Assembly (NCBI RefSeq): GCF_024498955.1 | Contig: NZ_CP093311.1 | Location: forward strand, 248,001-312,000 | Direction of reading: 5' to 3' | DNA from: Thermomonas paludicola | GTDB lineage: Bacteria > Pseudomonadota > Gammaproteobacteria > Xanthomonadales > Xanthomonadaceae | Length of the DNA: 64,000 nucleotides | Shown: piece after piece, positions 1 to 64,000 of the stretch | Layout: each line of letters starts with the position of its first letter | Position numbering within the stretch: position 1 is the stretch's first letter | Notes under the pieces: generated by a model | Database searches by the model: none | Told to the model about the DNA's origin: nothing | What the model saw: the letters and a program-made list of their open reading frames with translations, nothing else | Program-made: the position numbers and the translations under genes

Positions 1-87
1 CTGGTGGATGGCGACCACGACATCGACTGCAAGATCGACGGCATCGGCCAGATGGGCCTGAAGTCGGAGTTCGTGAAGAAAGTCTGA
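1..87 (+). CDS. C-terminal fragment of an unidentified protein
   Basis: Twenty-eight codons in the first frame end at a TGA at 85-87. The visible tail contains DGIGQMGLKSEFVKKV, and the gene begins outside the window. The strong palindromic terminator just downstream supports a genuine gene end here. The fragment is too short to assign to a family with confidence, so no function is offered. Confidence 0.6.
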   Translation: MVDGDHDIDCKIDGIGQMGLKSEFVKKV

Positions 88-121
88 TTGCCGTCGTGGA
101 TGCGCCGCCGCGGGGCAATGC

Positions 122-149
122 AAAGGGGACGGCATGCCGTCCCCTTTTT
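122..149. terminator. Bidirectional intrinsic terminator between the partial gene and ald
   Basis: A perfect palindrome, GGGGACGGCATGCCGTCCCC, is preceded by AAA and followed by a T tract, so it can terminate transcription from both sides. It sits between the plus-strand partial gene and the convergent minus-strand ald. Confidence 0.85.
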
Positions 150-174
150 CATCGCACTGGAGGGTGGCGACCGG

Positions 175-1293
175 TTACAGGCCCAGCAGGCTCTCGGCAC
201 TGACGTAGGACAGGCCGTGTACTTGCGCCACCGGCTCGCAGGTGACCTTGCCTTCGCACACGTTCAGGCCGTTGCGCAGGTGCGCATCATCGATCAGCGC
301 CTGCTTCCAGCCCTTCTCGGCCAGCGCCAGCGCGAACGGCAGGGTGACGTTGTTGAGCGCGAAGGTGGAGGTGCGCGCCACTGCGCCGGGCATGTTGGCC
401 ACGCAGTAATGCACCACGCCATCGACCACGTAGGTCGGGTCGGCGTGGGTGGTGGCATGCGAGGTTTCCACGCAGCCGCCCTGGTCGATCGCCACGTCCA
501 CGATCACCGCGCCCGGCTTCATGGTCTTCAGCATCGCGCGGGTCACCAGCTTCGGCGCCGCTGCGCCCGGGATCAGCACGGTGCCGATCAGCAGGTCGGC
601 GCGGCGCACCAGCTCCTCGATCGCGGCGCGGGTGGAGAACACGGTGGAGATCGCGGTGCCGAACTGCGCAGCGAGGCGCTTGAGCGCATCGGCCGAGCGA
701 TCCACCACGGTGACCTTGGCGCCCATGCCCACCGCGATGGTGGCCGCGTGGGTGCCGGACACGCCGCCGCCCAGGATCACCACTTCTGCCGCCGGCACGC
801 CGGGCACGCCGCCCAGCAACACGCCGCGGCCGCCCTGCGCCTTCTCCAGCGAATGCGCGCCCACCTGCGGGGCAAGCCGGCCGGCGACTTCCGACATCGG
901 GGTCAGCAGCGGCAGCGAGCCATTGGCGGCAGTCACGGTTTCATATGCGATGCACACCGCGCCGGAGTCGATCAGGTCTCTGGTCTGCGGCGCATCCGGG
1001 GCCAGATGCAGATAGGTGAACAGGATCTGCCCGGGGCGCAGCTTCTTGCGCTCATCGGCCTGCGGCTCCTTCACCTTCACGATCATGTCGGCAGTGGCGA
1101 AGATGTCATCGGCAGTCGCCATGATCGTCGCGCCAGCGGCAAGGTAGTCATCGTCCGACAGCCCGGCACCGAGGCCGGCGCCTTTCTCCACCACCACTTC
1201 ATGGCCGTGATGGATGAGCTCATGGACCGACGAGGGGATCAGGCCTACGCGGTATTCGTGGTTCTTGATTTCCTTGGGGACGCCGATGCGCAT
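175..1293 (-). CDS. ald: Alanine dehydrogenase
   Basis: NAD-dependent oxidative deamination of L-alanine to pyruvate and ammonium. The 372-residue product begins MRIGVPKEIKNHEYRVGL, the canonical N-terminus of the alanine dehydrogenase/PNT family. It carries the Rossmann glycine motif VVILGGGVSGTHAA in the middle, and the length is standard for the family. The start at 1293 was chosen over an upstream in-frame ATG at 1332 because the conserved N-terminus begins here and an AGGAAA-like ribosome site lies just before it. It is divergent from an Lrp/AsnC-type regulator across an intergenic region with an inverted repeat. The likely role is alanine catabolism under control of that regulator. Confidence 0.95.
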   Translation of the reverse strand: MRIGVPKEIKNHEYRVGLIPSSVHELIHHGHEVVVEKGAGLGAGLSDDDYLAAGATIMATADDIFATADMIVKVKEPQADERKKLRPGQILFTYLHLAPDAPQTRDLIDSGAVCIAYETVTAANGSLPLLTPMSEVAGRLAPQVGAHSLEKAQGGRGVLLGGVPGVPAAEVVILGGGVSGTHAATIAVGMGAKVTVVDRSADALKRLAAQFGTAISTVFSTRAAIEELVRRADLLIGTVLIPGAAAPKLVTRAMLKTMKPGAVIVDVAIDQGGCVETSHATTHADPTYVVDGVVHYCVANMPGAVARTSTFALNNVTLPFALALAEKGWKQALIDDAHLRNGLNVCEGKVTCEPVAQVHGLSYVSAESLLGL

Positions 1294-1365
1294 GATGATT
1301 TCCTGGCTGACAGGCGCCGGCCTTCCCGGCACCAGAAGAGCGGCAGTATGCGCTTTGAAATCTGC

Positions 1366-1414
1366 ATTTAGGCGCGAATATGTCGACCATTCTCGGGTGA
1401 TAATCGCGCTAAAT
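1366..1414. promoter_or_regulatory. Candidate Lrp-type operator between ald and its divergent regulator
   Basis: ATTTAGGCGCGAATAT (1366-1381) and ATAATCGCGCTAAAT (1400-1414) are near-perfect reverse complements, differing by one inserted G and one mismatch. Their centres are about 33 bp apart, roughly three helical turns. The region is AT-rich compared with its surroundings and lies between the two divergent starts. Lrp/AsnC proteins typically bind spaced sites of this kind. That this regulator binds here is inference. Confidence 0.6.
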
Positions 1415-1431
1415 TCGACTGAATATCAAAT

Positions 1432-1917
1432 ATGTCGCATCAAATGCGTGCCAGCTCTGTTTCTCTCGACGAGCGCGACCGCGCCATCCTGCGCCTGCTT
1501 CAGGCCGATGGCCGGTTGACCAACCTGGAGCTGGCGCAGCGCATCAATCTGTCGCCTTCGGCCTGCCTGCGGCGGGTGAAATTGCTGGAAGAGTCCGGGT
1601 TGATCGCCCGCTACGTGATGCTGCTGGACGAAAAGCTGGCCGGCGTGGCGGGCACGGCCTTCGTGCTGGTCACCCTGGACCAGCAGGGGCGGGGCGCGCT
1701 GGATGCCTTCGAAGCGGCCATCCACGGCCAGCCGGAGGTCACCGAATGCTGCCTGCTGGCCGGCACCGCCGACTACATGGTGCGCGTGGCCTATGCCGAT
1801 GCCGCCGATTTCGAGCGCATCCACACCGAAATCCTCACCCAGCTGCCCGGGGTGACCCGCGTGCAGACCACGCTGGCGCTGCGCACGGTGAAGAAAACCA
1901 CCGCATTACCGGTCTAG
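1432..1917 (+). CDS. Lrp/AsnC family transcriptional regulator
   Basis: A 161-residue protein with an N-terminal winged helix-turn-helix. LDERDRAILRLLQADGR is the typical first helix, and NLELAQRINLSPSACLRRVKLL is the recognition region. A C-terminal RAM/AsnC ligand-binding domain (about residues 75-155) includes VTECCLLAGTADYMVRV and ends in a TTLALRTVKK strand. Its position divergent from ald suggests it senses an amino acid, probably alanine, and controls ald and itself. The ATG at 1432 is the first start in the frame and lies just downstream of the inverted repeat. Confidence 0.92.
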   Translation: MSHQMRASSVSLDERDRAILRLLQADGRLTNLELAQRINLSPSACLRRVKLLEESGLIARYVMLLDEKLAGVAGTAFVLVTLDQQGRGALDAFEAAIHGQPEVTECCLLAGTADYMVRVAYADAADFERIHTEILTQLPGVTRVQTTLALRTVKKTTALPV

Positions 1918-1948
1918 CCGCATGGGTGCCGCAGGCGGGCCGCTTCCG

Positions 1949-1954
1949 TACACT
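1949..1954 (+). promoter_or_regulatory. -10-like hexamer TACACT placed 6 bp before a start codon
   Basis: TACACT ends exactly 6 bp before the ATG at 1961 of the HAD hydrolase gene. This spacing would put the transcription start at the start codon, giving a leaderless message. The same arrangement recurs elsewhere in the window. Confidence 0.5.
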
Positions 1955-1960
1955 GTGCGG

Positions 1961-2728
1961 ATGGATTCCCTGCACGCTCGCGCCGGCATCGCCCTGGTCG
2001 GCTTCGATGCCGATGACACGCTTTGGCGCAGCCAGGATTATTTCGACGATGCGCAGGCGCAGTTCGAACGGATCATCGCCGGCTACGTGGACCTGGCCGA
2101 CGTCGGCAAGCGCCTGTACGAATACGAGGCGCGCAATATCGCGTTCTTCGGCTACGGCGTGAAAGGCATGGCGCTGTCGATGGTGGAAGCGGCGGTGGAA
2201 ATCACCGACTCCCGCATCCGTGCATCCGACATCAAGCGCATCGTGACCCTTGCCAAGGATTTGTTGCGGCATCCGGTGGAGCTGCTGGCTGGCGTGCGCG
2301 ACGCGGTGGAGGCGGTCGCCGCACAGTACCCGGTGGTGTTGATCACCAAAGGCGACCTGTTCCACCAGGAAGCCAAGGTACGCGAGTCGGGGTTGTCCGA
2401 CCTGTTCCGCCGCATCGAAGTCGTCAGCGAGAAAGACCCCGAGACCTATGCGCGCCTGCTGGGGGAATTCGGTGTGGCGGGCGGCGATTTCCTGATGGTG
2501 GGCAATTCGCTGCGCTCGGACATCGCGCCGGTGCTGGCGCTGGGCGGCTGGGGCGTGCACGTGCCTTACCACACCACCTGGGCGCACGAAGCCACGGCCG
2601 AGCTGCGCGGCGGGCAGTCGCGCATGCGCGCGGTCGGTACCATCGCCGAGTTGCCGCAGGCATTGCAGGAACTGGATGCGCTGGCCCGGCATCCGCGAAT
2701 TCACGGACACGGAGAACCAATCGCATGA
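1961..2728 (+). CDS. HAD-superfamily hydrolase
   Basis: A 255-residue haloacid-dehalogenase-type phosphatase. Motif I is GFDADDTLW near the N-terminus, motif II is VVLITKGD, and the motif IV region is DFLMVGNSLRSDIAPVLALG. Cap-domain helices lie between motifs I and II. The substrate cannot be told from sequence. I place the start at 1961, not the upstream in-frame ATG at 1922, because the extra 13 residues are not family-like and a -10-like TACACT sits 6 bp before 1961. Its stop overlaps the next gene's start as ATGA (2725-2728), indicating translational coupling with the SDR. Confidence 0.85.
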   Translation: MDSLHARAGIALVGFDADDTLWRSQDYFDDAQAQFERIIAGYVDLADVGKRLYEYEARNIAFFGYGVKGMALSMVEAAVEITDSRIRASDIKRIVTLAKDLLRHPVELLAGVRDAVEAVAAQYPVVLITKGDLFHQEAKVRESGLSDLFRRIEVVSEKDPETYARLLGEFGVAGGDFLMVGNSLRSDIAPVLALGGWGVHVPYHTTWAHEATAELRGGQSRMRAVGTIAELPQALQELDALARHPRIHGHGEPIA

Positions 2729-3606
2729 CCTCACGCATCGACCTCAGCGGCCGGGTGGCCATCGTCACTGGCGCCGGCGGCGGGCTTGGGCGCTCGCATG
2801 CGCTGCTGCTTGCGGCGCGCGGCGCGCGGGTCGTGGTCAACGACCTGGGCGAAAGCGCTGGCGCGGTGGCCGATGAGATCCGCGCCGCGGGTGGCCAGGC
2901 GCGCGCGGTGACTTGCTCGGTGGCCGATGCCGAGGCGGTGCAGGCGATGGTGGACGATGTGCTGGCCGACTGGGGCCGCATCGACATCCTGGTCAACAAT
3001 GCCGGCATCCTGCGCGACAAGAGTTTCGCCAAGATGGACCTGGCCGATTTCCGGCTGGTGCTGGACGTGCACCTGATGGGCGCGGCCAATTGCACCAGGG
3101 CCGTGTGGAACGCGATGCGCGCGCAGGACTACGGCCGCATCGTGATGACCACCTCGTGCAGCGGCTTGTACGGCAACTTCGGACAAGCCAACTATGCCGC
3201 CGCCAAGATGGGCCTGGTGGGCTTGATGCAGACCCTCGGCATCGAGGGTGCCAAGCACGACATCCGCGTCAACTGCCTCGCGCCCACCGGCGCCACGCAG
3301 ATGATGGAAGGCATCCTGCCGCCCGAGCAGCTGGCGAAGTTCAAGCCGGAGCTGGTCAGCCCGGCGGTGCTGGCGCTGGTGGCCCAGAATGCGCCCAACC
3401 GCGCGATCCTCAGCGCCGGCGCGGGTGGCTTCGAGCTGGCCTACATCGCGCTGACCCAGGGCATCCAATTGGGTGCAGCGGCGAGTGCCGAGGCCATCCT
3501 GGAGCAGTGGGCGGAGCTGAGCAGCCGCGACAACGACTTCGTGCCGTCGCAAGGGTTCGACCAGGCCCGTCACGAACTGGACAAGGCCGGCGTCCCGCAC
3601 GACTGA
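2725..3606 (+). CDS. Short-chain dehydrogenase/reductase, HSD17B4-like
   Basis: A 293-residue classical SDR. The cofactor motif is TGAGGGLG near residue 15, followed by NNAGI. The catalytic serine region is TTSCSGLYGNFGQ with Tyr-Lys in YAAAK. The sequence and the C-terminal extension beyond the usual 250 residues resemble the 3-hydroxyacyl-CoA dehydrogenase domain of peroxisomal multifunctional enzyme (HSD17B4) and its bacterial relatives, suggesting a role in fatty-acyl-CoA or sterol side-chain oxidation. It is translationally coupled to the HAD gene and convergent with prpF. The exact substrate is unknown. Confidence 0.85.
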   Translation: MTSRIDLSGRVAIVTGAGGGLGRSHALLLAARGARVVVNDLGESAGAVADEIRAAGGQARAVTCSVADAEAVQAMVDDVLADWGRIDILVNNAGILRDKSFAKMDLADFRLVLDVHLMGAANCTRAVWNAMRAQDYGRIVMTTSCSGLYGNFGQANYAAAKMGLVGLMQTLGIEGAKHDIRVNCLAPTGATQMMEGILPPEQLAKFKPELVSPAVLALVAQNAPNRAILSAGAGGFELAYIALTQGIQLGAAASAEAILEQWAELSSRDNDFVPSQGFDQARHELDKAGVPHD

Positions 3607-3619
3607 CGCTTTGGCGCGG

Positions 3620-4804
3620 TCAGCCGGGTGGCGGCACGCGCACCCAGCCGTCCATCAGCACCCGCGCGCTGCGGCTCATCACGGCGCGGGTCACCTGCCA
3701 CTGGCCGTCGATCTGCTGCACCGACGCGCCCACCCGGAGCGTGCCGGAGGGATGGCCGAAGTTGACGGCATCGCGGGTGCCACCGCCTGCCGCGGTGTTC
3801 ACCAATGTGCCCGGCACCGCCGCTGCGGTGGCGATCGCAACCGACGCCGTTCCCATCATCGCGTGATGCAGCTTGCCCATCGACATCGCGCGCACGTTGA
3901 GATCGATGCTGCCTGCGCCGATGTGCTTGCCGCTGGACGATGCGTAGTCCTGCGCTGGCGCAACCAGGGCCACCTTCGGCGTGTGCTGGCGGGTTGACGC
4001 TTCTTCCGCTGACTTGATCAGCCCCATGCGCAGCGCGCCGGCCACGCGGATCGCTTCCAGCTTCGCCAGCGCGACCTTGTCTTCGTTGATCGCCGGCTGC
4101 AGCTCGGTGCCGGCAAAGCCGAGGTCGGCGGCATTGACGAACACGGTGGGGATGCCGGCGGTGATCATCGTCGCCTTGAGCGTGCCGATGCCCGGCACGT
4201 CGAGGTCATCGACCAGATTGCCGGTGGGAAACATCGAGCCGCCCGCATCGCCATCGTCGGACGGGTCAAGGAACTCCAGCACGATCTCCGCTGCAGGAAA
4301 GGTGACCCCGTCCAGCTCGAAGTCGCCGGTTTCCTGCACCTCGCCATTGGTGACCGGCACATGCGCAACAATCGTCTTGCCGATATTGGCCTGCCAGATG
4401 CGCACCGTGCAGATGCCATCGCGCGGCACCCTTGATGCATCGATCAAGCCATTGGCAATCGCGAACGGCCCGACCGCCGAACTCAGGTTGCCGCAGTTGC
4501 CGGACCAGTCCACGAACGCGCTGTCGATGCTGACCTGCCCGTAGAGGTAATCGACGTCGTGGTCCGGCACGGAGGCCGGCGCGATGATCACGCACTTGCT
4601 GGTGCTCGACGTCGCGCCGCCCATGCCATCGGTGTGCTTGCCGTAGGGGTCGGGCGAGCCGATCACCCGCAGCAGCAGCGCGTCGCGCGCCGCGCCGGGA
4701 ACGCGCGCGGCTTCGGGCAGGTCATCGAGCTTGAAGAACACGCCTTTCGACGTGCCGCCGCGCATGTAGGTGGCGGGAATGCGGAGTTGGGGGGCGTGTG
4801 TCAT
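3620..4804 (-). CDS. prpF: 2-methylaconitate cis-trans isomerase PrpF
   Basis: A 394-residue member of the PrpF/diaminopimelate-epimerase-like fold. The N-terminal signature is IPATYMRGGTSKGVFF, followed by GSPDPYGKHTDGMGGATSSTSK, WSGNCGNLSSAVGPFA and a late GKLHHAMMGTASVA. In characterised systems PrpF works with AcnD to provide cis-2-methylaconitate in the 2-methylcitrate cycle for propionyl-CoA breakdown. It is the last gene of the minus-strand set acnD-ClC-prpD-prpF, 36 bp after prpD. It is convergent with the SDR and separated from it by 13 bp. Confidence 0.95.
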   Translation of the reverse strand: MTHAPQLRIPATYMRGGTSKGVFFKLDDLPEAARVPGAARDALLLRVIGSPDPYGKHTDGMGGATSSTSKCVIIAPASVPDHDVDYLYGQVSIDSAFVDWSGNCGNLSSAVGPFAIANGLIDASRVPRDGICTVRIWQANIGKTIVAHVPVTNGEVQETGDFELDGVTFPAAEIVLEFLDPSDDGDAGGSMFPTGNLVDDLDVPGIGTLKATMITAGIPTVFVNAADLGFAGTELQPAINEDKVALAKLEAIRVAGALRMGLIKSAEEASTRQHTPKVALVAPAQDYASSSGKHIGAGSIDLNVRAMSMGKLHHAMMGTASVAIATAAAVPGTLVNTAAGGGTRDAVNFGHPSGTLRVGASVQQIDGQWQVTRAVMSRSARVLMDGWVRVPPPG

Positions 4805-4840
4805 CGATGTCTGGTTCTGGTATCGGCAAGTTGATTTGAA

Positions 4841-6307
4841 TTATCCGTGCTGACGGGAGGCCACGAACAGATCCATGAAGTCATGCACCGGCATGCGTTC
4901 CAGCGCCGCCTGCTCCATTGACACCGCAAGGATGCGCTGCTGCTGCGTCGCATCGAAGCGCCGCGCCAGGTTGCGGCGGAACTTCTCCTCCAGCAGCGGC
5001 AGGCCTTCGTCGCGCCGGCGTGGATGGCCGATGGGATATTCGACCAGCACCTCCTCCAGCACGCTGCCGTCCTTGAAGTGGACGGTCAGGCCATTGGCAA
5101 TGCTGCGTTTGTCGGGGTCATGGTAATCGGCGGTGAGTTGCGGGTCTTCCACGCAGCGGATCTTGGCGCGCAGGGTGTCGATGCGCGGGTCGGCGGCGAC
5201 GTCGTTTTCGTAATCGGCAGCGGTCAGCTGGCCGAAGATCAGCGGCACCGCGACCATGTATTGAATGCAGTGGTCGCGGTCGGCGGGATTATCGAGTGGG
5301 CCGTCCTTGTCGATGATGCGGATGCACGCGGCCTGGGTGCGGATGACGATCTTCTGGATGTCGTCGCTGCTGTGGCCGAGCTCGCGCAGCCGATGGTGCA
5401 GCGTCATTGCGGCTTCCACCGCGCTTTGCGCGTGGAACTCGGCGGGGTAGCTGATCTTGAACAGCACGTTTTCGATCACGTAGCTGCCGTAGTCGCGTTC
5501 GAAGCGGAACGCGCGTCCCTGGAATGACACGTCGTAGAAGCCCCAGGCCGGTGCGGTGAGCGCGCTTGGATAGCCCATCTCGCCGGTCTGCGCGATCAGC
5601 GCCAGCCGCACCGCGCGCGAGCAGGCATCGCCCGCAGCCCAGCTCTTGCGCGAGCCGGTATTGGGCGCGTGGCGATACGTGCGCAGGCTCTGGCCATCCA
5701 CGAACACCTGCGACAGCGCCGCCAGCGACTGCTCGCGGTTCAGCCCGAGCAGCGATGACACCACCGCGGTCGAGGCCAGCTTCACCAGCGCCACGTGGTC
5801 CAGGCCGACCTGGTTGAATGAATTCTTCAGCGCGATCACGCCCTGGATTTCGTGCGCCTTGATCACGCAGGCCAGCACCTCGCGCATGGTCAACGCCGCC
5901 CGGTTCGATGCCGCCGCGTTGCGGCTCATCCAGTCGGCCACCGCGAGGATCGCGCCGAGGTTGTCCGACGGATGGCCCCATTCGGCGGCCAGCCAGGTGT
6001 CGTTGTAGTCCAGCCAGCGGATCATCGTGCCGATGTCGAACGCGGCCTTGACCGGGTCGAGCTGGAAGCCGGTGCCGGGCACGCGCGCGCCGTGTTGCAG
6101 GGTGGCGCCGGGCACCCAGGGGCCCAGCAGTTTGCGGCAGGCCGGATAGTCCAGCGCTTCCATCGCGCAGCCCAGCGAGTCGATCAACACGTGCCGGGCG
6201 GTGTGCCAGGCCAGCGTGCCCTCGGGTCTGAAGTCACGCACGTAATCGACGATGTCGATCAGGGCCTGGTCCCAGTCGGGGCGCGTGTTGTCGTTGTACG
6301 AAGACAT
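4841..6307 (-). CDS. prpD: 2-methylcitrate dehydratase PrpD
   Basis: A 488-residue protein strongly resembling enterobacterial PrpD throughout. Visible landmarks are LLGPWVPGATLQ, RWLDYNDTWLAAEWGHPSDN, GQSLRTYRHAPNTG, NPADRDHCIQYM and EYPIGHPRRRDEG. It dehydrates 2-methylcitrate to 2-methyl-cis-aconitate without an Fe-S cluster. I chose the start at 6307 because GGAG lies 8 bp upstream. An alternative ATG at 6328 adds seven residues and has no comparable site. It is unusual that PrpD sits in the same operon as the alternative AcnD/PrpF route. Confidence 0.95.
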   Translation of the reverse strand: MSSYNDNTRPDWDQALIDIVDYVRDFRPEGTLAWHTARHVLIDSLGCAMEALDYPACRKLLGPWVPGATLQHGARVPGTGFQLDPVKAAFDIGTMIRWLDYNDTWLAAEWGHPSDNLGAILAVADWMSRNAAASNRAALTMREVLACVIKAHEIQGVIALKNSFNQVGLDHVALVKLASTAVVSSLLGLNREQSLAALSQVFVDGQSLRTYRHAPNTGSRKSWAAGDACSRAVRLALIAQTGEMGYPSALTAPAWGFYDVSFQGRAFRFERDYGSYVIENVLFKISYPAEFHAQSAVEAAMTLHHRLRELGHSSDDIQKIVIRTQAACIRIIDKDGPLDNPADRDHCIQYMVAVPLIFGQLTAADYENDVAADPRIDTLRAKIRCVEDPQLTADYHDPDKRSIANGLTVHFKDGSVLEEVLVEYPIGHPRRRDEGLPLLEEKFRRNLARRFDATQQQRILAVSMEQAALERMPVHDFMDLFVASRQHG

Positions 6308-6350
6308 CGGCGTGGCTCCGGATCGCAATCAGTACCGTAATGGTACTCTT

Positions 6351-7709
6351 TCACGCGCCCCGGCGACGACGCTTTTGCAGCCAGCGCAGCAGCCCGTACG
6401 ACAGACGCACTTTTTCCTCGCCCACCGGCAGCCCGGCATGGGCGAAGATCCACGAGGATTTGCTGAAGGCGATCTGCTGTTCCGGATAGACGCTGCGGTG
6501 GCCGATGATCAGGTACGCGGCCACGCAGGCGCCGGCCACGTACAGGGTGGAATCGCTGCCAAAGAGTTCGGCGCCCATCACGATGGCGGCCATCGGTGCA
6601 TTCGACGCAGCGGCGACCACGGACACGAAGCCGACCGCCGCGCCCAGCGCGGGCGGGATGCCCAGCCACGGTGCGAAGGCGCCGCCGGCCAGGGCGCCCA
6701 GCACGAACTGCGGGGTGATGATGCCGCCGTAAAAACCCGAGCCCAGAGTGATTGCCACCAGCAGTGCCTTCCAGAAGAACGCGGTCACCGGCATGTTGGC
6801 GCCAGCCAGCGCCCGCTCCATGACCGGCAGACTCAGGCCCAGGTAATCGGTGGGGACGGCCAGCACCAGCAGCGCCACCAGCAGCGCCACCAGCAGCCCG
6901 CCCAGCATCGGCATCAGCGGTGGCCACAGCGCCCAGCGCGTGCGCACCCGGTGGGTCACGCGCTTGGCCTGGCGCAGAAGCTCCACGAAGATCCACGCCA
7001 CCCCGCCGCACAGAATCCCGATCAACACGGTTTTCAGGAACAGCAGCTCGGTGAAGTGGCCGGCAAAATCGATGTGGTAGCTGGGGTAGGGAACGCCGAG
7101 GTAGCGCGACACCTGCAGCGCCGCGACGCACGCCACGATGCCGGGGAACAGGAAGTCGTGGCGAATGCGGCCGATGGCGAGCATCTCCACGCCGTAGATC
7201 GCGCCTGCGATCGGCGTGCCGAACACGCTGGCGAAACCGGCGCTGACCCCGCAGGCCAGCAGCCGCTTGCGCATTTCGCGGTTGAGGCCAAGCACCCGGC
7301 CGATGGCCGCGGCGAGGCTGGCGCCGATATGCGAACACGGCCCTTCCTTGCCGGCCGAACCGCCGCACCCCAGCGTGACCAGGGCGGCCAGCGGCTTGAT
7401 CCACATCGTGCGGAACGGCAGCTTTCCCTGCTGCTCGTTGACCGCCACGATGGGGTTGTCGATGAACGTGCTGCGCCGCAGCCGGTAGCCGTAATGCAGC
7501 AGCAGGCCATTGACCAGCCCGCCCAGCGGCAACAGCAGCAGCAACCACCACCACGGCGCTGCATACACGCGTCCCTCGGTGGCAAACAGCGCGCGCAGGA
7601 ACAGCGTGCAACCCAGCCCCACCACCACGCCGGTGAAGCTGGCCAGCACCAGCCACTGCAGCACCGTGGCCAGCATCACCAGCGGTTCGGTCAGGCGGAA
7701 GCGAAGCAT
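6351..7709 (-). CDS. ClC-family chloride channel/antiporter
   Basis: A 452-residue polytopic membrane protein. GGSAGKEGPCSHIGA matches the GxEGP motif bearing the gating glutamate. The following GVSAGFASVFGTPIAGAIYGVE and GGIITPQF motifs are also ClC-like. The GSGIP serine motif normally found about 40 residues before GxEGP is not apparent. The gene starts 4 bp after the acnD stop codon and lies between acnD and prpD, so it is probably co-transcribed with propionate catabolism genes. The transported ion is unknown, and chloride is the default family assignment. Confidence 0.88.
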   Translation of the reverse strand: MLRFRLTEPLVMLATVLQWLVLASFTGVVVGLGCTLFLRALFATEGRVYAAPWWWLLLLLPLGGLVNGLLLHYGYRLRRSTFIDNPIVAVNEQQGKLPFRTMWIKPLAALVTLGCGGSAGKEGPCSHIGASLAAAIGRVLGLNREMRKRLLACGVSAGFASVFGTPIAGAIYGVEMLAIGRIRHDFLFPGIVACVAALQVSRYLGVPYPSYHIDFAGHFTELLFLKTVLIGILCGGVAWIFVELLRQAKRVTHRVRTRWALWPPLMPMLGGLLVALLVALLVLAVPTDYLGLSLPVMERALAGANMPVTAFFWKALLVAITLGSGFYGGIITPQFVLGALAGGAFAPWLGIPPALGAAVGFVSVVAAASNAPMAAIVMGAELFGSDSTLYVAGACVAAYLIIGHRSVYPEQQIAFSKSSWIFAHAGLPVGEEKVRLSYGLLRWLQKRRRRGA

Positions 7710-7713
7710 CGGT

Positions 7714-10326
7714 TCAGCCGGCGCTGCTGGCTGCCATGAAATCCTGCGCGAACCGCTGCAGCACGCCGCCCGCCTGATAGATCAACAGGTCTTCATCCGA
7801 ATCCAGCCGGCAGGTCATCGGCACGTCCACGGTGTCGCCGTTGCGACGGCGGATGACCAGCGTGAGGGTGGCGCCGGGCGCGGCGTCGCCGAGCACGTCG
7901 AAGGTTTCGCTGCCATCGATGCCCAGCGTCTTGCGCGTGGTGCCGGCCTGGAACTGCAGCGGCAACACGCCCATGCCGACCAGATTGGTGCGGTGGATGC
8001 GCTCGAAGCCCTCGGCGACGATGGCCTCCACGCCTGCCAGGCGCACGCCCTTGGCGGCCCAGTCGCGGCTGGAGCCCTGCCCGTAATCGGCGCCGGCAAT
8101 GATGATCAGCGGCTGCTTGCGCTGCATGTAGGTTTCGATGGCTTCCCACATCCGCACCACCGTGCCCTCGGGCTCCATCCGCGCCAGCGAGCCCTGTTTC
8201 ACTTCGCCATCGACGACCACCATTTCGTTGATGAGCTTGGGGTTGGCGAAGGTGGCGCGCTGCGCGGTGAGATGGTCGCCGCGATGGGTGGCGTAGGAAT
8301 TGAAGTCCTCTTCCGGCAGGCCCATTTTCGCCAGATATTCGCCAGCCGCGCTGCTGCGCAGGATCGCGTTCGACGGCGAGAGGTGGTCGGTGGTGATGTT
8401 GTCGCCCAGCACCGCCAGCGCGCGCATGCCGCGCAGCGTGCGCTCGCCGGCCAGTGCGCCTTCCCAGTACGGCGGGCAGCGGATGTAGGTACTCATCTCG
8501 CGCCAGTCGTACAGCGGCTTGGCGCGGCCGCCGTCGTGGCGCGGCGCGAACATCGGGTCGTACACGCGGCGGAACTGCTCCGGCTTGACGCTGGCTTTCA
8601 CCACTGCGTCGATTTCGGCGTCGCTGGGCCAGATGTCGTGGAGGCGGACCTCGTTGCCATGCGCGTCGATGCCCAGCACGTCCTTTTCGATGTCGAAGCG
8701 CACCGTGCCGGCAATGGCATAGGCAATCACCAGCGGCGGCGAGGCCAGGAACGCCTGCTTCGCATAGGGATGGATGCGGCCGTCGAAGTTGCGGTTGCCG
8801 GACAGCACGGCGGTGACGTACAGGTCGCGCTCGGTCACTTCCTTCTGGATTGCGGGATCCAGCGCGCCGCTCATGCCGTTGCAGGTGGTGCAGGCAAAGC
8901 CGACGATGCCGAAGCCCAGCGTTTCCAGTTCGGACAGCAGGTTCGCTTCCTCAAGGTACAACTGTACCGCCTTCGAGCCGGGCGCCAGCGAGGACTTCAC
9001 CCACGGCTTGCGGGTCAGTCCGCGCGCGTTGGCGTTGCGCGCCAGCAGCGCGGCGGCGATCACGTTGCGCGGGTTGGAGGTATTGGTGCAGCTGGTGATG
9101 GCGGCGATGATCACCGCGCCGTCGGGAATCAGGCCGTCGGCTTCCTCGGCATGCGCCGCCGCCAGCTTGGCGGTGTCGGCGATGCCGCGCTCCTGCAGCG
9201 CACTCACCGGCAGGCGGCGATGCGGATTGGACGGGCCGGCCATGTTGCGCACCACCGACGACAAATCGAAGTGCAAGGTGCGCTCGTACTGCGCGAACTT
9301 CAGGTCGTCGGCCCACAGGCCCAGCGTCCTGGCATAGGTCTCCACCAGCGCCACCTGCGCATCGCTGCGGCCGGTCAGGCGCAGATAGTCCAGGGTGTTG
9401 TCGTCGATGAAGAACAGCGCGGCGGTGGCACCGTATTCCGGCGCCATGTTGGAAATCGTGGCGCGGTCGCCGATGGTCAGCGCGGAGGCGCCTTCGCCAC
9501 GGAATTCCAGATAGGCGCCCACGACTTTTTGCTGCCGCAGGAACTCGGTCAGCGCCAGCACCACGTCGGTGGCGGTAATGCCGGGGCCCGGCTTGCCTGC
9601 CAGCTCCACCGCCACGATGTCGGGCAGCCGCATCATCGAGGCGCGGCCCAGCATCACGCTTTCCGCTTCCAGCCCGCCCACGCCCACTGCAATGACGCCC
9701 AGCGCATCCACGTGTGGGGTATGGCTGTCGGTGCCGACGCAGGTGTCCGGGAAGGCGACGCTGTCCTGCGTGTAGATCACCGGCGACATCTTTTCCAGGT
9801 TGATCTGGTGCATGATCCCGTTGCCGGCCGGGATCACGTCCACGTTGTCGAACGCCAGCCGGCACCACTCGATGAAATCGAAGCGGTCCACGTTGCGGCG
9901 ATCCTCGATGGCGCGGTTCCTGGCGAACGCCTGCGGGTCGAAGCCGGGGGCTTCCACCGCCAGCGAGTGATCCACGATCAGCTGCACCGGCACCACCGGG
10001 TTCACTTGCGCCGGGTCACCGCCTTGCGCGGCGATGGCTTCACGCAGGCCCGCCAAATCCACCAAAGCGGTTTGACCGAGGATGTCGTGGCAGACCACCC
10101 GCGCCGGGAACCACGGGAAATCCAGGTCGCGGCGGCGTTCGATCAACTGCACCAGATAGTCGTTGATGCGGGCGGGCTCGGCCTTGCGCACGATGTTTTC
10201 GGCATGCACCCGCGCGGTGTAGGGCAGGGCCGCCCAAGCGCCAGGCTTGATCGCCTCCACCGCCTCGCAGGCATCGAAGTAGTCCAGCGCGGTGCCGGGA
10301 AGGTATTTGCGGTAGCTGTTGTTCAT
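7714..10326 (-). CDS. acnD: 2-methylcitrate dehydratase AcnD (aconitase-like, 2-methyl-trans-aconitate forming)
   Basis: An 870-residue aconitase-superfamily enzyme. It has the 4Fe-4S cysteines in SCTNTSNPRNV (about residue 409) and CTTCNGMSG (about residue 476), and the swivel-domain GADYGQGSSRDWAAKG near the C-terminus. The N-terminus MNNSYRKYLPGTALDYFD and the pairing with prpF favour AcnD over AcnA. The start at 10326 matches the conserved N-terminus, and an upstream ATG at 10380 is rejected. AcnD converts 2-methylcitrate to 2-methyl-trans-aconitate, which PrpF isomerises. No prpB, prpC or prpR is in the window. Confidence 0.93.
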   Translation of the reverse strand: MNNSYRKYLPGTALDYFDACEAVEAIKPGAWAALPYTARVHAENIVRKAEPARINDYLVQLIERRRDLDFPWFPARVVCHDILGQTALVDLAGLREAIAAQGGDPAQVNPVVPVQLIVDHSLAVEAPGFDPQAFARNRAIEDRRNVDRFDFIEWCRLAFDNVDVIPAGNGIMHQINLEKMSPVIYTQDSVAFPDTCVGTDSHTPHVDALGVIAVGVGGLEAESVMLGRASMMRLPDIVAVELAGKPGPGITATDVVLALTEFLRQQKVVGAYLEFRGEGASALTIGDRATISNMAPEYGATAALFFIDDNTLDYLRLTGRSDAQVALVETYARTLGLWADDLKFAQYERTLHFDLSSVVRNMAGPSNPHRRLPVSALQERGIADTAKLAAAHAEEADGLIPDGAVIIAAITSCTNTSNPRNVIAAALLARNANARGLTRKPWVKSSLAPGSKAVQLYLEEANLLSELETLGFGIVGFACTTCNGMSGALDPAIQKEVTERDLYVTAVLSGNRNFDGRIHPYAKQAFLASPPLVIAYAIAGTVRFDIEKDVLGIDAHGNEVRLHDIWPSDAEIDAVVKASVKPEQFRRVYDPMFAPRHDGGRAKPLYDWREMSTYIRCPPYWEGALAGERTLRGMRALAVLGDNITTDHLSPSNAILRSSAAGEYLAKMGLPEEDFNSYATHRGDHLTAQRATFANPKLINEMVVVDGEVKQGSLARMEPEGTVVRMWEAIETYMQRKQPLIIIAGADYGQGSSRDWAAKGVRLAGVEAIVAEGFERIHRTNLVGMGVLPLQFQAGTTRKTLGIDGSETFDVLGDAAPGATLTLVIRRRNGDTVDVPMTCRLDSDEDLLIYQAGGVLQRFAQDFMAASSAG

Positions 10327-10398
10327 GGTGTTGGACTGGGCAAGCAGCAAAGCGCCATTGTCGCGCATCGGGGTCGGCACCGCCCGCGGCCCGCTCCG

Positions 10399-10404
10399 TA
10401 CAAT
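10399..10404 (+). promoter_or_regulatory. -10-like hexamer TACAAT upstream of dusA
   Basis: TACAAT lies 8 bp before the ATG at 10413 and only 2 bp before the ATG at 10407. Transcription normally starts 6-8 bp after the hexamer, so the ATG at 10413 would be at or near the 5' end of the message. Confidence 0.5.
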
Positions 10405-10412
10405 GCATGCCG

Positions 10413-11426
10413 ATGACCGCCTCGCCCGCCATCCCCGCCGATCAGCTGCGCCTGTCCGTCGCCCCGATGATGGACTGGACGGATTCGCACTGCCGCGTGT
10501 TCCACCGGCTGCTGGCGCCGCATGCGCGGCTGTACAGCGAAATGGTGCACGCCAACGCGGTGATCCACGGGGATCGCGCGCGGCTGTTGGCGATGGACCC
10601 CGGCGAGCATCCGGTCGCGCTGCAGCTGGGTGGCAGCGAGCCGGCGCTGCTGGCGCAGGCGGCGCGGATCGGCGCCGACTGGGGCTATGACGAGATCAAC
10701 CTCAACTGCGGCTGCCCGTCCGACCGCGTGCAGGCCGGGCGGTTCGGCGCGTGCCTGATGCGCGAGCCGGCGCTGGTCGCGGACAGCGTGGCGGCGATGA
10801 TCGCCGCGGTGCCGGGCGTGCCGATCACGGTGAAATGCCGGCTTGGCGTGGATGACGACCACGAGTGGGAGCACTTCCTCGCCTTCATCGACACCATTGC
10901 CGAGGCGGGCTGCCGGATGTTCGTCGTGCATGCGCGCAATGCCTGGCTGAAGGGGCTGAGCCCGAAGGAAAACCGCGAAGTGCCGCCGCTGCGTTACGAC
11001 TGGGCCTATCGGCTCAAGCGTGAGCGCCCGGCCTTGCAGGTCATCGTCAACGGCGGCATTGCCGACGCCGGGGAAGCCACCGCGCATCTGGCGCATGTGG
11101 ATGGCGCGATGCTGGGACGCGCCGCGTACCACACGCCGTATCTGCTGCATCAGTTGGACGTGGCGTGGTTCGGCGGCGCGCTGCAGTCGCGCGGTGCCCT
11201 GTTGCGCGCCTATCGGCCCTACGTCGAGCGACAGCTTGCAGCCGGTGCGCTGCTCAAGCACATTGCCCGCCACCTGCTCGGCCTGTTTTCGGGCGAGTAC
11301 GGTGGCCGGGCCTTCCGGCAAATCCTCAGCGAAGGCGCGCACAAGCCGGGTGCCGATTGGACGCTGATTGAGCGTGCGCTGGCGCCTGCCGAATCCTCCC
11401 GCAACAGTGACCTTGAGCGACCATGA
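10413..11426 (+). CDS. dusA: tRNA-dihydrouridine synthase A
   Basis: A 337-residue flavin-dependent reductase that makes dihydrouridine in the tRNA D-loop. It has the N-terminal VAPMMDWTDSHCR, the catalytic-cysteine region NLNCGCPSDRVQAGRFGACLM, then KCRLGVDD, FVVHARNAWLKGLSPKENR and NGGI, all characteristic of DusA. The start was set at 10413 because a TACAAT hexamer leaves the ATG at 10407 too close to the promoter. Choosing 10407 would add two residues. The stop overlaps the next start as ATGA at 11423-11426. It is divergent from acnD. Confidence 0.95.
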   Translation: MTASPAIPADQLRLSVAPMMDWTDSHCRVFHRLLAPHARLYSEMVHANAVIHGDRARLLAMDPGEHPVALQLGGSEPALLAQAARIGADWGYDEINLNCGCPSDRVQAGRFGACLMREPALVADSVAAMIAAVPGVPITVKCRLGVDDDHEWEHFLAFIDTIAEAGCRMFVVHARNAWLKGLSPKENREVPPLRYDWAYRLKRERPALQVIVNGGIADAGEATAHLAHVDGAMLGRAAYHTPYLLHQLDVAWFGGALQSRGALLRAYRPYVERQLAAGALLKHIARHLLGLFSGEYGGRAFRQILSEGAHKPGADWTLIERALAPAESSRNSDLERP

Positions 11427-12334
11427 TTACCCGTGATCTTGATGCGTTTTCTGCCGCGGCACGCAATGCCGCAAGCGATTTTGGCCCGGCCACCGCGCAC
11501 GCTGCCTTTCTGGTTGCCCCGGACGGGTTTTCGTTGGCGGAACAGTCCGCGCAGGACAACGCCTACATGGCCGATGCGGCCGCCTTCGATGCCGCGCGCG
11601 CGTCGGCGCAGCATCGCGAGCTGCAGCGCGCCATCTCGCGGGTCGTGCCCGCGATCTGTTTCGCCGGCAATCCGGAAACGCCCGACGCGGTATTTCCGAA
11701 CAATGTGTTCGGCACGGCGGCCGGGCGCTACGTGGTTGGCCGCATGCGTCACCCAGTGCGGCAGCGCGAAGCCACGCGTGGCGACATCCGGGCGTTCTTC
11801 CGCGACGTGCTGGGACGACGGGAAATCGACCTGTCCGCGCAGGCCAGCCCCTGTGAGTTGACCGGCGCGCTGGTGATCGATCGTGCGCGCGGGCTCGGCT
11901 TCTGCGGGCTGTCAGAGCGCTGCGACGAGGCCGGTGCGCGGCTGATGCACGAGGCATTCGGGCTGCGCGCCACCCTGATGTTTGATCTGGCGGCCGGCGA
12001 ATACCACACCAACGTGGTGCTGGCGGTGCTGGCCGGGCGGGCGGCGGTGGTGTGCCCGCGCGGGTTTGCCGATGCGGCGGTGGCCGACGCCATCGCCCAC
12101 CTGTACGCGCCACATGCGGTGGTGTGCAGTGATGCCGAACATGCCGCGTTCGCCGGCAACTGCATTGCGCTGTCGCAGGATTCGGTGTGGATGAGCGCCG
12201 CGGCCGGCGCGGCGCTGACACCCGCGCATCGACAGGTGTTGGCCGATGCCGGGTTGCGGCTGGAAACGGTGGCGCTGGATGCCATCGAGGCCGCCGGCGG
12301 CTCGCTGCGCTGCTGCATCGGCGAGATCTATTGA
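11423..12334 (+). CDS. Arginine deiminase-related amidinohydrolase (CtlX-like)
   Basis: A 303-residue member of the guanidino-group-modifying superfamily. Visible motifs are PDAVFPNNVFGT, the CELTGALVIDR core, EYHTNVVLAVL with the catalytic histidine, and a C-terminal GGSLRCCIGEIY carrying the nucleophilic cysteine. The set matches arginine deiminase-related/CtlX proteins, not DDAH proper. It probably hydrolyses a guanidino or ureido compound, with citrulline or arginine derivatives as candidates. It overlaps the dusA stop by ATGA, so the two are probably translationally coupled although functionally unrelated. Confidence 0.8.
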   Translation: MITRDLDAFSAAARNAASDFGPATAHAAFLVAPDGFSLAEQSAQDNAYMADAAAFDAARASAQHRELQRAISRVVPAICFAGNPETPDAVFPNNVFGTAAGRYVVGRMRHPVRQREATRGDIRAFFRDVLGRREIDLSAQASPCELTGALVIDRARGLGFCGLSERCDEAGARLMHEAFGLRATLMFDLAAGEYHTNVVLAVLAGRAAVVCPRGFADAAVADAIAHLYAPHAVVCSDAEHAAFAGNCIALSQDSVWMSAAAGAALTPAHRQVLADAGLRLETVALDAIEAAGGSLRCCIGEIY

Positions 12335-12365
12335 GCATTGCGCGGCAAGACGCTGAACGGCGGGG

Positions 12366-12397
12366 TATCCTGTTCAGGAAACTTCAGGGGGGGTTCA
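12366..12397 (+). promoter_or_regulatory. Candidate promoter with TTCA direct repeats upstream of the PepSY-PhoPQ group
   Basis: A -10-like TATCCT (12366-12371) is followed by TTCAGG at 12373-12378, TTCAGG at 12383-12388 and TTCA at 12394-12397. The repeats start 10 and 11 bp apart, which is the helical phasing typical of OmpR/PhoP-family tandem sites. Binding by the downstream response regulator is inference. Confidence 0.4.
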
Positions 12398-12447
12398 CCC
12401 CGTCCTTCCAAGAATGCCCTTGTCCCACGCTGCCCGGTGCAACCGCC

Positions 12448-12795
12448 ATGTCCCGTCGTCATTCTGCATTGCCCAACCTGCTTGCCGCCTCGATTCTGGC
12501 GGCATTGCCGGTGGCGTCGGCTTGGGCGCAACAGGCCCCGGTGCCACCGCAGCGCGACAGGAGCCAGGATCGTGGTCCGGATCGCCCGCCGCGCGAGGCG
12601 TTGTCCGATGCGGTGCGCCGGGTGGAACGCACGACCCGCGGCGAAGTGCTGTCGGCCGAGCGCGTCCAGTACGACGGGCGCGACATGCACCGGGTCAAGG
12701 TCGTGGATGATCAGGGGCGCGTGCGGGTGTTCATGCAGGAGCCGTCGCGCACGAGCGGCGGGCAGCAGCGATCCAAGCGCGACGACGACGATTGA
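12448..12795 (+). CDS. Periplasmic PepSY-like protein upstream of PhoPQ
   Basis: A 115-residue secreted protein. It has a signal peptide (cleavage probably after ASAWA), a charged linker, then about 45 residues (ALSDAVRRVERTTRGEVLSAE through VKVVDDQGRVRVF) that read like one PepSY repeat, and an acidic tail. PepSY domains modulate periplasmic proteases or sensor domains. It lies 50 bp ahead of a PhoP-like regulator and is probably co-transcribed, so it may tune the sensor kinase. The start at 12448 gives a proper signal peptide, and upstream extensions do not. Confidence 0.8.
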   Translation: MSRRHSALPNLLAASILAALPVASAWAQQAPVPPQRDRSQDRGPDRPPREALSDAVRRVERTTRGEVLSAERVQYDGRDMHRVKVVDDQGRVRVFMQEPSRTSGGQQRSKRDDDD

Positions 12796-12845
12796 TCGCG
12801 CCAAGGCGCGCGTTTTTCCTCCAGACAGCTTTCCAAGGAGTCACC

Positions 12846-13529
12846 ATGCGAATCCTGCTCGTCGAAGACGAAGCCCCGTTGCGCGAAACCCTGGCCGCGC
12901 GGCTGAAGCGCGAAGGTTACGCGGTGGATGCCGCCCAGGACGGCGAAGAGGGCCTGTACATGGGCCGCGAAGTGCCGTTTGACGTGGGCATCATCGACCT
13001 TGGCTTGCCCAAGATGAGCGGGATGGAGCTGATCCGCGCGCTGCGCGAGGAAGGCAAGAAGTTCCCGGTGCTGATCCTGACCGCGCGCTCCAGCTGGCAG
13101 GACAAGGTGGATGGCCTCAAGCAGGGGGCCGACGACTATCTGGTCAAGCCCTTCCACGTCGAGGAATTGCTGGCGCGCGTCAATGCGCTGGTGCGTCGCG
13201 CCGCAGGCTGGAGCAAGCCCACCCTGGAATGCGGGCCGGTGATGCTGGATCTGGCCGCGCAGACCGTCAGCGTGGGTGGCGCCAACGTGGACCTGACCAG
13301 CTACGAATACAAGGTGCTGGAATACCTGATGATGCACGCGGGCGAGCTGGTGTCGAAGGCCGACCTCACCGAGCACATCTACCAGCAGGATTTCGATCGC
13401 GATTCCAACGTGCTGGAAGTGTTCATCGGCCGCCTGCGCAAGAAGCTCGACCCGGACGGTGAGCTGAAGCCCATCGAGACCGTGCGCGGCCGCGGCTATC
13501 GCTTCGCCATCGCGCGCAGCGGCGAATAA
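12846..13529 (+). CDS. phoP: PhoP-like OmpR-family response regulator
   Basis: A 227-residue regulator with an N-terminal receiver (MRILLVEDEAPLRETLAARL, phosphoacceptor Asp51 in VGIIDLGLP, conserved Lys in YLVKPF). Its C-terminal winged helix contains LTSYEYKVLEYLMMHAGELVS, IGRLRKKLD and the RGRGYRF end. The ATG at 12846 is preceded by AAGGAG and the conserved N-terminus begins there. The gene is followed after 21 bp by a sensor kinase, forming a PhoPQ/QseBC-type pair. In Xanthomonadaceae such pairs respond to Mg2+ or cationic peptides, and that specificity is inference here. Confidence 0.92.
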   Translation: MRILLVEDEAPLRETLAARLKREGYAVDAAQDGEEGLYMGREVPFDVGIIDLGLPKMSGMELIRALREEGKKFPVLILTARSSWQDKVDGLKQGADDYLVKPFHVEELLARVNALVRRAAGWSKPTLECGPVMLDLAAQTVSVGGANVDLTSYEYKVLEYLMMHAGELVSKADLTEHIYQQDFDRDSNVLEVFIGRLRKKLDPDGELKPIETVRGRGYRFAIARSGE

Positions 13530-13550
13530 CCCCGGGTTGCTGCAAGGCGC

Positions 13551-14999
13551 ATGACGCCCGCGCCTGCTGAACCGGATCCGCGCCCCGCGCCCCGCGCGCG
13601 GCGGCTGCGCATCGCCCAGCCGCGCTCACTGCGCTCGCGCCAGGTCTGGGCGGCCAGCCTGGGCCTGATCGCCTTCCTTGCGCTGGCCGGCTACGCACTG
13701 GATCGCGCGTTCCAGAGCACCGCGCAGAGCGGCATGCGCGAGCGCCTGCACAGCTATGCGCTGGCCTACGCCAGCAGCGATTTCGCCCGCGACGGCAGCG
13801 TGATCCCGCCGTGGGATCCGCCGGACCCGCGCTTCCGACGGCCCGGCAGCGGGCTGTATGCGCAGATCGTGCTGGACTCGGGGCAATGGGAGTCGGATTC
13901 GGCACAGGGGCCGAAGCTGCCGGACGGCGCCATGCTGGGGCCGGGCCAGCAACAGCTCGAAGGGCCGTTGCCCATCACCCGGATCAACGGCACGCCCGGC
14001 GAGGTGTACCGCTTCGGCTATGGCTTGCTGTGGTCGGATGCCGACGCCAGTGGGCGCGAAATTCCCTATACCGTCTACATCATGGAAGACACCACCGCGC
14101 TGGGGCGGCAGGTGGCGGCGTTCCGCGCCGCGCTGTGGCGCTACCTGGGCGGTGCGGGCGCCGTGCTGCTGTTGCTGCAGGTGCTGGTGTTGCGCTGGAG
14201 CCTGCGCCCGCTGCGCGACGTGATCGACGATCTCAAGCGCGTGCAGGCGGGTACGGCTGCCGGGATGAGCGATGCGCACCCGCGCGAGCTGGAACCGCTG
14301 ACCGAAAGCATCAATGCCTTCATCCAGAGCGAGCGCGAAAACCTCGAGCGCCAGCGCAACACGCTGGCCGATCTGGCGCACAGCCTGAAGACACCGCTGG
14401 CGGTGCTGCGCACGCGCCTGGACAGCGACACCGGCGAGGCCGAGCTGCGCGTGGAAGTGGATACGCAGCTGCGGCGGATGAACGACCTGGTGTCGTACCA
14501 GTTGGCGCGCGCGGCGCGCTCCGGCCACCAGCTGTTCGCGGCGCCGATCGAGATCGAGCCGCAGGCCGAGCAGATCGTGGTGGGGCTGGAGAAGGTGTAC
14601 GCCGGCAAGGGTGTGTTGTGCGAGTTCGAAATCGCGCCGGATGCGCGGTTCTACGGCGAAACCGGTGACCTGCAGGAGCTGCTCGGCAACCTGCTGGAAA
14701 ACGCGTTCAAATGGGCCAGGTCACGGGTGCTGCTGACCGTGACGGAGGGCGCGCAAGTGCCGGGCCGTCGCGCAGGCGTGGTGCTCACCGTGGAGGACGA
14801 CGGCCCCGGCATTGCCGATGACCGCATCGCCTACGTACTGCAGCGTGGCGTGCGCGGCGATGAGCGCGTGCAGGGCCACGGCATTGGCCTGTCGATCGTG
14901 CAGGACATCGTCAGGAGCTATCGCGGCGAGCTGCAGGTCGGGCGCTCGCAGGAGCTGGGTGGCGCGCGTTTCGAGGTGGTGCTGCCAAGCGGTCTGTAA
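13551..14999 (+). CDS. phoQ: PhoQ-like sensor histidine kinase
   Basis: A 482-residue membrane kinase. An arginine-rich cytoplasmic N-terminus precedes TM1 (about residues 33-50). A periplasmic sensor of about 130 residues follows, then TM2 (about residues 203-220) and a HAMP-like linker. The H-box is LADLAHSLKTPLAVLR with His near residue 277. The ATP-binding N-box is NLLENAFKWA and the G-boxes are VEDDGPGI and GHGIGLSIV. LAHSLKTP in place of SHELRTP is typical of the PhoQ subfamily. It partners the response regulator 21 bp upstream. Confidence 0.92.
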   Translation: MTPAPAEPDPRPAPRARRLRIAQPRSLRSRQVWAASLGLIAFLALAGYALDRAFQSTAQSGMRERLHSYALAYASSDFARDGSVIPPWDPPDPRFRRPGSGLYAQIVLDSGQWESDSAQGPKLPDGAMLGPGQQQLEGPLPITRINGTPGEVYRFGYGLLWSDADASGREIPYTVYIMEDTTALGRQVAAFRAALWRYLGGAGAVLLLLQVLVLRWSLRPLRDVIDDLKRVQAGTAAGMSDAHPRELEPLTESINAFIQSERENLERQRNTLADLAHSLKTPLAVLRTRLDSDTGEAELRVEVDTQLRRMNDLVSYQLARAARSGHQLFAAPIEIEPQAEQIVVGLEKVYAGKGVLCEFEIAPDARFYGETGDLQELLGNLLENAFKWARSRVLLTVTEGAQVPGRRAGVVLTVEDDGPGIADDRIAYVLQRGVRGDERVQGHGIGLSIVQDIVRSYRGELQVGRSQELGGARFEVVLPSGL

Positions 15000-15040
15000 G
15001 CGCCTTGCCAGCGGCATCGTGGAGTCCGCGCGCGGTTCGC

Positions 15041-15340
15041 TCAGCGAAACATGCCCGGCAGGAAGCTGTGAAAGCGCGAAGGCATCGTGCGGGTATCGCC
15101 CGCGGTCCGCGTCGGCAGCGCCGGGGCCTGTGCCTTGGGCTTGGACGGGTGTTGCGCGCGGCTGGCGGTCACGGCGGCATCGATGTCGATATCGTCGGGG
15201 CGCTCCGCGGGGACTGAAACGACATCGCTGCCGGCTGCGCTTTCCGTGGCTGGATGCCGCAATTCGTAGGCGCCCGCATGCCCGAACGCGCCAGTCAGGA
15301 CGAAACAAGCAAGCAACTGATGCATCGTGGGGATGCGCAT
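15041..15340 (-). CDS. Small secreted hypothetical protein
   Basis: A 99-residue frame on the minus strand. MRIPTMHQLLACFVLTGAF looks like a signal peptide, followed by a low-complexity, Ala/Pro/Asp-rich middle and a C-terminal FHSFLPGMFR. The start could also be the Met five codons later. It is convergent with phoQ, 41 bp from its stop. No domain is recognised. I think it is real because the signal peptide is well formed and the tail is hydrophobic and unlike a random GC-rich frame. A shadow frame remains possible. Confidence 0.5.
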   Translation of the reverse strand: MRIPTMHQLLACFVLTGAFGHAGAYELRHPATESAAGSDVVSVPAERPDDIDIDAAVTASRAQHPSKPKAQAPALPTRTAGDTRTMPSRFHSFLPGMFR

Positions 15341-15468
15341 GAGAGATACCCGGCAGGAATCGGGAGATGCCAAGCGCATGTCCCCGCATCGAAATATAGC
15401 AGCGAAATCGGACGCGGGCTGCTGCAACGCAGCAAGCGTGATCGACGCATCCTCTGCAAACTGAACGC

Positions 15469-17292
15469 ATGATCGACACCACGCTGAATGGCCAGTCCGC
15501 CGCCGTCGTGACCGCCGCCGCGCTGCGCCGCGCGCTGATTGCCGGCGCCCACCGGGTCATTGCGGCCCGCGACGAGCTCAACCGCATCAATGTATTCCCG
15601 GTGCCGGACGGCGACACCGGCAGCAACCTCGCCTCGACCCTGGGCTGCGTCTTGAGCGGCGCCTTGAGTCGCCGCAGCCGGCATATCGGCGAATTGCTCA
15701 CGCGGGTGGGCAACGATGCCATCGACGGTGCGCGCGGAAATTCCGGGGCGATCATGGCGCAGTTCCTGGCGGGGCTGGCCGAGCAGGCGCGCAGCCTGCC
15801 GACGCTGGATCTGCCGGCGCTGGTGGCGGCCGTGCGGCGCGGTGCGGACAGCGCGCGTGCCGCGCTGGCACAGCCCGTGGAAGGCACCATCCTGAGCGTG
15901 ATCGCGGCCTTTTCCGATGCGCTGGAAGAAAGCGCGAAGCGCCTTGGCAACAGCCCGCGAACTGCTTTCTCCAGCGCCCTGCAGCGCGCGCGAGCGGCAT
16001 TGGCAGAGACCCCGAAGCAGTTGCCGCTGCTGCAGAAGGCCGGCGTCGTGGATGCCGGTGCGCGCGGGTTCGTGGACTGGCTGGAGGGCATCTCCGACTA
16101 TGCGCAGGACGGCCCGCGTGTGCTGCGCCTGCGCGGCACGGCGGCCCCGGCGGGCGAAACTGAAGTGATCCCGCACCTGCACCAGGACGTGGACCCGCAG
16201 CGGCGCTATTGCACCGAATGCCTGCTGGTTGGCGAGGGCATCGATCGCGACGCGCTGCGCGCTGCATTGCTGGCAACGGGCATCGATTCGCTGGTGGTGG
16301 CCGGCAGCAACAGCCGGGTGCGCGTGCATGGGCATGCGGGGTCGCCGCAAGTGCTGTTCGACGTCTGCGCCGGGTTCGGGCAGCTGCAGGCGATGAAGGC
16401 CGACGACATGATCCTGCAGCAGCGCAGCGTGGAGTCGCCGGCGCGGATCGCGGTGATCACCGACAGTGCGGCCGACCTGCCCCCCGCGATCGCCGAGCGT
16501 TTCGGCATCCACGTGGTGCCGGTGCGGGTGAGCCTGGATGGCCGCGACTATCTGGACCGGCTGGGCCTGACCGCCGCCGAGTTCTATCGGCGGATGGCCG
16601 CCAGTGCGGGGCTGCCGCAGACCAGCCAACCGCCCCCCGGCGACTTCCGCCGGGTCTTCGAGCATGTGCTTGGCTACCAGCCGGGCGGCGTCTATGTGGG
16701 CCTGTCGCGCCCGCTGTCCGGCACGCTGCAGTCGGCCGAAACGGCGGCGCGCGGGCAGCGCAGGCCGCTGCACTGCTTCGACAGTGGCAACGCCAGCGTG
16801 GGCCAGGCGCTGCTGGCCTGGCGCGCCGGTGAATTGGCCGAGGCCGGCGCGGACATGCAGGCGATCGAGGCAGAGCTGGCGCGGTTGAAACCGTTGACCC
16901 TGACCTGGGCGATGGCACGCGACATCAGGCACGCGGTGCGCGGCGGGCGCATTCCGCGCTGGGCGGCGCCGGTGATGCGTTTCAGTGGGCTGATGCCGGT
17001 TGCCGCAGTCAATCCGGATGGCTTGCTGAAGGTGGCCGGCGGGCTGTTTGCACGGCGCCGGGCCGCCGAGGCGTTTGCTCGCCATGTGGCGCGGCGCGTG
17101 CCCGCAACCGCGGGTTGGCGGCTGATCGTGGGGCATGCCGATGCGCTTGCCGACGCCGAACGTTTGCTCGACGCGCTGCGGACGCGCCTGCCGGTGTGCG
17201 AGGCGCAAGTGGTGGAAGTGGGGCCGGGCATCGGCGCGCATGCGGGGCCGGGGACGCTGCTCGTGGGCCTGCAGCCCGCGCCCGTATCATGA
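15469..17292 (+). CDS. FakA-FakB-like fusion: DAK2 (DhaL-type) kinase domain plus DegV fatty-acid-binding domain
   Basis: A 607-residue fusion. Residues about 10-200 are a DhaL/FakA nucleotide-binding domain with NRINVFPVPDGDTGSN and ARGNSGAIMAQFL. Residues about 245-320 (YCTECLLVGEGIDRDAL, VRVHGHAGSPQVLF) match the middle domain of FakA. Residues about 325-605 are a DegV/FakB lipid-binding domain beginning IAVITDSAADLP and containing TSQPPPGDF and the VGLSRPLSGT segment. Separate FakA and FakB phosphorylate exogenous fatty acids to acyl-phosphate. Here both halves are in one chain, and plsY, which uses acyl-phosphate, overlaps its stop (ATGA). A CAAACT hexamer lies 6 bp before the ATG. Confidence 0.88.
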   Translation: MIDTTLNGQSAAVVTAAALRRALIAGAHRVIAARDELNRINVFPVPDGDTGSNLASTLGCVLSGALSRRSRHIGELLTRVGNDAIDGARGNSGAIMAQFLAGLAEQARSLPTLDLPALVAAVRRGADSARAALAQPVEGTILSVIAAFSDALEESAKRLGNSPRTAFSSALQRARAALAETPKQLPLLQKAGVVDAGARGFVDWLEGISDYAQDGPRVLRLRGTAAPAGETEVIPHLHQDVDPQRRYCTECLLVGEGIDRDALRAALLATGIDSLVVAGSNSRVRVHGHAGSPQVLFDVCAGFGQLQAMKADDMILQQRSVESPARIAVITDSAADLPPAIAERFGIHVVPVRVSLDGRDYLDRLGLTAAEFYRRMAASAGLPQTSQPPPGDFRRVFEHVLGYQPGGVYVGLSRPLSGTLQSAETAARGQRRPLHCFDSGNASVGQALLAWRAGELAEAGADMQAIEAELARLKPLTLTWAMARDIRHAVRGGRIPRWAAPVMRFSGLMPVAAVNPDGLLKVAGGLFARRRAAEAFARHVARRVPATAGWRLIVGHADALADAERLLDALRTRLPVCEAQVVEVGPGIGAHAGPGTLLVGLQPAPVS

Positions 17293-17942
17293 GCGGCATG
17301 CCGCCGACTCTTTCTGCAGGATTGCTGCTGTTGCTCGCCTACCTGCTGGGCGCGCTGTCGGGCAGCCTGCTGCTGGGGCGGTTGCGCGATGTCGATATCC
17401 GCCAGCACGGAAGTGGCAATGCGGGCGGCACCAATGCGCTGCGCACGCTTGGATGGAGGTTCGCGTTGCAGGTGGTCGCGTTTGATGTCGGCAAGGGTGC
17501 GCTGGCGGTCTGGCTGGCCCTGCGGCTGGCGCCGGCCGATGCCATGGTCACGCCGGACGTGCTGGCATATGGCGCGGCGGGCGCGGCCGTGGCAGGGCAC
17601 GTGTGGCCGCTGTGGCACGGGTTTCGTGGCGGCAAAGGGGCGGCGACCGCAGTCGGGGCGCTGCTGCTGCTGTGGCCGCTGTCGGTGCCGTTGCTGGTCG
17701 CGGTTTGGCTGCTCGTGCTGGGCCTTACCGGCTATGTCGGCTTGGCCACCGTGCTGGCCGCTGCCAGCCTGCCGCTGTGGGGCTGGCTGCTGGGGATCGA
17801 TGGCACGCGCATGCTGTTTGCCATCGGCGTGGCGCTGTTTCTTGCATTCACCCATCGCGCCAATTTGCAGCGTCTGTGGCGGGGCAACGAGTCGCGCTTT
17901 GAACGCGCGCGGCTGTTGCATCGCCTGAGAATGCGCGCATGA
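17289..17942 (+). CDS. plsY: Glycerol-3-phosphate acyltransferase PlsY
   Basis: A 217-residue inner-membrane enzyme transferring acyl groups from acyl-phosphate to glycerol-3-phosphate, the first step of phospholipid synthesis. It has the PlsY motifs GSGNAGGTNALR (about residue 40) and HVWPLWHGFRGGKGAATAVGA (about residue 105), with multiple hydrophobic helices. Its ATG overlaps the upstream fusion gene's stop and its stop overlaps birA's ATG. Its position directly after a FakA-FakB-like gene is metabolically coherent. Confidence 0.95.
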   Translation: MSGMPPTLSAGLLLLLAYLLGALSGSLLLGRLRDVDIRQHGSGNAGGTNALRTLGWRFALQVVAFDVGKGALAVWLALRLAPADAMVTPDVLAYGAAGAAVAGHVWPLWHGFRGGKGAATAVGALLLLWPLSVPLLVAVWLLVLGLTGYVGLATVLAAASLPLWGWLLGIDGTRMLFAIGVALFLAFTHRANLQRLWRGNESRFERARLLHRLRMRA

Positions 17943-18922
17943 GTGCGGAGCAGGAGCGTGCGCTGCTGTTGCGCTTGCGTGCGGGCCCGGTCAGCGGTGA
18001 TGCACTGGCGCAGGAGGCCGGGCTGACCCGCGCGGCGGTGTGGAAACGCATCGATGCATTGCGCGCGCTGGGTGTAGCCATTGAAGCTTCGCCAGGCCGC
18101 GGCTACCGGCTGGCGCAGTCACTGGATCTGCTGGATGCGGCGACCATTCGTGCCGCGCTGCCGGTGTCGGTGAATGGGGCGCTGGCAACGCTGGACGTGG
18201 CCTGGTCGCTGGATTCGACCAATAGCGAATTGCTGCGCCGGCAAACCCCGGAACACGGCTGCGCGGCGTTGCTGGCCGAGCGTCAGACGGGTGGGCGCGG
18301 CCGCCGTGGGCGCCGCTGGGAATCGCCGTTGGCGGCCCAGATCTCGCTCTCGCTGGGGCGGCGTTTTGCGGGCGGCTTGGCGCGGCTTGGCGGGCTCAGT
18401 CTGGTGGCCGGTGTTGCCGCTTGTGAAGCGCTGCATGCACTCGGTTTCACCCAGGTTCGGCTGAAGTGGCCAAACGATCTGGTGATCGGGGAGGGCGATG
18501 GTTTGCGCAAGCTCGGCGGCTTGCTGGTGGAGGGCGGAGGCGAAGCCGGTGGCGCCGTGCGGGCGGTGGTCGGCATCGGCGTGAATGTGCGGATTCCGCC
18601 TGCGGCGGCGGGGATCGACCAGCCCTGGACGGAGCTGGCTGCGCTTGCGCAAGCCTTGCCATCGCGCAGCGCAGTGGTGGCGATGCTGCTGGCGAGGTTG
18701 CTGCCGGCGCTGCAGGAGTTTGATGCGCAGGGGTTGGCGGGATTCCTGCCGCGATACGCGGCATTGGACGCGCTGGCTGGACGCAGGGTGCGGGTGCATG
18801 AGCCAGGGCAGGCGTGGGACGCGCAGGTTCTTGGCCTTGCCGATGACGGCGCGCTGCGCGTGCGTGACGAAGCCGGACGTGAGCGCTGCGTGCATGCCGG
18901 TGACGTGAGCGTGCGCGCATGA
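17939..18922 (+). CDS. birA: Bifunctional biotin-[acetyl-CoA-carboxylase] ligase and biotin repressor
   Basis: A 327-residue protein. The N-terminal winged helix (LTRAAVWKRIDALRALGVAIEASPGRGYRL) gives it a repressor domain. The central ligase domain has TQTGGRG-type ERQTGGRGRRGRRWESP, LKWPNDLVI, GGLLVE and VGIGVNV. The C-terminal SH3-like domain is around LAGRRVRVHEPGQ. It attaches biotin to AccB and probably senses biotin. It is coupled by ATGA overlaps to both plsY and coaX. Confidence 0.95.
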   Translation: MSAEQERALLLRLRAGPVSGDALAQEAGLTRAAVWKRIDALRALGVAIEASPGRGYRLAQSLDLLDAATIRAALPVSVNGALATLDVAWSLDSTNSELLRRQTPEHGCAALLAERQTGGRGRRGRRWESPLAAQISLSLGRRFAGGLARLGGLSLVAGVAACEALHALGFTQVRLKWPNDLVIGEGDGLRKLGGLLVEGGGEAGGAVRAVVGIGVNVRIPPAAAGIDQPWTELAALAQALPSRSAVVAMLLARLLPALQEFDAQGLAGFLPRYAALDALAGRRVRVHEPGQAWDAQVLGLADDGALRVRDEAGRERCVHAGDVSVRA

Positions 18923-19638
18923 CGACATGGCTGTTCGACCTCGGCAACACGCGCCTGAAATGCGCGCCGTTGTTGGCCGATGGCGGTATTGGCGACGTGC
19001 GGGCTGTCGCCCACGACGCGGCCGGCGACTGGCTGGCCGCGCTGCCCGACGGCGAGGTGGCCTGCATCGCCAGCGTGGCGTCGATGGCACGCAGGACGGC
19101 GCTGCTGGAGGCGCTGTGCGCGCGCTTCGTGCGCCTGCATTGCGTGCATGCCGAATCTGCGCTGGGGCCGCTGCAAATCGCCTATGCGGACCCTTCGCAT
19201 CTCGGCGTGGACCGGTTCCTGTCGATGCTGTCGGCCTGCGGCGGCGGTGCGCGGTTGGTGGCGGGTGTCGGCACGGCCTTGACCATCGACTTGATCGATG
19301 CCGGCGGGCGCCATCGCGGTGGCCGCATCGCGCCGTCGCCGCAGCTGATGCGCGAAAGCCTGCACGCGCGCGCCGCGCAGCTGCCGGTGGCGGGCGGAGG
19401 CTACGCGGCATTCGCCGATGACACCGATCACGCGCTGGCTTCCGGCTGCGAGGGGGCAGCGCTGGCGCTGGTCGAACAGAGCCTGCATGCCGCGCAGGTG
19501 CTGCTTGGCGAAGCGGTGAGCTTGTATCTGCATGGTGGTGGCGCGCCGCTGCTTCGCGAACGCCTGCCAACGCACGTCTGGGCGCCGGATGCGGTGTTGC
19601 AGGGGCTGGCGCGCTGGCACGCGCTGCGGATCGCATAA
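18919..19638 (+). CDS. coaX: Type III pantothenate kinase
   Basis: A 239-residue ASKHA-fold kinase for the first step of coenzyme A synthesis. The phosphate-1 motif is FDLGNTRLK at the N-terminus, followed by DPSHLGVDRFLSM, the catalytic Asp region GVGTALTIDLIDA and GGRIAPSPQLM, all typical of CoaX. It starts within the birA stop (ATGA at 18919-18922), and birA-coaX adjacency is common in proteobacteria. It is the last gene in the run of 4-bp overlaps that begins at 15469. Confidence 0.95.
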   Translation: MTTWLFDLGNTRLKCAPLLADGGIGDVRAVAHDAAGDWLAALPDGEVACIASVASMARRTALLEALCARFVRLHCVHAESALGPLQIAYADPSHLGVDRFLSMLSACGGGARLVAGVGTALTIDLIDAGGRHRGGRIAPSPQLMRESLHARAAQLPVAGGGYAAFADDTDHALASGCEGAALALVEQSLHAAQVLLGEAVSLYLHGGGAPLLRERLPTHVWAPDAVLQGLARWHALRIA

Positions 19639-19641
19639 ACT
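19636..19641 (+). promoter_or_regulatory. -10-like hexamer TAAACT placed 6 bp before a start codon
   Basis: TAAACT ends 6 bp before the ATG at 19648 of the SPOR protein and overlaps the coaX stop TAA. It is another instance of the apparent leaderless arrangement. Confidence 0.45.
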
Positions 19642-19647
19642 GCGCCG

Positions 19648-20328
19648 ATGCTGCTGCGCCCTGCCATCGTGATGTTGGTCATGCTCAACCTGGGGGCTGC
19701 CGGATGGTGGGCCTTCCATCCGCAGTCGCTGCCCGTGCCTGCCCCCGACGCGGGGGAAAACGCAGTGCCAGGTCTTCAGTTGTTGACCGAGGCCGCGCCC
19801 ATCCACCCACCGGTTGCGGAACAAGCATCGTTGCCGGTTGCCGTGGTGGCCGCGCCAACGGTCGCGACGGCTGGCCTGCCGGTGTGCCTGCGCTTTGGCC
19901 CCTTCGTTGACGCCGCGGCGCGCGAGGTGGCGCGTGCGGCGCTGGCGGCGGCCGGCGTTTCGGCATCGCCCTATGCGGCCGCATCGAAATCGGCGCGCGG
20001 GTGGAAGGTGTACCTGCCGGCGCTGGCATCGCATGAAGAAGCGCAGGCGCAGGCCGCGAAACTCAAGGCCGCGGGCGTCAGCGATCTGTACGTGATGAGC
20101 AAGGGCGACGAGGCCAACAGCATTGCGCTGGGCCGGTTCAGCAGCGAGGATGCGGCGCAGCGGCGGCTGGCAGAACTGCGCGGCAAGGGCGTTGCCGCGC
20201 AACTGGAACCGCTGGGCGAGCCTTCCGCGCAGCAATGGCTGCAGGCGCGCCTGCCCGCCGGGATGGAGCCCGCCGCGCTGGCGGCCATCGCGCCATCGCA
20301 ACCGTTGCAATGCGCGCGGCCGCGCTGA
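19648..20328 (+). CDS. SPOR-domain protein
   Basis: A 226-residue protein with an N-terminal membrane anchor (LRPAIVMLVMLNLGAAGWWAF) and a Pro/Ala-rich periplasmic linker. It ends in a SPOR-like domain at about residues 75-190 (CLRFGPFVDAAAREVARAAL, WKVYLPALASHEEAQAQAAKLK, SIALGRFSSEDAAQRRLAEL). SPOR domains bind denuded septal peptidoglycan, so a cell-division or cell-wall role is likely. It directly follows coaX and has its own TAAACT hexamer 6 bp before ATG. Confidence 0.85.
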   Translation: MLLRPAIVMLVMLNLGAAGWWAFHPQSLPVPAPDAGENAVPGLQLLTEAAPIHPPVAEQASLPVAVVAAPTVATAGLPVCLRFGPFVDAAAREVARAALAAAGVSASPYAAASKSARGWKVYLPALASHEEAQAQAAKLKAAGVSDLYVMSKGDEANSIALGRFSSEDAAQRRLAELRGKGVAAQLEPLGEPSAQQWLQARLPAGMEPAALAAIAPSQPLQCARPR

Positions 20329-20355
20329 GCGCCGGCAATGGTTGGCATGACAGGC

Positions 20356-20361
20356 TAGAAT
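20356..20361 (+). promoter_or_regulatory. -10 hexamer TAGAAT of the tRNA-Thr gene
   Basis: TAGAAT lies 10 bp before the mature 5' end of tRNA-Thr, as expected for a tRNA promoter. I could not identify a convincing -35 at standard spacing. Confidence 0.5.
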
Positions 20362-20371
20362 TGCACCCCTT

Positions 20372-20447
20372 GCCGCTTTAGCTCAGTCGGTAGAGCAACT
20401 GATTTGTAATCAGTAGGTCGTCCGTTCGATTCGGACAAGCGGCACCA
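20372..20447 (+). tRNA. tRNA-Thr (TGT)
   Basis: A 76-nt cloverleaf with an encoded CCA. The acceptor stem pairs GCCGCTT with AAGCGGC. The anticodon arm is ACTGA-TTTGTAA-TCAGT with anticodon TGT, and the T-arm contains GTTCGATTC. It lies between the SPOR gene and arginase. Confidence 0.97.
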
Positions 20448-20504
20448 TTCCTGATTTCGCGCCGCGTGACCGCGCGCGTGCGCGGCGCATTCGCTGGAGC
20501 CGCC

Positions 20505-21428
20505 ATGAGCCGTCGCTATCCTCCCGTTTCCGTGTTCGGCGTTCCCACCGATATCGGCGCCTCCCGGCGCGGCGCATCGATGGGGCCCGAAGCCCTGCGC
20601 GTGGCGGGCCTGGTAGAGGCCATCGCGGCCCGCGGCGTGGAGGTGCGCGATGTCGGCGATGTGGTTGGCCCGCGCAATCCGGTCAGCGCCCCGGTGGACG
20701 GTTATCGGCATCTGGACGAAGTGGTGGCGTGGAATCGCGGCGTATTCGACACCAGTACGCGCGAGCTGCAGGCCGGTCGCATGCCGATCCTGCTCGGTGG
20801 CGACCATTGCCTCGCCATTGGTTCGATTGCCGCCGTGGCGGCGCATTGCCGGACGACCGGCAAGTATCTGCGCGTGCTGTGGCTGGACGCACATGCGGAT
20901 TTCAATACCCGTGAACTGACGCCCAGCGGCAACATCCACGGCATGCCGGTGGCCTGCCTGTGCGGGATGGGGCCGGCGGCATTGACCGGCTTCGGCGGCA
21001 AAACCCCGGCGATCAAGCCCGATCAAGTGCGCCAAATCGGCATCCGGTCGGTCGATCCAGGTGAAAAGCGGCTGGTGAAAGAGCATGGTCTGGATATCTA
21101 CGACATGCGCTACATCGACGAGGTCGGGATGCGTCGCGCGATGGAAGAAGCGCTGGAAGGCGTGGACGCCGATACGCATCTGCACGTCAGCTTCGACGTG
21201 GACATGCTGGACCCGCCCATTGCCCCCGGCACCGGCACCCGCGTGCCGGGCGGGGTGAACTATCGCGAAGCGCAGTTGATCATGGAGATGGTGGCGGATT
21301 CCGGTTGCCTTGGCTCGCTGGATCTGGTGGAAGTGAACCCGGCGCTGGATCGCCGCAACATGACCGCCAGGCTGGCAGTGGATCTGGTGGAAAGCCTGTT
21401 CGGGAAGTCCACGCTGATGCGCGATTGA
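20505..21428 (+). CDS. rocF: Arginase
   Basis: A 307-residue ureohydrolase that splits arginine into ornithine and urea. The binuclear Mn2+ site is visible in GGDHCLAIGS, LDAHADFNT and SFDVDMLDP, and the C-terminal EVNPALDRRNMTARLAVDL is characteristic of arginases. The start at 20505 has GGAG 6 bp upstream, while the in-frame ATG at 20466 precedes the family N-terminus. It could feed ornithine into polyamine or glutamate metabolism. A guanidino-hydrolase relative is at 11423-12334, but the two are not linked. Confidence 0.93.
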   Translation: MSRRYPPVSVFGVPTDIGASRRGASMGPEALRVAGLVEAIAARGVEVRDVGDVVGPRNPVSAPVDGYRHLDEVVAWNRGVFDTSTRELQAGRMPILLGGDHCLAIGSIAAVAAHCRTTGKYLRVLWLDAHADFNTRELTPSGNIHGMPVACLCGMGPAALTGFGGKTPAIKPDQVRQIGIRSVDPGEKRLVKEHGLDIYDMRYIDEVGMRRAMEEALEGVDADTHLHVSFDVDMLDPPIAPGTGTRVPGGVNYREAQLIMEMVADSGCLGSLDLVEVNPALDRRNMTARLAVDLVESLFGKSTLMRD

Positions 21429-21578
21429 GGTCGCATCGGCATCTCCCGTTCATCCGGGGTTTGGCAAGAAGACGAATCTGCACGGCAGCTTCACGCATGC
21501 AGGTGCATTCATGGCCGCAGCGCCGACCAGTCGGTGGCGCTTCCAACAGCCCGATCATCCTGATCAGCAGGAGCTCCC

Positions 21579-21731
21579 ATGAAGCGTTTGATTGCATTAC
21601 TGATGCTGGTGTCGTTTTCCTCATTGACACTCACCGCCTGCAATACGGTTGCCGGTGCAGGCAAGGACGTACAGAAAGTCGGCGAGAAGGTCGAGCAGAA
21701 GGCCGAGGACTGCAAGGACGCCAAGTGCTGA
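21579..21731 (+). CDS. Entericidin-like lipoprotein, Cys-tailed
   Basis: A 50-residue lipoprotein missed by length cut-offs. The signal peptide ends in lipobox LTAC, followed by NTVAGAGKDVQKVGEKVEQ, the entericidin A/B signature. The tail AEDCKDAKC has two additional cysteines not usual for the family. A GGAG site lies 5 bp before the ATG. It is the first of two tandem entericidin-like genes. Entericidins are small membrane lipoproteins linked to stress and bacteriolysis. Confidence 0.85.
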   Translation: MKRLIALLMLVSFSSLTLTACNTVAGAGKDVQKVGEKVEQKAEDCKDAKC

Positions 21732-21794
21732 TCCGGCGCGCGATGGGTTAGCGCCTTTCGTCGATTCACGGGAAGCAGCAACGCAGGGAAGCAG

Positions 21795-21825
21795 GACGGG
21801 CCACGGCAACGCGGTCCGTCTTTTT
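21795..21825 (+). terminator. Intrinsic terminator after the first entericidin-like gene
   Basis: GACGGGCC (21795-21802) can pair with GGTCCGTC (21813-21820) with one G-T wobble across a 10-nt loop, followed by TTTTT. It separates the two entericidin-like genes into distinct transcription units. Confidence 0.7.
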
Positions 21826-21954
21826 GCATCCGGCCCCGGCGATCTTGCCGGGGCGATGCAGGAACCTGCCCCGATGATTGCAACGGCATCCCGGTACTGG
21901 CTACGCTTGGCGAATGCTGGACCGGTGGTCGGTTGCGGCGACATGGAGACGGCA

Positions 21955-22089
21955 ATGAAGCGTACGGCGATGATCCTGGCGGTGCTGGCGTTCCTTTCGA
22001 GCGCACTGCTGGCGGGGTGCAACACCATCGAAGGTGCCGGCAAGGACCTCAAGAAGGCGGGCGAGAAGATCGAGGGCGCGGCGAAGTAA
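21955..22089 (+). CDS. Entericidin B-like lipoprotein
   Basis: A 44-residue lipoprotein. Its hydrophobic signal peptide ends in LLAGC, followed by NTIEGAGKDLKKAGEKIEGAAK, a close match to entericidin B-type sequences. It lies 223 bp after the first copy, behind a terminator, so it probably has its own promoter. The two copies differ in tail length and cysteine content, reminiscent of but not proof of an EcnA/EcnB pair. It is convergent with a secreted unknown gene. Confidence 0.88.
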   Translation: MKRTAMILAVLAFLSSALLAGCNTIEGAGKDLKKAGEKIEGAAK

Positions 22090-22112
22090 TCCGCGCCGGA
22101 GGCGCGCTGCCG

Positions 22113-22904
22113 TCACCAGCGCGGCGGATCCGGCACAAAACCACCCGGGAACGCCTGCGGGTGGGGGGAACTGCCGGCCAGTGGCCGAGGCGGCTGCGGC
22201 AGCACGCCAAGCTGTGCCAGCGCAGCGACATCGTCATAGCGCAGCTGGCGGATCTGGTCCGGGCGGGAGGAGGCGCGATCAAAGCCGGTCTGGCCCACGG
22301 GCGCCCATTCGCGTTGGCCGTGACCGGTGCCGATGCGCTGCGGCATGGCCTCGGCCGCCATCGCACGGTCGGCGCTGGCGGGCGCGGCCGCCTTGCCCAT
22401 CCATTGGCCACGGGGCGCGCCAGGCGCCACCGGCGGCGGGGCATGCACTGGCGCAACCTGTTTTTCGCGGAACACGGCAATCCCCACTACCCCGACGTTG
22501 TCCGCGCGGCCGGTGCGGGCGGCGTAACTGTCGGGCAGGTCGGTGAACACGAATTGGGCGATGTCGTCCAGCGACTTGCGCCAGCCGGCGATGTCGGCGG
22601 TTTCCCATGGGCCCAGCACATAGCCGGCCTGCGACGGTGCGGCGGTCTGGCCGCTGACGGCGTTCACGCCATCCACCGACAGCACCACCAGCACGCGCTG
22701 GCCGCTGCTGTTGGTCAGCCGTACCGCATAGCGGTGGCCGGGGATGCCCGCCACCCAGCGGGTGCCGCGGCAATCGTATTCGGTAAGTACCTGGGCGGCG
22801 TCGCGGTCGATGATGCCCAGTTGAACCAGATCGTGCGAGCGCATCGGGGTTGCACAGGCAACAGCGGGGGTGAGCAAGAGTGCGGGCAGGAATCGGCGGA
22901 ACAT
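22113..22904 (-). CDS. Secreted protein of unknown function
   Basis: A 263-residue protein. The signal peptide MFRRFLPALLLTPAVACA is followed by a compact domain of about 130 residues containing YAVRLTNSSGQRVLVVLSVDGVN, GYVLGPWETADIAGWRKS, FTDLPDSYAARTGR and NVGVVGIAVFRE. The C-terminal third is Pro/Ala/Gln-rich. The domain occurs in proteobacterial exported proteins of undetermined role, and I assign no function. GGAG lies 6 bp upstream of the start at 22904. The open frame continues far upstream opposite trpS, but that part is antisense shadow. Confidence 0.8.
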   Translation of the reverse strand: MFRRFLPALLLTPAVACATPMRSHDLVQLGIIDRDAAQVLTEYDCRGTRWVAGIPGHRYAVRLTNSSGQRVLVVLSVDGVNAVSGQTAAPSQAGYVLGPWETADIAGWRKSLDDIAQFVFTDLPDSYAARTGRADNVGVVGIAVFREKQVAPVHAPPPVAPGAPRGQWMGKAAAPASADRAMAAEAMPQRIGTGHGQREWAPVGQTGFDRASSRPDQIRQLRYDDVAALAQLGVLPQPPRPLAGSSPHPQAFPGGFVPDPPRW

Positions 22905-22987
22905 GGCGGTCTCCGGGAAGCGCAGGCGTTGCGCTGCAAGACTGTCAACGCGCGGCCAGCGGCGGCGGGGTTGACGCCCCTGCCGGT

Positions 22988-22993
22988 TAGAAT
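22988..22993 (+). promoter_or_regulatory. -10-like hexamer TAGAAT upstream of trpS
   Basis: TAGAAT lies 37 bp before the trpS ATG. The TTGACG at 22971-22976 is only 11 bp away and so does not fit as its -35 box. Confidence 0.4.
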
Positions 22994-23030
22994 GCAATTC
23001 GCACAAGCCACGTACTGCACGCCCATCCGC

Positions 23031-24353
23031 ATGAGCAAAACCCGCGTCCTGACCGGCATCACCACCTCCGGCACCCCGCACCTCGGCAACTATGTCGGTG
23101 CCATCCGCCCGGCCATCGCTGCTTCGCGCGTGGCGCAGACGGAGAGCTTCTATTTTCTGGCCGACTATCACAGCCTGATCAAGGCGCAGGATCCGGCGCG
23201 CACCCAGCGCTCGACGCTGGAAATCGCCGCGGCATGGCTGGCCTGCGGGCTTGAGCCGGACAAGGTGTGGTTCTACCGCCAGTCCGATATTCCGGAAATC
23301 CCGGAGCTGACCTGGCTGCTGACCTGCGTGGCGGGCAAGGGCATCCTCAATCGCGCCCATGCCTACAAGGCGGCGGTGGACAAGAATCGCGCCGAGGGCG
23401 AGGACGACGATGCGGGCATCAGCGCCGGATTGTTCATGTACCCGGTGCTGATGGCCGCCGACATCCTGCTGTTCAACGCGCACAGGGTGCCGGTGGGGCG
23501 CGACCAGGTGCAGCACATCGAGATGGCGCGCAATTTCGGGCAGCGCTTCAACCACATTTACGGGCACGAGCACTTCGTGCTGCCTGAAGCGGTCGTGGAC
23601 GACAACGTGGCGACCTTGCCGGGCCTGGACGGCCGCAAGATGAGCAAGAGCTACGACAACACCATTCCCCTGTTCGCCCCGCGTGCCGAGCTGAAGAAGC
23701 TGATCGCCGGCATCCTCACCGATTCGCGCGCGCCCGGCGAACCCAAGGACACCGAAGGTTCGGCGCTGTTCCAGCTGTATCAGGCGTTTGCCACGCACGA
23801 GCAGACCGCCGCGTTCGCGCTGGCATTTTCCGAGGGCATCGCGTGGGGTGATGCCAAGCAGCGGCTGTTCGAGTGCATCGATGCCGAAGTCTCGCCGTTG
23901 CGCGAGAAGTACGAGGCGCTGATGGCCAGGCCTGGCGAGATTGAGGCGATCCTGCGCGATGGCGCGGCGCGCCTGCGTGCGGCCTGCGCCGCGCCGGCGC
24001 TGCTGCGCCTGCGCGAAGCGGTGGGCCTGCGGGACCTGTCGCAGGTCGCGGTGGCAGGTGATGCGGGCAAGGCGAAGAAAGGCAGCGATGCCGCCCTGCC
24101 GATGTTCAAGCAGTATCGCGATGCCGACGGCAAGTTCTATTTCAAGCTGGTGCAGGGCGAGCGCGTGTTGCTGCAGAGCGCCGGCTTTGATTCGCCGCGC
24201 GATGCCGGCGTGCGGATCGCCGCGATCAAGCACGGCACGCTGGATGCCGACCAGCCGGATTTCGTGTTGGGCGAGGGCGTGCACAGCGACGAGGTGAATG
24301 CCGCGCTGGAGGCGTTCGTGGCTGCCCAACTGGAAGGCAGCAAGCAGCCGTAG
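23031..24353 (+). CDS. trpS: Tryptophan--tRNA ligase with C-terminal YegP-like extension
   Basis: A 440-residue class I synthetase. The HIGH-like motif is TSGTPHLGNYVGAI at the N-terminus, the KMSKS-like GRKMSKSYDN lies near residue 202, and GRDQVQHIEMAR is the Trp/ATP site. The catalytic core ends near residue 330. The remaining 100 residues include FKQYRDADGKFYFKLVQ and SAGFDSPRDAGVRIAAIK, which resemble a DUF1508/YegP repeat appended to the synthetase. The ATG at 23031 precedes the conserved core. A strong terminator follows 8 bp after the stop. Confidence 0.93.
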   Translation: MSKTRVLTGITTSGTPHLGNYVGAIRPAIAASRVAQTESFYFLADYHSLIKAQDPARTQRSTLEIAAAWLACGLEPDKVWFYRQSDIPEIPELTWLLTCVAGKGILNRAHAYKAAVDKNRAEGEDDDAGISAGLFMYPVLMAADILLFNAHRVPVGRDQVQHIEMARNFGQRFNHIYGHEHFVLPEAVVDDNVATLPGLDGRKMSKSYDNTIPLFAPRAELKKLIAGILTDSRAPGEPKDTEGSALFQLYQAFATHEQTAAFALAFSEGIAWGDAKQRLFECIDAEVSPLREKYEALMARPGEIEAILRDGAARLRAACAAPALLRLREAVGLRDLSQVAVAGDAGKAKKGSDAALPMFKQYRDADGKFYFKLVQGERVLLQSAGFDSPRDAGVRIAAIKHGTLDADQPDFVLGEGVHSDEVNAALEAFVAAQLEGSKQP

Positions 24354-24361
24354 CGGACAAT

Positions 24362-24389
24362 GAAACGCCCGGGTTGCCCCGGGCGTTTC
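24362..24389. terminator. Bidirectional terminator between trpS and the RND operon
   Basis: A perfect 12-bp stem GAAACGCCCGGG/CCCGGGCGTTTC with loop TTGC separates convergent trpS and the RND permease gene. The GAAA/TTTC ends supply the T-rich tract on both strands. Confidence 0.85.
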
Positions 24390-24413
24390 CAATTCGCCGC
24401 ATTCGCGCCGCAA

Positions 24414-27400
24414 TCAGCCGTGCTGCTGCGGTTCCGCTGGCTGCGTGCCTGCGCCATCGTGCGCCGGGGCTTGCGCGTGGTCGCGCGCCAGGTACAGATA
24501 GAACGCCGGCAGCACGAACAGGGTGAACAGCGTGCCGATGGTCATGCCGGACACGATCACCACGCCCATCGAGAAGCGCGAGGCCGCTCCCGGCCCCTTC
24601 GCCAGCAGCAGCGGGATCATCGCGAACACCAGCGCCGCCGTGGTCATCAGCACCGGGCGCAGGCGGATGCCGGTGGCTTCCTCGATCGCTTGGCGCTTGG
24701 ACAGGCCCTGCTCGATCTGCAGCTTGTTGGCGAACTCCACGATCAGGATGCCGTGCTTGGAGATCACGCCGACCAGCGTCACCAAACCCACCTGGGTGTA
24801 GATGTTGATGCTCATGCCGGGGAAGGCTTCGATCCCGGCGAATTGCAGGATCTGCGCCAGCAGTGCCAGCACGTTCAATGCCAGCAGTGCGCCGCAGATC
24901 GCCATCGGCACGGTGAGCAGCATGATCAGCGCATCGCGGAAGCTCTCGAACTGCGCCGACAGCACCAGGAAGATCACGATCAAGGCCAGCGCCAAGGTCA
25001 TCAGCATGGCCGAGCCTTCCTGCTTGAACTGCCGCGACTCGCCGGCATAGTCCACGCTGTAGCCCTGCGGCAGCACGTCCTTGGCCGCCTGGTCCAGGAT
25101 CGCCAGCGCTTCGCCCTTGCTCACGCCGGGGCGCGGGGCAAAGGTGATCGACACCGCATTGAGCTGCTGGAAGCGCTTGAGCGACTGCGGCTGCGCGGTT
25201 TCCTTCAGCGTCACGATGGTGGACAGCGGGATCAGCGTGCCGTCGCGGGTACGCGTGTAGTAGTTGGAAAGCTGGGAGGCGTTGAGGCGGTCGCTGCGCT
25301 GCACCTGCGCGATCACCCGATACGCGCGGTTCTGCATGGAAAACAGGTTGGAGTAGCCGCCGGCCAGCATCGCCGACATGTCGGCCGCCAGCGTGCGCAT
25401 GTCGATGCCGAGCGTGGCCGCCTTGTCGCGGTCGATGTTCACCTCGATCCGCGGCTTGTCGATCTTCAGGTCCTTGTCGAGGAAGATGAAGCGCTTGCTC
25501 GCCATGGCTTTCTGCACGATGCGGTCGGCCAGGTCGGCCAGTTGGTCAAGGCTGCCGACGCCGCCGACCACGAACTCGCCGCCGCCCGCGCCGCCGGCGC
25601 TGGGCAGCGAAGGCGGAACCAGTGCGAACATCTTCAAGCCGCTGATCTGGTCGAATTTCGGCTGCAGTTCCTGTTGCAGGACCTGGTTGGTGGAGCGCGT
25701 GCGCTGGCTCCACGGTTTGAGCACGAAGCCGGCCATGGCGCTGGGGCTGGCGCCGCCGCCACCGCCGCCAAAGCCGCCGTTGAACAGGAAGGCGTTCTGG
25801 ATCTCGGGGACGCCCTGGGTGATTTTGGAAATCTCGCCGGTGAAGCGCTCCACGTAGTCCAGGGTGGCGATGGGGTCGGCGCTGGCGATGCCGAAGATGA
25901 AACCTTCATCCTCCAGCGGCGCCGGCTCCTTGGGTGCGGTCATGTACAGGAAGGCGCAGCTGACCAGCACGATCAGGCCGAACGCGGCGATCACCGACCT
26001 GGTTTCCAGCGCGCCGTGCAGGCGCCGCTGGTAGCTGTTGTGCAGCGTGTCGAACTTGCTGTCCAGCCAGTTCTCGAACCTGCTCTTGGGATGGTCGGGA
26101 TCGTGCGGCCGCAGGATCTTCGAGCTCATCATCGGCGTCAGCGTCAGCGCGATCACGCCCGACAGCAGCACCGCGCCGGCCAGGGTGAAGGCGAACTCGG
26201 TGAACAGCACGCCGGTCAGGCCGCCCTGGAAGCCGATCGGCAGGTACACCGCGATCAGGGTGGTGGTCATCGCCACCACCGGCCACGCCAGCTCGCGCGC
26301 GCCGCGGATCGCCGCATCGAACGGGCTCATGCCTTCCTCGATGTGGCGGTGGATGTTCTCCAGCACGATGATCGCGTCGTCTACGACGATCCCGATCGCC
26401 AGCACCATCGCCAGCAAAGTCAGCAGGTTGATGGTGAAGCCCATCAGCAGCATCAGGAACAGGCCGCCGATCAGCGACAACGGGATGGTCAGTGCCGGGA
26501 TCAGCACGCTGCGCATCGAGCCCAGGAACAGGTAGATCACCACGATCACGATCACCAATGCCTCGATGATCGTGCGGATCACCTCATTGATCGCGTCCTG
26601 GATCGCCTGCGTGCTGTCGTATGGAATGGTGGCCTGCAGGCCCTGCGGCAGCTGCGGCACGATCTCGTTGTCCCACGTCTTGCGCACTGCGCGGATCACG
26701 TCCAGCGAGTTGGCGTCCGGCGCAACGTAGATGCCCATGAACGTCGCGGCATTGCTGCCGTTGATGCGCACCGACGTGCCATAGCTTTCCGAACCCAGCG
26801 CCACGTCGGCGATGTCGCCCAGCCGCACGATCGCGCCATCCTGTTCGCGCACGACCATGTTGCGGAATTCGTCCACGTTGCGCAGGTCGGTGCGCGCGGT
26901 CATGTCGATGGCGACCATCTGGCCCTTGGTGGAACCCACCGCCGCCAGCACGTTGTTGGACTGCAGTGCAGTGCTGACATCGCTGGCGGTCACCTTCAGC
27001 GCCGCCATTTTCTCCGGCTTCAGCCAGATGCGCATGGCAAAGGTGCCGGCACCGAGGATATCCGCGCGCTGCACGCCGTCGATGGTGACCAGCTTGGGCT
27101 GGATGACCCGGGTCAGGTAGTCGCTGATCTGGTTGGCGGTCAGGGTGTCGCTGGAAAACGACACGTACATCGCGGCGATGCTTTCGCCCTGCTGCAGGTC
27201 GATCACCGGGTCTTCCGACTGCGGCGGCAACTGGCCGCGCATCTTGTTGACCTTGGCCGAGATCTGGGTGAGCGCTTCGCTGGGATCCTTGTCCAGGCGG
27301 ATGTAGGCCTGGATGTTGCTCACCCCGGCCGAACTGGTCGACGACATGTAGTCGATGCCCTCGGCGCTGGCGATCTCGCGCTCCAGCGGCGTGGTGATGA

Positions 27401-27584
27401 AGCCCTGGATCAGGTCGGCATCGGCGCCGAAATACGTGGTGCTGACGCTGACCACCGCGTTGCGCATTTCCGGGTACTTGCGCACGTTCAATTCGCTGAA
27501 GGCGCGCAGGCCGAACAGCAGGATGAACAGGCTGACGACCATCGCCAGCACCGGTTTCCTGATGAAGAGATCGGTAAATTTCAT
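24414..27584 (-). CDS. RND efflux pump inner-membrane permease (HAE1 family)
   Basis: A 1056-residue transporter with the RND architecture: a TM helix at the N-terminus, two large periplasmic loops and twelve membrane helices. The TM4 proton-relay aspartates are in AIGIVVDDAIIVLEN and the TM10 lysine is in GVISKHGILIVEFAN. A glycine-rich stretch lies in the second periplasmic loop (around GGFGGGGGGASPSAM), with another near GGAGGGEFVVGGVG. It is the second gene of a two-gene operon with a membrane-fusion protein and has no outer-membrane channel gene nearby. Substrates are unknown. Confidence 0.93.
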   Translation of the reverse strand: MKFTDLFIRKPVLAMVVSLFILLFGLRAFSELNVRKYPEMRNAVVSVSTTYFGADADLIQGFITTPLEREIASAEGIDYMSSTSSAGVSNIQAYIRLDKDPSEALTQISAKVNKMRGQLPPQSEDPVIDLQQGESIAAMYVSFSSDTLTANQISDYLTRVIQPKLVTIDGVQRADILGAGTFAMRIWLKPEKMAALKVTASDVSTALQSNNVLAAVGSTKGQMVAIDMTARTDLRNVDEFRNMVVREQDGAIVRLGDIADVALGSESYGTSVRINGSNAATFMGIYVAPDANSLDVIRAVRKTWDNEIVPQLPQGLQATIPYDSTQAIQDAINEVIRTIIEALVIVIVVIYLFLGSMRSVLIPALTIPLSLIGGLFLMLLMGFTINLLTLLAMVLAIGIVVDDAIIVLENIHRHIEEGMSPFDAAIRGARELAWPVVAMTTTLIAVYLPIGFQGGLTGVLFTEFAFTLAGAVLLSGVIALTLTPMMSSKILRPHDPDHPKSRFENWLDSKFDTLHNSYQRRLHGALETRSVIAAFGLIVLVSCAFLYMTAPKEPAPLEDEGFIFGIASADPIATLDYVERFTGEISKITQGVPEIQNAFLFNGGFGGGGGGASPSAMAGFVLKPWSQRTRSTNQVLQQELQPKFDQISGLKMFALVPPSLPSAGGAGGGEFVVGGVGSLDQLADLADRIVQKAMASKRFIFLDKDLKIDKPRIEVNIDRDKAATLGIDMRTLAADMSAMLAGGYSNLFSMQNRAYRVIAQVQRSDRLNASQLSNYYTRTRDGTLIPLSTIVTLKETAQPQSLKRFQQLNAVSITFAPRPGVSKGEALAILDQAAKDVLPQGYSVDYAGESRQFKQEGSAMLMTLALALIVIFLVLSAQFESFRDALIMLLTVPMAICGALLALNVLALLAQILQFAGIEAFPGMSINIYTQVGLVTLVGVISKHGILIVEFANKLQIEQGLSKRQAIEEATGIRLRPVLMTTAALVFAMIPLLLAKGPGAASRFSMGVVIVSGMTIGTLFTLFVLPAFYLYLARDHAQAPAHDGAGTQPAEPQQHG

Positions 27585-27659
27585 CGTGTCCTCGTTTCCT
27601 CTCCGCCGCGCACGGGGGAGGTCGGGGTTATGGCGGCGCGGCCGGGCCGCGCGCGGCGA

Positions 27660-28850
27660 TCAGCGGTTTTCGATGCTGGGTTTGGCGTCGGCGCTGGGCT
27701 GGACCTGGTTGTTGATGGTGACTTCGGCGCCGTTGCGCAGCTTCAGCAGGCCGGAGGTGACCACCTGTTCGCCGGGCTTGAGTCCGTCGGTGACTGCGAT
27801 CAGGTCGCCGCGCGTGGCGCCGGTCTTGATGAAGCGCTGGGTCACGACCAGCTTGTCGCCGGTCAGCGGCTTGCCTTGCATGTCGGCCTCGCCCGGCGTG
27901 CGGGCCTGCTTGCCGATCACGAACACCGCATTGCCATAGGGGTTGAAGCTGACTGCGGTCTGCGGGATCACCACCACGTCGCGTTCGCTGCCCAGGTCGA
28001 ACTTGACCTTGGCGAAACTGCCGGGGCGCAACGCGCCGTCGGGGTTGCGCAGGGTCGCCTGCGACTTGAAGTTGCGGGTGCTGGCATCGACCAGCGGCTC
28101 CACCGCCGTGACTTTGCCTTCGAAGACCTTGCCCGGCACCGCGTCCACCGACGCCTGCACCATATTGCCTTCCACCAGCGTGCCGATCAGCTGCTCGGGC
28201 ATGCTGAAGTCGAGGTAGATCGGGTCCAGTTGCTGCAGGCTGACGATCGGCGCGCCCGGTGCGAGGTACTGGCCGAGGTTGATCTTGCGGATGCCCAGCA
28301 CGCCCGAGAATGGCGCGCGGATGGTCTTCTGCGCGATCAGCGCGCGCTGTGCCTCCACCTGCGCGCGGGCGCTGGCGGCAGCGGCGGTGCGCTGCTGCAC
28401 GTCGTCCAGCGAGACCAGCTTGTCCTTGCCCAGTTGCTGCCAGCGCTGCGCCTGCACTTCGGCCAGCCTGGCCGAGGTTTCCAGTGCCTTCAGCGTGGCG
28501 TCCTCGTTGGCGGTGTTCAGGCGTACCAGCACCGTGCCGGCGCGCACCGGCTGGCCGGCTTCAAATTCGATGCGGCTGACCACGCCCCCCGCTTCCGTGG
28601 TGACATCGGTGCCATTGATGGCCACCAGCGTGCCCACCGATTCACCGGCATCGCTCCAGCGCTGCGCTTGCGCCGTCGCCGATGACACCGTTGCCGGTGG
28701 CTGCGGCATGTTGTCGAAGAAGGCATTGGTCTTGGCGGCGAACATGGCCTTGAACGCAAACACGCCACCGAAAATGACGATGACGCCGATCAACATCAGC
28801 GCCCAGCGCAGGGTGGGGTTGGGTTTGCGACCGGAGGGGATGGGGGGCAT
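27660..28850 (-). CDS. RND efflux periplasmic adaptor (membrane-fusion protein)
   Basis: A 396-residue adaptor. An N-terminal membrane anchor (LRWALMLIGVIVIFGGVFAFKAM) is followed by a biotinyl-lipoyl half-motif (EFEAGQPVRAGTVLVRLN), a helical hairpin and a second half-motif (IRAPFSGVLGIRKINLGQYLAPG). The beta-barrel and membrane-proximal domains end near SIENR. The start at 28850 gives the expected short cytoplasmic N-terminus, although no Shine-Dalgarno site is obvious there. Longer in-frame starts add unrelated sequence. It precedes the permease by 75 bp. Confidence 0.92.
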   Translation of the reverse strand: MPPIPSGRKPNPTLRWALMLIGVIVIFGGVFAFKAMFAAKTNAFFDNMPQPPATVSSATAQAQRWSDAGESVGTLVAINGTDVTTEAGGVVSRIEFEAGQPVRAGTVLVRLNTANEDATLKALETSARLAEVQAQRWQQLGKDKLVSLDDVQQRTAAAASARAQVEAQRALIAQKTIRAPFSGVLGIRKINLGQYLAPGAPIVSLQQLDPIYLDFSMPEQLIGTLVEGNMVQASVDAVPGKVFEGKVTAVEPLVDASTRNFKSQATLRNPDGALRPGSFAKVKFDLGSERDVVVIPQTAVSFNPYGNAVFVIGKQARTPGEADMQGKPLTGDKLVVTQRFIKTGATRGDLIAVTDGLKPGEQVVTSGLLKLRNGAEVTINNQVQPSADAKPSIENR

Positions 28851-28993
28851 GGGCGGAGATCCGGGAATGCGACAGAGACGGATTCGCAAGCTTAGCAGGA
28901 TACTGAACTTGGCGGTGCAGCATTGTTGCCGCGGTCCGCCACGTTCGCCCGTGCCGTTGGACATGGGTGCACGATCACGCGAGCCACAAAGAA

Positions 28994-29023
28994 AAAGCCC
29001 GGCAGCTTGCGCTGCCGGGCTTT
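28994..29023. terminator. Terminator between the phasin gene and the RND operon
   Basis: A perfect 13-bp stem AAAGCCCGGCAGC/GCTGCCGGGCTTT with loop TTGC lies downstream of the phasin stop on the minus strand. The T tracts at either end allow termination in both directions. Confidence 0.8.
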
Positions 29024-29078
29024 GGGCGCCGGAACCAGGGGGTCAACCGGCGCGCCGTCCCCAGGGGGAGGGGGGAAC

Positions 29079-29474
29079 TTACTTGGCGGCCTTGGAGGCA
29101 GCCTTGGTGGCCTTCTCGACTTCGGCCTTGACCTGCGAGCTGGCTTGCTCGAACTGGGTCTTGGCCAGCGCACCGATGGCTTCGTTGGTCTTCACGGTGC
29201 CGGCGAAGGATTCCTGGGCGGCACCCAGGCTGCGCTCGGCGCTGGCACGGGCAACCTGCAGGCCCTTCGGCCACACGGCTTTCAGGCCGTCCGCATCGCG
29301 CACTTCAACCAGCTCGCCGGCAAAGGCGAAAGCGGCATTGACGTTTTCCTCGATCGCAGCCAGGTGCAGGCCAAAGGCCTTCTCGGCATTCTCGAGGGCC
29401 AGGCGGTTGAAGCTGGCAGCGACGTTGGCGAACTGGCTGGTCGCGGTGCTGAACTGATCATTGAACTGGTACAT
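29079..29474 (-). CDS. Phasin family protein
   Basis: A 131-residue, helix-rich protein beginning MYQFNDQFSTATSQFANVAASFNRLALENAEKA in style, with alternating amphipathic helices and an Ala/Lys-rich tail (KAEVEKATKAASKAAK). This is the Phasin_2-type pattern of proteins coating polyhydroxyalkanoate granules. GGAG-type AGGAG lies 6 bp before the ATG at 29474. Its promoter carries a palindrome that overlaps the -35 box. No PHA synthase gene is in the window, so a role in PHA storage is inferred from the family alone. Confidence 0.85.
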   Translation of the reverse strand: MYQFNDQFSTATSQFANVAASFNRLALENAEKAFGLHLAAIEENVNAAFAFAGELVEVRDADGLKAVWPKGLQVARASAERSLGAAQESFAGTVKTNEAIGALAKTQFEQASSQVKAEVEKATKAASKAAK

Positions 29475-29525
29475 GGCGATCTCCTGCTTTGTTGTACCGG
29501 CAGGTGTGCCGGAGTTGTGCGGTGC

Positions 29526-29556
29526 AGCATATCCGGGCATTTGTTGCAATGCAACA
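29526..29556 (-). promoter_or_regulatory. Phasin promoter with overlapping palindromic operator
   Basis: On the minus strand, -35 TTGCAT (29549-29554) and -10 TATGCT (29526-29531) are separated by exactly 17 bp. The perfect palindrome TGTTGC-AAT-GCAACA (29542-29556) covers the -35 box, which would suit a repressor. TGC-N3-GCA cores are reported for PhaR-type regulators of phasin genes, so PhaR is the leading candidate. Confidence 0.65.
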
Positions 29557-29622
29557 TTTCCTGGGCTGCAGTTGCAGTCCATTCAGCCGTGACAGGCCCG
29601 CAGGCTGGGGGGGGGCGGGCGC

Positions 29623-30171
29623 TCAGCGGTGGCGCGCGCGGCCCGCAACAGGCGGGGCCAGGGGCGCAGCAGGCGCCGGCACGGCCTGCGCGCCGGCAAC
29701 CGCCCGCGCCAGCGGGGCCAGGTGCCCCAGTGCGCGCGCATACACACTGCGCTTGAAGGTCACCACATGGTGCTGTGGATACCAGAAATCCACCCAGCGC
29801 CAGTTGTCGAACTCCGGGGTGTCGGTCACGTCCAGGCGCAGGTCGGTGTCGGCGCCGCGAAACCGCAACAGGAACCAGACCTGCTTCTGGCCGATGCAGA
29901 CCAGCCGCTCGCGATGGCGGATCGCGTGGACCGGCAAGCGATAGCGCAGCCAGCCGGGGGTGGTTCCCAGCACGTCCACGTGCTCCGGACGCAGCCCGGT
30001 TTCCTCGTGCAGCTCGCGATACATCGCTTCCAGCGGTGTTTCGTCGGTATTGATCCCGCCCTGCGGGAACTGCCAGCCATCCCGGCGCACGCGCCGCGCC
30101 CAGAACACTCGTCCATCCTCGTGCATCAGCACGATGCCCACGTTGGGTCTGAAACCGTCCGGATCGATCAC
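29623..30171 (-). CDS. rppH: RNA pyrophosphohydrolase RppH
   Basis: A 182-residue Nudix hydrolase that removes pyrophosphate from mRNA 5' ends and so triggers decay. It begins with GTG ([14 protein letters not shown]), a standard RppH N-terminus. The Nudix box is [23 protein letters not shown], preceded by [14 protein letters not shown]. The C-terminus is extended with Ala/Pro/Arg-rich sequence. It is divergent from tRNA-Met. Confidence 0.95.
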
Positions 30172-30248
30172 GATGCGGACCCCGCAAGTCTTTGCCTGTC
30201 ACGACTGTGCCAGTGACGCGGGCGGTCGGCAAGCCGTCCACGAATGAT

Positions 30249-30277
30249 TTGACGGCGATGGGCGCACTGCGGATAAT
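30249..30277 (+). promoter_or_regulatory. Promoter of tRNA-Met
   Basis: -35 TTGACG (30249-30254) and -10 GATAAT (30272-30277) are separated by exactly 17 bp. The -10 ends 15 bp before the tRNA. This is the best standard sigma-70 match noted in the window. Confidence 0.8.
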
Positions 30278-30292
30278 GATCGGCTCTGCGTT

Positions 30293-30369
30293 GGCTATGT
30301 AGCTCAGCCGGTTAGAGCACAGCACTCATAATGCTGGGGTCGGTGGTTCGAGTCCACCCATAGCCACCA
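30293..30369 (+). tRNA. tRNA-Met (CAT), elongator type
   Basis: A 77-nt cloverleaf with an encoded CCA. The acceptor GGCTATG pairs with CATAGCC. The anticodon arm is CAGCA-CTCATAA-TGCTG, giving anticodon CAT. The fully paired first position of the acceptor stem argues for an elongator, not initiator, tRNA-Met. A terminator follows. Confidence 0.95.
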
Positions 30370-30385
30370 TCGCGCAGAACGAACT

Positions 30386-30411
30386 AACCCCGCGGATTTG
30401 CGGGGTTTTTT
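30386..30411 (+). terminator. Intrinsic terminator after tRNA-Met
   Basis: AACCCCGC/GCGGGGTT forms an 8-bp stem with loop GGATTT, followed by a run of Ts. It lies 16 bp after the tRNA's CCA and before queD. Confidence 0.85.
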
Positions 30412-30432
30412 GTTTGCAGGCGGACGAGCCGG

Positions 30433-30786
30433 ATGGATATTTTCAAGAGCTTCACCCTCGAAGCAGCGCATCGGTTGCCGAATGTCCCGGTGGGGCACAA
30501 ATGCGCCCGCCTGCACGGCCATTCCTTCCGGATCGAACTGCACGTGTCCGGCGAGGTGGGCCCGCAAACGGGCTGGGTGATGGATTTCGCCGAGCTGAAG
30601 GCGGCATTCAAGCCGCTGTACGAGCAGCTCGACCACCACTACCTCAACGACATCGAGGGCCTGGAAAATCCCACCAGCGAGCGGCTGGCAATGTGGATCT
30701 GGGAGCGACTCAAGCCGTGCGTGCCGTTGTTGTCGGAAGTGGCGGTGCACGAAACCTGCACGTCCGGCTGCCGCTATCGCGGCTGA
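30433..30786 (+). CDS. queD: 6-carboxytetrahydropterin synthase QueD
   Basis: A 117-residue member of the 6-pyruvoyl-tetrahydropterin-synthase fold, used in queuosine and deazapurine synthesis. The zinc histidines are His13 (AAHRL) and the HGH of CARLHGHSF at residues 28-30, with catalytic Cys24 just before. [11 protein letters not shown] closes the protein. The length is standard for QueD. It follows the tRNA-Met terminator and has no other queuosine genes beside it. It is convergent with the hybrid kinase. Confidence 0.93.
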
Positions 30787-30795
30787 GGCGCCGGC

Positions 30796-33069
30796 TTAGC
30801 CGAGGGTGCCCGGCGGCAGCGTGGCCTGCAGGGCGGCGCGAACCTGCGCGAATTCGCTGACGATGCGTGCCACCGCCTGGCCGGGCTGGGCGAGGGTGCC
30901 GTCGCGCGCGCCATGTTCCAGGTCGCGCGCGGCATCGGCCAGCGTGGTGGCGCCGACATTCGCGCTGGAAGACTTCAGCGTGTGCGCGGCCACGCGCAGG
31001 GCGATCGGGTCGTTGGAAACCACCGCCCGCTCCAGTTGCGCAACCAGTCGCGGCGCGTCTTCCAGGTACACCGCGACGATCCGGTCCACTTCGCTGCCCA
31101 GCACGTCGCGCAGTTCACCCAGCACGGAGTTGTCCAGCACCGAGGGCGTGCGCGTCGCCAGCTGGGCTGCCGGGGGCAGCACGTCGGGCACGGCCATGTC
31201 GGTGCCTTTCCAGCGGTTGATGCACTGCTCCAGCTCGGCGCGCGTGACCGGCTTGGCGAGGTAGTCATCCATGCCCGCATCCAGGCATTTCTGGCGGTCG
31301 CCGGCCATCGCATTGGCGGTCATCGCCACGATCGGCAGGCGGCGCGTCGCCTTGCGCTCCTGTTCCAGCTCGCGCCAGCGCCGGGTGGCGGCATAGCCGT
31401 CCAGCACGGGCATCTGGCAATCCATCAGCACCATGTCGTAGCTGCCGGCATCCATCTTTTCCAGCGCCGCCTGGCCATTGCCGGCGGCGTCGCATTCCGC
31501 GCCCAGCACCTGCAGCAACCGCTGCGCCACCATCAGGTTGACCGGATTGTCCTCGACCAGCAGGATCCTCGGTTTTTGCGAGGGGTCGGTGCTGCTGGCG
31601 CGCGAGGCGGGTGCCGGATGCTGGTCATGATGCGCCCATGACACCCCGGAAGCGGACAACGCCGCGCGCAGGTCGGCATCCTCGGCGTTGCGCGGGATGA
31701 TGCTGGCCGATCCAGGCAGATCCAGCGAAGTGATTTCGTCGCCGCGCAGGTACACCAGGCGCACCTCGCCGAACTGCTGGCGGCGTTCCATGTTGCGCGC
31801 CAGCGACAGCGCCGTGCTGCGGATGCTGGACAGGTCGGCCAGCACCACCGAGAACGTCCATGGCTCGCCTTGCGCATGCGCCAGGCGCAGGCGCTCCAGC
31901 GCATCGTGGGTGTTCTCGACGGCGGTGACCCGCAGACCCCAGTTGGGCAGCAGCATGGTCAGCCGCATGCGCAGCCGCGCATCGGTGGTGATCAGCAGCA
32001 CGCGCCCGCCGTGCAGGTCTTCCTGTTGCGAGGGCATGTCGCCGGCGACCTTCAGCAACGGCGCTTCGAACCAGAACGTCGACCCCATCCCGGGCTGCGA
32101 TTCCACGCCGATGCGGCCCCCCATCAGGGCGACGATGCGCTGGGAAATCACCAGCCCCAACCCGGTGCCGCCATACAGGCGGGTGGTGGAGGCGTCGGCC
32201 TGGCTGAACGGCTGGAATAATTTCTCGCGCACCGCCGGCGGGACGCCGATGCCGGTGTCCTGTATCTCGAAGCGGAGCTGGTGCTGGGCCGCGGTCTCGC
32301 CGATGCGCTTGACGCTGACGGTCACGCTGCCGCGTTCGGTGAACTTGATCGCATTGCTGACGAGGTTGCTGAGCACCTGTCGCAGCCGCACCGGATCGCC
32401 ACGCACCGGCAACCGCACCGACGGGTCGATGTACAGGGTCAGGTGCAGGCCCTTGGCCTCGGCTGGGCGATCCATCAGCGTGATCACGCTGTGCAGCAGG
32501 TCGCGCAGGTTGAAGCCGGTGGTTTCCAGCTCCAGGCGGTCGGCTTCCAGCTTCGAGTAGTCGAGGATGTCGTCCACGATCCGCAGCAACTGCTGTGCCG
32601 ACGCGGTGGCGGTCTTGAGGATTTCATGCTGGTCCAGCGCCAGCTTCGAGCTGGCCAGCAGGTCCAGCATCGGGATGATGCCGTTCAGTGGCGTGCGGAT
32701 TTCGTGGCTCATGGTGGCCAGGAACTCGCCCTTCGCCATCACCGCCGATTCCGCCGCCTGCTTGGCCTGGGTCAGCTCCGTTTCCAGCTGGGTATGACGA
32801 TTGATTTCTTTCTGCAGCGCGCTGATTTCTTCCTCGTCGCGGCGGGATTGCTCCGACTGCTGCAACAGCTGCGCTTCCTTGGCGCGCACCGTGACCGCGA
32901 AGGTGATGGACGCGAACAGCGCCAGCAGCGCCAGCACCAGCGCGATCATCTGCCACGGCCCCTGCACGCCCAGCTGGTCCACCGCCAGCGCCAGCGCCGC
33001 CCCGGCGGCGCCGCCCAGAGTCAGCCAGCGCGCGGTGGCCAGGGTCAGTCCGGCGGCATTGCTGTTCAC
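30796..33069 (-). CDS. Hybrid histidine kinase (TM, HisKA, HATPase, pseudo-REC, REC, HPt)
   Basis: A 757-residue protein starting with GTG inside the previous gene's stop (GTGA). Two membrane helices (about residues 8-31 and 40-60) precede a coiled coil. HisKA carries His122 in FLATMSHEIRTPLNG. The HATPase boxes are NLVSNAIKFTERG, DTGIGVPP and GGTGLGLVIS. A degenerate receiver (GRVLLITTDARLRMRLTML) lacks the acidic pocket and conserved lysine. A canonical receiver (RILLVEDNPVN, MVLMDCQMPVLDG, DYLAKPV) is followed by a C-terminal HPt (AHTLKSSSANVGA). The layout resembles BarA/RpfC-type phosphorelays. The likely partner is the upstream REC-GGDEF-EAL protein. Confidence 0.9.
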   Translation of the reverse strand: MNSNAAGLTLATARWLTLGGAAGAALALAVDQLGVQGPWQMIALVLALLALFASITFAVTVRAKEAQLLQQSEQSRRDEEEISALQKEINRHTQLETELTQAKQAAESAVMAKGEFLATMSHEIRTPLNGIIPMLDLLASSKLALDQHEILKTATASAQQLLRIVDDILDYSKLEADRLELETTGFNLRDLLHSVITLMDRPAEAKGLHLTLYIDPSVRLPVRGDPVRLRQVLSNLVSNAIKFTERGSVTVSVKRIGETAAQHQLRFEIQDTGIGVPPAVREKLFQPFSQADASTTRLYGGTGLGLVISQRIVALMGGRIGVESQPGMGSTFWFEAPLLKVAGDMPSQQEDLHGGRVLLITTDARLRMRLTMLLPNWGLRVTAVENTHDALERLRLAHAQGEPWTFSVVLADLSSIRSTALSLARNMERRQQFGEVRLVYLRGDEITSLDLPGSASIIPRNAEDADLRAALSASGVSWAHHDQHPAPASRASSTDPSQKPRILLVEDNPVNLMVAQRLLQVLGAECDAAGNGQAALEKMDAGSYDMVLMDCQMPVLDGYAATRRWRELEQERKATRRLPIVAMTANAMAGDRQKCLDAGMDDYLAKPVTRAELEQCINRWKGTDMAVPDVLPPAAQLATRTPSVLDNSVLGELRDVLGSEVDRIVAVYLEDAPRLVAQLERAVVSNDPIALRVAAHTLKSSSANVGATTLADAARDLEHGARDGTLAQPGQAVARIVSEFAQVRAALQATLPPGTLG

Positions 33070-34760
33070 AGTGCGGCGCTCTGGAAGTCGAAGTCGAGCG
33101 CCTGCTCGGGGCGCTGCACCAGGTTGCCCTGGATGAAATCGATCCCGCCCACCCACAGCGCGGCGGCGGCTTGCGGGTCTTCCACCGCTTGCCCAATCAC
33201 CTGCAGGCCCAGCCGGTGCGCGCGTTCGATCACCGTGCGCATCTCGTCGTGCAATGCGGGCGGCAGCGGTTGCTGGGCGAAGTCGGCCGACAGGCGCAGA
33301 TAGCCCAGCGGCAGCATCTGCAGCAGCTGGTTGCTGTCTTCGTTGCTGCGGAACTGGCTGAGGCAGAACTGCACCCCCGCCGGCACCAGCTGCTCGCAGA
33401 ACTGCTGCAGCAGCACGGTGTGTACCACGGCGTCCTCCAGCCGCATGTCGATTACCAGCGACGGGCCGTCCACGCCGGCGCGCTCCAGCGCCTGTTGCAG
33501 CCAGCTGGCATAGCCGTCCTGGCCCAGCGTGCGCGGTGACTGCGACACGAACAGGCGAACCGGCTGGCTTGCGGCGCGGCGCTTCTGCAGCAATTCCAGC
33601 GCGTGTTCCATGACCCAGCGATCCAGCTGCGGCAGCAGGCCGCTGGCCTGTGCCGAGGGCAGGAATTCGCCGGCCTTGCGCACGTTGCCATCGGGGCCAA
33701 GCATCCGCACCAGCACCTGGAACTGGGCTTCGTCGCCGCCGGCCACGGCCACCACCGGCTGGAATGCCAGATACAGCCCGCTGCCGGCGGGCGAAAGCGC
33801 GTCGCGCAGCTCGCTGACCATGCTGTCGGTGACGGTGGCGGTGGGCGGCACGAATGCGGCGATGCCGGCCGGCAGCCCATGCGCTTCGCGAGTGGCGTCC
33901 TCGGTGGCTGCCAGCGCGGCGCCGGCGTCTGCGAAGCCGTGCTCCAAGGTGGTGTAGCCGACCGTGCAGCGCAGCCGCATGGTCTCGCCGTTCACGGTGA
34001 AGTCGTGATACCCGATGCCATCGCGCAGGCTGCGGGCATAGGTGTCCAGCCAGGCACGGTCGCGATCTTTCACCAGCACCAGGAAGGCGTTGTCGCTCAG
34101 GCGCGCGGCCGCATGCTCTTGCGTCAGGCTGCCGAGGAAACGGCCCGCGTCGTTGATCAGGGTTTCGAACGTGGCGTAGCCATAGTGACTGCGCAGCGCG
34201 AGGGCGTTGCCCAATTCGAGCAACAGCGCGCCGCCCGGGGCGCCGCGTGAAATTTGCCCGGCCAGCGCCTTCATCAACACCGGGCGGGTATGCAGGCCGG
34301 TCACCGGATGGCGGTCGAAGTCCGGCGCGGTGTGCATGCTGCTGGCCAGCGCGCGTGCGCGGCGAACCCGGCTTTGCACCGCCACGATCAGGTGGCGCGG
34401 CCGCACCGGCTTGAGGATGTAGTCGTCGCCGCCGTGTTCCAGCGCCTCAAGCTGCATTTCCGGGTCCTGATCCCCGGTCAGGAACACCACCGGCGTATGC
34501 ACGAAGCGCGGATGCTCGCGAATCTGCGAGGTGAGGGTGGTGCCGCTGACGCCGGGCATGTGCAGGTCCATCAGCACCAGGTCGGGGTTGAAGCGCTCCA
34601 GTGCTTCCATCATGCGTTCGGGAACCGCCACCACCTCGGCCTGCATCCCCGCGCCGCGCAGGATCGCCTCGGCGAAGATCGCCTGGCTGCGGTCATCTTC
34701 GACCACCAGCACCCGGTAGGGCTGGGTATCCGTCGCGACCGCGTCCTGCGTGGTGCTCAT
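33066..34760 (-). CDS. REC-GGDEF-EAL protein with degenerate output domains
   Basis: A 564-residue protein. The receiver (residues about 15-140) has EDD and phosphoacceptor Asp65 in LVLMDLHMPG and Lys in YILKPVRP. The GGDEF-like region has ARLSDNAFLVLV where the GGDEF signature should be. The EAL-like region reads FQVLVRML in place of ExLxR, and later catalytic acids are not evident. Both cyclase and phosphodiesterase activities are therefore probably lost, and it may bind c-di-GMP or signal by contact, as FimX-like proteins do. GGAG lies 8 bp before the start at 34760. It is coupled by GTGA to the hybrid kinase. Confidence 0.87.
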   Translation of the reverse strand: MSTTQDAVATDTQPYRVLVVEDDRSQAIFAEAILRGAGMQAEVVAVPERMMEALERFNPDLVLMDLHMPGVSGTTLTSQIREHPRFVHTPVVFLTGDQDPEMQLEALEHGGDDYILKPVRPRHLIVAVQSRVRRARALASSMHTAPDFDRHPVTGLHTRPVLMKALAGQISRGAPGGALLLELGNALALRSHYGYATFETLINDAGRFLGSLTQEHAAARLSDNAFLVLVKDRDRAWLDTYARSLRDGIGYHDFTVNGETMRLRCTVGYTTLEHGFADAGAALAATEDATREAHGLPAGIAAFVPPTATVTDSMVSELRDALSPAGSGLYLAFQPVVAVAGGDEAQFQVLVRMLGPDGNVRKAGEFLPSAQASGLLPQLDRWVMEHALELLQKRRAASQPVRLFVSQSPRTLGQDGYASWLQQALERAGVDGPSLVIDMRLEDAVVHTVLLQQFCEQLVPAGVQFCLSQFRSNEDSNQLLQMLPLGYLRLSADFAQQPLPPALHDEMRTVIERAHRLGLQVIGQAVEDPQAAAALWVGGIDFIQGNLVQRPEQALDFDFQSAAL

Positions 34761-35007
34761 GCGCATCGCTCCATGCGGGCGTCCGCTGCCCACGCACCGG
34801 GTGGTGTCACGAGCGCGGCTGGCGGGATGCAGTGGCAGGTTGCGGCAGGTGCGATGCGGGTTTCCATGAGGGGGCGGTGGAGGTTCATACGATGATTCTG
34901 ACGCAAAACGCGGCAACATACGGCCGCGGGCGAATGCGTCTGGCTGCGGCCAGTCTATACGGCACTGCGGCTTGACGCAGGCCTGCGCTGGATGCCATAT
35001 CCACGGC

Positions 35008-35712
35008 ATGCCGAATGCCGCCCCGTCCGCACGCCCGCGCAATGCCGGTCATCCGCAGCTGGCGCGAGGTTTGCTGGTGGCCGCGGCGTTGCTGCTGGGG
35101 CTGTGGGGCGCCTGGCGCAGCTTCGCGCCGGCGCCGGCCAATGCGCGTGAACAGCTGGGCGCGCAGGCGAGACGGATCGACGCGCTCGAGCAGCAGGTGG
35201 CCACGTTGGCGCGTTCCGACCAGATCAGCCGGCAGGCCAATGCCGACCTGCAGGCCACCTTGGCCGAGCGCGACGAAGAGGTCGCCGGCCTGCGCGCCGA
35301 CATCGCGTTCTATGAGCGGTTCGTCGGGGCCACCGGGCAGCGCCATGGCCTGGCCGTGCACGAATTGCGCCTGCAGCCGCAGCGCGACCCGCAGGTCTGG
35401 CATTTCGTCGCCACCCTGACCCAGAACCTCAATCGCGGCGCGGTCAGCAGCGGCCAGCTGCGATTGGCGCTGGAAGTGACCGATGGCGGCAGCATGCGCC
35501 GGCTGGACTGGAACGTGCTGCGGCAGCAGGCCAGTGCGCCCGGAGTTGCCTATTCGTTCAAGTATTTCCAGCAGGTCGAGGGCGATATCGTGCTGCCGCG
35601 CGGCGCCCGGCCGGTTCGCGTGCTGGTGCGCCTGCAGCCGGGCACCGGGCCGGAAGTGGAGACTCCGTTCAGCTGGAGCGCGGCGGCCGAGGTTGCCGGC
35701 GCCGGAGGTTGA
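35008..35712 (+). CDS. DUF6776-like membrane-anchored coiled-coil protein
   Basis: A 234-residue protein with an N-terminal transmembrane helix ([18 protein letters not shown]) and a predicted coiled coil at about residues 45-90 ([37 protein letters not shown]). A beta-rich C-terminal domain follows ([40 protein letters not shown]). This matches the DUF6776 type of Xanthomonadaceae protein by recall. Function is unknown, but an envelope or morphogenesis role would suit its shape. It lies upstream of erpA, and no bactofilin gene follows. Confidence 0.75.
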
Positions 35713-35743
35713 ATCGGCGGCGTTTGCGCCCCATCCTTGGCGG

Positions 35744-36115
35744 ATGGACCTTCCAGTGCTTGATCTGAACGCCCCGGCTGCGCCGCCGGTTCCGCTGCGC
35801 TTCACTGCCAGAGCCGCCGCCAAGGTGCGCGAGTTGGTGGCCGAAGAGGGCAACAGCTCGCTCAAATTGCGCGCCTATATCCAGGGCGGCGGCTGTTCCG
35901 GATTCCAGTACGGCTTCGAGTTCGACGAAGGCCGCGACGAGGATGACATCGCTATCGTCACCGACGACGCCACCCTGCTGGTGGACCCGCTCAGCCTGCA
36001 ATACCTGATGGGCGCGGAAGTGGATTACGTCGAGGCGCTGTCCGGCGCGCAGTTCGTGATCCGCAATCCGAACGCGAAAACCACCTGCGGCTGCGGCAGC
36101 AGCTTCACGGTCTGA
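35744..36115 (+). CDS. erpA: Iron-sulfur cluster insertion protein ErpA
   Basis: A 123-residue A-type carrier. The three cluster cysteines are Cys51 ([12 protein letters not shown]), Cys115 and Cys117 ([11 protein letters not shown]). The family N-terminus [18 protein letters not shown] is present. ErpA delivers Fe-S clusters to apoproteins such as IspG and IspH. CATCCT lies 6 bp before the ATG, a weaker version of the leaderless hexamer pattern. nudC starts 3 bp after its stop. Confidence 0.95.
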
Positions 36116-36118
36116 CGA

Positions 36119-37051
36119 ATGACCGGGCGTTCCGGCGCATCGCCGTTTGCCTTTGTCGATGGCGCGCTGGATCGCGCCGACCACCTGCGCGACGACCCAG
36201 CCGCGCTCGCCGCCGCGTGGCCGGCTGCGTGCGTCATCGCCCTGGATGAAAACGGCCAGGCGCTGGCCGATGAACAGCTCAATTTGCGGGTCTTGAGTGG
36301 GGATGCGTTGCCCGGCGGGCCGCAGGGCCACACCTTCCTTGGCCTGCGCGAGGGCTGCGCCTGGTTCTTTGCCGAGGCACGCAACGCGGGCATTGACGCC
36401 CCCGCGCGCCTCGACCTGCGCCGTGCCGCCGCGCAGTGGCCGGCGTGGCAAGCGACGTTGTTCGCGCAGGCGCGCGCCTTGCAGCACTGGCATTGCCAAC
36501 ATCGATTCTGTGCGGCCTGCGGCGGCGCGCTGCGGTATCTGCGCGCGGGTTGGCTGGGGCGTTGCGATGCCTGCGACAGCGAGCATTACCCGCGTACCGA
36601 CCAGGCCATCATCGTCGCGATCACCGACGGCCAGCGCCTGCTGCTGGGCCGGCAGGCGGGCTGGCCGGCGCGGCGCTGGTCGGTGGTGGCCGGTTTCGTC
36701 GAGCCCGGCGAAACCCTGGAGCAGACCGTGGCGCGCGAGGTGATGGAAGAAACCGGCGTGCGCGTGCATGCGCACACTGCGCGCTACATCGCCTCGCAGC
36801 CGTGGCCGTTTCCCGGCTCGCTGATGTTGGGGTTCATCGCCACCGCCGAGGCGGACGAGCCGGCGGCCAGCGAAGAGCTGGAAGACGCGCGCTGGTTCAG
36901 CGCAGACGATGTGCGCGCCGGGCTGGCCCGCGACTGGCGGCAGGCCGACGGCGACGGCGACGGCATCGTGCTGTCCGCGCCGATCTCCATCGCGCGGCAT
37001 GTGATTGGCGTCTGGCTGGACGAGCACGACGCCGCCCACGCCAGCAAGTAA
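36119..37051 (+). CDS. nudC: NAD(+) diphosphatase / RNA-decapping hydrolase NudC
   Basis: A 310-residue Nudix enzyme. A zinc ribbon (FCAACGGALRYL ... GRCDACDSEHYPRTD) precedes the Nudix box GFVEPGETLEQTVAREVMEETGV. The downstream SQPWPFPGSLMLGF motif identifies the NADH pyrophosphatase subfamily. NudC hydrolyses NAD(H) and can remove NAD caps from RNA. It follows erpA by 3 bp and is followed by an ampE-like gene. Confidence 0.95.
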   Translation: MTGRSGASPFAFVDGALDRADHLRDDPAALAAAWPAACVIALDENGQALADEQLNLRVLSGDALPGGPQGHTFLGLREGCAWFFAEARNAGIDAPARLDLRRAAAQWPAWQATLFAQARALQHWHCQHRFCAACGGALRYLRAGWLGRCDACDSEHYPRTDQAIIVAITDGQRLLLGRQAGWPARRWSVVAGFVEPGETLEQTVAREVMEETGVRVHAHTARYIASQPWPFPGSLMLGFIATAEADEPAASEELEDARWFSADDVRAGLARDWRQADGDGDGIVLSAPISIARHVIGVWLDEHDAAHASK

Positions 37052-37054
37052 ACT
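37049..37054 (+). promoter_or_regulatory. -10-like hexamer TAAACT placed 6 bp before ampE
   Basis: TAAACT overlaps the nudC stop codon and ends 6 bp before the ATG at 37061. It may give ampE its own leaderless transcript in addition to read-through from nudC. Confidence 0.4.
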
Positions 37055-37060
37055 CCGGCC

Positions 37061-37969
37061 ATGGCCGCCACCCTGCTCGCCGTCGTCACCGCACTCGCCA
37101 TCGGGCACCTGCTGCCGGAACTGGCCGCCGGACTCCGCCAGCACGGCTGGTATGACAACTGGCTGCGCTGGCTCAACACCCAATTCCCGGAAGACAGTCT
37201 CTGGCGCGGCCGCTTCGGCATCGCCCTGGCGCTGGTGGTGCCGCTGCTGGTGACCGGCCTGCTGCAATGGGCGCTGGACCAGCCGCTATGGGGCTTGGTG
37301 GGGCTGCTGTTCGACATCGTGGTGCTGTTCTATTGCTGGGGCCCGCGCGATCTCGACGTGGACGTTGCGGCCATCCTGGATGCGCCCGATGCCGCCAGCC
37401 GGCGCGCCGCTGCCGCGCGCCTGTGGCCGGCCAACGGCAACGTGCAGCTGGATGGCGGCGCGCTGATCGAAGCCGTGTTCCGCAACGCCTTGCGGCGCTG
37501 GTTCGGCGTGCTGTTCTGGTTCTGGGTGCTGGGGCCGTTCGGTGCGCTGCTGTACCGGCTGAGCGTGCTCGCCGCGGAGCGTGATGAAGACATGCTGGCA
37601 CCGGAGACCGCCCGTGGCGCGCGCATCTGGCTCGCGGTGCTGGAATGGCCGGTCACCCAGCTGATGACGCTGTCGCTGGCGCTGGCCGGCAACTTCGATG
37701 CGGTGGTCGGCGCCTGGCGCGACCTGGGAAAACCCAGTTTGATGCTCTGCAACGACCTGCTGGAAACCGCCGCGCGCGCGAGCGTGCGCAGCGAGATCGC
37801 CGAGGAAGTGGCCGATTACACCGAGTCCGGCATTTCCGCTTCCACCGCGCTGGTGGAAGCCTTCGGCGAATTGCCGGAACTGCGCGATGCCATCAGCCTG
37901 GTGTGGCGAATCCTGGTTCTGTGGCTGGCGTTGATCGCGCTGTTCGTGATTGCAGGCTGGGTGGGCTGA
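37061..37969 (+). CDS. ampE: AmpE-like / regulatory signalling modulator membrane protein
   Basis: A 302-residue polytopic protein of the AmpE/CobD-like group. Landmarks are WYDNWLRWLN near the start, LLFDIVVLFYCWGPRDLDVDV, VFRNALRRWFGVLFWFWVLGPFGALLYRL, LEWPVTQLMTLSLALAGNFD and a last helix at the C-terminus. In enterobacteria AmpE partners AmpD in beta-lactamase induction and peptidoglycan-recycling signalling. No ampD or ampR is nearby. It overlaps no gene and is convergent with the MFS-acyltransferase fusion, 8 bp apart. Confidence 0.85.
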   Translation: MAATLLAVVTALAIGHLLPELAAGLRQHGWYDNWLRWLNTQFPEDSLWRGRFGIALALVVPLLVTGLLQWALDQPLWGLVGLLFDIVVLFYCWGPRDLDVDVAAILDAPDAASRRAAAARLWPANGNVQLDGGALIEAVFRNALRRWFGVLFWFWVLGPFGALLYRLSVLAAERDEDMLAPETARGARIWLAVLEWPVTQLMTLSLALAGNFDAVVGAWRDLGKPSLMLCNDLLETAARASVRSEIAEEVADYTESGISASTALVEAFGELPELRDAISLVWRILVLWLALIALFVIAGWVG

Positions 37970-37976
37970 CGCCGGC

Positions 37977-39881
37977 TCACGCCGCATCGCCGCGCAGCGC
38001 GCGCACCTTGGCTTCCAGCAGCGCGGCACTGGCCTCGTGGCCGGGCACCGGCACATCCGCCGCCACCTCGACGTGCGCGCGCAGCCGGCGCGGCACGCGC
38101 ATGCGGCGCAGGCGCGAGTCGCGCTTGCTCCACATGCTGCCCCACATGTTGCGCAGCGCCAGCGGCACTACCGGCACTGCCTGCCCGCGCGCGGTGGCGC
38201 GTTCGAGGATTTTCTCCACCCCGGACTTGAACGGCGCGATCTCGCCGTCCTGGGTCAACGCGCCTTCGGGGAAGATGCACACCAGCTCGCCCTCGGCCAG
38301 CGCCGCATCCACCGCGTCGAACGCGTGCCGCATCACCTCCGGGTTCTCGCGCGCACCGGCAATGGGAATGGCCTTGGCGGTCTTGAACATCCAGCGCATC
38401 ACCGGGATGTTGAAGATCTTGTAATACATCACGAAGCGCGCCGGTCGCGGGATGCACGCCGACAAGATCAACGCGTCCATGAAGCTGACGTGATTGCACA
38501 CCAGCAGCGCCGCGCCCTCGTCCGGCACGTTTTTTTCGATGCCGTGCAGCTTCAGTCGATACAGCGTGCGCACCAGCACCCAGCTGAGGAAGCGCATCAG
38601 GAATTCGGGAACGATGGTGAAGATCCACAGCGCCACCAGCGTGTTGGCAATCGCCAGCGCGAGGAACAATTGCGGGATGCTCCAGCCCAGATAGCGTTGC
38701 ACCGCGATGCCGATCAGCGCCGCCAGCACGATGAACATCGCGTTCTGGATGTTCATCCCGGCAATCACCTGCGCCAGTTCGTGTTTCGGCGTGCGGCTCT
38801 GGATCAGTGCAAACAGCGGCACCACGAAGAAGCCGGTGAACAGGCCCACGCCCACCAGATCCAGCATGATCCGCCAGCTGCCGGGCGCAGCGAAGAACTG
38901 CGCCACCGACAGCCCCGCCGCCAGCGCCTGGCCGGGGCGGGCGAAATACAGGTCCAGCAGGAACGCGCTGATGCCGAACGCGCCCAGCGGCACCAGCCCG
39001 ATTTCCACGGTGCGCCCCGACAGCTTTTCGCACGACATCGAGCCAACCCCGGCACCCACCGAAAACAGCGCCAGCGCGAAGATGTACAGGTTCTGCGTAC
39101 CGCCCAGGTTGGCCTGCGCATACACCGGCAATTGCGCGGTCAGCACCGTGCCCACGAACCAGAACCAACTGACCCCCAGCACCGCATTGCGCACCGCCAG
39201 CCGCTGCCGGGTCAGCGCCCAGATCCGCCGCGACGCGCGCACGATGTTCCAGTCCACGTTCAAGGCCGGGTCGCCGGCATCCACCTTGGGAATGCGCCGC
39301 GCCACCAGGTTGCCGGCCACCGCCATCGCGATCACCGCCAGCGCCGCCACCTGCGGGCCGTGGCTGCCGGCCAGCTGGAAAATCAGCCCGCCGCACACCA
39401 TCCCCAGCAGGATCGCCAGCGACGTGCCCATCTCCACCAGCCCGTTGCCGCCGGTCAATTCCTCCGGCTTCAGCACCGACGGCAGGATGGAATATTTCAC
39501 CGGCCCGAACAGCGTGGACTGCAGGCCGGTGCAGAACAGCGCGACCAGCAACACCACCATGTTCTGCAGCAGGAAGCCCACCGCCGCCAGCGACATGATG
39601 GCGATCTCCATCGAGGTGGTGATGACGATGAGTTTCTGTTTCTCCATCCGCGCGGCGATCTGTCCGGCGCTGGCCGAAAACAGGAAGAACGGCAGGATGA
39701 AAATCGCCGGTGCCAGGTTCGCATACAGCCCCATGTCGCTGCTGCTCACCGCCATGTATGCCAGCAGCCCGATGATCGCCTGCCGGTACACGTTGTCATT
39801 GAACGCGCCCAGCGCCTGCACCGTGAAGTAAGGCAGGAAGCGGCGCTGCGTGAGCAGGTTGAACTGGCTATGGCCGGACAT
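37977..39881 (-). CDS. MFS transporter-PlsC acyltransferase fusion (LplT/Aas-like)
   Basis: A 634-residue protein. Residues about 1-415 form a twelve-helix MFS domain resembling lysophospholipid transporter LplT (FLPYFTVQALGAFNDNVYRQAI). Residues about 430-625 are a 1-acyl-glycerol-3-phosphate acyltransferase domain with VCNHVSFMDALIL (HxxxxD) and IFPEGALT. The AMP-binding ligase domain of Aas is missing. It could import and re-acylate lysophospholipid or related lipids. I took the start at 39881; an alternative ATG at 39893 adds four residues. Confidence 0.85.
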   Translation of the reverse strand: MSGHSQFNLLTQRRFLPYFTVQALGAFNDNVYRQAIIGLLAYMAVSSSDMGLYANLAPAIFILPFFLFSASAGQIAARMEKQKLIVITTSMEIAIMSLAAVGFLLQNMVVLLVALFCTGLQSTLFGPVKYSILPSVLKPEELTGGNGLVEMGTSLAILLGMVCGGLIFQLAGSHGPQVAALAVIAMAVAGNLVARRIPKVDAGDPALNVDWNIVRASRRIWALTRQRLAVRNAVLGVSWFWFVGTVLTAQLPVYAQANLGGTQNLYIFALALFSVGAGVGSMSCEKLSGRTVEIGLVPLGAFGISAFLLDLYFARPGQALAAGLSVAQFFAAPGSWRIMLDLVGVGLFTGFFVVPLFALIQSRTPKHELAQVIAGMNIQNAMFIVLAALIGIAVQRYLGWSIPQLFLALAIANTLVALWIFTIVPEFLMRFLSWVLVRTLYRLKLHGIEKNVPDEGAALLVCNHVSFMDALILSACIPRPARFVMYYKIFNIPVMRWMFKTAKAIPIAGARENPEVMRHAFDAVDAALAEGELVCIFPEGALTQDGEIAPFKSGVEKILERATARGQAVPVVPLALRNMWGSMWSKRDSRLRRMRVPRRLRAHVEVAADVPVPGHEASAALLEAKVRALRGDAA

Positions 39882-39968
39882 GCACATCCCCATGTGTGGA
39901 TGCGCCGAGAATAACGGATGCGGGTGGCGGTTCGCGTTCTTCGCTTATCCTGCAAGCAGGAGGAACCC

Positions 39969-42857
39969 ATGCCGCTGAGTCTCAATGAAATCCGCGAGCG
40001 CGCGCGCGCGTTTGCCAAGGAGTGGGCCGGGGAAACCAGCGAGCGCGCCGAGGCGCAGAGCTTCTGGAACGACTTTTTCAACGTGTTTGGCGTGAAACGC
40101 CGCAGCGTGGCGATCTACGAGCAGAAGGCAAAGCGTTTTTCCGGCAGCCAGCATGGCCGCATTGACGTGTTCTGGCCCAGGGTCATGCTGGCCGAGCACA
40201 AGAGTGCAGGCGTCGATCTGGATGCCGCATACGAACAAGCGACCGACTATTTCGCCGGCCTGACCGAAAACGAACGGCCCCAATACATTCTCGTTTCCGA
40301 TTTCCGCAGCTTCCGCCTGTACGACCTCGAAGGCGACACGATGCCGGTGGCATTTGCGCTGGCCGAGCTGCACAAGCAGATCGGGCGCTTCGGCTTCATC
40401 AGCGGCTACCAGACCCGCAGCTACAAGGAAGAAGACCCGGTCAACGTGCAGGCCGCCGAGCGCATGGGCCGGCTGCACGATGCGCTGAAGGCGGCGGGCT
40501 ACGACGGCCACGCGCTGGAACTGCTGCTGGTGCGGCTGCTGTTCTGCCTGTTCGCCGACGACACCGGCATCTTCCCGCGGCAGAGCTTCCACGAGCTCAT
40601 TGCCCAGCGCACCAGCGAGGACGGCGCCGACCTCGGGCTGTGGGTGGGGCGCATCTTCCAGGTGCTCAACACGCCGCCGGAGAAGCGCCAAACCACGCTG
40701 GACGAGCAGCTGGCGGAGCTGCCCTACGTCAACGGCCGGCTGTTCGAGGAGGTGCTTCCGCTGGCGGACTTCAACGCGCAGATGCGCGGCCTGCTGCTGG
40801 ACGCAAGCCTGCTGGACTGGAGCCGCATCAGCCCGGCCATCTTCGGCTCCATGTTCCAGTCGGTGATGGACGCCAAGGCCCGCCGCAACCTGGGCGCGCA
40901 CTACACCAGCGAAAAGAACATCCTGAAACTCATCGGCCCGCTGTTCCTGGACGGCCTGAAGGCCGAACTGGACAAGGCCGGCAACGACACACGCAAGCTG
41001 GCGCAGCTGCACAGCAAGCTGGCCACGCTGACCTTCCTCGACCCGGCCTGCGGCTGCGGCAACTTTTTGGTGATCGCCTACCGCGAGCTGCGCGCGCTGG
41101 AGCTGGAAGTGCTGACGCGCCAGTTCGCCACCCAGCAGTCGGTGCTGGCGCACGTGCAGGACCATGTGCTGGTGGACGTGGACCAGTTCCACGGCATCGA
41201 GATCGAGGAGTTCCCGGCGCAGATCGCGCAGGTGGCGATGTGGCTGATGGACCACCAGATGAACCTGCGCGTGTCCGAGCAGTTCGGCGAGAACGTGGTG
41301 CGCCTGCCGCTGAAGAAGTCCGCCACCATCGTGCATGGCAACGCGCTGCGGATCGACTGGAACGCGGTGGTGCCGGCGGAGAAGCTGCACTACATCCTGG
41401 GGAATCCGCCGTTCATTGGGCATCAGTGGCGCAATGCCGAACAGATGGCCGACATGGAGCGCATCTGGGGCAACGACGGTCGCTTCGGACGGTTGGACTA
41501 CGTGACAGCGTGGTACCGGCTGGCGACGGACTACATGAGGACGGCTCTTGATCGTCATTCCCGCGAAGGCGGGAATCCAGCTCTTGAAAACAAACGCCAG
41601 AATCAAACGCTGGATCCCCGCCTTCGCGGGGATGACGGCATCAAGGCTGCCTTCGTCTCCACCAACTCCATCTGCCAGGGCGAGCAGGTCGGAATCTTGT
41701 GGGGCAACCTGCTGGCGCGTGGTGTGCATCTGCATTTCGGTCATCGCACGTTCCAGTGGACGAATGAGGCGCGAGCGAACGCGGCAGTGCACTGCGTCAT
41801 CGTCGGTTTCGGCCTGCACGACGTTCCCGAAAAGTGGGTGTTCGAGTACGAGACGCCGAAATCGGAAGCGTTGGCGATCCGTGTGGACAACGTGAATCCG
41901 TATCTGGTCGGCGGGCCCAACGTGCTCTTGCCGTCACGAACCAAGCCGCAGCCGGGCATGCCGGAGATGTGCAAGGGTAGCCAGCCGACCGATGGCGGGC
42001 ATCTGATCCTGACCGACGATGAAAAACGCGTGCTGCTGGCAGAAGAGTCCGCAGCGGAGAAGTTCATCCGACGTTACATCGGCGGAGATGAGTTGATCAA
42101 CGGTGGCGTGCGTTGGTGTCTGTGGCTGAAGCACGCCAGTCCATCCGAGCTTGCGGCATTGCCGAAGGTGCGCGAGCGCGTCGCCAAAGTTCGCGACGCG
42201 CGCCTGAAAAGCCCTACGAAGCAAGTTCGCGACTATGCGGAGATGCCGACGTTGTTTACGCAGGATCGGCAGCCGGAAAGCACGTTTATGGCGCTTTCAG
42301 AGGTCTCATCCGAGAGCAGGCGCTACATGCCTGTTGGGTTTTTCAAAAGCGATGTGGTGCCGGCGAATACAGTGCAAATTGTGGTCGGCGCGACCGTTTT
42401 CCATTTCGGAATTATCAGCTCACGCATGCACTCCGCATGGACCGGGGTGGTCGCTGGCCGGCTTGAGAGTCGAATTCGTTACACACCATCTGTCTACAAC
42501 AACTTCCCCTGGCCCGAGCCGCTCGATGACAAGGCCCGCGCCGCCATCGAAGCCGCCGCCCAAACCGTCCTCGACGCACGCGCGCAGTTCCCTGACGCAA
42601 CGCTTGCCGACCTCTACGACCCGCTGACCATGCCGCCCGCGCTGGTCAAGGCCCACGCCGCGCTGGACAAGGCCGTGGACGCCGCCTACCTGGCCGCCGA
42701 AAAAGCCGCCGCCCGCAAACCGCCCAGACTGGACACCGACGCCGAGCGCGTGGCCTTCCTGTTCCAGCGCTACCAGGCGTTGACCAGCCTGCTGCCGGCC
42801 ACCATTCGGCCGCTTACAAGTTCTGGTAGTTCGGCCCGGAACCGCCTTCCGGGGTGA
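39969..42857 (+). CDS. MmeI-like (type IIL) restriction-modification enzyme with embedded REP pair
   Basis: A 962-residue single-chain restriction endonuclease and adenine methyltransferase. AGGAGG lies 5 bp before the ATG. The endonuclease motif is Asp66-x9-Glu76-His-Lys78, exactly the D-x9-ExK spacing of MmeI. A helical connector follows. The methyltransferase has FLDPACGCGNFLV (motif I, about 357-365) and NPPF (motif IV, about 479-482). The target-recognition domain occupies roughly residues 600-850, then a helical C-terminal region. About 31 residues (about 527-557) are encoded by two inverted REP sequences inserted in frame. The last 44 bp overlap the convergent ETF-QO gene. Recognition sequence and activity cannot be read. 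Confidence 0.9.
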   Translation: MPLSLNEIRERARAFAKEWAGETSERAEAQSFWNDFFNVFGVKRRSVAIYEQKAKRFSGSQHGRIDVFWPRVMLAEHKSAGVDLDAAYEQATDYFAGLTENERPQYILVSDFRSFRLYDLEGDTMPVAFALAELHKQIGRFGFISGYQTRSYKEEDPVNVQAAERMGRLHDALKAAGYDGHALELLLVRLLFCLFADDTGIFPRQSFHELIAQRTSEDGADLGLWVGRIFQVLNTPPEKRQTTLDEQLAELPYVNGRLFEEVLPLADFNAQMRGLLLDASLLDWSRISPAIFGSMFQSVMDAKARRNLGAHYTSEKNILKLIGPLFLDGLKAELDKAGNDTRKLAQLHSKLATLTFLDPACGCGNFLVIAYRELRALELEVLTRQFATQQSVLAHVQDHVLVDVDQFHGIEIEEFPAQIAQVAMWLMDHQMNLRVSEQFGENVVRLPLKKSATIVHGNALRIDWNAVVPAEKLHYILGNPPFIGHQWRNAEQMADMERIWGNDGRFGRLDYVTAWYRLATDYMRTALDRHSREGGNPALENKRQNQTLDPRLRGDDGIKAAFVSTNSICQGEQVGILWGNLLARGVHLHFGHRTFQWTNEARANAAVHCVIVGFGLHDVPEKWVFEYETPKSEALAIRVDNVNPYLVGGPNVLLPSRTKPQPGMPEMCKGSQPTDGGHLILTDDEKRVLLAEESAAEKFIRRYIGGDELINGGVRWCLWLKHASPSELAALPKVRERVAKVRDARLKSPTKQVRDYAEMPTLFTQDRQPESTFMALSEVSSESRRYMPVGFFKSDVVPANTVQIVVGATVFHFGIISSRMHSAWTGVVAGRLESRIRYTPSVYNNFPWPEPLDDKARAAIEAAAQTVLDARAQFPDATLADLYDPLTMPPALVKAHAALDKAVDAAYLAAEKAAARKPPRLDTDAERVAFLFQRYQALTSLLPATIRPLTSSGSSARNRLPG
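41553..41580 (+). repeat. REP element copy inside the RM gene, first arm
   Basis: CGTCATTCCCGCGAAGG followed by CGGGAATCCAG folds into a stem with a GCGAAGGC-type loop. The same sequence occurs at 58227-58253 and 58264-58290. It is translated in frame as [10 protein letters not shown] within the RM enzyme. Confidence 0.9.
41610..41637 (-). repeat. REP element copy inside the RM gene, inverted arm
   Basis: CTGGATCCCCGCC followed by TTCGCGGGGATGACG is the reverse complement of the REP consensus with one or two base changes. With the copy at 41553 it forms an inverted pair separated by 29 bp. It is translated as DPRLRGDD. Confidence 0.88.
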
Positions 42858-44445
42858 CCCAGGTGATGATCTCGTACGGGTCCTTGATGTCGCAGGTCTT
42901 GCAATGCACGCAGTTGGCGGAATTGATCTGCAGGCGCTTGCCGTGCGGGGCGCTGTCGTCGGCCACCATCTCGTACACGCCGGCAGGGCAGAAGCGGGTG
43001 CAGGGGTTGTCGTATTCCACCACGCAGCGGCCGGCGCAGATGTCGGTGTCGGCCACTTGCAAGTGCACGGGCTGGTCTTCGTCGTGTTCGGTGGCGGCGT
43101 AGTACACGGCGGCCAGGCGGTCGCGCGGTGCCAGCGTGCGTTCCACGTAATCGCGCGCCGGTTCCTGGTACTCGCCAAGCTTGTGCAGGGATGACCAGTC
43201 CGGCTTGTTCTTCAGCGTCCACGGCGACAGGCCGCCGGTCACCGTTTCCCAGGCCGCGTTGAGCATGCCGAACCACAGGCCCTTCTTGAAGGCGGGCTTG
43301 ATGTTGCGCACTTTCTTCAGCTCGGCCATCGCGTCGGAGGCGCGCAGCTTGGCATCGAAGCCTTCCGCCGCGAGCCGCGAACCGGCCAGGTGTTCGGCGG
43401 CCAGCATGGCGCTGCGGATTGCCTGGTGGGTGCCCTTCACCTTCGGCACGTTGAGCAGGCCGGCGGTGTCGCCGATCAACAGCGCGCCGGGCATCTCGCA
43501 CTTCGGCAGCGACTGATAGCCGCCGGTGACAATCGCCCGCGCGCCGGCCGACAGGATGCTGCCGCCTTCCAGCAGCGGCTTGACCATCGGGTGGTTCTTC
43601 CACTGCTGGAAGGCTTCCCACGGCTTGTATCCGGGATCGCTGTAATCCAGCCCGCTGACGTAGCCGATGGCGATGCGGCCCTTGTCCAGGTGGTACATGA
43701 AGCTGCCGCCATAGGTGCGGGTGTCGGCCGGCCAGCCGAAGCTGTGCACGATCTTGCCGGGGCTGACGCGCTCCTCCGGCACCTGCCACAGTTCCTTGAT
43801 GCCGATCGAATAACCCTGCGGGTCGCAGTCGGCATCCAGCTTGAAGCGCTCGATCAGGCGCTTGGTCAAATGCCCGCGCGCACCCTCGGCGAGCACGGTG
43901 ACCTTGGCGTGGATGTCGATCCCGGCGGTGTAGCCCGGCTTGTGCGACCCGTCCTTGGCCACGCCCATGTCGCCGATGCGCACGCCGATGACCTTGCCGG
44001 CGGCGTCGTGCAGGGTTTCGGCGGCGGCGAAACCGGGATAGATTTCGACGCCCAGCGCCTCGGCCTGCGGCGCCATCCACGCACACATCGCGCCGAGGCT
44101 GACGATCACGTTGCCCTTGTTGTGCATCCCCGGGGGCACCGGAAGCTTGCGCCCGCCGGTCTTGTCGAGCAGCCAGAACTCATCGTCGGCGGCATCGATG
44201 CAGATCGGCGGCGGGTTCTTGCGCCAGTCGGGCAGCAGTGCGTCCAGCGGGCCGGTCTCGATGACCGCGCCGGACAGGATCTGTGCGCCGATGGTCGATG
44301 CTTTTTCGATCACGCACACCGAAATACCGGGGTCGAGCTGCTTGAGCCGGATCGCCAGCGCAAGACCTGCCGGGCCTGCACCGACGGTGACGACGTCGTA
44401 CTCCATCACGTCGCGCTCGATGGTGTCGGGGGTGGCTTGGCTCAT
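42814..44445 (-). CDS. etfD: Electron transfer flavoprotein-ubiquinone oxidoreductase
   Basis: A 543-residue flavoprotein that passes electrons from ETF to ubiquinone. The FAD-binding motif is DVVTVGAGPAGLALAIRLKQ. GGYQSLPKCEMPGALLIGDTAG lies mid-protein, and the C-terminal 4Fe-4S ferredoxin-like region has CTRFCPAGVYE and NCVHCKTCDIKDP. GAGGAG precedes the start at 44445. It supports acyl-CoA and amino acid oxidation. No etfAB genes are in the window. The final 44 bp overlap the RM gene on the other strand. Confidence 0.95.
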   Translation of the reverse strand: MSQATPDTIERDVMEYDVVTVGAGPAGLALAIRLKQLDPGISVCVIEKASTIGAQILSGAVIETGPLDALLPDWRKNPPPICIDAADDEFWLLDKTGGRKLPVPPGMHNKGNVIVSLGAMCAWMAPQAEALGVEIYPGFAAAETLHDAAGKVIGVRIGDMGVAKDGSHKPGYTAGIDIHAKVTVLAEGARGHLTKRLIERFKLDADCDPQGYSIGIKELWQVPEERVSPGKIVHSFGWPADTRTYGGSFMYHLDKGRIAIGYVSGLDYSDPGYKPWEAFQQWKNHPMVKPLLEGGSILSAGARAIVTGGYQSLPKCEMPGALLIGDTAGLLNVPKVKGTHQAIRSAMLAAEHLAGSRLAAEGFDAKLRASDAMAELKKVRNIKPAFKKGLWFGMLNAAWETVTGGLSPWTLKNKPDWSSLHKLGEYQEPARDYVERTLAPRDRLAAVYYAATEHDEDQPVHLQVADTDICAGRCVVEYDNPCTRFCPAGVYEMVADDSAPHGKRLQINSANCVHCKTCDIKDPYEIITWVTPEGGSGPNYQNL

Positions 44446-44515
44446 GCGGTTCTCCTCGGGCATGGTCGCCATTGTCCGGGCTGGGACTGGAGCCGGCAAT
44501 CAAGACCCTCACATT

Positions 44516-45154
44516 TCATCGATGCGGCAGCGTCTCGTGCGCTTGCCCGGTTTGCAGAGCCCAGCCGGCGAGATCGCGGCCGATGGCGCCCAGCGCCAGG
44601 GCGAAGGCGTCGGCCACCTGCGGCACCTCGGCCGTGGCGGCGGGCTGTTCCTGGCGGAAGGTGCGGTTGCCGATGATGGTTGCATCCTGCAGGTGCAGCA
44701 GCTTGGCATTGACCTCGATCACCGCCGTCGGCAGCGTGCCGCCGGCATAGTCCGCCTTGAACTGCCGAACCTCCAGCCACAGCCGGTAGTCGGCCGCGAT
44801 GCCGCTGCCCTGGCGGGCCACGGCGGGGAGCTTGCCGCTGTCTTCCAGCGTTTGCAGGACGGCGTCTTCCACCATCAGGCCGGGTGCGCGCACCCAGCCG
44901 GCGCCGCGATACACCTGCAGTTCGCCGGCAACCGGGCTGACCACGATGCGCCCGCTGTCCATCATGCGGGGCTCGCTGTTGTGCGCCAGCGACAGCGACC
45001 AGCTTGCCGCCGGCCAGGCCGGGTCAGGCTGGATGCGCGGCTCCGGCGCATACAGGGTGGACGGCTGCCTGGGGCCGCCGATGATGCTGCAGCCGCCGAC
45101 CAGCAGCAGCGCCCCGGTCAGCAGCAGCGGGGCAAGTCGCGGGAAAGGCGTCAT
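44516..45154 (-). CDS. ABC-type transport auxiliary lipoprotein (PqiC/MlaC-position component)
   Basis: A 212-residue lipoprotein with lipobox LLVGGCS and PqiC-like features such as QPSTLYAPEPR and LEVRQFKADYAGGTLPTAVIEV. It belongs to the auxiliary lipoproteins (ABC_trans_aux) that partner MCE systems in the outer membrane or periplasm. Its ATG overlaps the mlaD-like gene stop (45151-45154), so it is the fourth gene of the MCE operon. Confidence 0.87.
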   Translation of the reverse strand: MTPFPRLAPLLLTGALLLVGGCSIIGGPRQPSTLYAPEPRIQPDPAWPAASWSLSLAHNSEPRMMDSGRIVVSPVAGELQVYRGAGWVRAPGLMVEDAVLQTLEDSGKLPAVARQGSGIAADYRLWLEVRQFKADYAGGTLPTAVIEVNAKLLHLQDATIIGNRTFRQEQPAATAEVPQVADAFALALGAIGRDLAGWALQTGQAHETLPHR

Positions 45155-46077
45155 TTGGGGTCGAACTCCTTTGGCGCATCGCGGCCCAGGATGTAGCGCG
45201 CGGGGTTGTCTTCAAGGCGGTTGCTGATCGCGTGCAGGTCGCGCACCAGGGTGCGCAGTTCGATCAGGGTCGGCTCCACCTGACTCAGGCTGTCGCGGGT
45301 GAAGCTCCTGATGGCCGGCCGGTTTTCGGCCAGCAGCGAGTTGGCGTTGCCGGCGACCGAATCCAGTTTGGCGACGGTGGCATCCAGCTTGTCCAGCATC
45401 CCCGGCAATCGCTTCACGAGGTTGTCGTCGATGCCGTGGATGGTGCCGTTGGCGCTGTCCAGGGTGGTCTTCATGGCGGCGGCGGCGTCGCGTGCATTGA
45501 CGATCAGCTGGGCGATGTCCTTGCGCTGGCCGGCGATGCTGTTGGTGGTCTGCTCCAGGTTGGCCAGCGTGGTGGTGATGCTGCGGACGTTGTCTTCGCT
45601 GAGCAATATGTCCAGCCGCGCCACCAGCCGATTGGCGGTGTCGGCGATGTTCTGCAGCGCCGACGGTTCGGTGCGGATGATTGGCGGGCCACCGTCGGCC
45701 GGCGGCTGCAGCGCGGGCGCGTCGGGGCTGCCGCCGGTGAGCTGGATGAACGGCGTGCCGGTGATGCCCTGCTGCGACAGCTTGGCCCGCGTGTCGGCCT
45801 TGACCGGGGTGCTGGACTTCAGCTTCAGCAGCGCGATCACCTTGCGCGCATCGTGTTCGTCCAGGCTCAGGTCTTCCACCGTGCCCACGCCCAGGCCGTT
45901 GTATTGCACGCTGCCGCCTTCGGTCAGGCCGGTGACCGGCTCGCTGAACACGACCTTGTACTGGCGCCAGTCGCGCGACGCGGAGAATCGGCTGGCCCAT
46001 AGCGTGAACAGCAGCAGGAGCAGTGTCACCACCAGGGTGAATGCGCCGATCAGCACGTAGTTGGCACGCGTCTCCAT
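45151..46077 (-). CDS. MCE-domain substrate-binding protein (MlaD-like)
   Basis: A 308-residue protein with one N-terminal membrane helix (NYVLIGAFTLVVTLLLLLFTLWA), an MCE domain at about residues 38-118 (YKVVFSEPVTGLTEGGSVQYNGLGVGTV, QGITGTPFIQLTGG) and a long helical C-terminus. MCE proteins form hexameric periplasmic lipid channels. It lies between an ABC ATPase gene and an auxiliary lipoprotein gene. Confidence 0.92.
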   Translation of the reverse strand: METRANYVLIGAFTLVVTLLLLLFTLWASRFSASRDWRQYKVVFSEPVTGLTEGGSVQYNGLGVGTVEDLSLDEHDARKVIALLKLKSSTPVKADTRAKLSQQGITGTPFIQLTGGSPDAPALQPPADGGPPIIRTEPSALQNIADTANRLVARLDILLSEDNVRSITTTLANLEQTTNSIAGQRKDIAQLIVNARDAAAAMKTTLDSANGTIHGIDDNLVKRLPGMLDKLDATVAKLDSVAGNANSLLAENRPAIRSFTRDSLSQVEPTLIELRTLVRDLHAISNRLEDNPARYILGRDAPKEFDPK

Positions 46078-46092
46078 CTCAGGTGTGCTCCA

Positions 46093-46917
46093 TCAGTCGT
46101 TTCCTTCCACCGAGGTGCGCGCTGCCCGTCCGCGCGGCCCATTGAAGTATTCCTGCACCCACGGGTGGTCCAGCTGTTCCAGCTCGGCCAGCGGCGCCGC
46201 CGCGATGATCGTGCGGTCGGCCAGTACCGCCACCCGGTCGCAGATGGCGTACAGCGTGTCCAGGTCGTGGGTGATCAGGAACACGGTCAGGCCCAGCGCA
46301 TTGCGCAGGGTCAGGATCAGCTCGTCGAACGCCGCCGCGCCGATCGGGTCGAGCCCGGCGGTGGGTTCGTCGAGGAACAGCAGTGGCGGGTCCAGCGCCA
46401 GCGCGCGCGCCAGCCCGGCGCGCTTGCGCATGCCGCCGGACAGCTGCGATGGCAGTTTGTCGAGTGCGTTGGCCGGCAGCCCGGTCAGCTTGATCTTCAG
46501 CAGCGCCAGTTCGTAACGCAGCGAATCGGACAGCCCGGGGTAATACTCCTTGAGCGGCACCTGCACGTTCTCGCCGACGGTCAGCGAGGAAAACAGCGCG
46601 CCGTCCTGGAACAGCACCCCGCTGTTGCGTTCGATGTGACGGCGAGTGGCGGCATCGTCCACCATCGCATCCACGCCCAGCACGTGGATGCGCCCGGCCT
46701 GTGGCCGGCGCAGGCCCAGGATCGAACGCATCAGCACCGATTTTCCGGAGCCGGAGCCGCCCACCACGCCGAGGATCTCGCCGCGGTGCACGTCCAGGTT
46801 CACGCCGTCGTGCACCACCTGGTCGCCAAAGCGGTTCACCAGCCCGCGCACGCGGATGAACGGCGCATCGCCGATGGCGACGCCGTCCAGGGTGCGCATG
46901 GCGGTTGCGATGGCCAT
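46093..46917 (-). CDS. ABC transporter ATPase, MlaF-like
   Basis: A 274-residue ABC ATPase. Walker A is GGSGSGKS, the Q-loop region is GVLFQDGALFSSLTV, the signature is LPSQLSGGMRKRAGLARAL and Walker B is LLFLDEPTAGLDP. These match the MlaF subgroup. I chose 46917 because the upstream permease stops just before it (2 bp); another Met at 46899 is possible. It energises lipid transfer by the adjacent permease and MCE protein. Confidence 0.93.
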   Translation of the reverse strand: MAIATAMRTLDGVAIGDAPFIRVRGLVNRFGDQVVHDGVNLDVHRGEILGVVGGSGSGKSVLMRSILGLRRPQAGRIHVLGVDAMVDDAATRRHIERNSGVLFQDGALFSSLTVGENVQVPLKEYYPGLSDSLRYELALLKIKLTGLPANALDKLPSQLSGGMRKRAGLARALALDPPLLFLDEPTAGLDPIGAAAFDELILTLRNALGLTVFLITHDLDTLYAICDRVAVLADRTIIAAAPLAELEQLDHPWVQEYFNGPRGRAARTSVEGND

Positions 46918-46919
46918 GC

Positions 46920-48038
46920 TCAGTAATCCATCTGCATGAACCACAGGGCGGCGAAAGCGTCGATCACGATCACCATCGAAATGGCCTGCACCACGCTGGA
47001 GGTGGTGCGCTCGCCAAGCGATTGCGCGGTGCCTTTCACCTGCAAGCCTTCCAGGCAGCCGATCAGGCCGATCACCAGCGCGAACACCGGCGCCTTGACC
47101 ATGCCCACCACGAAATGCCGCATTTCCATCATTTCGTGCATGCGCGCCAGATAGGCAACCGCGGGGATGTCGAGGCTGAACGCGCCCACCGCCATGCCGC
47201 CCAGTAGGCCCGCGATCATCGAAATGAAGGTGAGCAGCGGCAGCATCGCCAGCAGCGCGAGCACGCGCGGGATGACCAGCAGGTCCACCGGGTCCATGCC
47301 CAGCACGCGGATGGCATCGATCTCCTCGCGGTTGACCATCATGCCGATCTGCGCGGTGAAGGCGCTGGCGGTGCGGCCGGCCAGCAGGATGGCGGTCATC
47401 AGCACGCCGAATTCGCGCAGGAACGCGGCGCTGACCAGTTCCACCACGTAGATGGTGGCGCCGAAATCGGCCAGCACCATCGCCCCGAGGAATGCGATCA
47501 CCGCGCCCACCATGAACGACAGCAGCGCCACCAGCGGCACCGCATCCAGCCCGATTTCCTCCATGTGGTGCACGGTGGCGGTGAGCCGGAATCGGCTGGG
47601 CTGCTTGAACAGGCGCAGTATCTTCAGCTGGACTTCGCCGAAGAAACTGACCAGTGCCATGGTTTCGCGATAGTTCTCAACCACGCGGAAGCCGACCCGC
47701 TCCAGCATCGCGCGCACGCCGTATTCGCGCTCGCGCACCGGGCGGTCGTCGCGAATGTCCTCGATGGCCGCGACCAGCGGCATCTGGTCGTCGCGGAAGC
47801 GGAATGCCGAGAAATCCATGTCCAGGCGCTCGGCGTGGCGCATCAGCTGCAGCACGCCGAGCGTATCCAGCCGCTCGCAGTCGCGCGCATCGATGGTCGC
47901 GGCGGCAGGCGCGCGGCGCAGGGCTTCGCCAATGGCATCGGCGAAGCGCAGCGTCCAGCGGCCGTGCAGGCACAACGTGCCCGCATCGCCGTCGGCGACG
48001 CTCGCGGTGGGGGCGTATTGGTCGTTGGCCTGGGTCAT
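46920..48038 (-). CDS. MlaE-like permease with fused N-terminal STAS domain
   Basis: A 372-residue protein. Residues about 15-105 form a STAS-like domain (GTLCLHGRWTLRFADAIGE, IDARDCERLDTLGVLQLM), equivalent to the separate MlaB of other operons. Residues about 140-370 are the MlaE permease with VGAVIAFLGAMVL, ELVSAAFLREFGVLMTAIL and NREEIDAIRVLGMDPVD. The start at 48038 is set by the STAS domain. It heads the four-gene MCE operon and is divergent from the ThrE-like gene. Confidence 0.92.
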   Translation of the reverse strand: MTQANDQYAPTASVADGDAGTLCLHGRWTLRFADAIGEALRRAPAAATIDARDCERLDTLGVLQLMRHAERLDMDFSAFRFRDDQMPLVAAIEDIRDDRPVREREYGVRAMLERVGFRVVENYRETMALVSFFGEVQLKILRLFKQPSRFRLTATVHHMEEIGLDAVPLVALLSFMVGAVIAFLGAMVLADFGATIYVVELVSAAFLREFGVLMTAILLAGRTASAFTAQIGMMVNREEIDAIRVLGMDPVDLLVIPRVLALLAMLPLLTFISMIAGLLGGMAVGAFSLDIPAVAYLARMHEMMEMRHFVVGMVKAPVFALVIGLIGCLEGLQVKGTAQSLGERTTSSVVQAISMVIVIDAFAALWFMQMDY

Positions 48039-48108
48039 CTGACAGCCAAGCTTACGCAATGACGCGGTGACATGTGAATGCGAGGCCATCGCATGCCATG
48101 CTTGCGCC

Positions 48109-49359
48109 ATGCCCAACCGCGATGCCAACACCGACGCCACCTACACCGAGCGCATCGCCTTCGTGGCCGAATTGGCGCGCCACCTGCATGCCTATGGCAC
48201 CACCTCGCAGCGGCTGGAGGCCGCGCTGGAGCTGGTGGCCAAGCGCCTGGGGCTGGCCTGCGAGCCGTGGTCCAACCCGACCGGGATCATCCTGACGTTC
48301 AGCGATCCCACGCGCCCGGTGGGCGAGTCGGACACCACCCGGCTGATCCGGCCGGGCCTGGGCGACACCAATCTGCGCAAGCTGTGCGATGCCGACCAGA
48401 TTGCCGAAGACGTGATTTCCGGGCGCATGGACATTCCTGCCGGGCGCGCCGCGCTGCGCGCGCTGGAACGCCCGCCCGGGCCGCGCGGGCGGGCGATGCT
48501 GGCGCTGGCGTTTGCGCTGGCGTCGGCGGCGGTGGCGGGGTTGCTGCGCCTGCCCTGGCTGGACATTGCCACCGCCGGGACGATTGGCCTGTTGATTGGC
48601 CTGCTGGTCCTGGCCGCGCAATCGCGGCCGCGCCTGCATGAGGGGTTCGAGGCGCTGTCGGGGCTGCTGGCCGGCAGCGTGACGATTCTGGTCAGCAGCC
48701 TGGTCGGGCCGTTGAATCTCAATACGGTGATCATCGCCTCGCTGATCGTGCTGCTGCCCGGCATGACGCTGGCGCTGGCAACCAACGAGCTGACCAGCCG
48801 CCATTTGGTGTCGGGCACGGCGCGTTTCGCGGGCGCGCTGATGACCATCGTGAATCTGACCATCGGGACCGCCATTGCACTGGCCGCCGCCGGGCTGCTG
48901 GGCATCGAGCCGCAGGTTCGCGCCTGGCGGCCGCAGCCCGAATGGGTGGTGTGGGGCGCGGTGGTGGTGGCCGCCTATGCGTTTGCCGTGCTGTTCCAGG
49001 CGCATCGCCGCGATTATCTGCTGGTGATGATTGCAGCCGCCAGCGGTTATGTGATTTCACGGTTCGGCGGGGAGTGGCTGGGGGCGCCGGCGGGCGTGTT
49101 CCTGGCGGCGCTGCTGACGACCGCGGCCGGCAATCTGTATGCGCGCACCGCCAACCGGCCGGGCGCGCTGGTTCGCTTGCCCGGCATCATCATGCTGGTG
49201 CCGGGCAGCGTTGCGCTGCGCGGGGTGATCTCGCTGGTGCAATCGCAGAATATCGATGCGGGCCAGGATGCGGCGCTGGCGGCGCTGAATACCCTGATGG
49301 CCCTGCTGGCGGGATTGGTATTCGGCAACTTGCTGGTCAGCGCCCGCCGCAATCTCTGA
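48109..49359 (+). CDS. Threonine/serine exporter family protein (ThrE/DUF1212)
   Basis: A 416-residue membrane protein. The N-terminal soluble part (ERIAFVAELARHLHAYGTTSQRLEAALE) is typical of the ThrE N-domain, and about ten hydrophobic helices follow. GLSGLLAG-type sequence and PGIIMLVPGSVALRG are visible in the two membrane halves. It probably exports threonine, serine or similar amino acids. CATGCT lies 6 bp before the ATG at 48109. A stem-loop terminator follows 17 bp after the stop. Confidence 0.88.
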   Translation: MPNRDANTDATYTERIAFVAELARHLHAYGTTSQRLEAALELVAKRLGLACEPWSNPTGIILTFSDPTRPVGESDTTRLIRPGLGDTNLRKLCDADQIAEDVISGRMDIPAGRAALRALERPPGPRGRAMLALAFALASAAVAGLLRLPWLDIATAGTIGLLIGLLVLAAQSRPRLHEGFEALSGLLAGSVTILVSSLVGPLNLNTVIIASLIVLLPGMTLALATNELTSRHLVSGTARFAGALMTIVNLTIGTAIALAAAGLLGIEPQVRAWRPQPEWVVWGAVVVAAYAFAVLFQAHRRDYLLVMIAAASGYVISRFGGEWLGAPAGVFLAALLTTAAGNLYARTANRPGALVRLPGIIMLVPGSVALRGVISLVQSQNIDAGQDAALAALNTLMALLAGLVFGNLLVSARRNL

Positions 49360-49376
49360 ATTCCGGCCCGGAAAAC

Positions 49377-49402
49377 GAAACGCCGGCTTGCGCCGGCGTT
49401 TC
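49377..49402. terminator. Terminator between the ThrE-like gene and the H-NS-like gene
   Basis: An 11-bp perfect stem GAAACGCCGGC/GCCGGCGTTTC with loop TTGC lies between convergent genes. It closely resembles the stem after trpS. Confidence 0.85.
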
Positions 49403-49431
49403 CTGCAGCTTGAATCATCGCGGCAGCAGCA

Positions 49432-49800
49432 TCACTTGATCAGGAAGCTTTCCAGCGTGCCGCCCTTGGCGATTTCCGCGGCCAGCCACAGCGGCTGACG
49501 GCCACGGCCGGACCAGACGTTCTTTTCATTGGCGGGATCGCGGTATTTCGGCGCCACTTTGGCGCCGCGGCGACCCTTGGCGACCTTGCGGGCCTTCTTC
49601 GGCGACGGCGCAGCGGCATGGGCGCCGGGTTTGCCGAACAGTTCCTCGAAGGTCCAGCCGGTTGCTTTCAGCGCCTTTGCGACGGCCGCCTTGGCCTGTG
49701 CAGCCGGCTTGCGCTTCGACAGCACCTTGCGGCGGCTGTTGGCGCGCTTGATCAGTGCGGCAAGTTCCTGAGGATTGAGGCTTTCGATATTCACGGTCAT
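49432..49800 (-). CDS. H-NS-like nucleoid protein (H-NS histone family)
   Basis: A 122-residue protein. An N-terminal helical oligomerisation segment (NPQELAALIKRANSRRKVLSKRK) and a basic linker (SPKKARKVAKGRRGAKVAP) precede a C-terminal DNA-binding motif KYRDPANEKNVWSGRGRQPLWLAAEI. That motif carries the WSGRGRQP core of H-NS/Bv3F/XrvA proteins, which bind AT-rich minor grooves. The start at 49800 fits the family N-terminus. It lies downstream of proS on the same strand with its own AT-rich promoter region. Confidence 0.9.
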   Translation of the reverse strand: MTVNIESLNPQELAALIKRANSRRKVLSKRKPAAQAKAAVAKALKATGWTFEELFGKPGAHAAAPSPKKARKVAKGRRGAKVAPKYRDPANEKNVWSGRGRQPLWLAAEIAKGGTLESFLIK

Positions 49801-49854
49801 GGTTGGCTTCTTATTGTTGGGATGAAGGAAATATCCAGTCCTTTGGACGCGCGG

Positions 49855-49883
49855 ATCATATACCGGTGGATTAACAATATCCA
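49855..49883 (-). promoter_or_regulatory. Candidate promoter of the H-NS-like gene with ATATCC repeats
   Basis: On the minus strand, TGGATA (49878-49883) and TATGAT (49855-49860) are 17 bp apart and resemble -35 and -10 boxes. On the plus strand, ATATCC occurs at 49831-49836, 49877-49882 and 49895-49900 in this unusually AT-rich gap. Autoregulation is possible. Confidence 0.5.
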
Positions 49884-49902
49884 GCAGGAAGGATATATCC
49901 AT

Positions 49903-51612
49903 TCAGATGCGAAGTTTATCCAGCAGCGCCTCCCTGTCGAGATTCTCGGATTCGCCGGCGCTGCGCGCCCGATATTCGAACGTGCCGGCTTCCAGCCCGC
50001 GCGGGGAGACCACCACCCGGTGCGGAATGCCGATCAGTTCGATATCGGCAAACATCGCGCCGGCGCGCAATCCGCGGTCGTCGAGCACTGCATCCAGCCC
50101 GGCGGCAATCAATTCCGCGTGCAGGGCGTCGGCGGCGGCGGCCAGCGCCGGATCCTGCTTCGGATTGATCACGCACACCGCCACTTGCCACGGTGCCATC
50201 GCCGCCGGCCACAGAATGCCGGCGTCGTCGTGATTCTGTTCGATGGCCGCGGCAACGATGCGCGAAACGCCGATGCCGTAGCAACCCATCGCCGGATGCA
50301 CCGCCTTGCCGCCGGCGTCCAGAACGGTGCATTTCATCGCCTCGGAGTATTTGCGGCCGAGCGCGAACACGTGGCCAACCTCGATTCCGCGGCACAGGCC
50401 CAGCAGGCCGTTGCCGTCCGGGGAAGGGTCGCCGGCGAGGACATTGCGGATGTCGGCGACTTCCGGTTCCGCCAGGTCGCGCCCCCAGTTCACGCCGGCA
50501 ATATGGAAACCGGGCTTGTTGGCGCCCACCACGAAGTCGGCCATGGCCGCCACGCTGCGGTCGGCGATGACGCGGATCGGCTTTTTCGCATCGAGCGGGC
50601 CAAGGAAGCCGGGCTCGCTGCCTAGGTAGTCGAGAATCTCCGCCTCGGTGGCCAGCCGGTAATCGGCCAGGCCCGGCAATTTCGACAATTTGATTTCATT
50701 GACCGAATGGTCGCCGCGTACCTGCGCCAGGACGAATTGCGCTTCGTTGTCGGCATTGGTGGCCATGATGGCGACCGATTTGACGGTGCGCTGCAGCGGA
50801 ATGCCAAGCAGCGCGGCGACCTCGTCGCAGGTTTTCTGCACCGGGGTGGCGACTTCGCGCAGGGCTTCGGCGGGCGCGGGCCGGGAATCGCGGGACACCG
50901 CTTCCGCCAGCTCCACGTTTGCGGCGTAATCGGAGCTGTCGGAATAGGCGATGGAATCTTCGCCGGAGTCGGCCAACACGTGGAATTCGTGCGAGGCGCT
51001 GCCGCCGATCGCGCCGGTATCCGCCGCCACCGCGCGGAACTTCAGCCCCAGCCGGGTGAAGATGCGCGAATAGGTGTCGTACATGTTGCGGTATTCGGCG
51101 TGCAGCGAATCGTCGTCGACGTGGAAGGAATAGGCGTCCTTCATGATGAATTCGCGCGCGCGCATCACCCCGAAGCGCGGGCGGATTTCGTCGCGGAACT
51201 TGCTGGTGATCTGGTAGAAATTGAGCGGCAGCTGCTTGTAGCTGGCCACTTCCTGGCGGAAAAAGTCGGTGACGGCTTCCTCGGCGGTGGGGGTGAAGCA
51301 GTAGTCCTGATCCTTGCGATCGCGGATTTTCAGCAGTTGCGGGCCGAATTTCGCCCAGCGCCCGGTTTCTTCCCACAGTTCCTTCGGCTGCACCGACGGC
51401 ATCGTCATCTCGATGGCGCCGGCGCGGTTCATTTCCTCGCGCACCACCGATTCGACCTTGCGCAGCACCCGCAGCCCCAGCGGCGACCAGGTGTACAGGC
51501 CGGCGGCGAGCTTGCGGATCATGCCGGCCTTGAGCATCAGCTTGTGGCTGATGATCTCGGCATCGGCGGGGGTTTCTTTTTCGGTGCGGAGGTGGAATCG
51601 GGACAGGCGCAT
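49903..51612 (-). CDS. proS: Proline--tRNA ligase (bacterial type with editing domain)
   Basis: A 569-residue class II synthetase. Its N-terminal catalytic part has class II motifs around [31 protein letters not shown] and [28 protein letters not shown] YbaK-like editing insertion (about residues 225-380) contains [10 protein letters not shown] and [24 protein letters not shown] and the anticodon domain at the C-terminus complete the family pattern. The start at 51612 matches [10 protein letters not shown], and an upstream ATG at 51648 is not family-like. Confidence 0.95.
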
Positions 51613-51687
51613 GGGGAATTCGCGGGCGGAAAGCAGGCATTTTGCCATGCTCCCGCCGCCAGGCCCTGCGCCGCGTGATGCAGGCGA

Positions 51688-51957
51688 TCAATCGCGTTCG
51701 CCGTGGACCTCGATGCCATCGGCCGGAATGCGGCTGATGCGTTCGTACTTGCGGCCCTTCGGAGGGCTTTGGGTGACGTGCAGGGCGCCCGCGTCATCGC
51801 GCCAGCGATACAGCGCGTTGGCGCGTTCGGCCTGGATTGCCGCAACTTCGGCGGCGGCCATGCGTTCGCGTTCGCGGCGCGGCATCTCGCTGGAATACCA
51901 CCACCACGCCGCCGCGCCGGCGGCGATGGCCAGCAGCAGTAGAGCGGCCTGTTTCAT
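51688..51957 (-). CDS. Small membrane-anchored DUF4124-like protein
   Basis: An 89-residue protein with an N-terminal membrane helix (QAALLLLAIAAGAAAWWWY), a charged segment, and LYRWRDDAGALHVTQSPPKG, a short match to the DUF4124 core seen in its upstream neighbour. Its ATG overlaps that neighbour's stop (ATGA, 51954-51957), so the two are co-translated. Function unknown. Confidence 0.75.
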   Translation of the reverse strand: MKQAALLLLAIAAGAAAWWWYSSEMPRRERERMAAAEVAAIQAERANALYRWRDDAGALHVTQSPPKGRKYERISRIPADGIEVHGERD

Positions 51958-52346
51958 GATTTGGAGGGTGGGCAGAAGGCCTTGACCGCGGCCTGGTTCA
52001 GTTCGAGCTGCGACTTGCGCTCGTCGGCGGTCAGGTTGCGATCCGGCTTGCCGTCGCCATTGGTGTCAATGCCCACGGCGCCGCTGCCCTGCAAACGCAG
52101 GGCGTTGGCGCGGGCGTTGGTGCATTGTTCGTTTTCCACCGGCTTGGCCGCATTGGGGTCGGCCGCGGTGCCGGAACGGACGTCGATGTCGCGGGTCTTG
52201 TGCCCCGCGGTCGGCTCGGTGTCGGCGTAATGGGTGACCCCGTTGGCGTCTTTCCATTGATAGACGCGCTGTTGCTGCTGGGCCAGCGACGGGGTGGCTG
52301 CGCTGGCCAGCAGCAGGGCGATGGCGAGGGTGTGGGTGATGCGCAT
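51954..52346 (-). CDS. DUF4124-domain secreted protein
   Basis: A 130-residue protein. The signal peptide (RITHTLAIALLLASAATPSLAQ) is followed by VYQWKDANGVTHYADTEP, the DUF4124 core. It ends with a segment containing IDTNGDGKPD, a calcium-binding-like loop, and two cysteines. GGAG lies 6 bp before the start at 52346. It is divergent from pssA. Function unknown; such proteins are common in Xanthomonadaceae. Confidence 0.85.
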   Translation of the reverse strand: MRITHTLAIALLLASAATPSLAQQQQRVYQWKDANGVTHYADTEPTAGHKTRDIDVRSGTAADPNAAKPVENEQCTNARANALRLQGSGAVGIDTNGDGKPDRNLTADERKSQLELNQAAVKAFCPPSKS

Positions 52347-52406
52347 GGGAAGCTCCGGGGGATATTGCGTCGATTCCAGCACTGCGCCGCCTCCACCGCA
52401 ACCCCG

Positions 52407-52412
52407 TACACT
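52407..52412 (+). promoter_or_regulatory. -10-like hexamer TACACT placed 6 bp before pssA
   Basis: TACACT ends 6 bp before the ATG at 52419, the same geometry as at 1949 and 19636. A -35 box is not clear. Confidence 0.5.
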
Positions 52413-52418
52413 GGGCAC

Positions 52419-53201
52419 ATGGACGAAATCGACACCTCCCACGCCCCCCGGCCGCGCGTTCGCGGCATCTACCTGCTGCCCAACCTGTTCACCACCGGTG
52501 GCCTGTTTGGCGGTTTCTTCGCCATCATCGCGGCCTCGCAGGGCCGCTTCGAAGCCGCCTGCATCGCCATTTTCGTGGCGGCGGTGCTGGATGGGCTGGA
52601 TGGCCGGGTGGCGCGGCTGACCAATACGCAGAGCGAGTTCGGCGTGCAGTACGACTCGCTGGCCGACCTGATCAGCTTCGGCATGGCCCCGGCGATGGTG
52701 ATGTACCACTGGGCGCTGCTGGCGCTGAAGCAGGACAGCATGACCCTGGGCAAGATCGGCTGGCTGGCGGCATTCCTGTATGCGGCGTGCGCGGCGCTGC
52801 GGCTGGCGCGCTTCAACAGCCAGGTCGGCACCGTGGACAAGCGCTGGTTCGTCGGCCTGGCCAGCCCGGCGGCAGCGGGATTGATGGCCAGCTTCGTCTG
52901 GGTGTGCCAGGAATTCGGCTGGTCGGGCGAAGAGCTGCGCTATGCCGCGCTGGGTTTGACCGTCACCGCCGGGCTATTGATGGTCAGCCGCATCCGCTAC
53001 AGCAGCTTCAAAGGCGGCGGGCACGGCCCCAAGGCCGACCGGGTGCCGTTTTTCGTGCTGGTGCTGGTGGTGGCCATTTTGATTGCGCTGTGGATCGCGC
53101 CCGCGGAAACCCTGCTGGCTGCGTCCACGCTGTATGCCTTGTCCGGGCCGTTGCTCTGGTTCCGCCGGCGCAAGCTGCCAGCGCAGGACGGCGCTGCTTG
53201 A
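52419..53201 (+). CDS. pssA: CDP-diacylglycerol--serine O-phosphatidyltransferase
   Basis: A 260-residue membrane enzyme making phosphatidylserine, precursor of phosphatidylethanolamine. It has the CDP-alcohol phosphatidyltransferase motif DGxxAR-x8-Gx3Dx3D, seen as DGRVARLTNTQSEFGVQYD and completed by SLAD. Hydrophobic helices follow. Its TGA overlaps the TTG start of the next small gene (53198-53201). The ATG at 52419 has TACACT 6 bp upstream. Confidence 0.93.
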   Translation: MDEIDTSHAPRPRVRGIYLLPNLFTTGGLFGGFFAIIAASQGRFEAACIAIFVAAVLDGLDGRVARLTNTQSEFGVQYDSLADLISFGMAPAMVMYHWALLALKQDSMTLGKIGWLAAFLYAACAALRLARFNSQVGTVDKRWFVGLASPAAAGLMASFVWVCQEFGWSGEELRYAALGLTVTAGLLMVSRIRYSSFKGGGHGPKADRVPFFVLVLVVAILIALWIAPAETLLAASTLYALSGPLLWFRRRKLPAQDGAA

Positions 53202-53461
53202 GTTGGGATGCGTTCCAGCGCACGGCGTTGGCCGAGCTGGGCCATGTGCTGTATCGCCTGCCCGCCGCGGCGGCGGAGCCGCTGCCGACAGACATCGATG
53301 CGGGGATGCTGGCGCGCTTGGCCAAGGCGGCAGGCGTGTCGCCTGAGCTGCTGCTGGTGCAGCCGGGAATCGTCGCTGGCGTGTCGTCGTTGCGCGGCAA
53401 TGGCGCCGCCAAACGCGCGCTGTGGCCGCAGCTGCGTGCCCTGCGCAGGGGCAGGCCATGA
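53198..53461 (+). CDS. holD: Probable DNA polymerase III psi subunit (HolD-like), TTG start
   Basis: An 87-residue frame between pssA and rimI, starting with TTG inside the pssA stop and ending inside the rimI ATG. It begins SWDAFQRTALAELGHVLYRLP, comparable to the E. coli psi N-terminus (DWQLQQLGITQWSLRRP). It also contains GVSPELLLVQ and NGAAKRALWPQL, comparable to TVSPDQVLQL and NPTARAALWQQI of psi. In E. coli holD directly precedes rimI, as here. Psi bridges the clamp loader to chi (HolC, gene at 58355-58780). It is shorter than E. coli psi. The assignment rests on memory of the E. coli sequence and on synteny. Confidence 0.72.
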   Translation: MSWDAFQRTALAELGHVLYRLPAAAAEPLPTDIDAGMLARLAKAAGVSPELLLVQPGIVAGVSSLRGNGAAKRALWPQLRALRRGRP

Positions 53462-53949
53462 ATCAGGCGCGCGCCTATGTCGACACCGATGCGCCCAGCC
53501 TGCGTCCGATGCGGGAGGCCGATCTGGATGCGGTGATGGCGATCGAGCAGCGCGCCTACCCGTTTCCGTGGACGCGCGGCATTTTCCGCGATTGCCTGCA
53601 GGCCAATTACGCGATGTGGGTGGTGGAGCGCGCCGATGGGGCCTTGCTGGGCTATGGCGTGCTCAGCATCGCGGTGGGCGAAGCCCATGTGCTCAACCTG
53701 TGCAGCGCGCCCGGCCACGAGCGGCAGGGCCTGGGGCGGCGCATGCTGCTGGCGCTGCTGAAAATCGCGCGCGGCCATGGCGCGCAGCGGGTGTTCCTGG
53801 AGGTGCGCCCCTCCAACCTGCGCGCGATCGCGCTGTACGAGCAGAACGGGTTCAACGAAATCGGCCGCCGCCCGCGCTATTACCCGGCGCCCGACAACGG
53901 GCGCGAGGATGCGATCGTGATGGCGATGGAGTTGCTGGCCGACGAGTGA
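53458..53949 (+). CDS. rimI: Ribosomal protein S18-alanine N-acetyltransferase RimI
   Basis: A 163-residue GNAT acetyltransferase. It contains LRPMREADLDAVMAIEQRAYPFPWT, the acetyl-CoA site RQGLGRRML (Q/RxxGxG/A) and EVRPSNLRAIALYEQNGF, all RimI-like. The ATG overlaps the stop of the upstream small gene (53458-53461). It is convergent with the diguanylate cyclase. Confidence 0.92.
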   Translation: MNQARAYVDTDAPSLRPMREADLDAVMAIEQRAYPFPWTRGIFRDCLQANYAMWVVERADGALLGYGVLSIAVGEAHVLNLCSAPGHERQGLGRRMLLALLKIARGHGAQRVFLEVRPSNLRAIALYEQNGFNEIGRRPRYYPAPDNGREDAIVMAMELLADE

Positions 53950-53951
53950 GG

Positions 53952-53970
53952 CTGCGCGATCGGCGCGCAG
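53952..53970. terminator. Possible weak hairpin between convergent rimI and diguanylate cyclase genes
   Basis: CTGCGCG (53952-53958) and CGCGCAG (53964-53970) form a 7-bp stem with loop ATCGG between the two stop codons. It lacks a T tract, so termination is uncertain. Confidence 0.35.
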
Positions 53971-53971
53971 G

Positions 53972-55273
53972 TCATTCTGCTGCGTCGGTCATGCCTTCCC
54001 CCAGCACGACGCTGCGGTTGCGACCCTGCCGCTTGGCCGCGTACAGCGCGTGGTCGGCGCGCGAGAACAGGTGTTCGAAGCGCGCATCGCCATCGCCCAG
54101 CGCGACGATGCCGAAACTGGCGGTGATTCCCAGCGCCGGGTGCTCCGCGCAAGGCCGGCACGCGATGGTCATGGTGCGGATGCGTTCGGCGATGACATAG
54201 GCGCCATCAAGGTCGGTGTCGGGCAGCAGGATGCAGAACTCTTCGCCGCCGGTGCGCGCGCACAGATCCACTTCGCGCAGCATCTGCCGGCAGCAGTCGG
54301 TGAAATCGCGCAGCACCCGGTCGCCCACCGGATGGCCATAGACGTCGTTGACCCGCTTGAAGTGGTCGATGTCGATGGCGATCAGCGCCAGCGGCAACGC
54401 GTGGCGGCGGCAGCGGGCGAACTCCTGCTCTCCGCGCTCGAAAAAACTGCGCCGGTTGGCGACGCCGGTGAGGCTGTCGGTGCGGGTCTGGCGCTGCAGT
54501 TCTTCCTTCAGTTCGTGCAGCTCGGTGATGTCGGTAACCAAGCCGATCAGCACCGGCATGCCGTCGAAGCCCGACCACGGCACCACCACGCTCCAGTAGT
54601 GACGCTGCTGGCCGTTGGCATCGACGAGCGATTCCTCGCCGGCGTAACGCGTGCCGGAGGCAAGGATCTGCAGGTCTTTTTCCCAGAACGCATCGGCGGC
54701 CTCGCGCGGCATCAGCTCGCTGTCCAGGCGGCCCACGATGTTCTCGACCGGCTGGCCCAGCACGGCGGCGGCTTTCCGGTTGGCGTACTTGAAGCGGCGG
54801 TCGGCCCCCTTCATGTAGATCAGCCCTTCGGCGTTGTCGAGCACCGCATCCAGCAGCTCCTTCTGCTCGCGGACCTTGTCTTCCAGCCGCTTTTTCTCGG
54901 TGATGTCGTGGGAGACGCCGAGCATCCCGATGATGGCGCCATCGGCATCGCGCAACGGCTTCTTCATCGACCAGTAGCAGCGCAATTCGCCGGTGGCATG
55001 GATCAGGTTGGTTTCCTCGCGGGCGATGGTTTCGCCGTCGCGCAGGACGCGCAGGTCGGTGTCCCGCAGTTCGGTGTTCTCGCCGATATCGACGAAATCG
55101 GTGAACGCCTTGCCGAGGACGTCCTCCAGGGTCAGGTTTGGCCCCAGCAGCGCCAGGACCAACTGGTTGGCATAGGTGAAGTGGCCCTGCGCGTCGGTGG
55201 TGTAAACGAAGGCGCCCACTTCATCCAGCAGCTGCCGGTATGCGGTGTTTTCAACTGTTGCGGGATTGCGCAT
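53972..55273 (-). CDS. PAS-PAS-GGDEF diguanylate cyclase
   Basis: A 433-residue cytoplasmic protein. Two PAS domains are visible (GAFVYTTDAQGHFTYANQLVL at about residues 10-130 and NAEGLIYMKGADRRFKYANRKAA at about 145-260). The GGDEF domain begins TRTDSLTGVANRRSFFERG and has active-site GGEEF at about residues 339-345. Five residues upstream, REVD fits the RxxD inhibitory site. It should therefore make c-di-GMP with product inhibition. A start at 55273 excludes antisense valS sequence. It follows valS on the same strand, 113 bp apart. Confidence 0.92.
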   Translation of the reverse strand: MRNPATVENTAYRQLLDEVGAFVYTTDAQGHFTYANQLVLALLGPNLTLEDVLGKAFTDFVDIGENTELRDTDLRVLRDGETIAREETNLIHATGELRCYWSMKKPLRDADGAIIGMLGVSHDITEKKRLEDKVREQKELLDAVLDNAEGLIYMKGADRRFKYANRKAAAVLGQPVENIVGRLDSELMPREAADAFWEKDLQILASGTRYAGEESLVDANGQQRHYWSVVVPWSGFDGMPVLIGLVTDITELHELKEELQRQTRTDSLTGVANRRSFFERGEQEFARCRRHALPLALIAIDIDHFKRVNDVYGHPVGDRVLRDFTDCCRQMLREVDLCARTGGEEFCILLPDTDLDGAYVIAERIRTMTIACRPCAEHPALGITASFGIVALGDGDARFEHLFSRADHALYAAKRQGRNRSVVLGEGMTDAAE

Positions 55274-55386
55274 GGTGCAGGATCCCTTTGAACGTGTTGG
55301 GCGTGAATCCGCTGGGCGTGCCCGGGTTCCGAAGGGGGCGGCGGGCGCTGTCTCAAGATAGCAATTCCCGCCGGTGCCGGCGCAGC

Positions 55387-58212
55387 TCAGCCCAGCCGGA
55401 TTCGCTGGTCGGTCAGGGCCGTGAGCTTGGCCGTCCAGTCGGCCAGGCGCTGGCGTTCCTGTTCGACCACCGCCGCCGGCACGCCGGCGCCGAACTTGGC
55501 CAGCTTGGCCTCGCTCTTGTCCTTCTCCGCGCCGAGCTTGGCCAGTTCCTTGTCCAGCCGCGCGCGTTCGGCGTCCAGGTCCACCAGGCCTTCCAGCGGC
55601 ACGAAGACTTGCAGGTCGCCGACCACCGCCGGCGCCGCGGCCGGCGGCTCGCCGGTGATCGCCTCGATCCGCTCCAGCTTGCACAGGAAGCGCAGCTGCG
55701 CGTCGAAGCGGGCGATGCGCGCCGCATCCTCGGCGCTTCCGCCGCGCACCAGCAGCGCCACCTGCTTGGCCGGCGACACGCCCAGTTCGCTGCGGATGCG
55801 GCGCACCGCGCCGATCATCGCCTTCAACCATTCGATATCGGCATCGGCCCGCGCGTAGGCGGTATCGAGGTCGCCGGCCTGCGGATACGGCTGCAGCATG
55901 ATGCTGCCGGACTTGCCCAGCTTCGGCGCGACCACCTGCCACAGTTCCTCGGTGACGAACGGGATCAGCGGATGCAGCATCCGCAGCAGCGCGTCCAGCA
56001 CGTGCAGCAGGGTGTGGCGGGTGCTGTCCGCGGCTGCGGTGTCATCGCCGTTGAGCGCGGGCTTCGCCAATTCGACGAACCAGTCGCAGACCTGGTTCCA
56101 GGTGAACTCGTACAGGCACTGCGCCAGCAGGTCGAAGCGGTAGTTGGCGAAATGCTCCGCCGCCTCGGCCGTGGTGCGGTCGAGCTGGGCGAGGATCCAC
56201 TTCTCCGCATCGGTCTTCGGTTGCGGCGCACCCGCGAACGCGGCTTCGCCGACGTTCATCAATGCGAAGCGGGTCGCGTTCCACAGCTTGTTGCAGAAGT
56301 TCTTGTAGCCATCGGCGCGCGCCAGGTCGAACTTGATGTCGCGGCCCGGGCCGGCCAGCGCGGCCATGGTGAAGCGCAGCGCATCGGCGCCGTGGGCGTT
56401 GATGCCCTCCGGGAACTCCTTGCGGGTGGCCTTCTCGATCTTCGGCGCGTCCTGCGGCTTCATCAGGCCGGTGGTGCGCTTGGCGACCAGCGCATCGGCG
56501 CTGATGCCGTCGATGATGTCCAGCGGGTCGAGCACGTTGCCCTTCGACTTGGACATCTTCTGGCCCTGCGCGTCGCGCACCAGGCCGGTGATGTAGACAT
56601 CGCGGAACGGCACGCGGCCGACCAGGCGGTCGGTCATCATGATCATCCGCGCCACCCAGAAGAAGATGATGTCGAAGCCGGTGACCAGCACGTTGGTCGG
56701 CAGCGCGGCGTCGAAGCCGAGTTCGGCCATCTTCGCCTCGTTCGGCCAGCCCTGCGTGCTGAACGGGAACATCGCCGAGGAGAACCAGGTTTCCAGCACG
56801 TCCGGGTCCTGCCGCAGCGGCGCGTCGCCGAGCCCGTGCGCCGCGCGCACCTCGGCCTCGCTGCGGCCGACGTAGACCTTGCCCGCGTCGTCGAACCACG
56901 CCGGGATGCGGTGGCCCCACCAGAGCTGGCGGCTGATCGTCCAGTCCTGGATGTTCTCCAGCCAGTGGCGGTAGGTGTTGATCCAGTTGGCGGGGACGAA
57001 CTTCACGTCGCCGGACTCCACCAATTCGAGACCACGCTTGGCGAGGTCGTCCATCTTCACGAACCACTGGTCGGTGAGGAAGGGCTCGATCACCTGGCTG
57101 CTGCGGTCGCCGCGCGGCACTTGCAGCTTGTGCGGCTTGATTTCGACCAGCAGGCCGGCGGCTTCGAGGTCGGCCACGATCGCCTTGCGTGCGTCGAAAC
57201 GGTCGAGGGCGCGATATTTTTCGGCGATGTCTTCGCGCGAGGAAATGATCTTTGCCTCATCGGTGAAGATGTTGATCAGCGGCAACGAGTGCCGCTGGCC
57301 CACCGCATAGTCGTTGAAGTCGTGCGCCGGCGTCACCTTCACCACGCCGGTGCCGAAGGCGCGATCCACGTAGTCGTCGGTGATGACCGGGATGCGGCGG
57401 CCGGTCAGCGGCAGGTCGACGAACTTGCCGTGCAGGGCGGTGTAGCGCGGGTCTTCCGGGTGCACCATCGCCGCGGTGTCGCCGAGCATGGTTTCCGGGC
57501 GGGTGGTGGCGACCACCAGGTAGTTGCGGGTTTCGCGCAGGGTCTCGATGCCGTCGGCATCGACCTCGACGTGCTCGTAGGTCACGCCGTCGGCCAGCGG
57601 GTAGCGGATCGACCACATGAAGCCGTTCTCTTCCTCGCTGGCCACTTCCAGGTCGGAGATCGCGGTCTTCAGCACCGGGTCCCAGTTGACCAGCCGCTGG
57701 CCGCGGTAGATCAGGCCCGCATCAAACAGGCGCACGAACGCTTCGGTGATCGCGGCGGAGGGCATCGGGTCCATGGTGAACACGCTGCGCGACCAGTCGC
57801 CGGACGCGCCCAGCCGGCGCATCTGCCGCTCGATGGTGTCGCCGCTATGCTGCTTCCACTCCCAGACTTTTTCGATGAACTTTTCGCGGCCCAGCGAATC
57901 GCGGGTCTCGCCCTTGCCCTCGATGGCCAGGTTGCGGCCCACCACCATCTCGGTGGCGATGCCGGCGTGGTCGGTGCCCATCTGCCACAGCGTGCGGTAG
58001 CCGCGCATGCGGTGGTAGCGCACCAGCGCGTCCATCAGCGTGTGCTGGAACGCGTGGCCCATGTGCAGGGTGCCGGTGACGTTCGGCGGCGGCAGCAGGA
58101 TGGTGTAGGCGGGACCGTTGCCCTGTGGCGAAAACGCGCCACTGGCCTCCCACTGCGCATACAGGCGCGATTCGAAGGATTTGGGGTCGTAGCCGGCGTC
58201 GAGGGTGGTCAT
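55387..58212 (-). CDS. valS: Valine--tRNA ligase
   Basis: A 941-residue class I synthetase. The HIGH motif lies in [14 protein letters not shown], the editing domain includes [14 protein letters not shown], the KMSKS motif is [10 protein letters not shown] at about residue 553, and [11 protein letters not shown] lies between. A C-terminal coiled-coil arm ([20 protein letters not shown]) completes it. The start at 58212 precedes [17 protein letters not shown]. Longer frames upstream run through REP sequence and are rejected. It follows holC. Confidence 0.95.
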
Positions 58213-58226
58213 GGCGATGCTCTGCT

Positions 58227-58253
58227 CGTCATTCCCGCGAAGGCGGGAATCCA
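58227..58253 (+). repeat. REP element upstream of valS, copy 1
   Basis: CGTCATTCCCGCG-AAGGCGGGAATCCA, a hairpin with a 7-bp stem. It is nearly identical to the copy at 58264 and to the arm at 41553. Confidence 0.9.
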
Positions 58254-58263
58254 GTGGATGATT

Positions 58264-58290
58264 CGTCATTCCCGCGAAGGCGGGAATCCG
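58264..58290 (+). repeat. REP element upstream of valS, copy 2
   Basis: The same 27-bp hairpin as copy 1 except for the last base, in the same orientation, 10 bp after it. A 37-bp period results. Confidence 0.9.
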
Positions 58291-58326
58291 TGGGCGGGAC
58301 GCCTTGATCAAGGCAACGTCTTTTGG

Positions 58327-58350
58327 GCTCCCGCCAACGCGGGAACGACG
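58327..58350 (-). repeat. REP-like element, inverted and diverged, copy 3
   Basis: GCTCCCGCCAACGC followed by GGGAACGACG reads in reverse as a diverged REP copy (CGTCGTTCCCGCGTTGG...). Stem bases are kept and loop bases changed. It lies next to the holC stop. Confidence 0.7.
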
Positions 58351-58354
58351 GCGA

Positions 58355-58780
58355 CTACATATCGTATTTCTTCACGTCGAACCCCAGCGACTGGTAATGC
58401 TTCCAGCGCTCGCGCAGCGGGCCGCGCGCGGCGGGGTCGGCCGGCACCACTTCCAGCACGCGCTGGAAGCCGCCGGCCGGCGCGGCATCGCGCAGGTTGA
58501 TCAGCAGCGGGCGCGCAGGCACGTCGGTGTCCGGCGCGGCGATCAGGATCGGCGCCTCGTCCTCGTCCTCGTCCATGCCGGCGATCTGGTGCGGCAGGTA
58601 GTCATCCGGATCGAACGACCACAGCAGGTCGTCCAGCGCCTCGGCCTGCGCCGCATCGCGCGCCAGCACCAAGGTGGGCAGCTCGGCGGCGAACGCGCGC
58701 TTGGCCAGCTCGCAGACCAGCAGCAGCGGCTGCTCGCGAAAGCGCGGTTTGTCGATCAGGTAGAAGTCGGCGCGGGGCAT
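58355..58780 (-). CDS. holC: DNA polymerase III chi subunit HolC
   Basis: A 141-residue protein with an N-terminus [29 protein letters not shown], a Rossmann-like fold with [21 protein letters not shown], and PLLINLRD near the middle, as in HolC. Chi links the clamp loader to SSB through psi. The pepA-holC-valS order is the common proteobacterial arrangement. It starts 3 bp after pepA. REP copies separate it from valS. Confidence 0.92.
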
Positions 58781-58783
58781 GGG

Positions 58784-60265
58784 TCAGCCCGCGCGATCCA
58801 GCAGCCACTGGCTGAGCATGCCCACCGGGCGTCCGGTGGCCATGCCCATCTTGCCGTCGTCGGAGGCGCTGCCTGCGATGTCCAGGTGCACCCAGCGCTG
58901 GTCGTCGGTGAAGCGCGACAGGAAGCAGCCGGCGGTGATCGCCCCGGCCCAGCGGCCGCCAATGTTGTAAACGTCGGCGAACGCCGAGTCCAGCATCGGC
59001 TGGTATTCGTCCCACAGCGGCAGCTGCCAGCCGCGGTCGAACACGGTTTCACCCGCATCCAGCAGTTCGCGGGCCAGGTCGTGGCTGTCCTTGGTCATCA
59101 CGCCGGTGGCGTACTTGCCCAGCGCCACCATGCAGGCGCCGGTCAGCGTGGCCACGTCGATCAGCGCGGCCGGCTGGAAGCGTTGCGCGTAGGTGAGCGC
59201 ATCGCACAGGATCAGGCGCCCTTCGGCATCGGTATTGCCCACCTCCACCGTCTTGCCGGACATCGTGGTGACGATGTCGCTGGGACGATAGCTGTTGCCG
59301 TCGATGGCGTTTTCCACGGCAGCGGCGATGCACACCAGATTGATCGGCAGCTGCATGCCGACGGCGGCAACGAACGTGCCCAGCACGCTGCCGGCGCCGC
59401 ACATGTCGTACTTCATGTCCTCGATGCCGCCCTGGGTCTTCAGGTTCACGCCGCCGGTATCGAAGGTGATGCCCTTGCCGACCAGCACATACGGCTTGGC
59501 GTCGCCGCCGTTGCCGTACTTCAGCACCACCAGCTTGGGACGGTTGGCCGAACCGCGCGCCACCGCCAGCAGCGAGCCCATGCCGAGCAGTTCCATGGCC
59601 GCGTCGTCCAGCACCTCGCAGTCCACGTGCTGGCTGCGTGCGGCGAAGTCCTGCGCCTGCTGCGCGATGTAGTCCGGGGTGCAGATGTTGGGCGGCAAAT
59701 CGCCCAGTTCGCGGGTGAATGCCACGCCGCCGGCAATGGCGATGCCTTGCGCCAGCGCGCCGTCATCGCTGCCGCTGATGTGCAGCTGGGCCAGGCCGGT
59801 TTCGTCGCGCTTCTTGTTCTTGGCGCCCAGGGTGGCGATGTAGCGGTAGCACGCATGGTCGGCGGCGATGGTGGCCTGGCGGATGTTCCAGGCGGTATCG
59901 CGTTGCTTGACCGCGACTTCGGACAAGGTGAGCAGGGCGCTGCGCACCGGGCCGGTCTTCAGCGGACGAATGGCGTCGCCGATTGCCTTGAGGTACTGCG
60001 GCACGCCGAACTTGCCGGCATCGCCCAAGCCCACCACCAGCACGCGCGGCGCGGTGACGCCGGACAGGTCGTGCAGCAGCGTGGTCTTGCCGGTCTTGCC
60101 CGTGATGTCGCCGCGCTCGAGCAGGGCACGGATGCGGCCATTGCTGGCGGCGTCCAGTGCCTGTGCCGAAGCGGTCAGGCTGCCGTCGGCGAAGGCGCCG
60201 ACGATCACGCAATCAACGCTGGCGGAGGCGGGAGACGTTTGGTTCAGGTTGAATGCGAGGCTCAT
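58784..60265 (-). CDS. pepA: Leucyl aminopeptidase (M17)
   Basis: A 493-residue cytosolic metallo-aminopeptidase. The M17 signature [14 protein letters not shown] lies at about residue 340. [14 protein letters not shown] holds a catalytic lysine and metal ligands, and [12 protein letters not shown] lies nearby. Family members also bind DNA in some species. Its start at 60265 faces lptF across a divergent region of 146 bp. It is the first gene of pepA-holC-valS. Confidence 0.95.
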
Positions 60266-60338
60266 CGAACAAGGTATCCGGGCTGAATGTCGAAAGACGT
60301 GCGGGCGTCCGCAGGCGGTGCTGCGGGCTGGCGTCGCT

Positions 60339-60344
60339 TACAAT
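60339..60344 (+). promoter_or_regulatory. -10-like hexamer TACAAT in the pepA-lptF intergenic region
   Basis: TACAAT lies 67 bp before the lptF ATG, giving a plausible sigma-70 -10 box for an lptF transcript with a leader of about 60 nt. No clear -35 was identified. Confidence 0.45.
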
Positions 60345-60411
60345 GCGCGACCGCGACTGGTGCGGATGCTGTGCGCAGCGAACCTTCAATTCTAAAGCAA
60401 CCCCGCGCCCG

Positions 60412-61491
60412 ATGCCGAAGCTGGACCGCTACCTCAGTGCCGAATTTGCCCGTGCCGTGCTTGCGGCGCTGGTGATATTGGGCATGGTCAGCCTGGGCGG
60501 CGTGTTCGCCGACCTGATCGGCGAGATGGCGAGTGGCAAGGTACCGCCATCGCTGTTGCTCTCGCAGCTTGGCCTGCGTCTGCTGGGCTATTTGCCGCTG
60601 ATCCTGCCGCTGGGCCTGCTGCTGGGCCTGTTGCTGGCCACCGGCCGCCTGTATCGCGATTCCGAAATGCACGTGCTGCATGCGCTGGGCGTGGGCCCGC
60701 AACGCCTGCTGCGTCCGGTGCTGGCAGTGACGCTGCCGGTACTGGCGATCATTGCGCTGTGTTCGTTGTGGCTGGGGCCGTGGGCCAACCAGGTGGCGCG
60801 CGGCATGGTGATCGAGGCCAACAAGAACCTGCTGGTGGCCGGGCTGGAGCCGGGCCGCTTCACCCCCATGGCCAACGGCGGCGTGGCCTATGCCGGCGAA
60901 ATGTCGAGCGATGGCACCAGGTTGGCGCGGGTGTTCATCTTCCGCGAGCGCGGCGAACGCATGGATGTGGCGACCGCCCGCAGCGGCGAGCTGTATCGCG
61001 ACCACGGCGCGCGCGTGCTGGCCTTGCTTGACGGGTTCCGGGTGGAAGGGCCGGCCACGGGGACAGACCTCGACTATCGGTTGATGCGCTATGCCCGCAA
61101 CGAGATGCAGCTGCCGGCACCGGACGACCAGCGCAAACTGGAGGACCCGGAATTCCAGTCAACGGCGCGCCTGCTGGGCAATGGCGCAGCACCGGCGCGG
61201 GCCGAGCTGCATTGGCGCATCGCGCCGACGCTGCTGGCGCTGGCGTTTGCATTGATCGCCATTCCGCTGGGGCGCAGCCCTCCCCGGCAGTCGCGTCACG
61301 GGGCGATTTTGCTGGGGTTCCTGGCGTATCTGGTGGGCATTTTCATGATGATGCTGGGCACCCGGTGGCTGGCCGACGGCAGCTTGCCGGTGGTCGTTGG
61401 CCTGTGGTGGCTGCTGCTGCCGATGCTGGGGCTGGGGATCTGGCTGTACGCCCGTGACGGGCAGGTTTCCAGGGCATGGTGGCGGCGATGA
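60412..61491 (+). CDS. lptF: LPS export ABC transporter permease LptF
   Basis: A 359-residue inner-membrane subunit of the LptB2FG transporter that extracts lipopolysaccharide. It begins PKLDRYLSAEFARAVLAAL. Three N-terminal helices include LGYLPLILPLGLLLGLLLATGRLYRDSEMHVL, followed by a periplasmic jellyroll and three C-terminal helices. The start at 60412 is set by the family N-terminus, while the frame is open further upstream. Its TGA overlaps the lptG ATG (61488-61491). Confidence 0.94.
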   Translation: MPKLDRYLSAEFARAVLAALVILGMVSLGGVFADLIGEMASGKVPPSLLLSQLGLRLLGYLPLILPLGLLLGLLLATGRLYRDSEMHVLHALGVGPQRLLRPVLAVTLPVLAIIALCSLWLGPWANQVARGMVIEANKNLLVAGLEPGRFTPMANGGVAYAGEMSSDGTRLARVFIFRERGERMDVATARSGELYRDHGARVLALLDGFRVEGPATGTDLDYRLMRYARNEMQLPAPDDQRKLEDPEFQSTARLLGNGAAPARAELHWRIAPTLLALAFALIAIPLGRSPPRQSRHGAILLGFLAYLVGIFMMMLGTRWLADGSLPVVVGLWWLLLPMLGLGIWLYARDGQVSRAWWRR

Positions 61492-62585
61492 AGCATTGGC
61501 CTCGCCTGCACGACAGCTATATCGCCAGCGTGGTGCTGACCAGCGTGCTGCTGGCCTGGGGCGTGTTGCTGGGGTTGGACGTGGTGCTGGCGTTCGCGGG
61601 CGAGATGAGCAACGTGGGGCAGGGTGCCTACACGGTGAACCATGCGATTGCCGCCACCGGATTGACGATCCCGAGCCGGGCCTACGGCCTGTTCCCCACG
61701 GCGTCGGTGATTGGCGTGCTGCTGGGCTTGGGCCAGCTCGCCGCGTCGTCGGAACTGACCGCGCTTCGCGCGCTGGGGCTGTCGCGGCGGCGGCTGGGGG
61801 TGTCGGCGGTGTTGATGCTGCTGGTGCTGACCGCGTTGATGGTGGTGAACGGCGAGACGCTGGCGCCCTGGGGCGACGAGCGCGCGCAGGACATCAAGTC
61901 GGTGCGCCACAGCGACATGGTGGTCTCCCGCTACAGCGGCCTGTGGGCGCGCGAAGGCGGCATGTTCCTCAATGCGCGCAGCGGCGAGCCCAAGCAGCGT
62001 GGCAACGACCGTTGGCTGGAGCTGCGCGGCGTGCGCCTGTTCGAGTTCGCCGAAGATGGCCGCCTGCGCTCGGTCGCCAACGTCGATGTCGCCGAACATC
62101 GGGCCGGCCACTGGCTGCTGCATGGCGTCGAGCGCACCACCTTCGATGCCAAGTCGGTGCGCCGCAGCAAGGTGGGCGAGGAACGCTGGAACTCGCGACT
62201 GGATGAATCCGCGCTGGCCTCCAGCGTGACCAAGCCGGGCAACATGGCCAGCAGCGACCTGCGCGCCAGCATCGACTACCGCAAGCGCAACAGCCTGGAA
62301 TCGGCCGACTTCGAAAGCGTTTACTGGAGCCGCTGGTTCTACCCGCTGAACGTGCTGGCGCTGTGCCTGGCCGCGATTCCGTTTGCGTTTGGCTCGCTGC
62401 GCAGCGGCGGCTACGGCAAGCGGGTGTTCGTCGGCATCGTGTTCGCGCTGGGGTTCTGGGTGCTGCAGCTGGTGTTTTCGCGTCTGGCCGGCATCTATCG
62501 TTTCGATTTCCGCGTTGCCTATGCGCTGCCGCCGCTGATCATGCTGGCGGTGTCGTATCTGATGTTCCGCCGGCGCAGCAGCTAG
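61488..62585 (+). CDS. lptG: LPS export ABC transporter permease LptG
   Basis: A 365-residue partner of LptF. It has the N-terminal helix after HDSYIASVVLTSVLLAWGVL, then GLFPTASVIGVLLGLGQLAASSELTALRALG, a periplasmic domain and C-terminal helices (YWSRWFYPLNVLALCLAAIPFAF). Its ATG overlaps the lptF stop, and an ATG four codons earlier at 61476 is possible. It is convergent with the RDD-family gene. Confidence 0.94.
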   Translation: MKHWPRLHDSYIASVVLTSVLLAWGVLLGLDVVLAFAGEMSNVGQGAYTVNHAIAATGLTIPSRAYGLFPTASVIGVLLGLGQLAASSELTALRALGLSRRRLGVSAVLMLLVLTALMVVNGETLAPWGDERAQDIKSVRHSDMVVSRYSGLWAREGGMFLNARSGEPKQRGNDRWLELRGVRLFEFAEDGRLRSVANVDVAEHRAGHWLLHGVERTTFDAKSVRRSKVGEERWNSRLDESALASSVTKPGNMASSDLRASIDYRKRNSLESADFESVYWSRWFYPLNVLALCLAAIPFAFGSLRSGGYGKRVFVGIVFALGFWVLQLVFSRLAGIYRFDFRVAYALPPLIMLAVSYLMFRRRSS

Positions 62586-62591
62586 CGCGCT

Positions 62592-63029
62592 TCAGGAAGC
62601 AGGCTTTTGCGTGCGGGTCATCCGCGTCTTGCTGGCCCTGTCGTGCCAGCTGAGCCGGCTGCGGTCGATCCAGGCCCACCAGAAGCCCAGCCCGCCCAGC
62701 AGCAGTGACAGCGAACCCACCGCATAGCGGCGCCACAGGGCGCCGGTGGTCGGCCGGGCGCCGTTGGCGGCGACCACCTGCAGTCGCCACGGGCGCATGC
62801 CGATGGTCTGGCCGCCGCGCCGCCAACTGAACACGGCGTACAGCCCGGCCATTGCCCAGAACACTGCAAATTCCAGGAGCCCCGCCGCGCCGCCGCGGAC
62901 CGCATCGCCAAGCGCGAGGGTGAAGGCCGCTGCGGCCAGGAACCACAGCGCCAGAACGGGGAAAACGTCGTACAGAAGCGCCAGCAGGCGCCAGCCAATC
63001 AGCGGGGAGGGGCGTTCGTGGTCGGGCAT
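62592..63029 (-). CDS. RDD family membrane protein
   Basis: A 145-residue protein with three to four membrane helices. The RDD motifs include RLLALLYDVFPVLALWF, QTIGMRPWRLQVV, and LWRRYAVGSLSLLLGGLGFWWAWIDR followed by SWHD near the end. Function of the family is mostly unknown, with transport proposed. TATCCT lies 6 bp before the ATG on the minus strand. It is divergent from xerD. Confidence 0.88.
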   Translation of the reverse strand: MPDHERPSPLIGWRLLALLYDVFPVLALWFLAAAAFTLALGDAVRGGAAGLLEFAVFWAMAGLYAVFSWRRGGQTIGMRPWRLQVVAANGARPTTGALWRRYAVGSLSLLLGGLGFWWAWIDRSRLSWHDRASKTRMTRTQKPAS

Positions 63030-63035
63030 CGGCAC

Positions 63036-63041
63036 AGGATA
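63036..63041 (-). promoter_or_regulatory. -10-like hexamer TATCCT placed 6 bp before the RDD gene
   Basis: On the minus strand TATCCT ends exactly 6 bp before the ATG at 63029, so this transcript may be leaderless. Confidence 0.5.
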
Positions 63042-63065
63042 CAGGCGGGCTCGTGCGGCTCGGGC

Positions 63066-63071
63066 TACGCT
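63066..63071 (+). promoter_or_regulatory. -10-like hexamer TACGCT placed 7 bp before xerD
   Basis: TACGCT ends 7 bp before the ATG at 63079. With the minus-strand TATCCT it makes a compact divergent promoter of only 49 bp between the two start codons. Confidence 0.45.
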
Positions 63072-63078
63072 GGTGTGG

Positions 63079-64000
63079 ATGCCGACCATCCGCGACCGCC
63101 GCAGCTTCACCCGCGATTTGCCACCGCTGGCCGACGCCGATGCCGACGCCATCGAGCGCTTTCTGGACGCGGCGTGGGCTGAGCGGGGGCTGGCGCAGGC
63201 CACTTTGTCTGCCTACCGCAGCGATTTGCAGGCATTGGCGCGCCAGCGGCCGGGCTTGCTGGGCCTGGAACGCGATGCGCTGTTCGAGTGCCTGGCCCAG
63301 CGTGCGCGGCAGGGGTATTCGCCGCGCAGCACCGCACGGCTGCTGTCCTGTCTGCATGCTTTTTATGCGCATGCGGTGCGCGTGGGGCTGCGCAAGGAGG
63401 ATCCCGGCGCGCTGTTGCAGCCGCCGACCCTGCCGCGGCTGTTGCCCAAGGCGCTGTCCGAAGCGCAGGTGGCGGCGCTGCTGGCTGCACCCGACCTGGC
63501 GAGCGCGACAGGCGTGCGTGATCGGGCGATGTTGGAGCTGATGTATGCCTGCGGCTTGCGTGTCAGCGAGCTGGTGGGGCTGCCGGGGACTGCGGTGAAC
63601 CTGCGCCAGGGCGTGCTGCGCGTTACCGGCAAGGGCGGCCGCGAGCGGCTGGTACCGCTGGGCGAGGAGTCGCGGCATTGGCTGGAACGCTACCTGCGGG
63701 AGGCGCGCCCGGTGCTGCTTGCCGGCGTGCGCACCCCGGGCGCGGTGACGGCGATGTTCGTGAATGCCGACGGCGGGGTGCCCAGCCGGCAGGCATTCTG
63801 GGCATGGGTGAAACGCTATGCGGCGCTGGCCGGGATTGATCCGGGCAAGATCAGCCCGCACGGCTTGCGCCACAGTTTTGCCACCCATCTGCTCAATCAC
63901 GGCGCCGATTTGCGCGCCCTGCAGCTGTTGCTGGGCCACAGTTCATTGTCCACGACGCAGATTTACACCCTGGTGGCCCGCGATCGCCTGCGCAATCTGC
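63079..64000 (+). CDS. xerD: Tyrosine recombinase XerD, 3' end beyond the window
   Basis: 307 codons are visible with no stop, since the window ends inside the gene. A SAM-like N-terminal core-binding domain (ERFLDAAWAERGLAQATLSAYRSDLQAL) precedes a catalytic domain. The catalytic residues are visible: Arg in ACGLRVSELVGL, Lys in GKGGRERLVPL, HxxR in HGLRHSFATHLL, His in LLGHSSLSTT and Tyr in QIYT. XerD with XerC resolves chromosome dimers at dif. The protein appears nearly complete. Confidence 0.93.
   Translation, partial: MPTIRDRRSFTRDLPPLADADADAIERFLDAAWAERGLAQATLSAYRSDLQALARQRPGLLGLERDALFECLAQRARQGYSPRSTARLLSCLHAFYAHAVRVGLRKEDPGALLQPPTLPRLLPKALSEAQVAALLAAPDLASATGVRDRAMLELMYACGLRVSELVGLPGTAVNLRQGVLRVTGKGGRERLVPLGEESRHWLERYLREARPVLLAGVRTPGAVTAMFVNADGGVPSRQAFWAWVKRYAALAGIDPGKISPHGLRHSFATHLLNHGADLRALQLLLGHSSLSTTQIYTLVARDRLRNL

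Follow-up and report, generated by a model that had tools for sequence, protein, structure and literature searches.

The MmeI-like restriction-modification gene of Thermomonas paludicola was confirmed to carry an inverted pair of CGTC-tagged REPs, inserted in frame as judged from sequence comparison, at positions 41553-41637 of the window (the whole stretch of 64,000 nucleotides that was analysed). We consider it probable that this pair occupies a permissive turn of the methyltransferase domain, where about 29 hydrophilic residues would form a flexible loop tolerated by a working enzyme. The REP pair would have inserted in frame at the turn between the helix that follows motif IV and the next strand. 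The same turn would be filled again and again by whichever short palindromic repeats the lineage of the carrier has, because an extra 20-50 residues would be tolerated at few other sites in the MmeI-like protein. Tolerance, and not a DNA target preference, would make the hot spot, and the loop would be expected to face away from the DNA and the cofactor.

Table 1. Positions in the window of the MmeI-like gene, its motifs and the REP pair.
Feature	Position	Strand	Details and basis
MmeI-like (Type IIL) restriction-modification gene	39969..42854	+	962 aa from ATG 39969; stop codon 42855-42857; five Pfam domains, phmmer, ORF list
PD-(D/E)XK nuclease residues D66 ... E76-H-K78	40164..40202	+	Correspond to MmeI D70 ... 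E80, K82; invariant columns, 81-sequence alignment
Methyltransferase motif IV NPPF, residues 479-482	41403..41414	+	Invariant in 81 sequences
GCTCTTGAT directly 5' of REP1	41544..41552	+	Flanks of 30 REP copies compared; 41-base identical match
REP1	41553..41580	+	CGTC tag, 8-bp stem ATTCCCGC/GCGGGAAT, 4-nt loop GAAG, CCA tail; read directly
Spacer between REP1 and REP2	41581..41609	.	Close variant between the REPs of L116
REP2, inverted relative to REP1, CGTC tags outermost	41610..41637	-	Stem ATCCCCGC/GCGGGGAT, loop GAAG, CCA tail; read directly
Residues 526-556, without MmeI counterpart	41544..41636	+	phmmer gap; structure model
W597, equivalent to MmeI Trp570, the residue at the flipped adenine	41757..41759	+	Invariant in 81 sequences; correspondence read from phmmer alignment
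Specificity half, residues 483-850 (rest of methyltransferase domain and TRD), swapped between alleles	41415..42518	+	Identity profile along the protein
Second hot spot, about residue 851, TRD/C-terminal linker	42519..42533	+	Empty in the window gene, filled in 52/120 listed homologues

The open frame of the gene starts at 39918 and gives 979 aa from its first start in the list of open reading frames. The protein matched all five MmeI Pfam domains and aligned with the solved MmeI (5HR4) with an E-value of 1.1e-302 (phmmer). As described for MmeI in the structure paper (PMC4833311), five domains with nuclease and methyltransferase motifs were found in a single chain. They are the nuclease, helical spacer, gamma-class methyltransferase, TRD and C-terminal domains of a Type IIL enzyme. 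The catalytic features of this type (nuclease D-E-K, NPPF, H311 and W597) were all kept, and D66, E76, K78, H311, NPPF and W597 were invariant in an alignment of 81 sequences. According to the structure paper, D70, E80 and K82 are the catalytic nuclease residues of MmeI and Trp570 sits at the flipped adenine; the role of NPPF as motif IV was taken from the same source (PMC4833311). Unlike 5HR4, the window protein has an extra segment at the turn, and identity over the structural alignment was only 50%. An identity as BREX PglX was rejected, as the NCBIfam matches were weak (26.6 bits vs a cut-off of 900 and 20.8 bits vs 500).

The two REPs are units of 28 bases each, sited between the post-motif-IV helix and the FVSTNS strand. 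Their inverted arms reach 35 nt (41553-41587 and 41603-41637) and are 89% complementary. In the description by Di Nocera et al. (2013; PMC3733652), CGTC-1 REPs have a CGTC tag (or TGTC/CCTC), a stem of 8 bp that opens with AT, a loop of 4 nt and a CCA tail. An unpaired CGTC tag opened both units in the window, with TGTC variants elsewhere in the genome, and both 8-bp stems had AT as their first two pairs, together with the loop and tail given in Table 1. With a 25-mer REP pattern (up to 3 mismatches), 4 matches were found in the window (0.00 expected from 100 shuffles) and 50 in the whole genome of 2,717,354 bases (27 on the plus and 23 on the minus strand), compared with 0 for a backwards control of the pattern in the whole genome. 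A chance palindrome was excluded by these counts. A 100-base query around the pair gave 69 local matches (E<=0.001) in its own genome, several of which were near-full-length inverted REP pairs with 78-81% identity. Dedicated tyrosine transposases were searched for with one family model, Pfam Y1_Tnp, which gave 0 matches in the T. paludicola genome and was positive as a control in 5 of 14 genomes; a Y1 transposase of the own genome was therefore rejected as the mover of the REPs. The published CGTC-1 REPs, as presented in PMC3733652, resemble those found here in tag, stem, loop and tail, in copy number (tens), in forming inverted pairs, in including TGTC variants and copies within genes, and in lacking a dedicated transposase. 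A further two copies from this REP family, both in one orientation, were found at 58227-58290 of the window, close to where a minus-strand open frame begins; they are probably extragenic.

The phmmer alignment to 5HR4 broke into residues 1-525 and 557-945 of the query, with 526-556 unmatched. From NPPF to FVSTNS the window protein has 79 aa, compared with 50 aa in its nearest empty homologues (P0006 and P0008). The net gain is 29 residues, or 87 bases, for an element of 85 bases. In a preliminary description of the locus, two inverted REPs had been placed at 41553-41580 and 41610-41637 within an open frame, and an extragenic element had been proposed to be converted there into protein sequence. 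Both points agree with the genome-wide matches and with the comparison to MmeI and to P0006/P0008. Its prediction of an alignment gap at residues 527-557 came close to the gap at 526-556, and the homologues without a REP do read straight through, as it had said. Segments of equal length, which it had named as contrary evidence, do occur in homologues; the insertion stands nevertheless, because most of them are palindromic repeats of other kinds, which cannot be aligned with one another. An ancestral segment of the family that was lost elsewhere was likewise rejected, the inserts being mutually unalignable and of different repeat classes.

Exact insertion junctions or target duplications were resolved in none of the filled and empty pairs with DNA, whose divergence was too great for this (identity at best about 0.9 on each side). 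The sequence GCTCTTGAT also precedes a REP within an RND-type gene elsewhere in the T. paludicola genome (30 REP flanks compared). For this reason it may be part of the inserted unit, which would perhaps be slightly longer than the REP pair. In L116, another gene of the Thermomonas group whose specificity half differs, the REPs are separated by a close variant of the window spacer.

Flanking DNA was available for 30 of the 50 REP matches, and a Pfam search of 10 open frames across REPs gave no family for 5 and one family for the other 5. One of the latter, encoding RdgC (L028), was left out of the in-frame count since its REP precedes the domain. REPs lie in frame in genes for a 6-phosphogluconolactonase (L006), an RND-type protein (L016), Mfd (L020) and a UDP-sugar dehydrogenase (L024). 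At the REP, the 6-phosphogluconolactonase has 46 residues vs 18 in its solved relative 3nwp, and the UDP-sugar dehydrogenase has 46 vs 4 in 4r16. In the AcrB-type RND protein the Pfam match spans the REP, and in Mfd the REP lies between two domains. These four genes share one hydrophilic REP frame; the remaining frames are open too. At least four other genes thus look like real cases of in-frame REPs, so that in-frame REPs are general in the T. paludicola genome.

Recurrence at the turn was assessed in the best 120 of 8000 scored protein candidates, in 80 named loci of other genomes and in 30 further loci. P0012 and P0068 (of the 120), L056 and L075 (of the 80) and L120 and L136 (of the 30) were unfit for parsing by motif length and were excluded. 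By motif length, extra sequence at the helix-to-strand turn was present in 37 of the 118 parsable proteins among the best 120 listed homologues. In the alignment of these 120, inserts of at least 5 residues were found at the turn in 37 and in the linker near residue 851 in 52. Other internal sites had few (2 at 456, 6 at 746 and 3 at 856), and the remainder were near the ends. Among the named loci, the turn exceeded 53 residues in 25 of the 78 parsable ones and reached 60 in 15; the 10 below 60 aa were mostly short loops without a clear repeat. L108 was long at another place.

The inserts at the turn were mostly palindromic repeats of several unrelated families and occurred in several lineages; in many of the 22 loci inspected, the insert DNA was palindromic. 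CGTC-type peptides were found in relatives from Thermomonas, Pseudoxanthomonas and Luteimonas, and CCCTCTCC/GGGAGAGG palindromes in Thermomonas, Thiobacillus, Desulfuromonadaceae and other proteobacterial bins. TTCGAC-type palindromes were present in Rhodoferax and another betaproteobacterium. A Nitrosomonadales bin (L086) had a palindrome that, matched by eye, we take to be GTAG-like. Three of the foreign inserts were multi-copy in their own genomes, with 44 (L129), 19 (L102) and 6 (L055) matches including the own copy. For the insert of T. beijingensis, no second copy was found in its own genome (G225) at E<=0.001; 26 matches (E<=1e-5) were found in another congener (G212). This pattern fits an insert that arrived with a transferred gene, and the matches in the congener may mark the donor lineage.

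Among 190 distinct relatives, 128 had no insert, 32 had a CGTC-type, 14 a GGGAG-type, 4 an ELVE/GVEG-type and 12 another insert; these peptide classes are loose, and protein-only entries were classed with patterns written for the RHSR frame, so the frame count among them is not independent. P0023, L108 and L121 were relabelled by eye ahead of tree building. On FastTree phylogenies of the 190 relatives, at least 31 (N-terminal part), 35 (C-terminal part) and 32 (both) changes between repeat and no repeat were required, counts in which gains, losses and recombination are lumped together. Shuffled labels required about 44 changes, which indicates that the trait is partly inherited. After collapse of branches with support <0.95, 22, 22 and 27 changes remained when resolved in the fewest-change way. 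Close pairs also differed in their inserts. P0002 and L130 showed no difference in the stretches compared between residues 483 and 750, although one has a REP pair and the other a single collapsed hairpin (79 vs 60 aa, both in frame), and similar in-frame length differences were seen in P0009/P0018 and P0014/P0019. Recurrent occupation of the turn by unrelated repeat families was thus evident across the compared sequences.

In the preliminary description, the in-frame conversion had been called a rare event. This was not upheld: a rare single event is contradicted by the 37 of 118 parsable listed homologues with a filled turn and by the at least 22 changes on the trees, at least four more genes of the genome contain in-frame REPs of this family, and in-frame REPs in known proteins had been catalogued in 2013 (PMC3733652). 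According to that paper, Rickettsia palindromic elements (RPE) are in-frame palindromic repeats that serve as protein segments of likely functional genes, and RPE-4 and RPE-6 are assigned to the CGTC superfamily. The case described here differs from these in organism and gene, and in that one turn was struck repeatedly by unrelated repeat families. It is like recB of X. campestris and X. oryzae, for which different REPs at about one site in one gene were reported in different species (PMC3733652); recB concerns two species, whereas the turn holds at least three loose classes of palindromes and a GTAG-like one in several bacterial lineages. In-frame REPs are therefore a known kind of element in the published account, with one shared-site case already reported. 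Unlike in the CGTC-1 cases of that paper, the host gene is MmeI-like; the words 'restriction' and 'methyl' have 0 occurrences in its main text, and no paper joining REPs with MmeI was found in the literature library searched. As far as the searched literature reaches, two points are new: the MmeI-like host gene, and how strongly unrelated families recur at one turn.

An extragenic palindromic repeat would thereby have become a tolerated protein segment. Since the same turn was filled by unrelated repeats many times, alleles with a full, a shortened or no insert exist together within one enzyme family. With these alleles it becomes testable how CGTC REPs without a known transposase insert and shrink, and which protein sites tolerate such inserts. 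For annotation, the case advises caution, as REP-derived peptides are not always spurious.

Within the methyltransferase domain, the insert sits some 45 residues past motif IV and before the strand that leads to W597. It might therefore damage or change the enzyme, leaving for example methylation only and no cutting, or a changed target. We regard this as unlikely, because the motifs are intact, purifying selection was detected and in-frame inserts recur at the turn in full-length proteins. The dN/dS of the window gene compared with 10 congeners was 0.10-0.29 over residues 1-480 and 0.11-0.26 over residues 856-943, values that span whole branches and reach beyond the time since insertion; the middle part (558-850) was near silent-site saturation. 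Compared with L114, which also bears an insert, dN/dS was 0.098 at 96.9% nucleotide identity. The conserved parts of the gene are under purifying selection. A carrier of the REP pair, L119, had a dN/dS of 0.426 over residues 1-480, above that of the congeners, which speaks for a damaged or changed enzyme; its match (in G036) had one TAG marked inside in a first-look table.

In the AlphaFold2 model the insert was a low-confidence loop between a helix (511-533) and a strand (559-565), with pLDDT <50 at residues 534-555. The model was of moderate quality (mean pLDDT 75.3, pTM 0.59), and low confidence was not peculiar to the insert, as 13 stretches had pLDDT <50, including 478-484 with NPPF and 308-325. 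The suggestion that the insert might alter DNA binding or inactivate one activity thus found no support in the motifs, the selection analysis or the predicted loop. Of the preliminary interpretation, the in-frame conversion was retained and the rarity and possible inactivation were not. The open frame, the homologues and the selection agree with the REP pair being a predicted segment of a functional protein.

The 111-nt REP region folds at -71.8 kcal/mol, compared with -32.9 ± 3.4 kcal/mol for shuffled sequences (z = -11.3). Such a hairpin in the coding region might act as RNA, by slowing the ribosome or lowering expression of the enzyme. This is very unlikely in our view, as any inverted REP pair folds in this way and the long hairpin has not been conserved: a second arm is missing from many inserts, which are single REPs or REP remnants, and 128 of the 190 relatives are free of inserts. 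A conserved RNA hairpin was rejected on the same ground, the second arm being absent from many inserts at the turn.

Recognition domains are known to move. Identity between the window protein and P0009 of T. beijingensis was 96-100% in residues 1-480, fell to 32-70% from 483 to 850 and was 91% beyond 856, and the swap of the specificity half (41415-42518) was seen in comparison with the T. beijingensis loci L031/L114. Other pairs switched identity at about 600 or 750, with smaller swaps of the C-terminal part of the TRD. From these identity profiles, the specificity half (about 483-850) or parts of it are evidently exchanged between alleles. In L129, both hot spots carry a copy of a 107-base repeat in the same direction (G280 C11:62207-62313 and 63194-63313; 97% identical), and most of the specificity half lies between the two copies.

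Because of these direct repeats, we keep as a bold alternative that the repeats at the two hot spots are recombination handles for swapping the specificity half. The downstream breakpoint of the swap falls at the second hot spot, and inserts at the two sites co-occur: among the 151 parsable of the 190 relatives, 34 had inserts at both sites, 21 and 19 at one only and 77 at neither (odds ratio 6.6, p = 3.7e-7, uncorrected for kinship). The upstream breakpoint, however, lies at NPPF (about 480) and away from the REP turn, and empty alleles swap too. Among pairs with an agreement of 85% or more on one or both sides of the turn, the two sides disagreed in 141 of 166 pairs without inserts, more often than in pairs with inserts in both (106 of 186). 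The REP turn was accordingly rejected as a breakpoint of specificity swaps, disagreement showing no excess with inserts, and recombination handles are a highly improbable explanation compared with tolerance of the repeats at a permissive turn. A broader proposal would be that Type IIL enzymes have two docking turns, after the motif IV helix and in the TRD/C-terminal linker, which capture genomic repeats and, at the second, also whole DUF559 domains. In some genomes, near-identical direct repeats at the two turns would flank most of the specificity half, the genomic repeats supplying homology for exchanging or remodelling DNA specificity; we hold this proposal to be improbable. Whole DUF559 domains were observed beside repeat-derived peptides in the TRD/C-terminal linker of five proteins (P0019 and P0081, checked with Pfam; P0034, P0071 and P0077, from precomputed Pfam matches).
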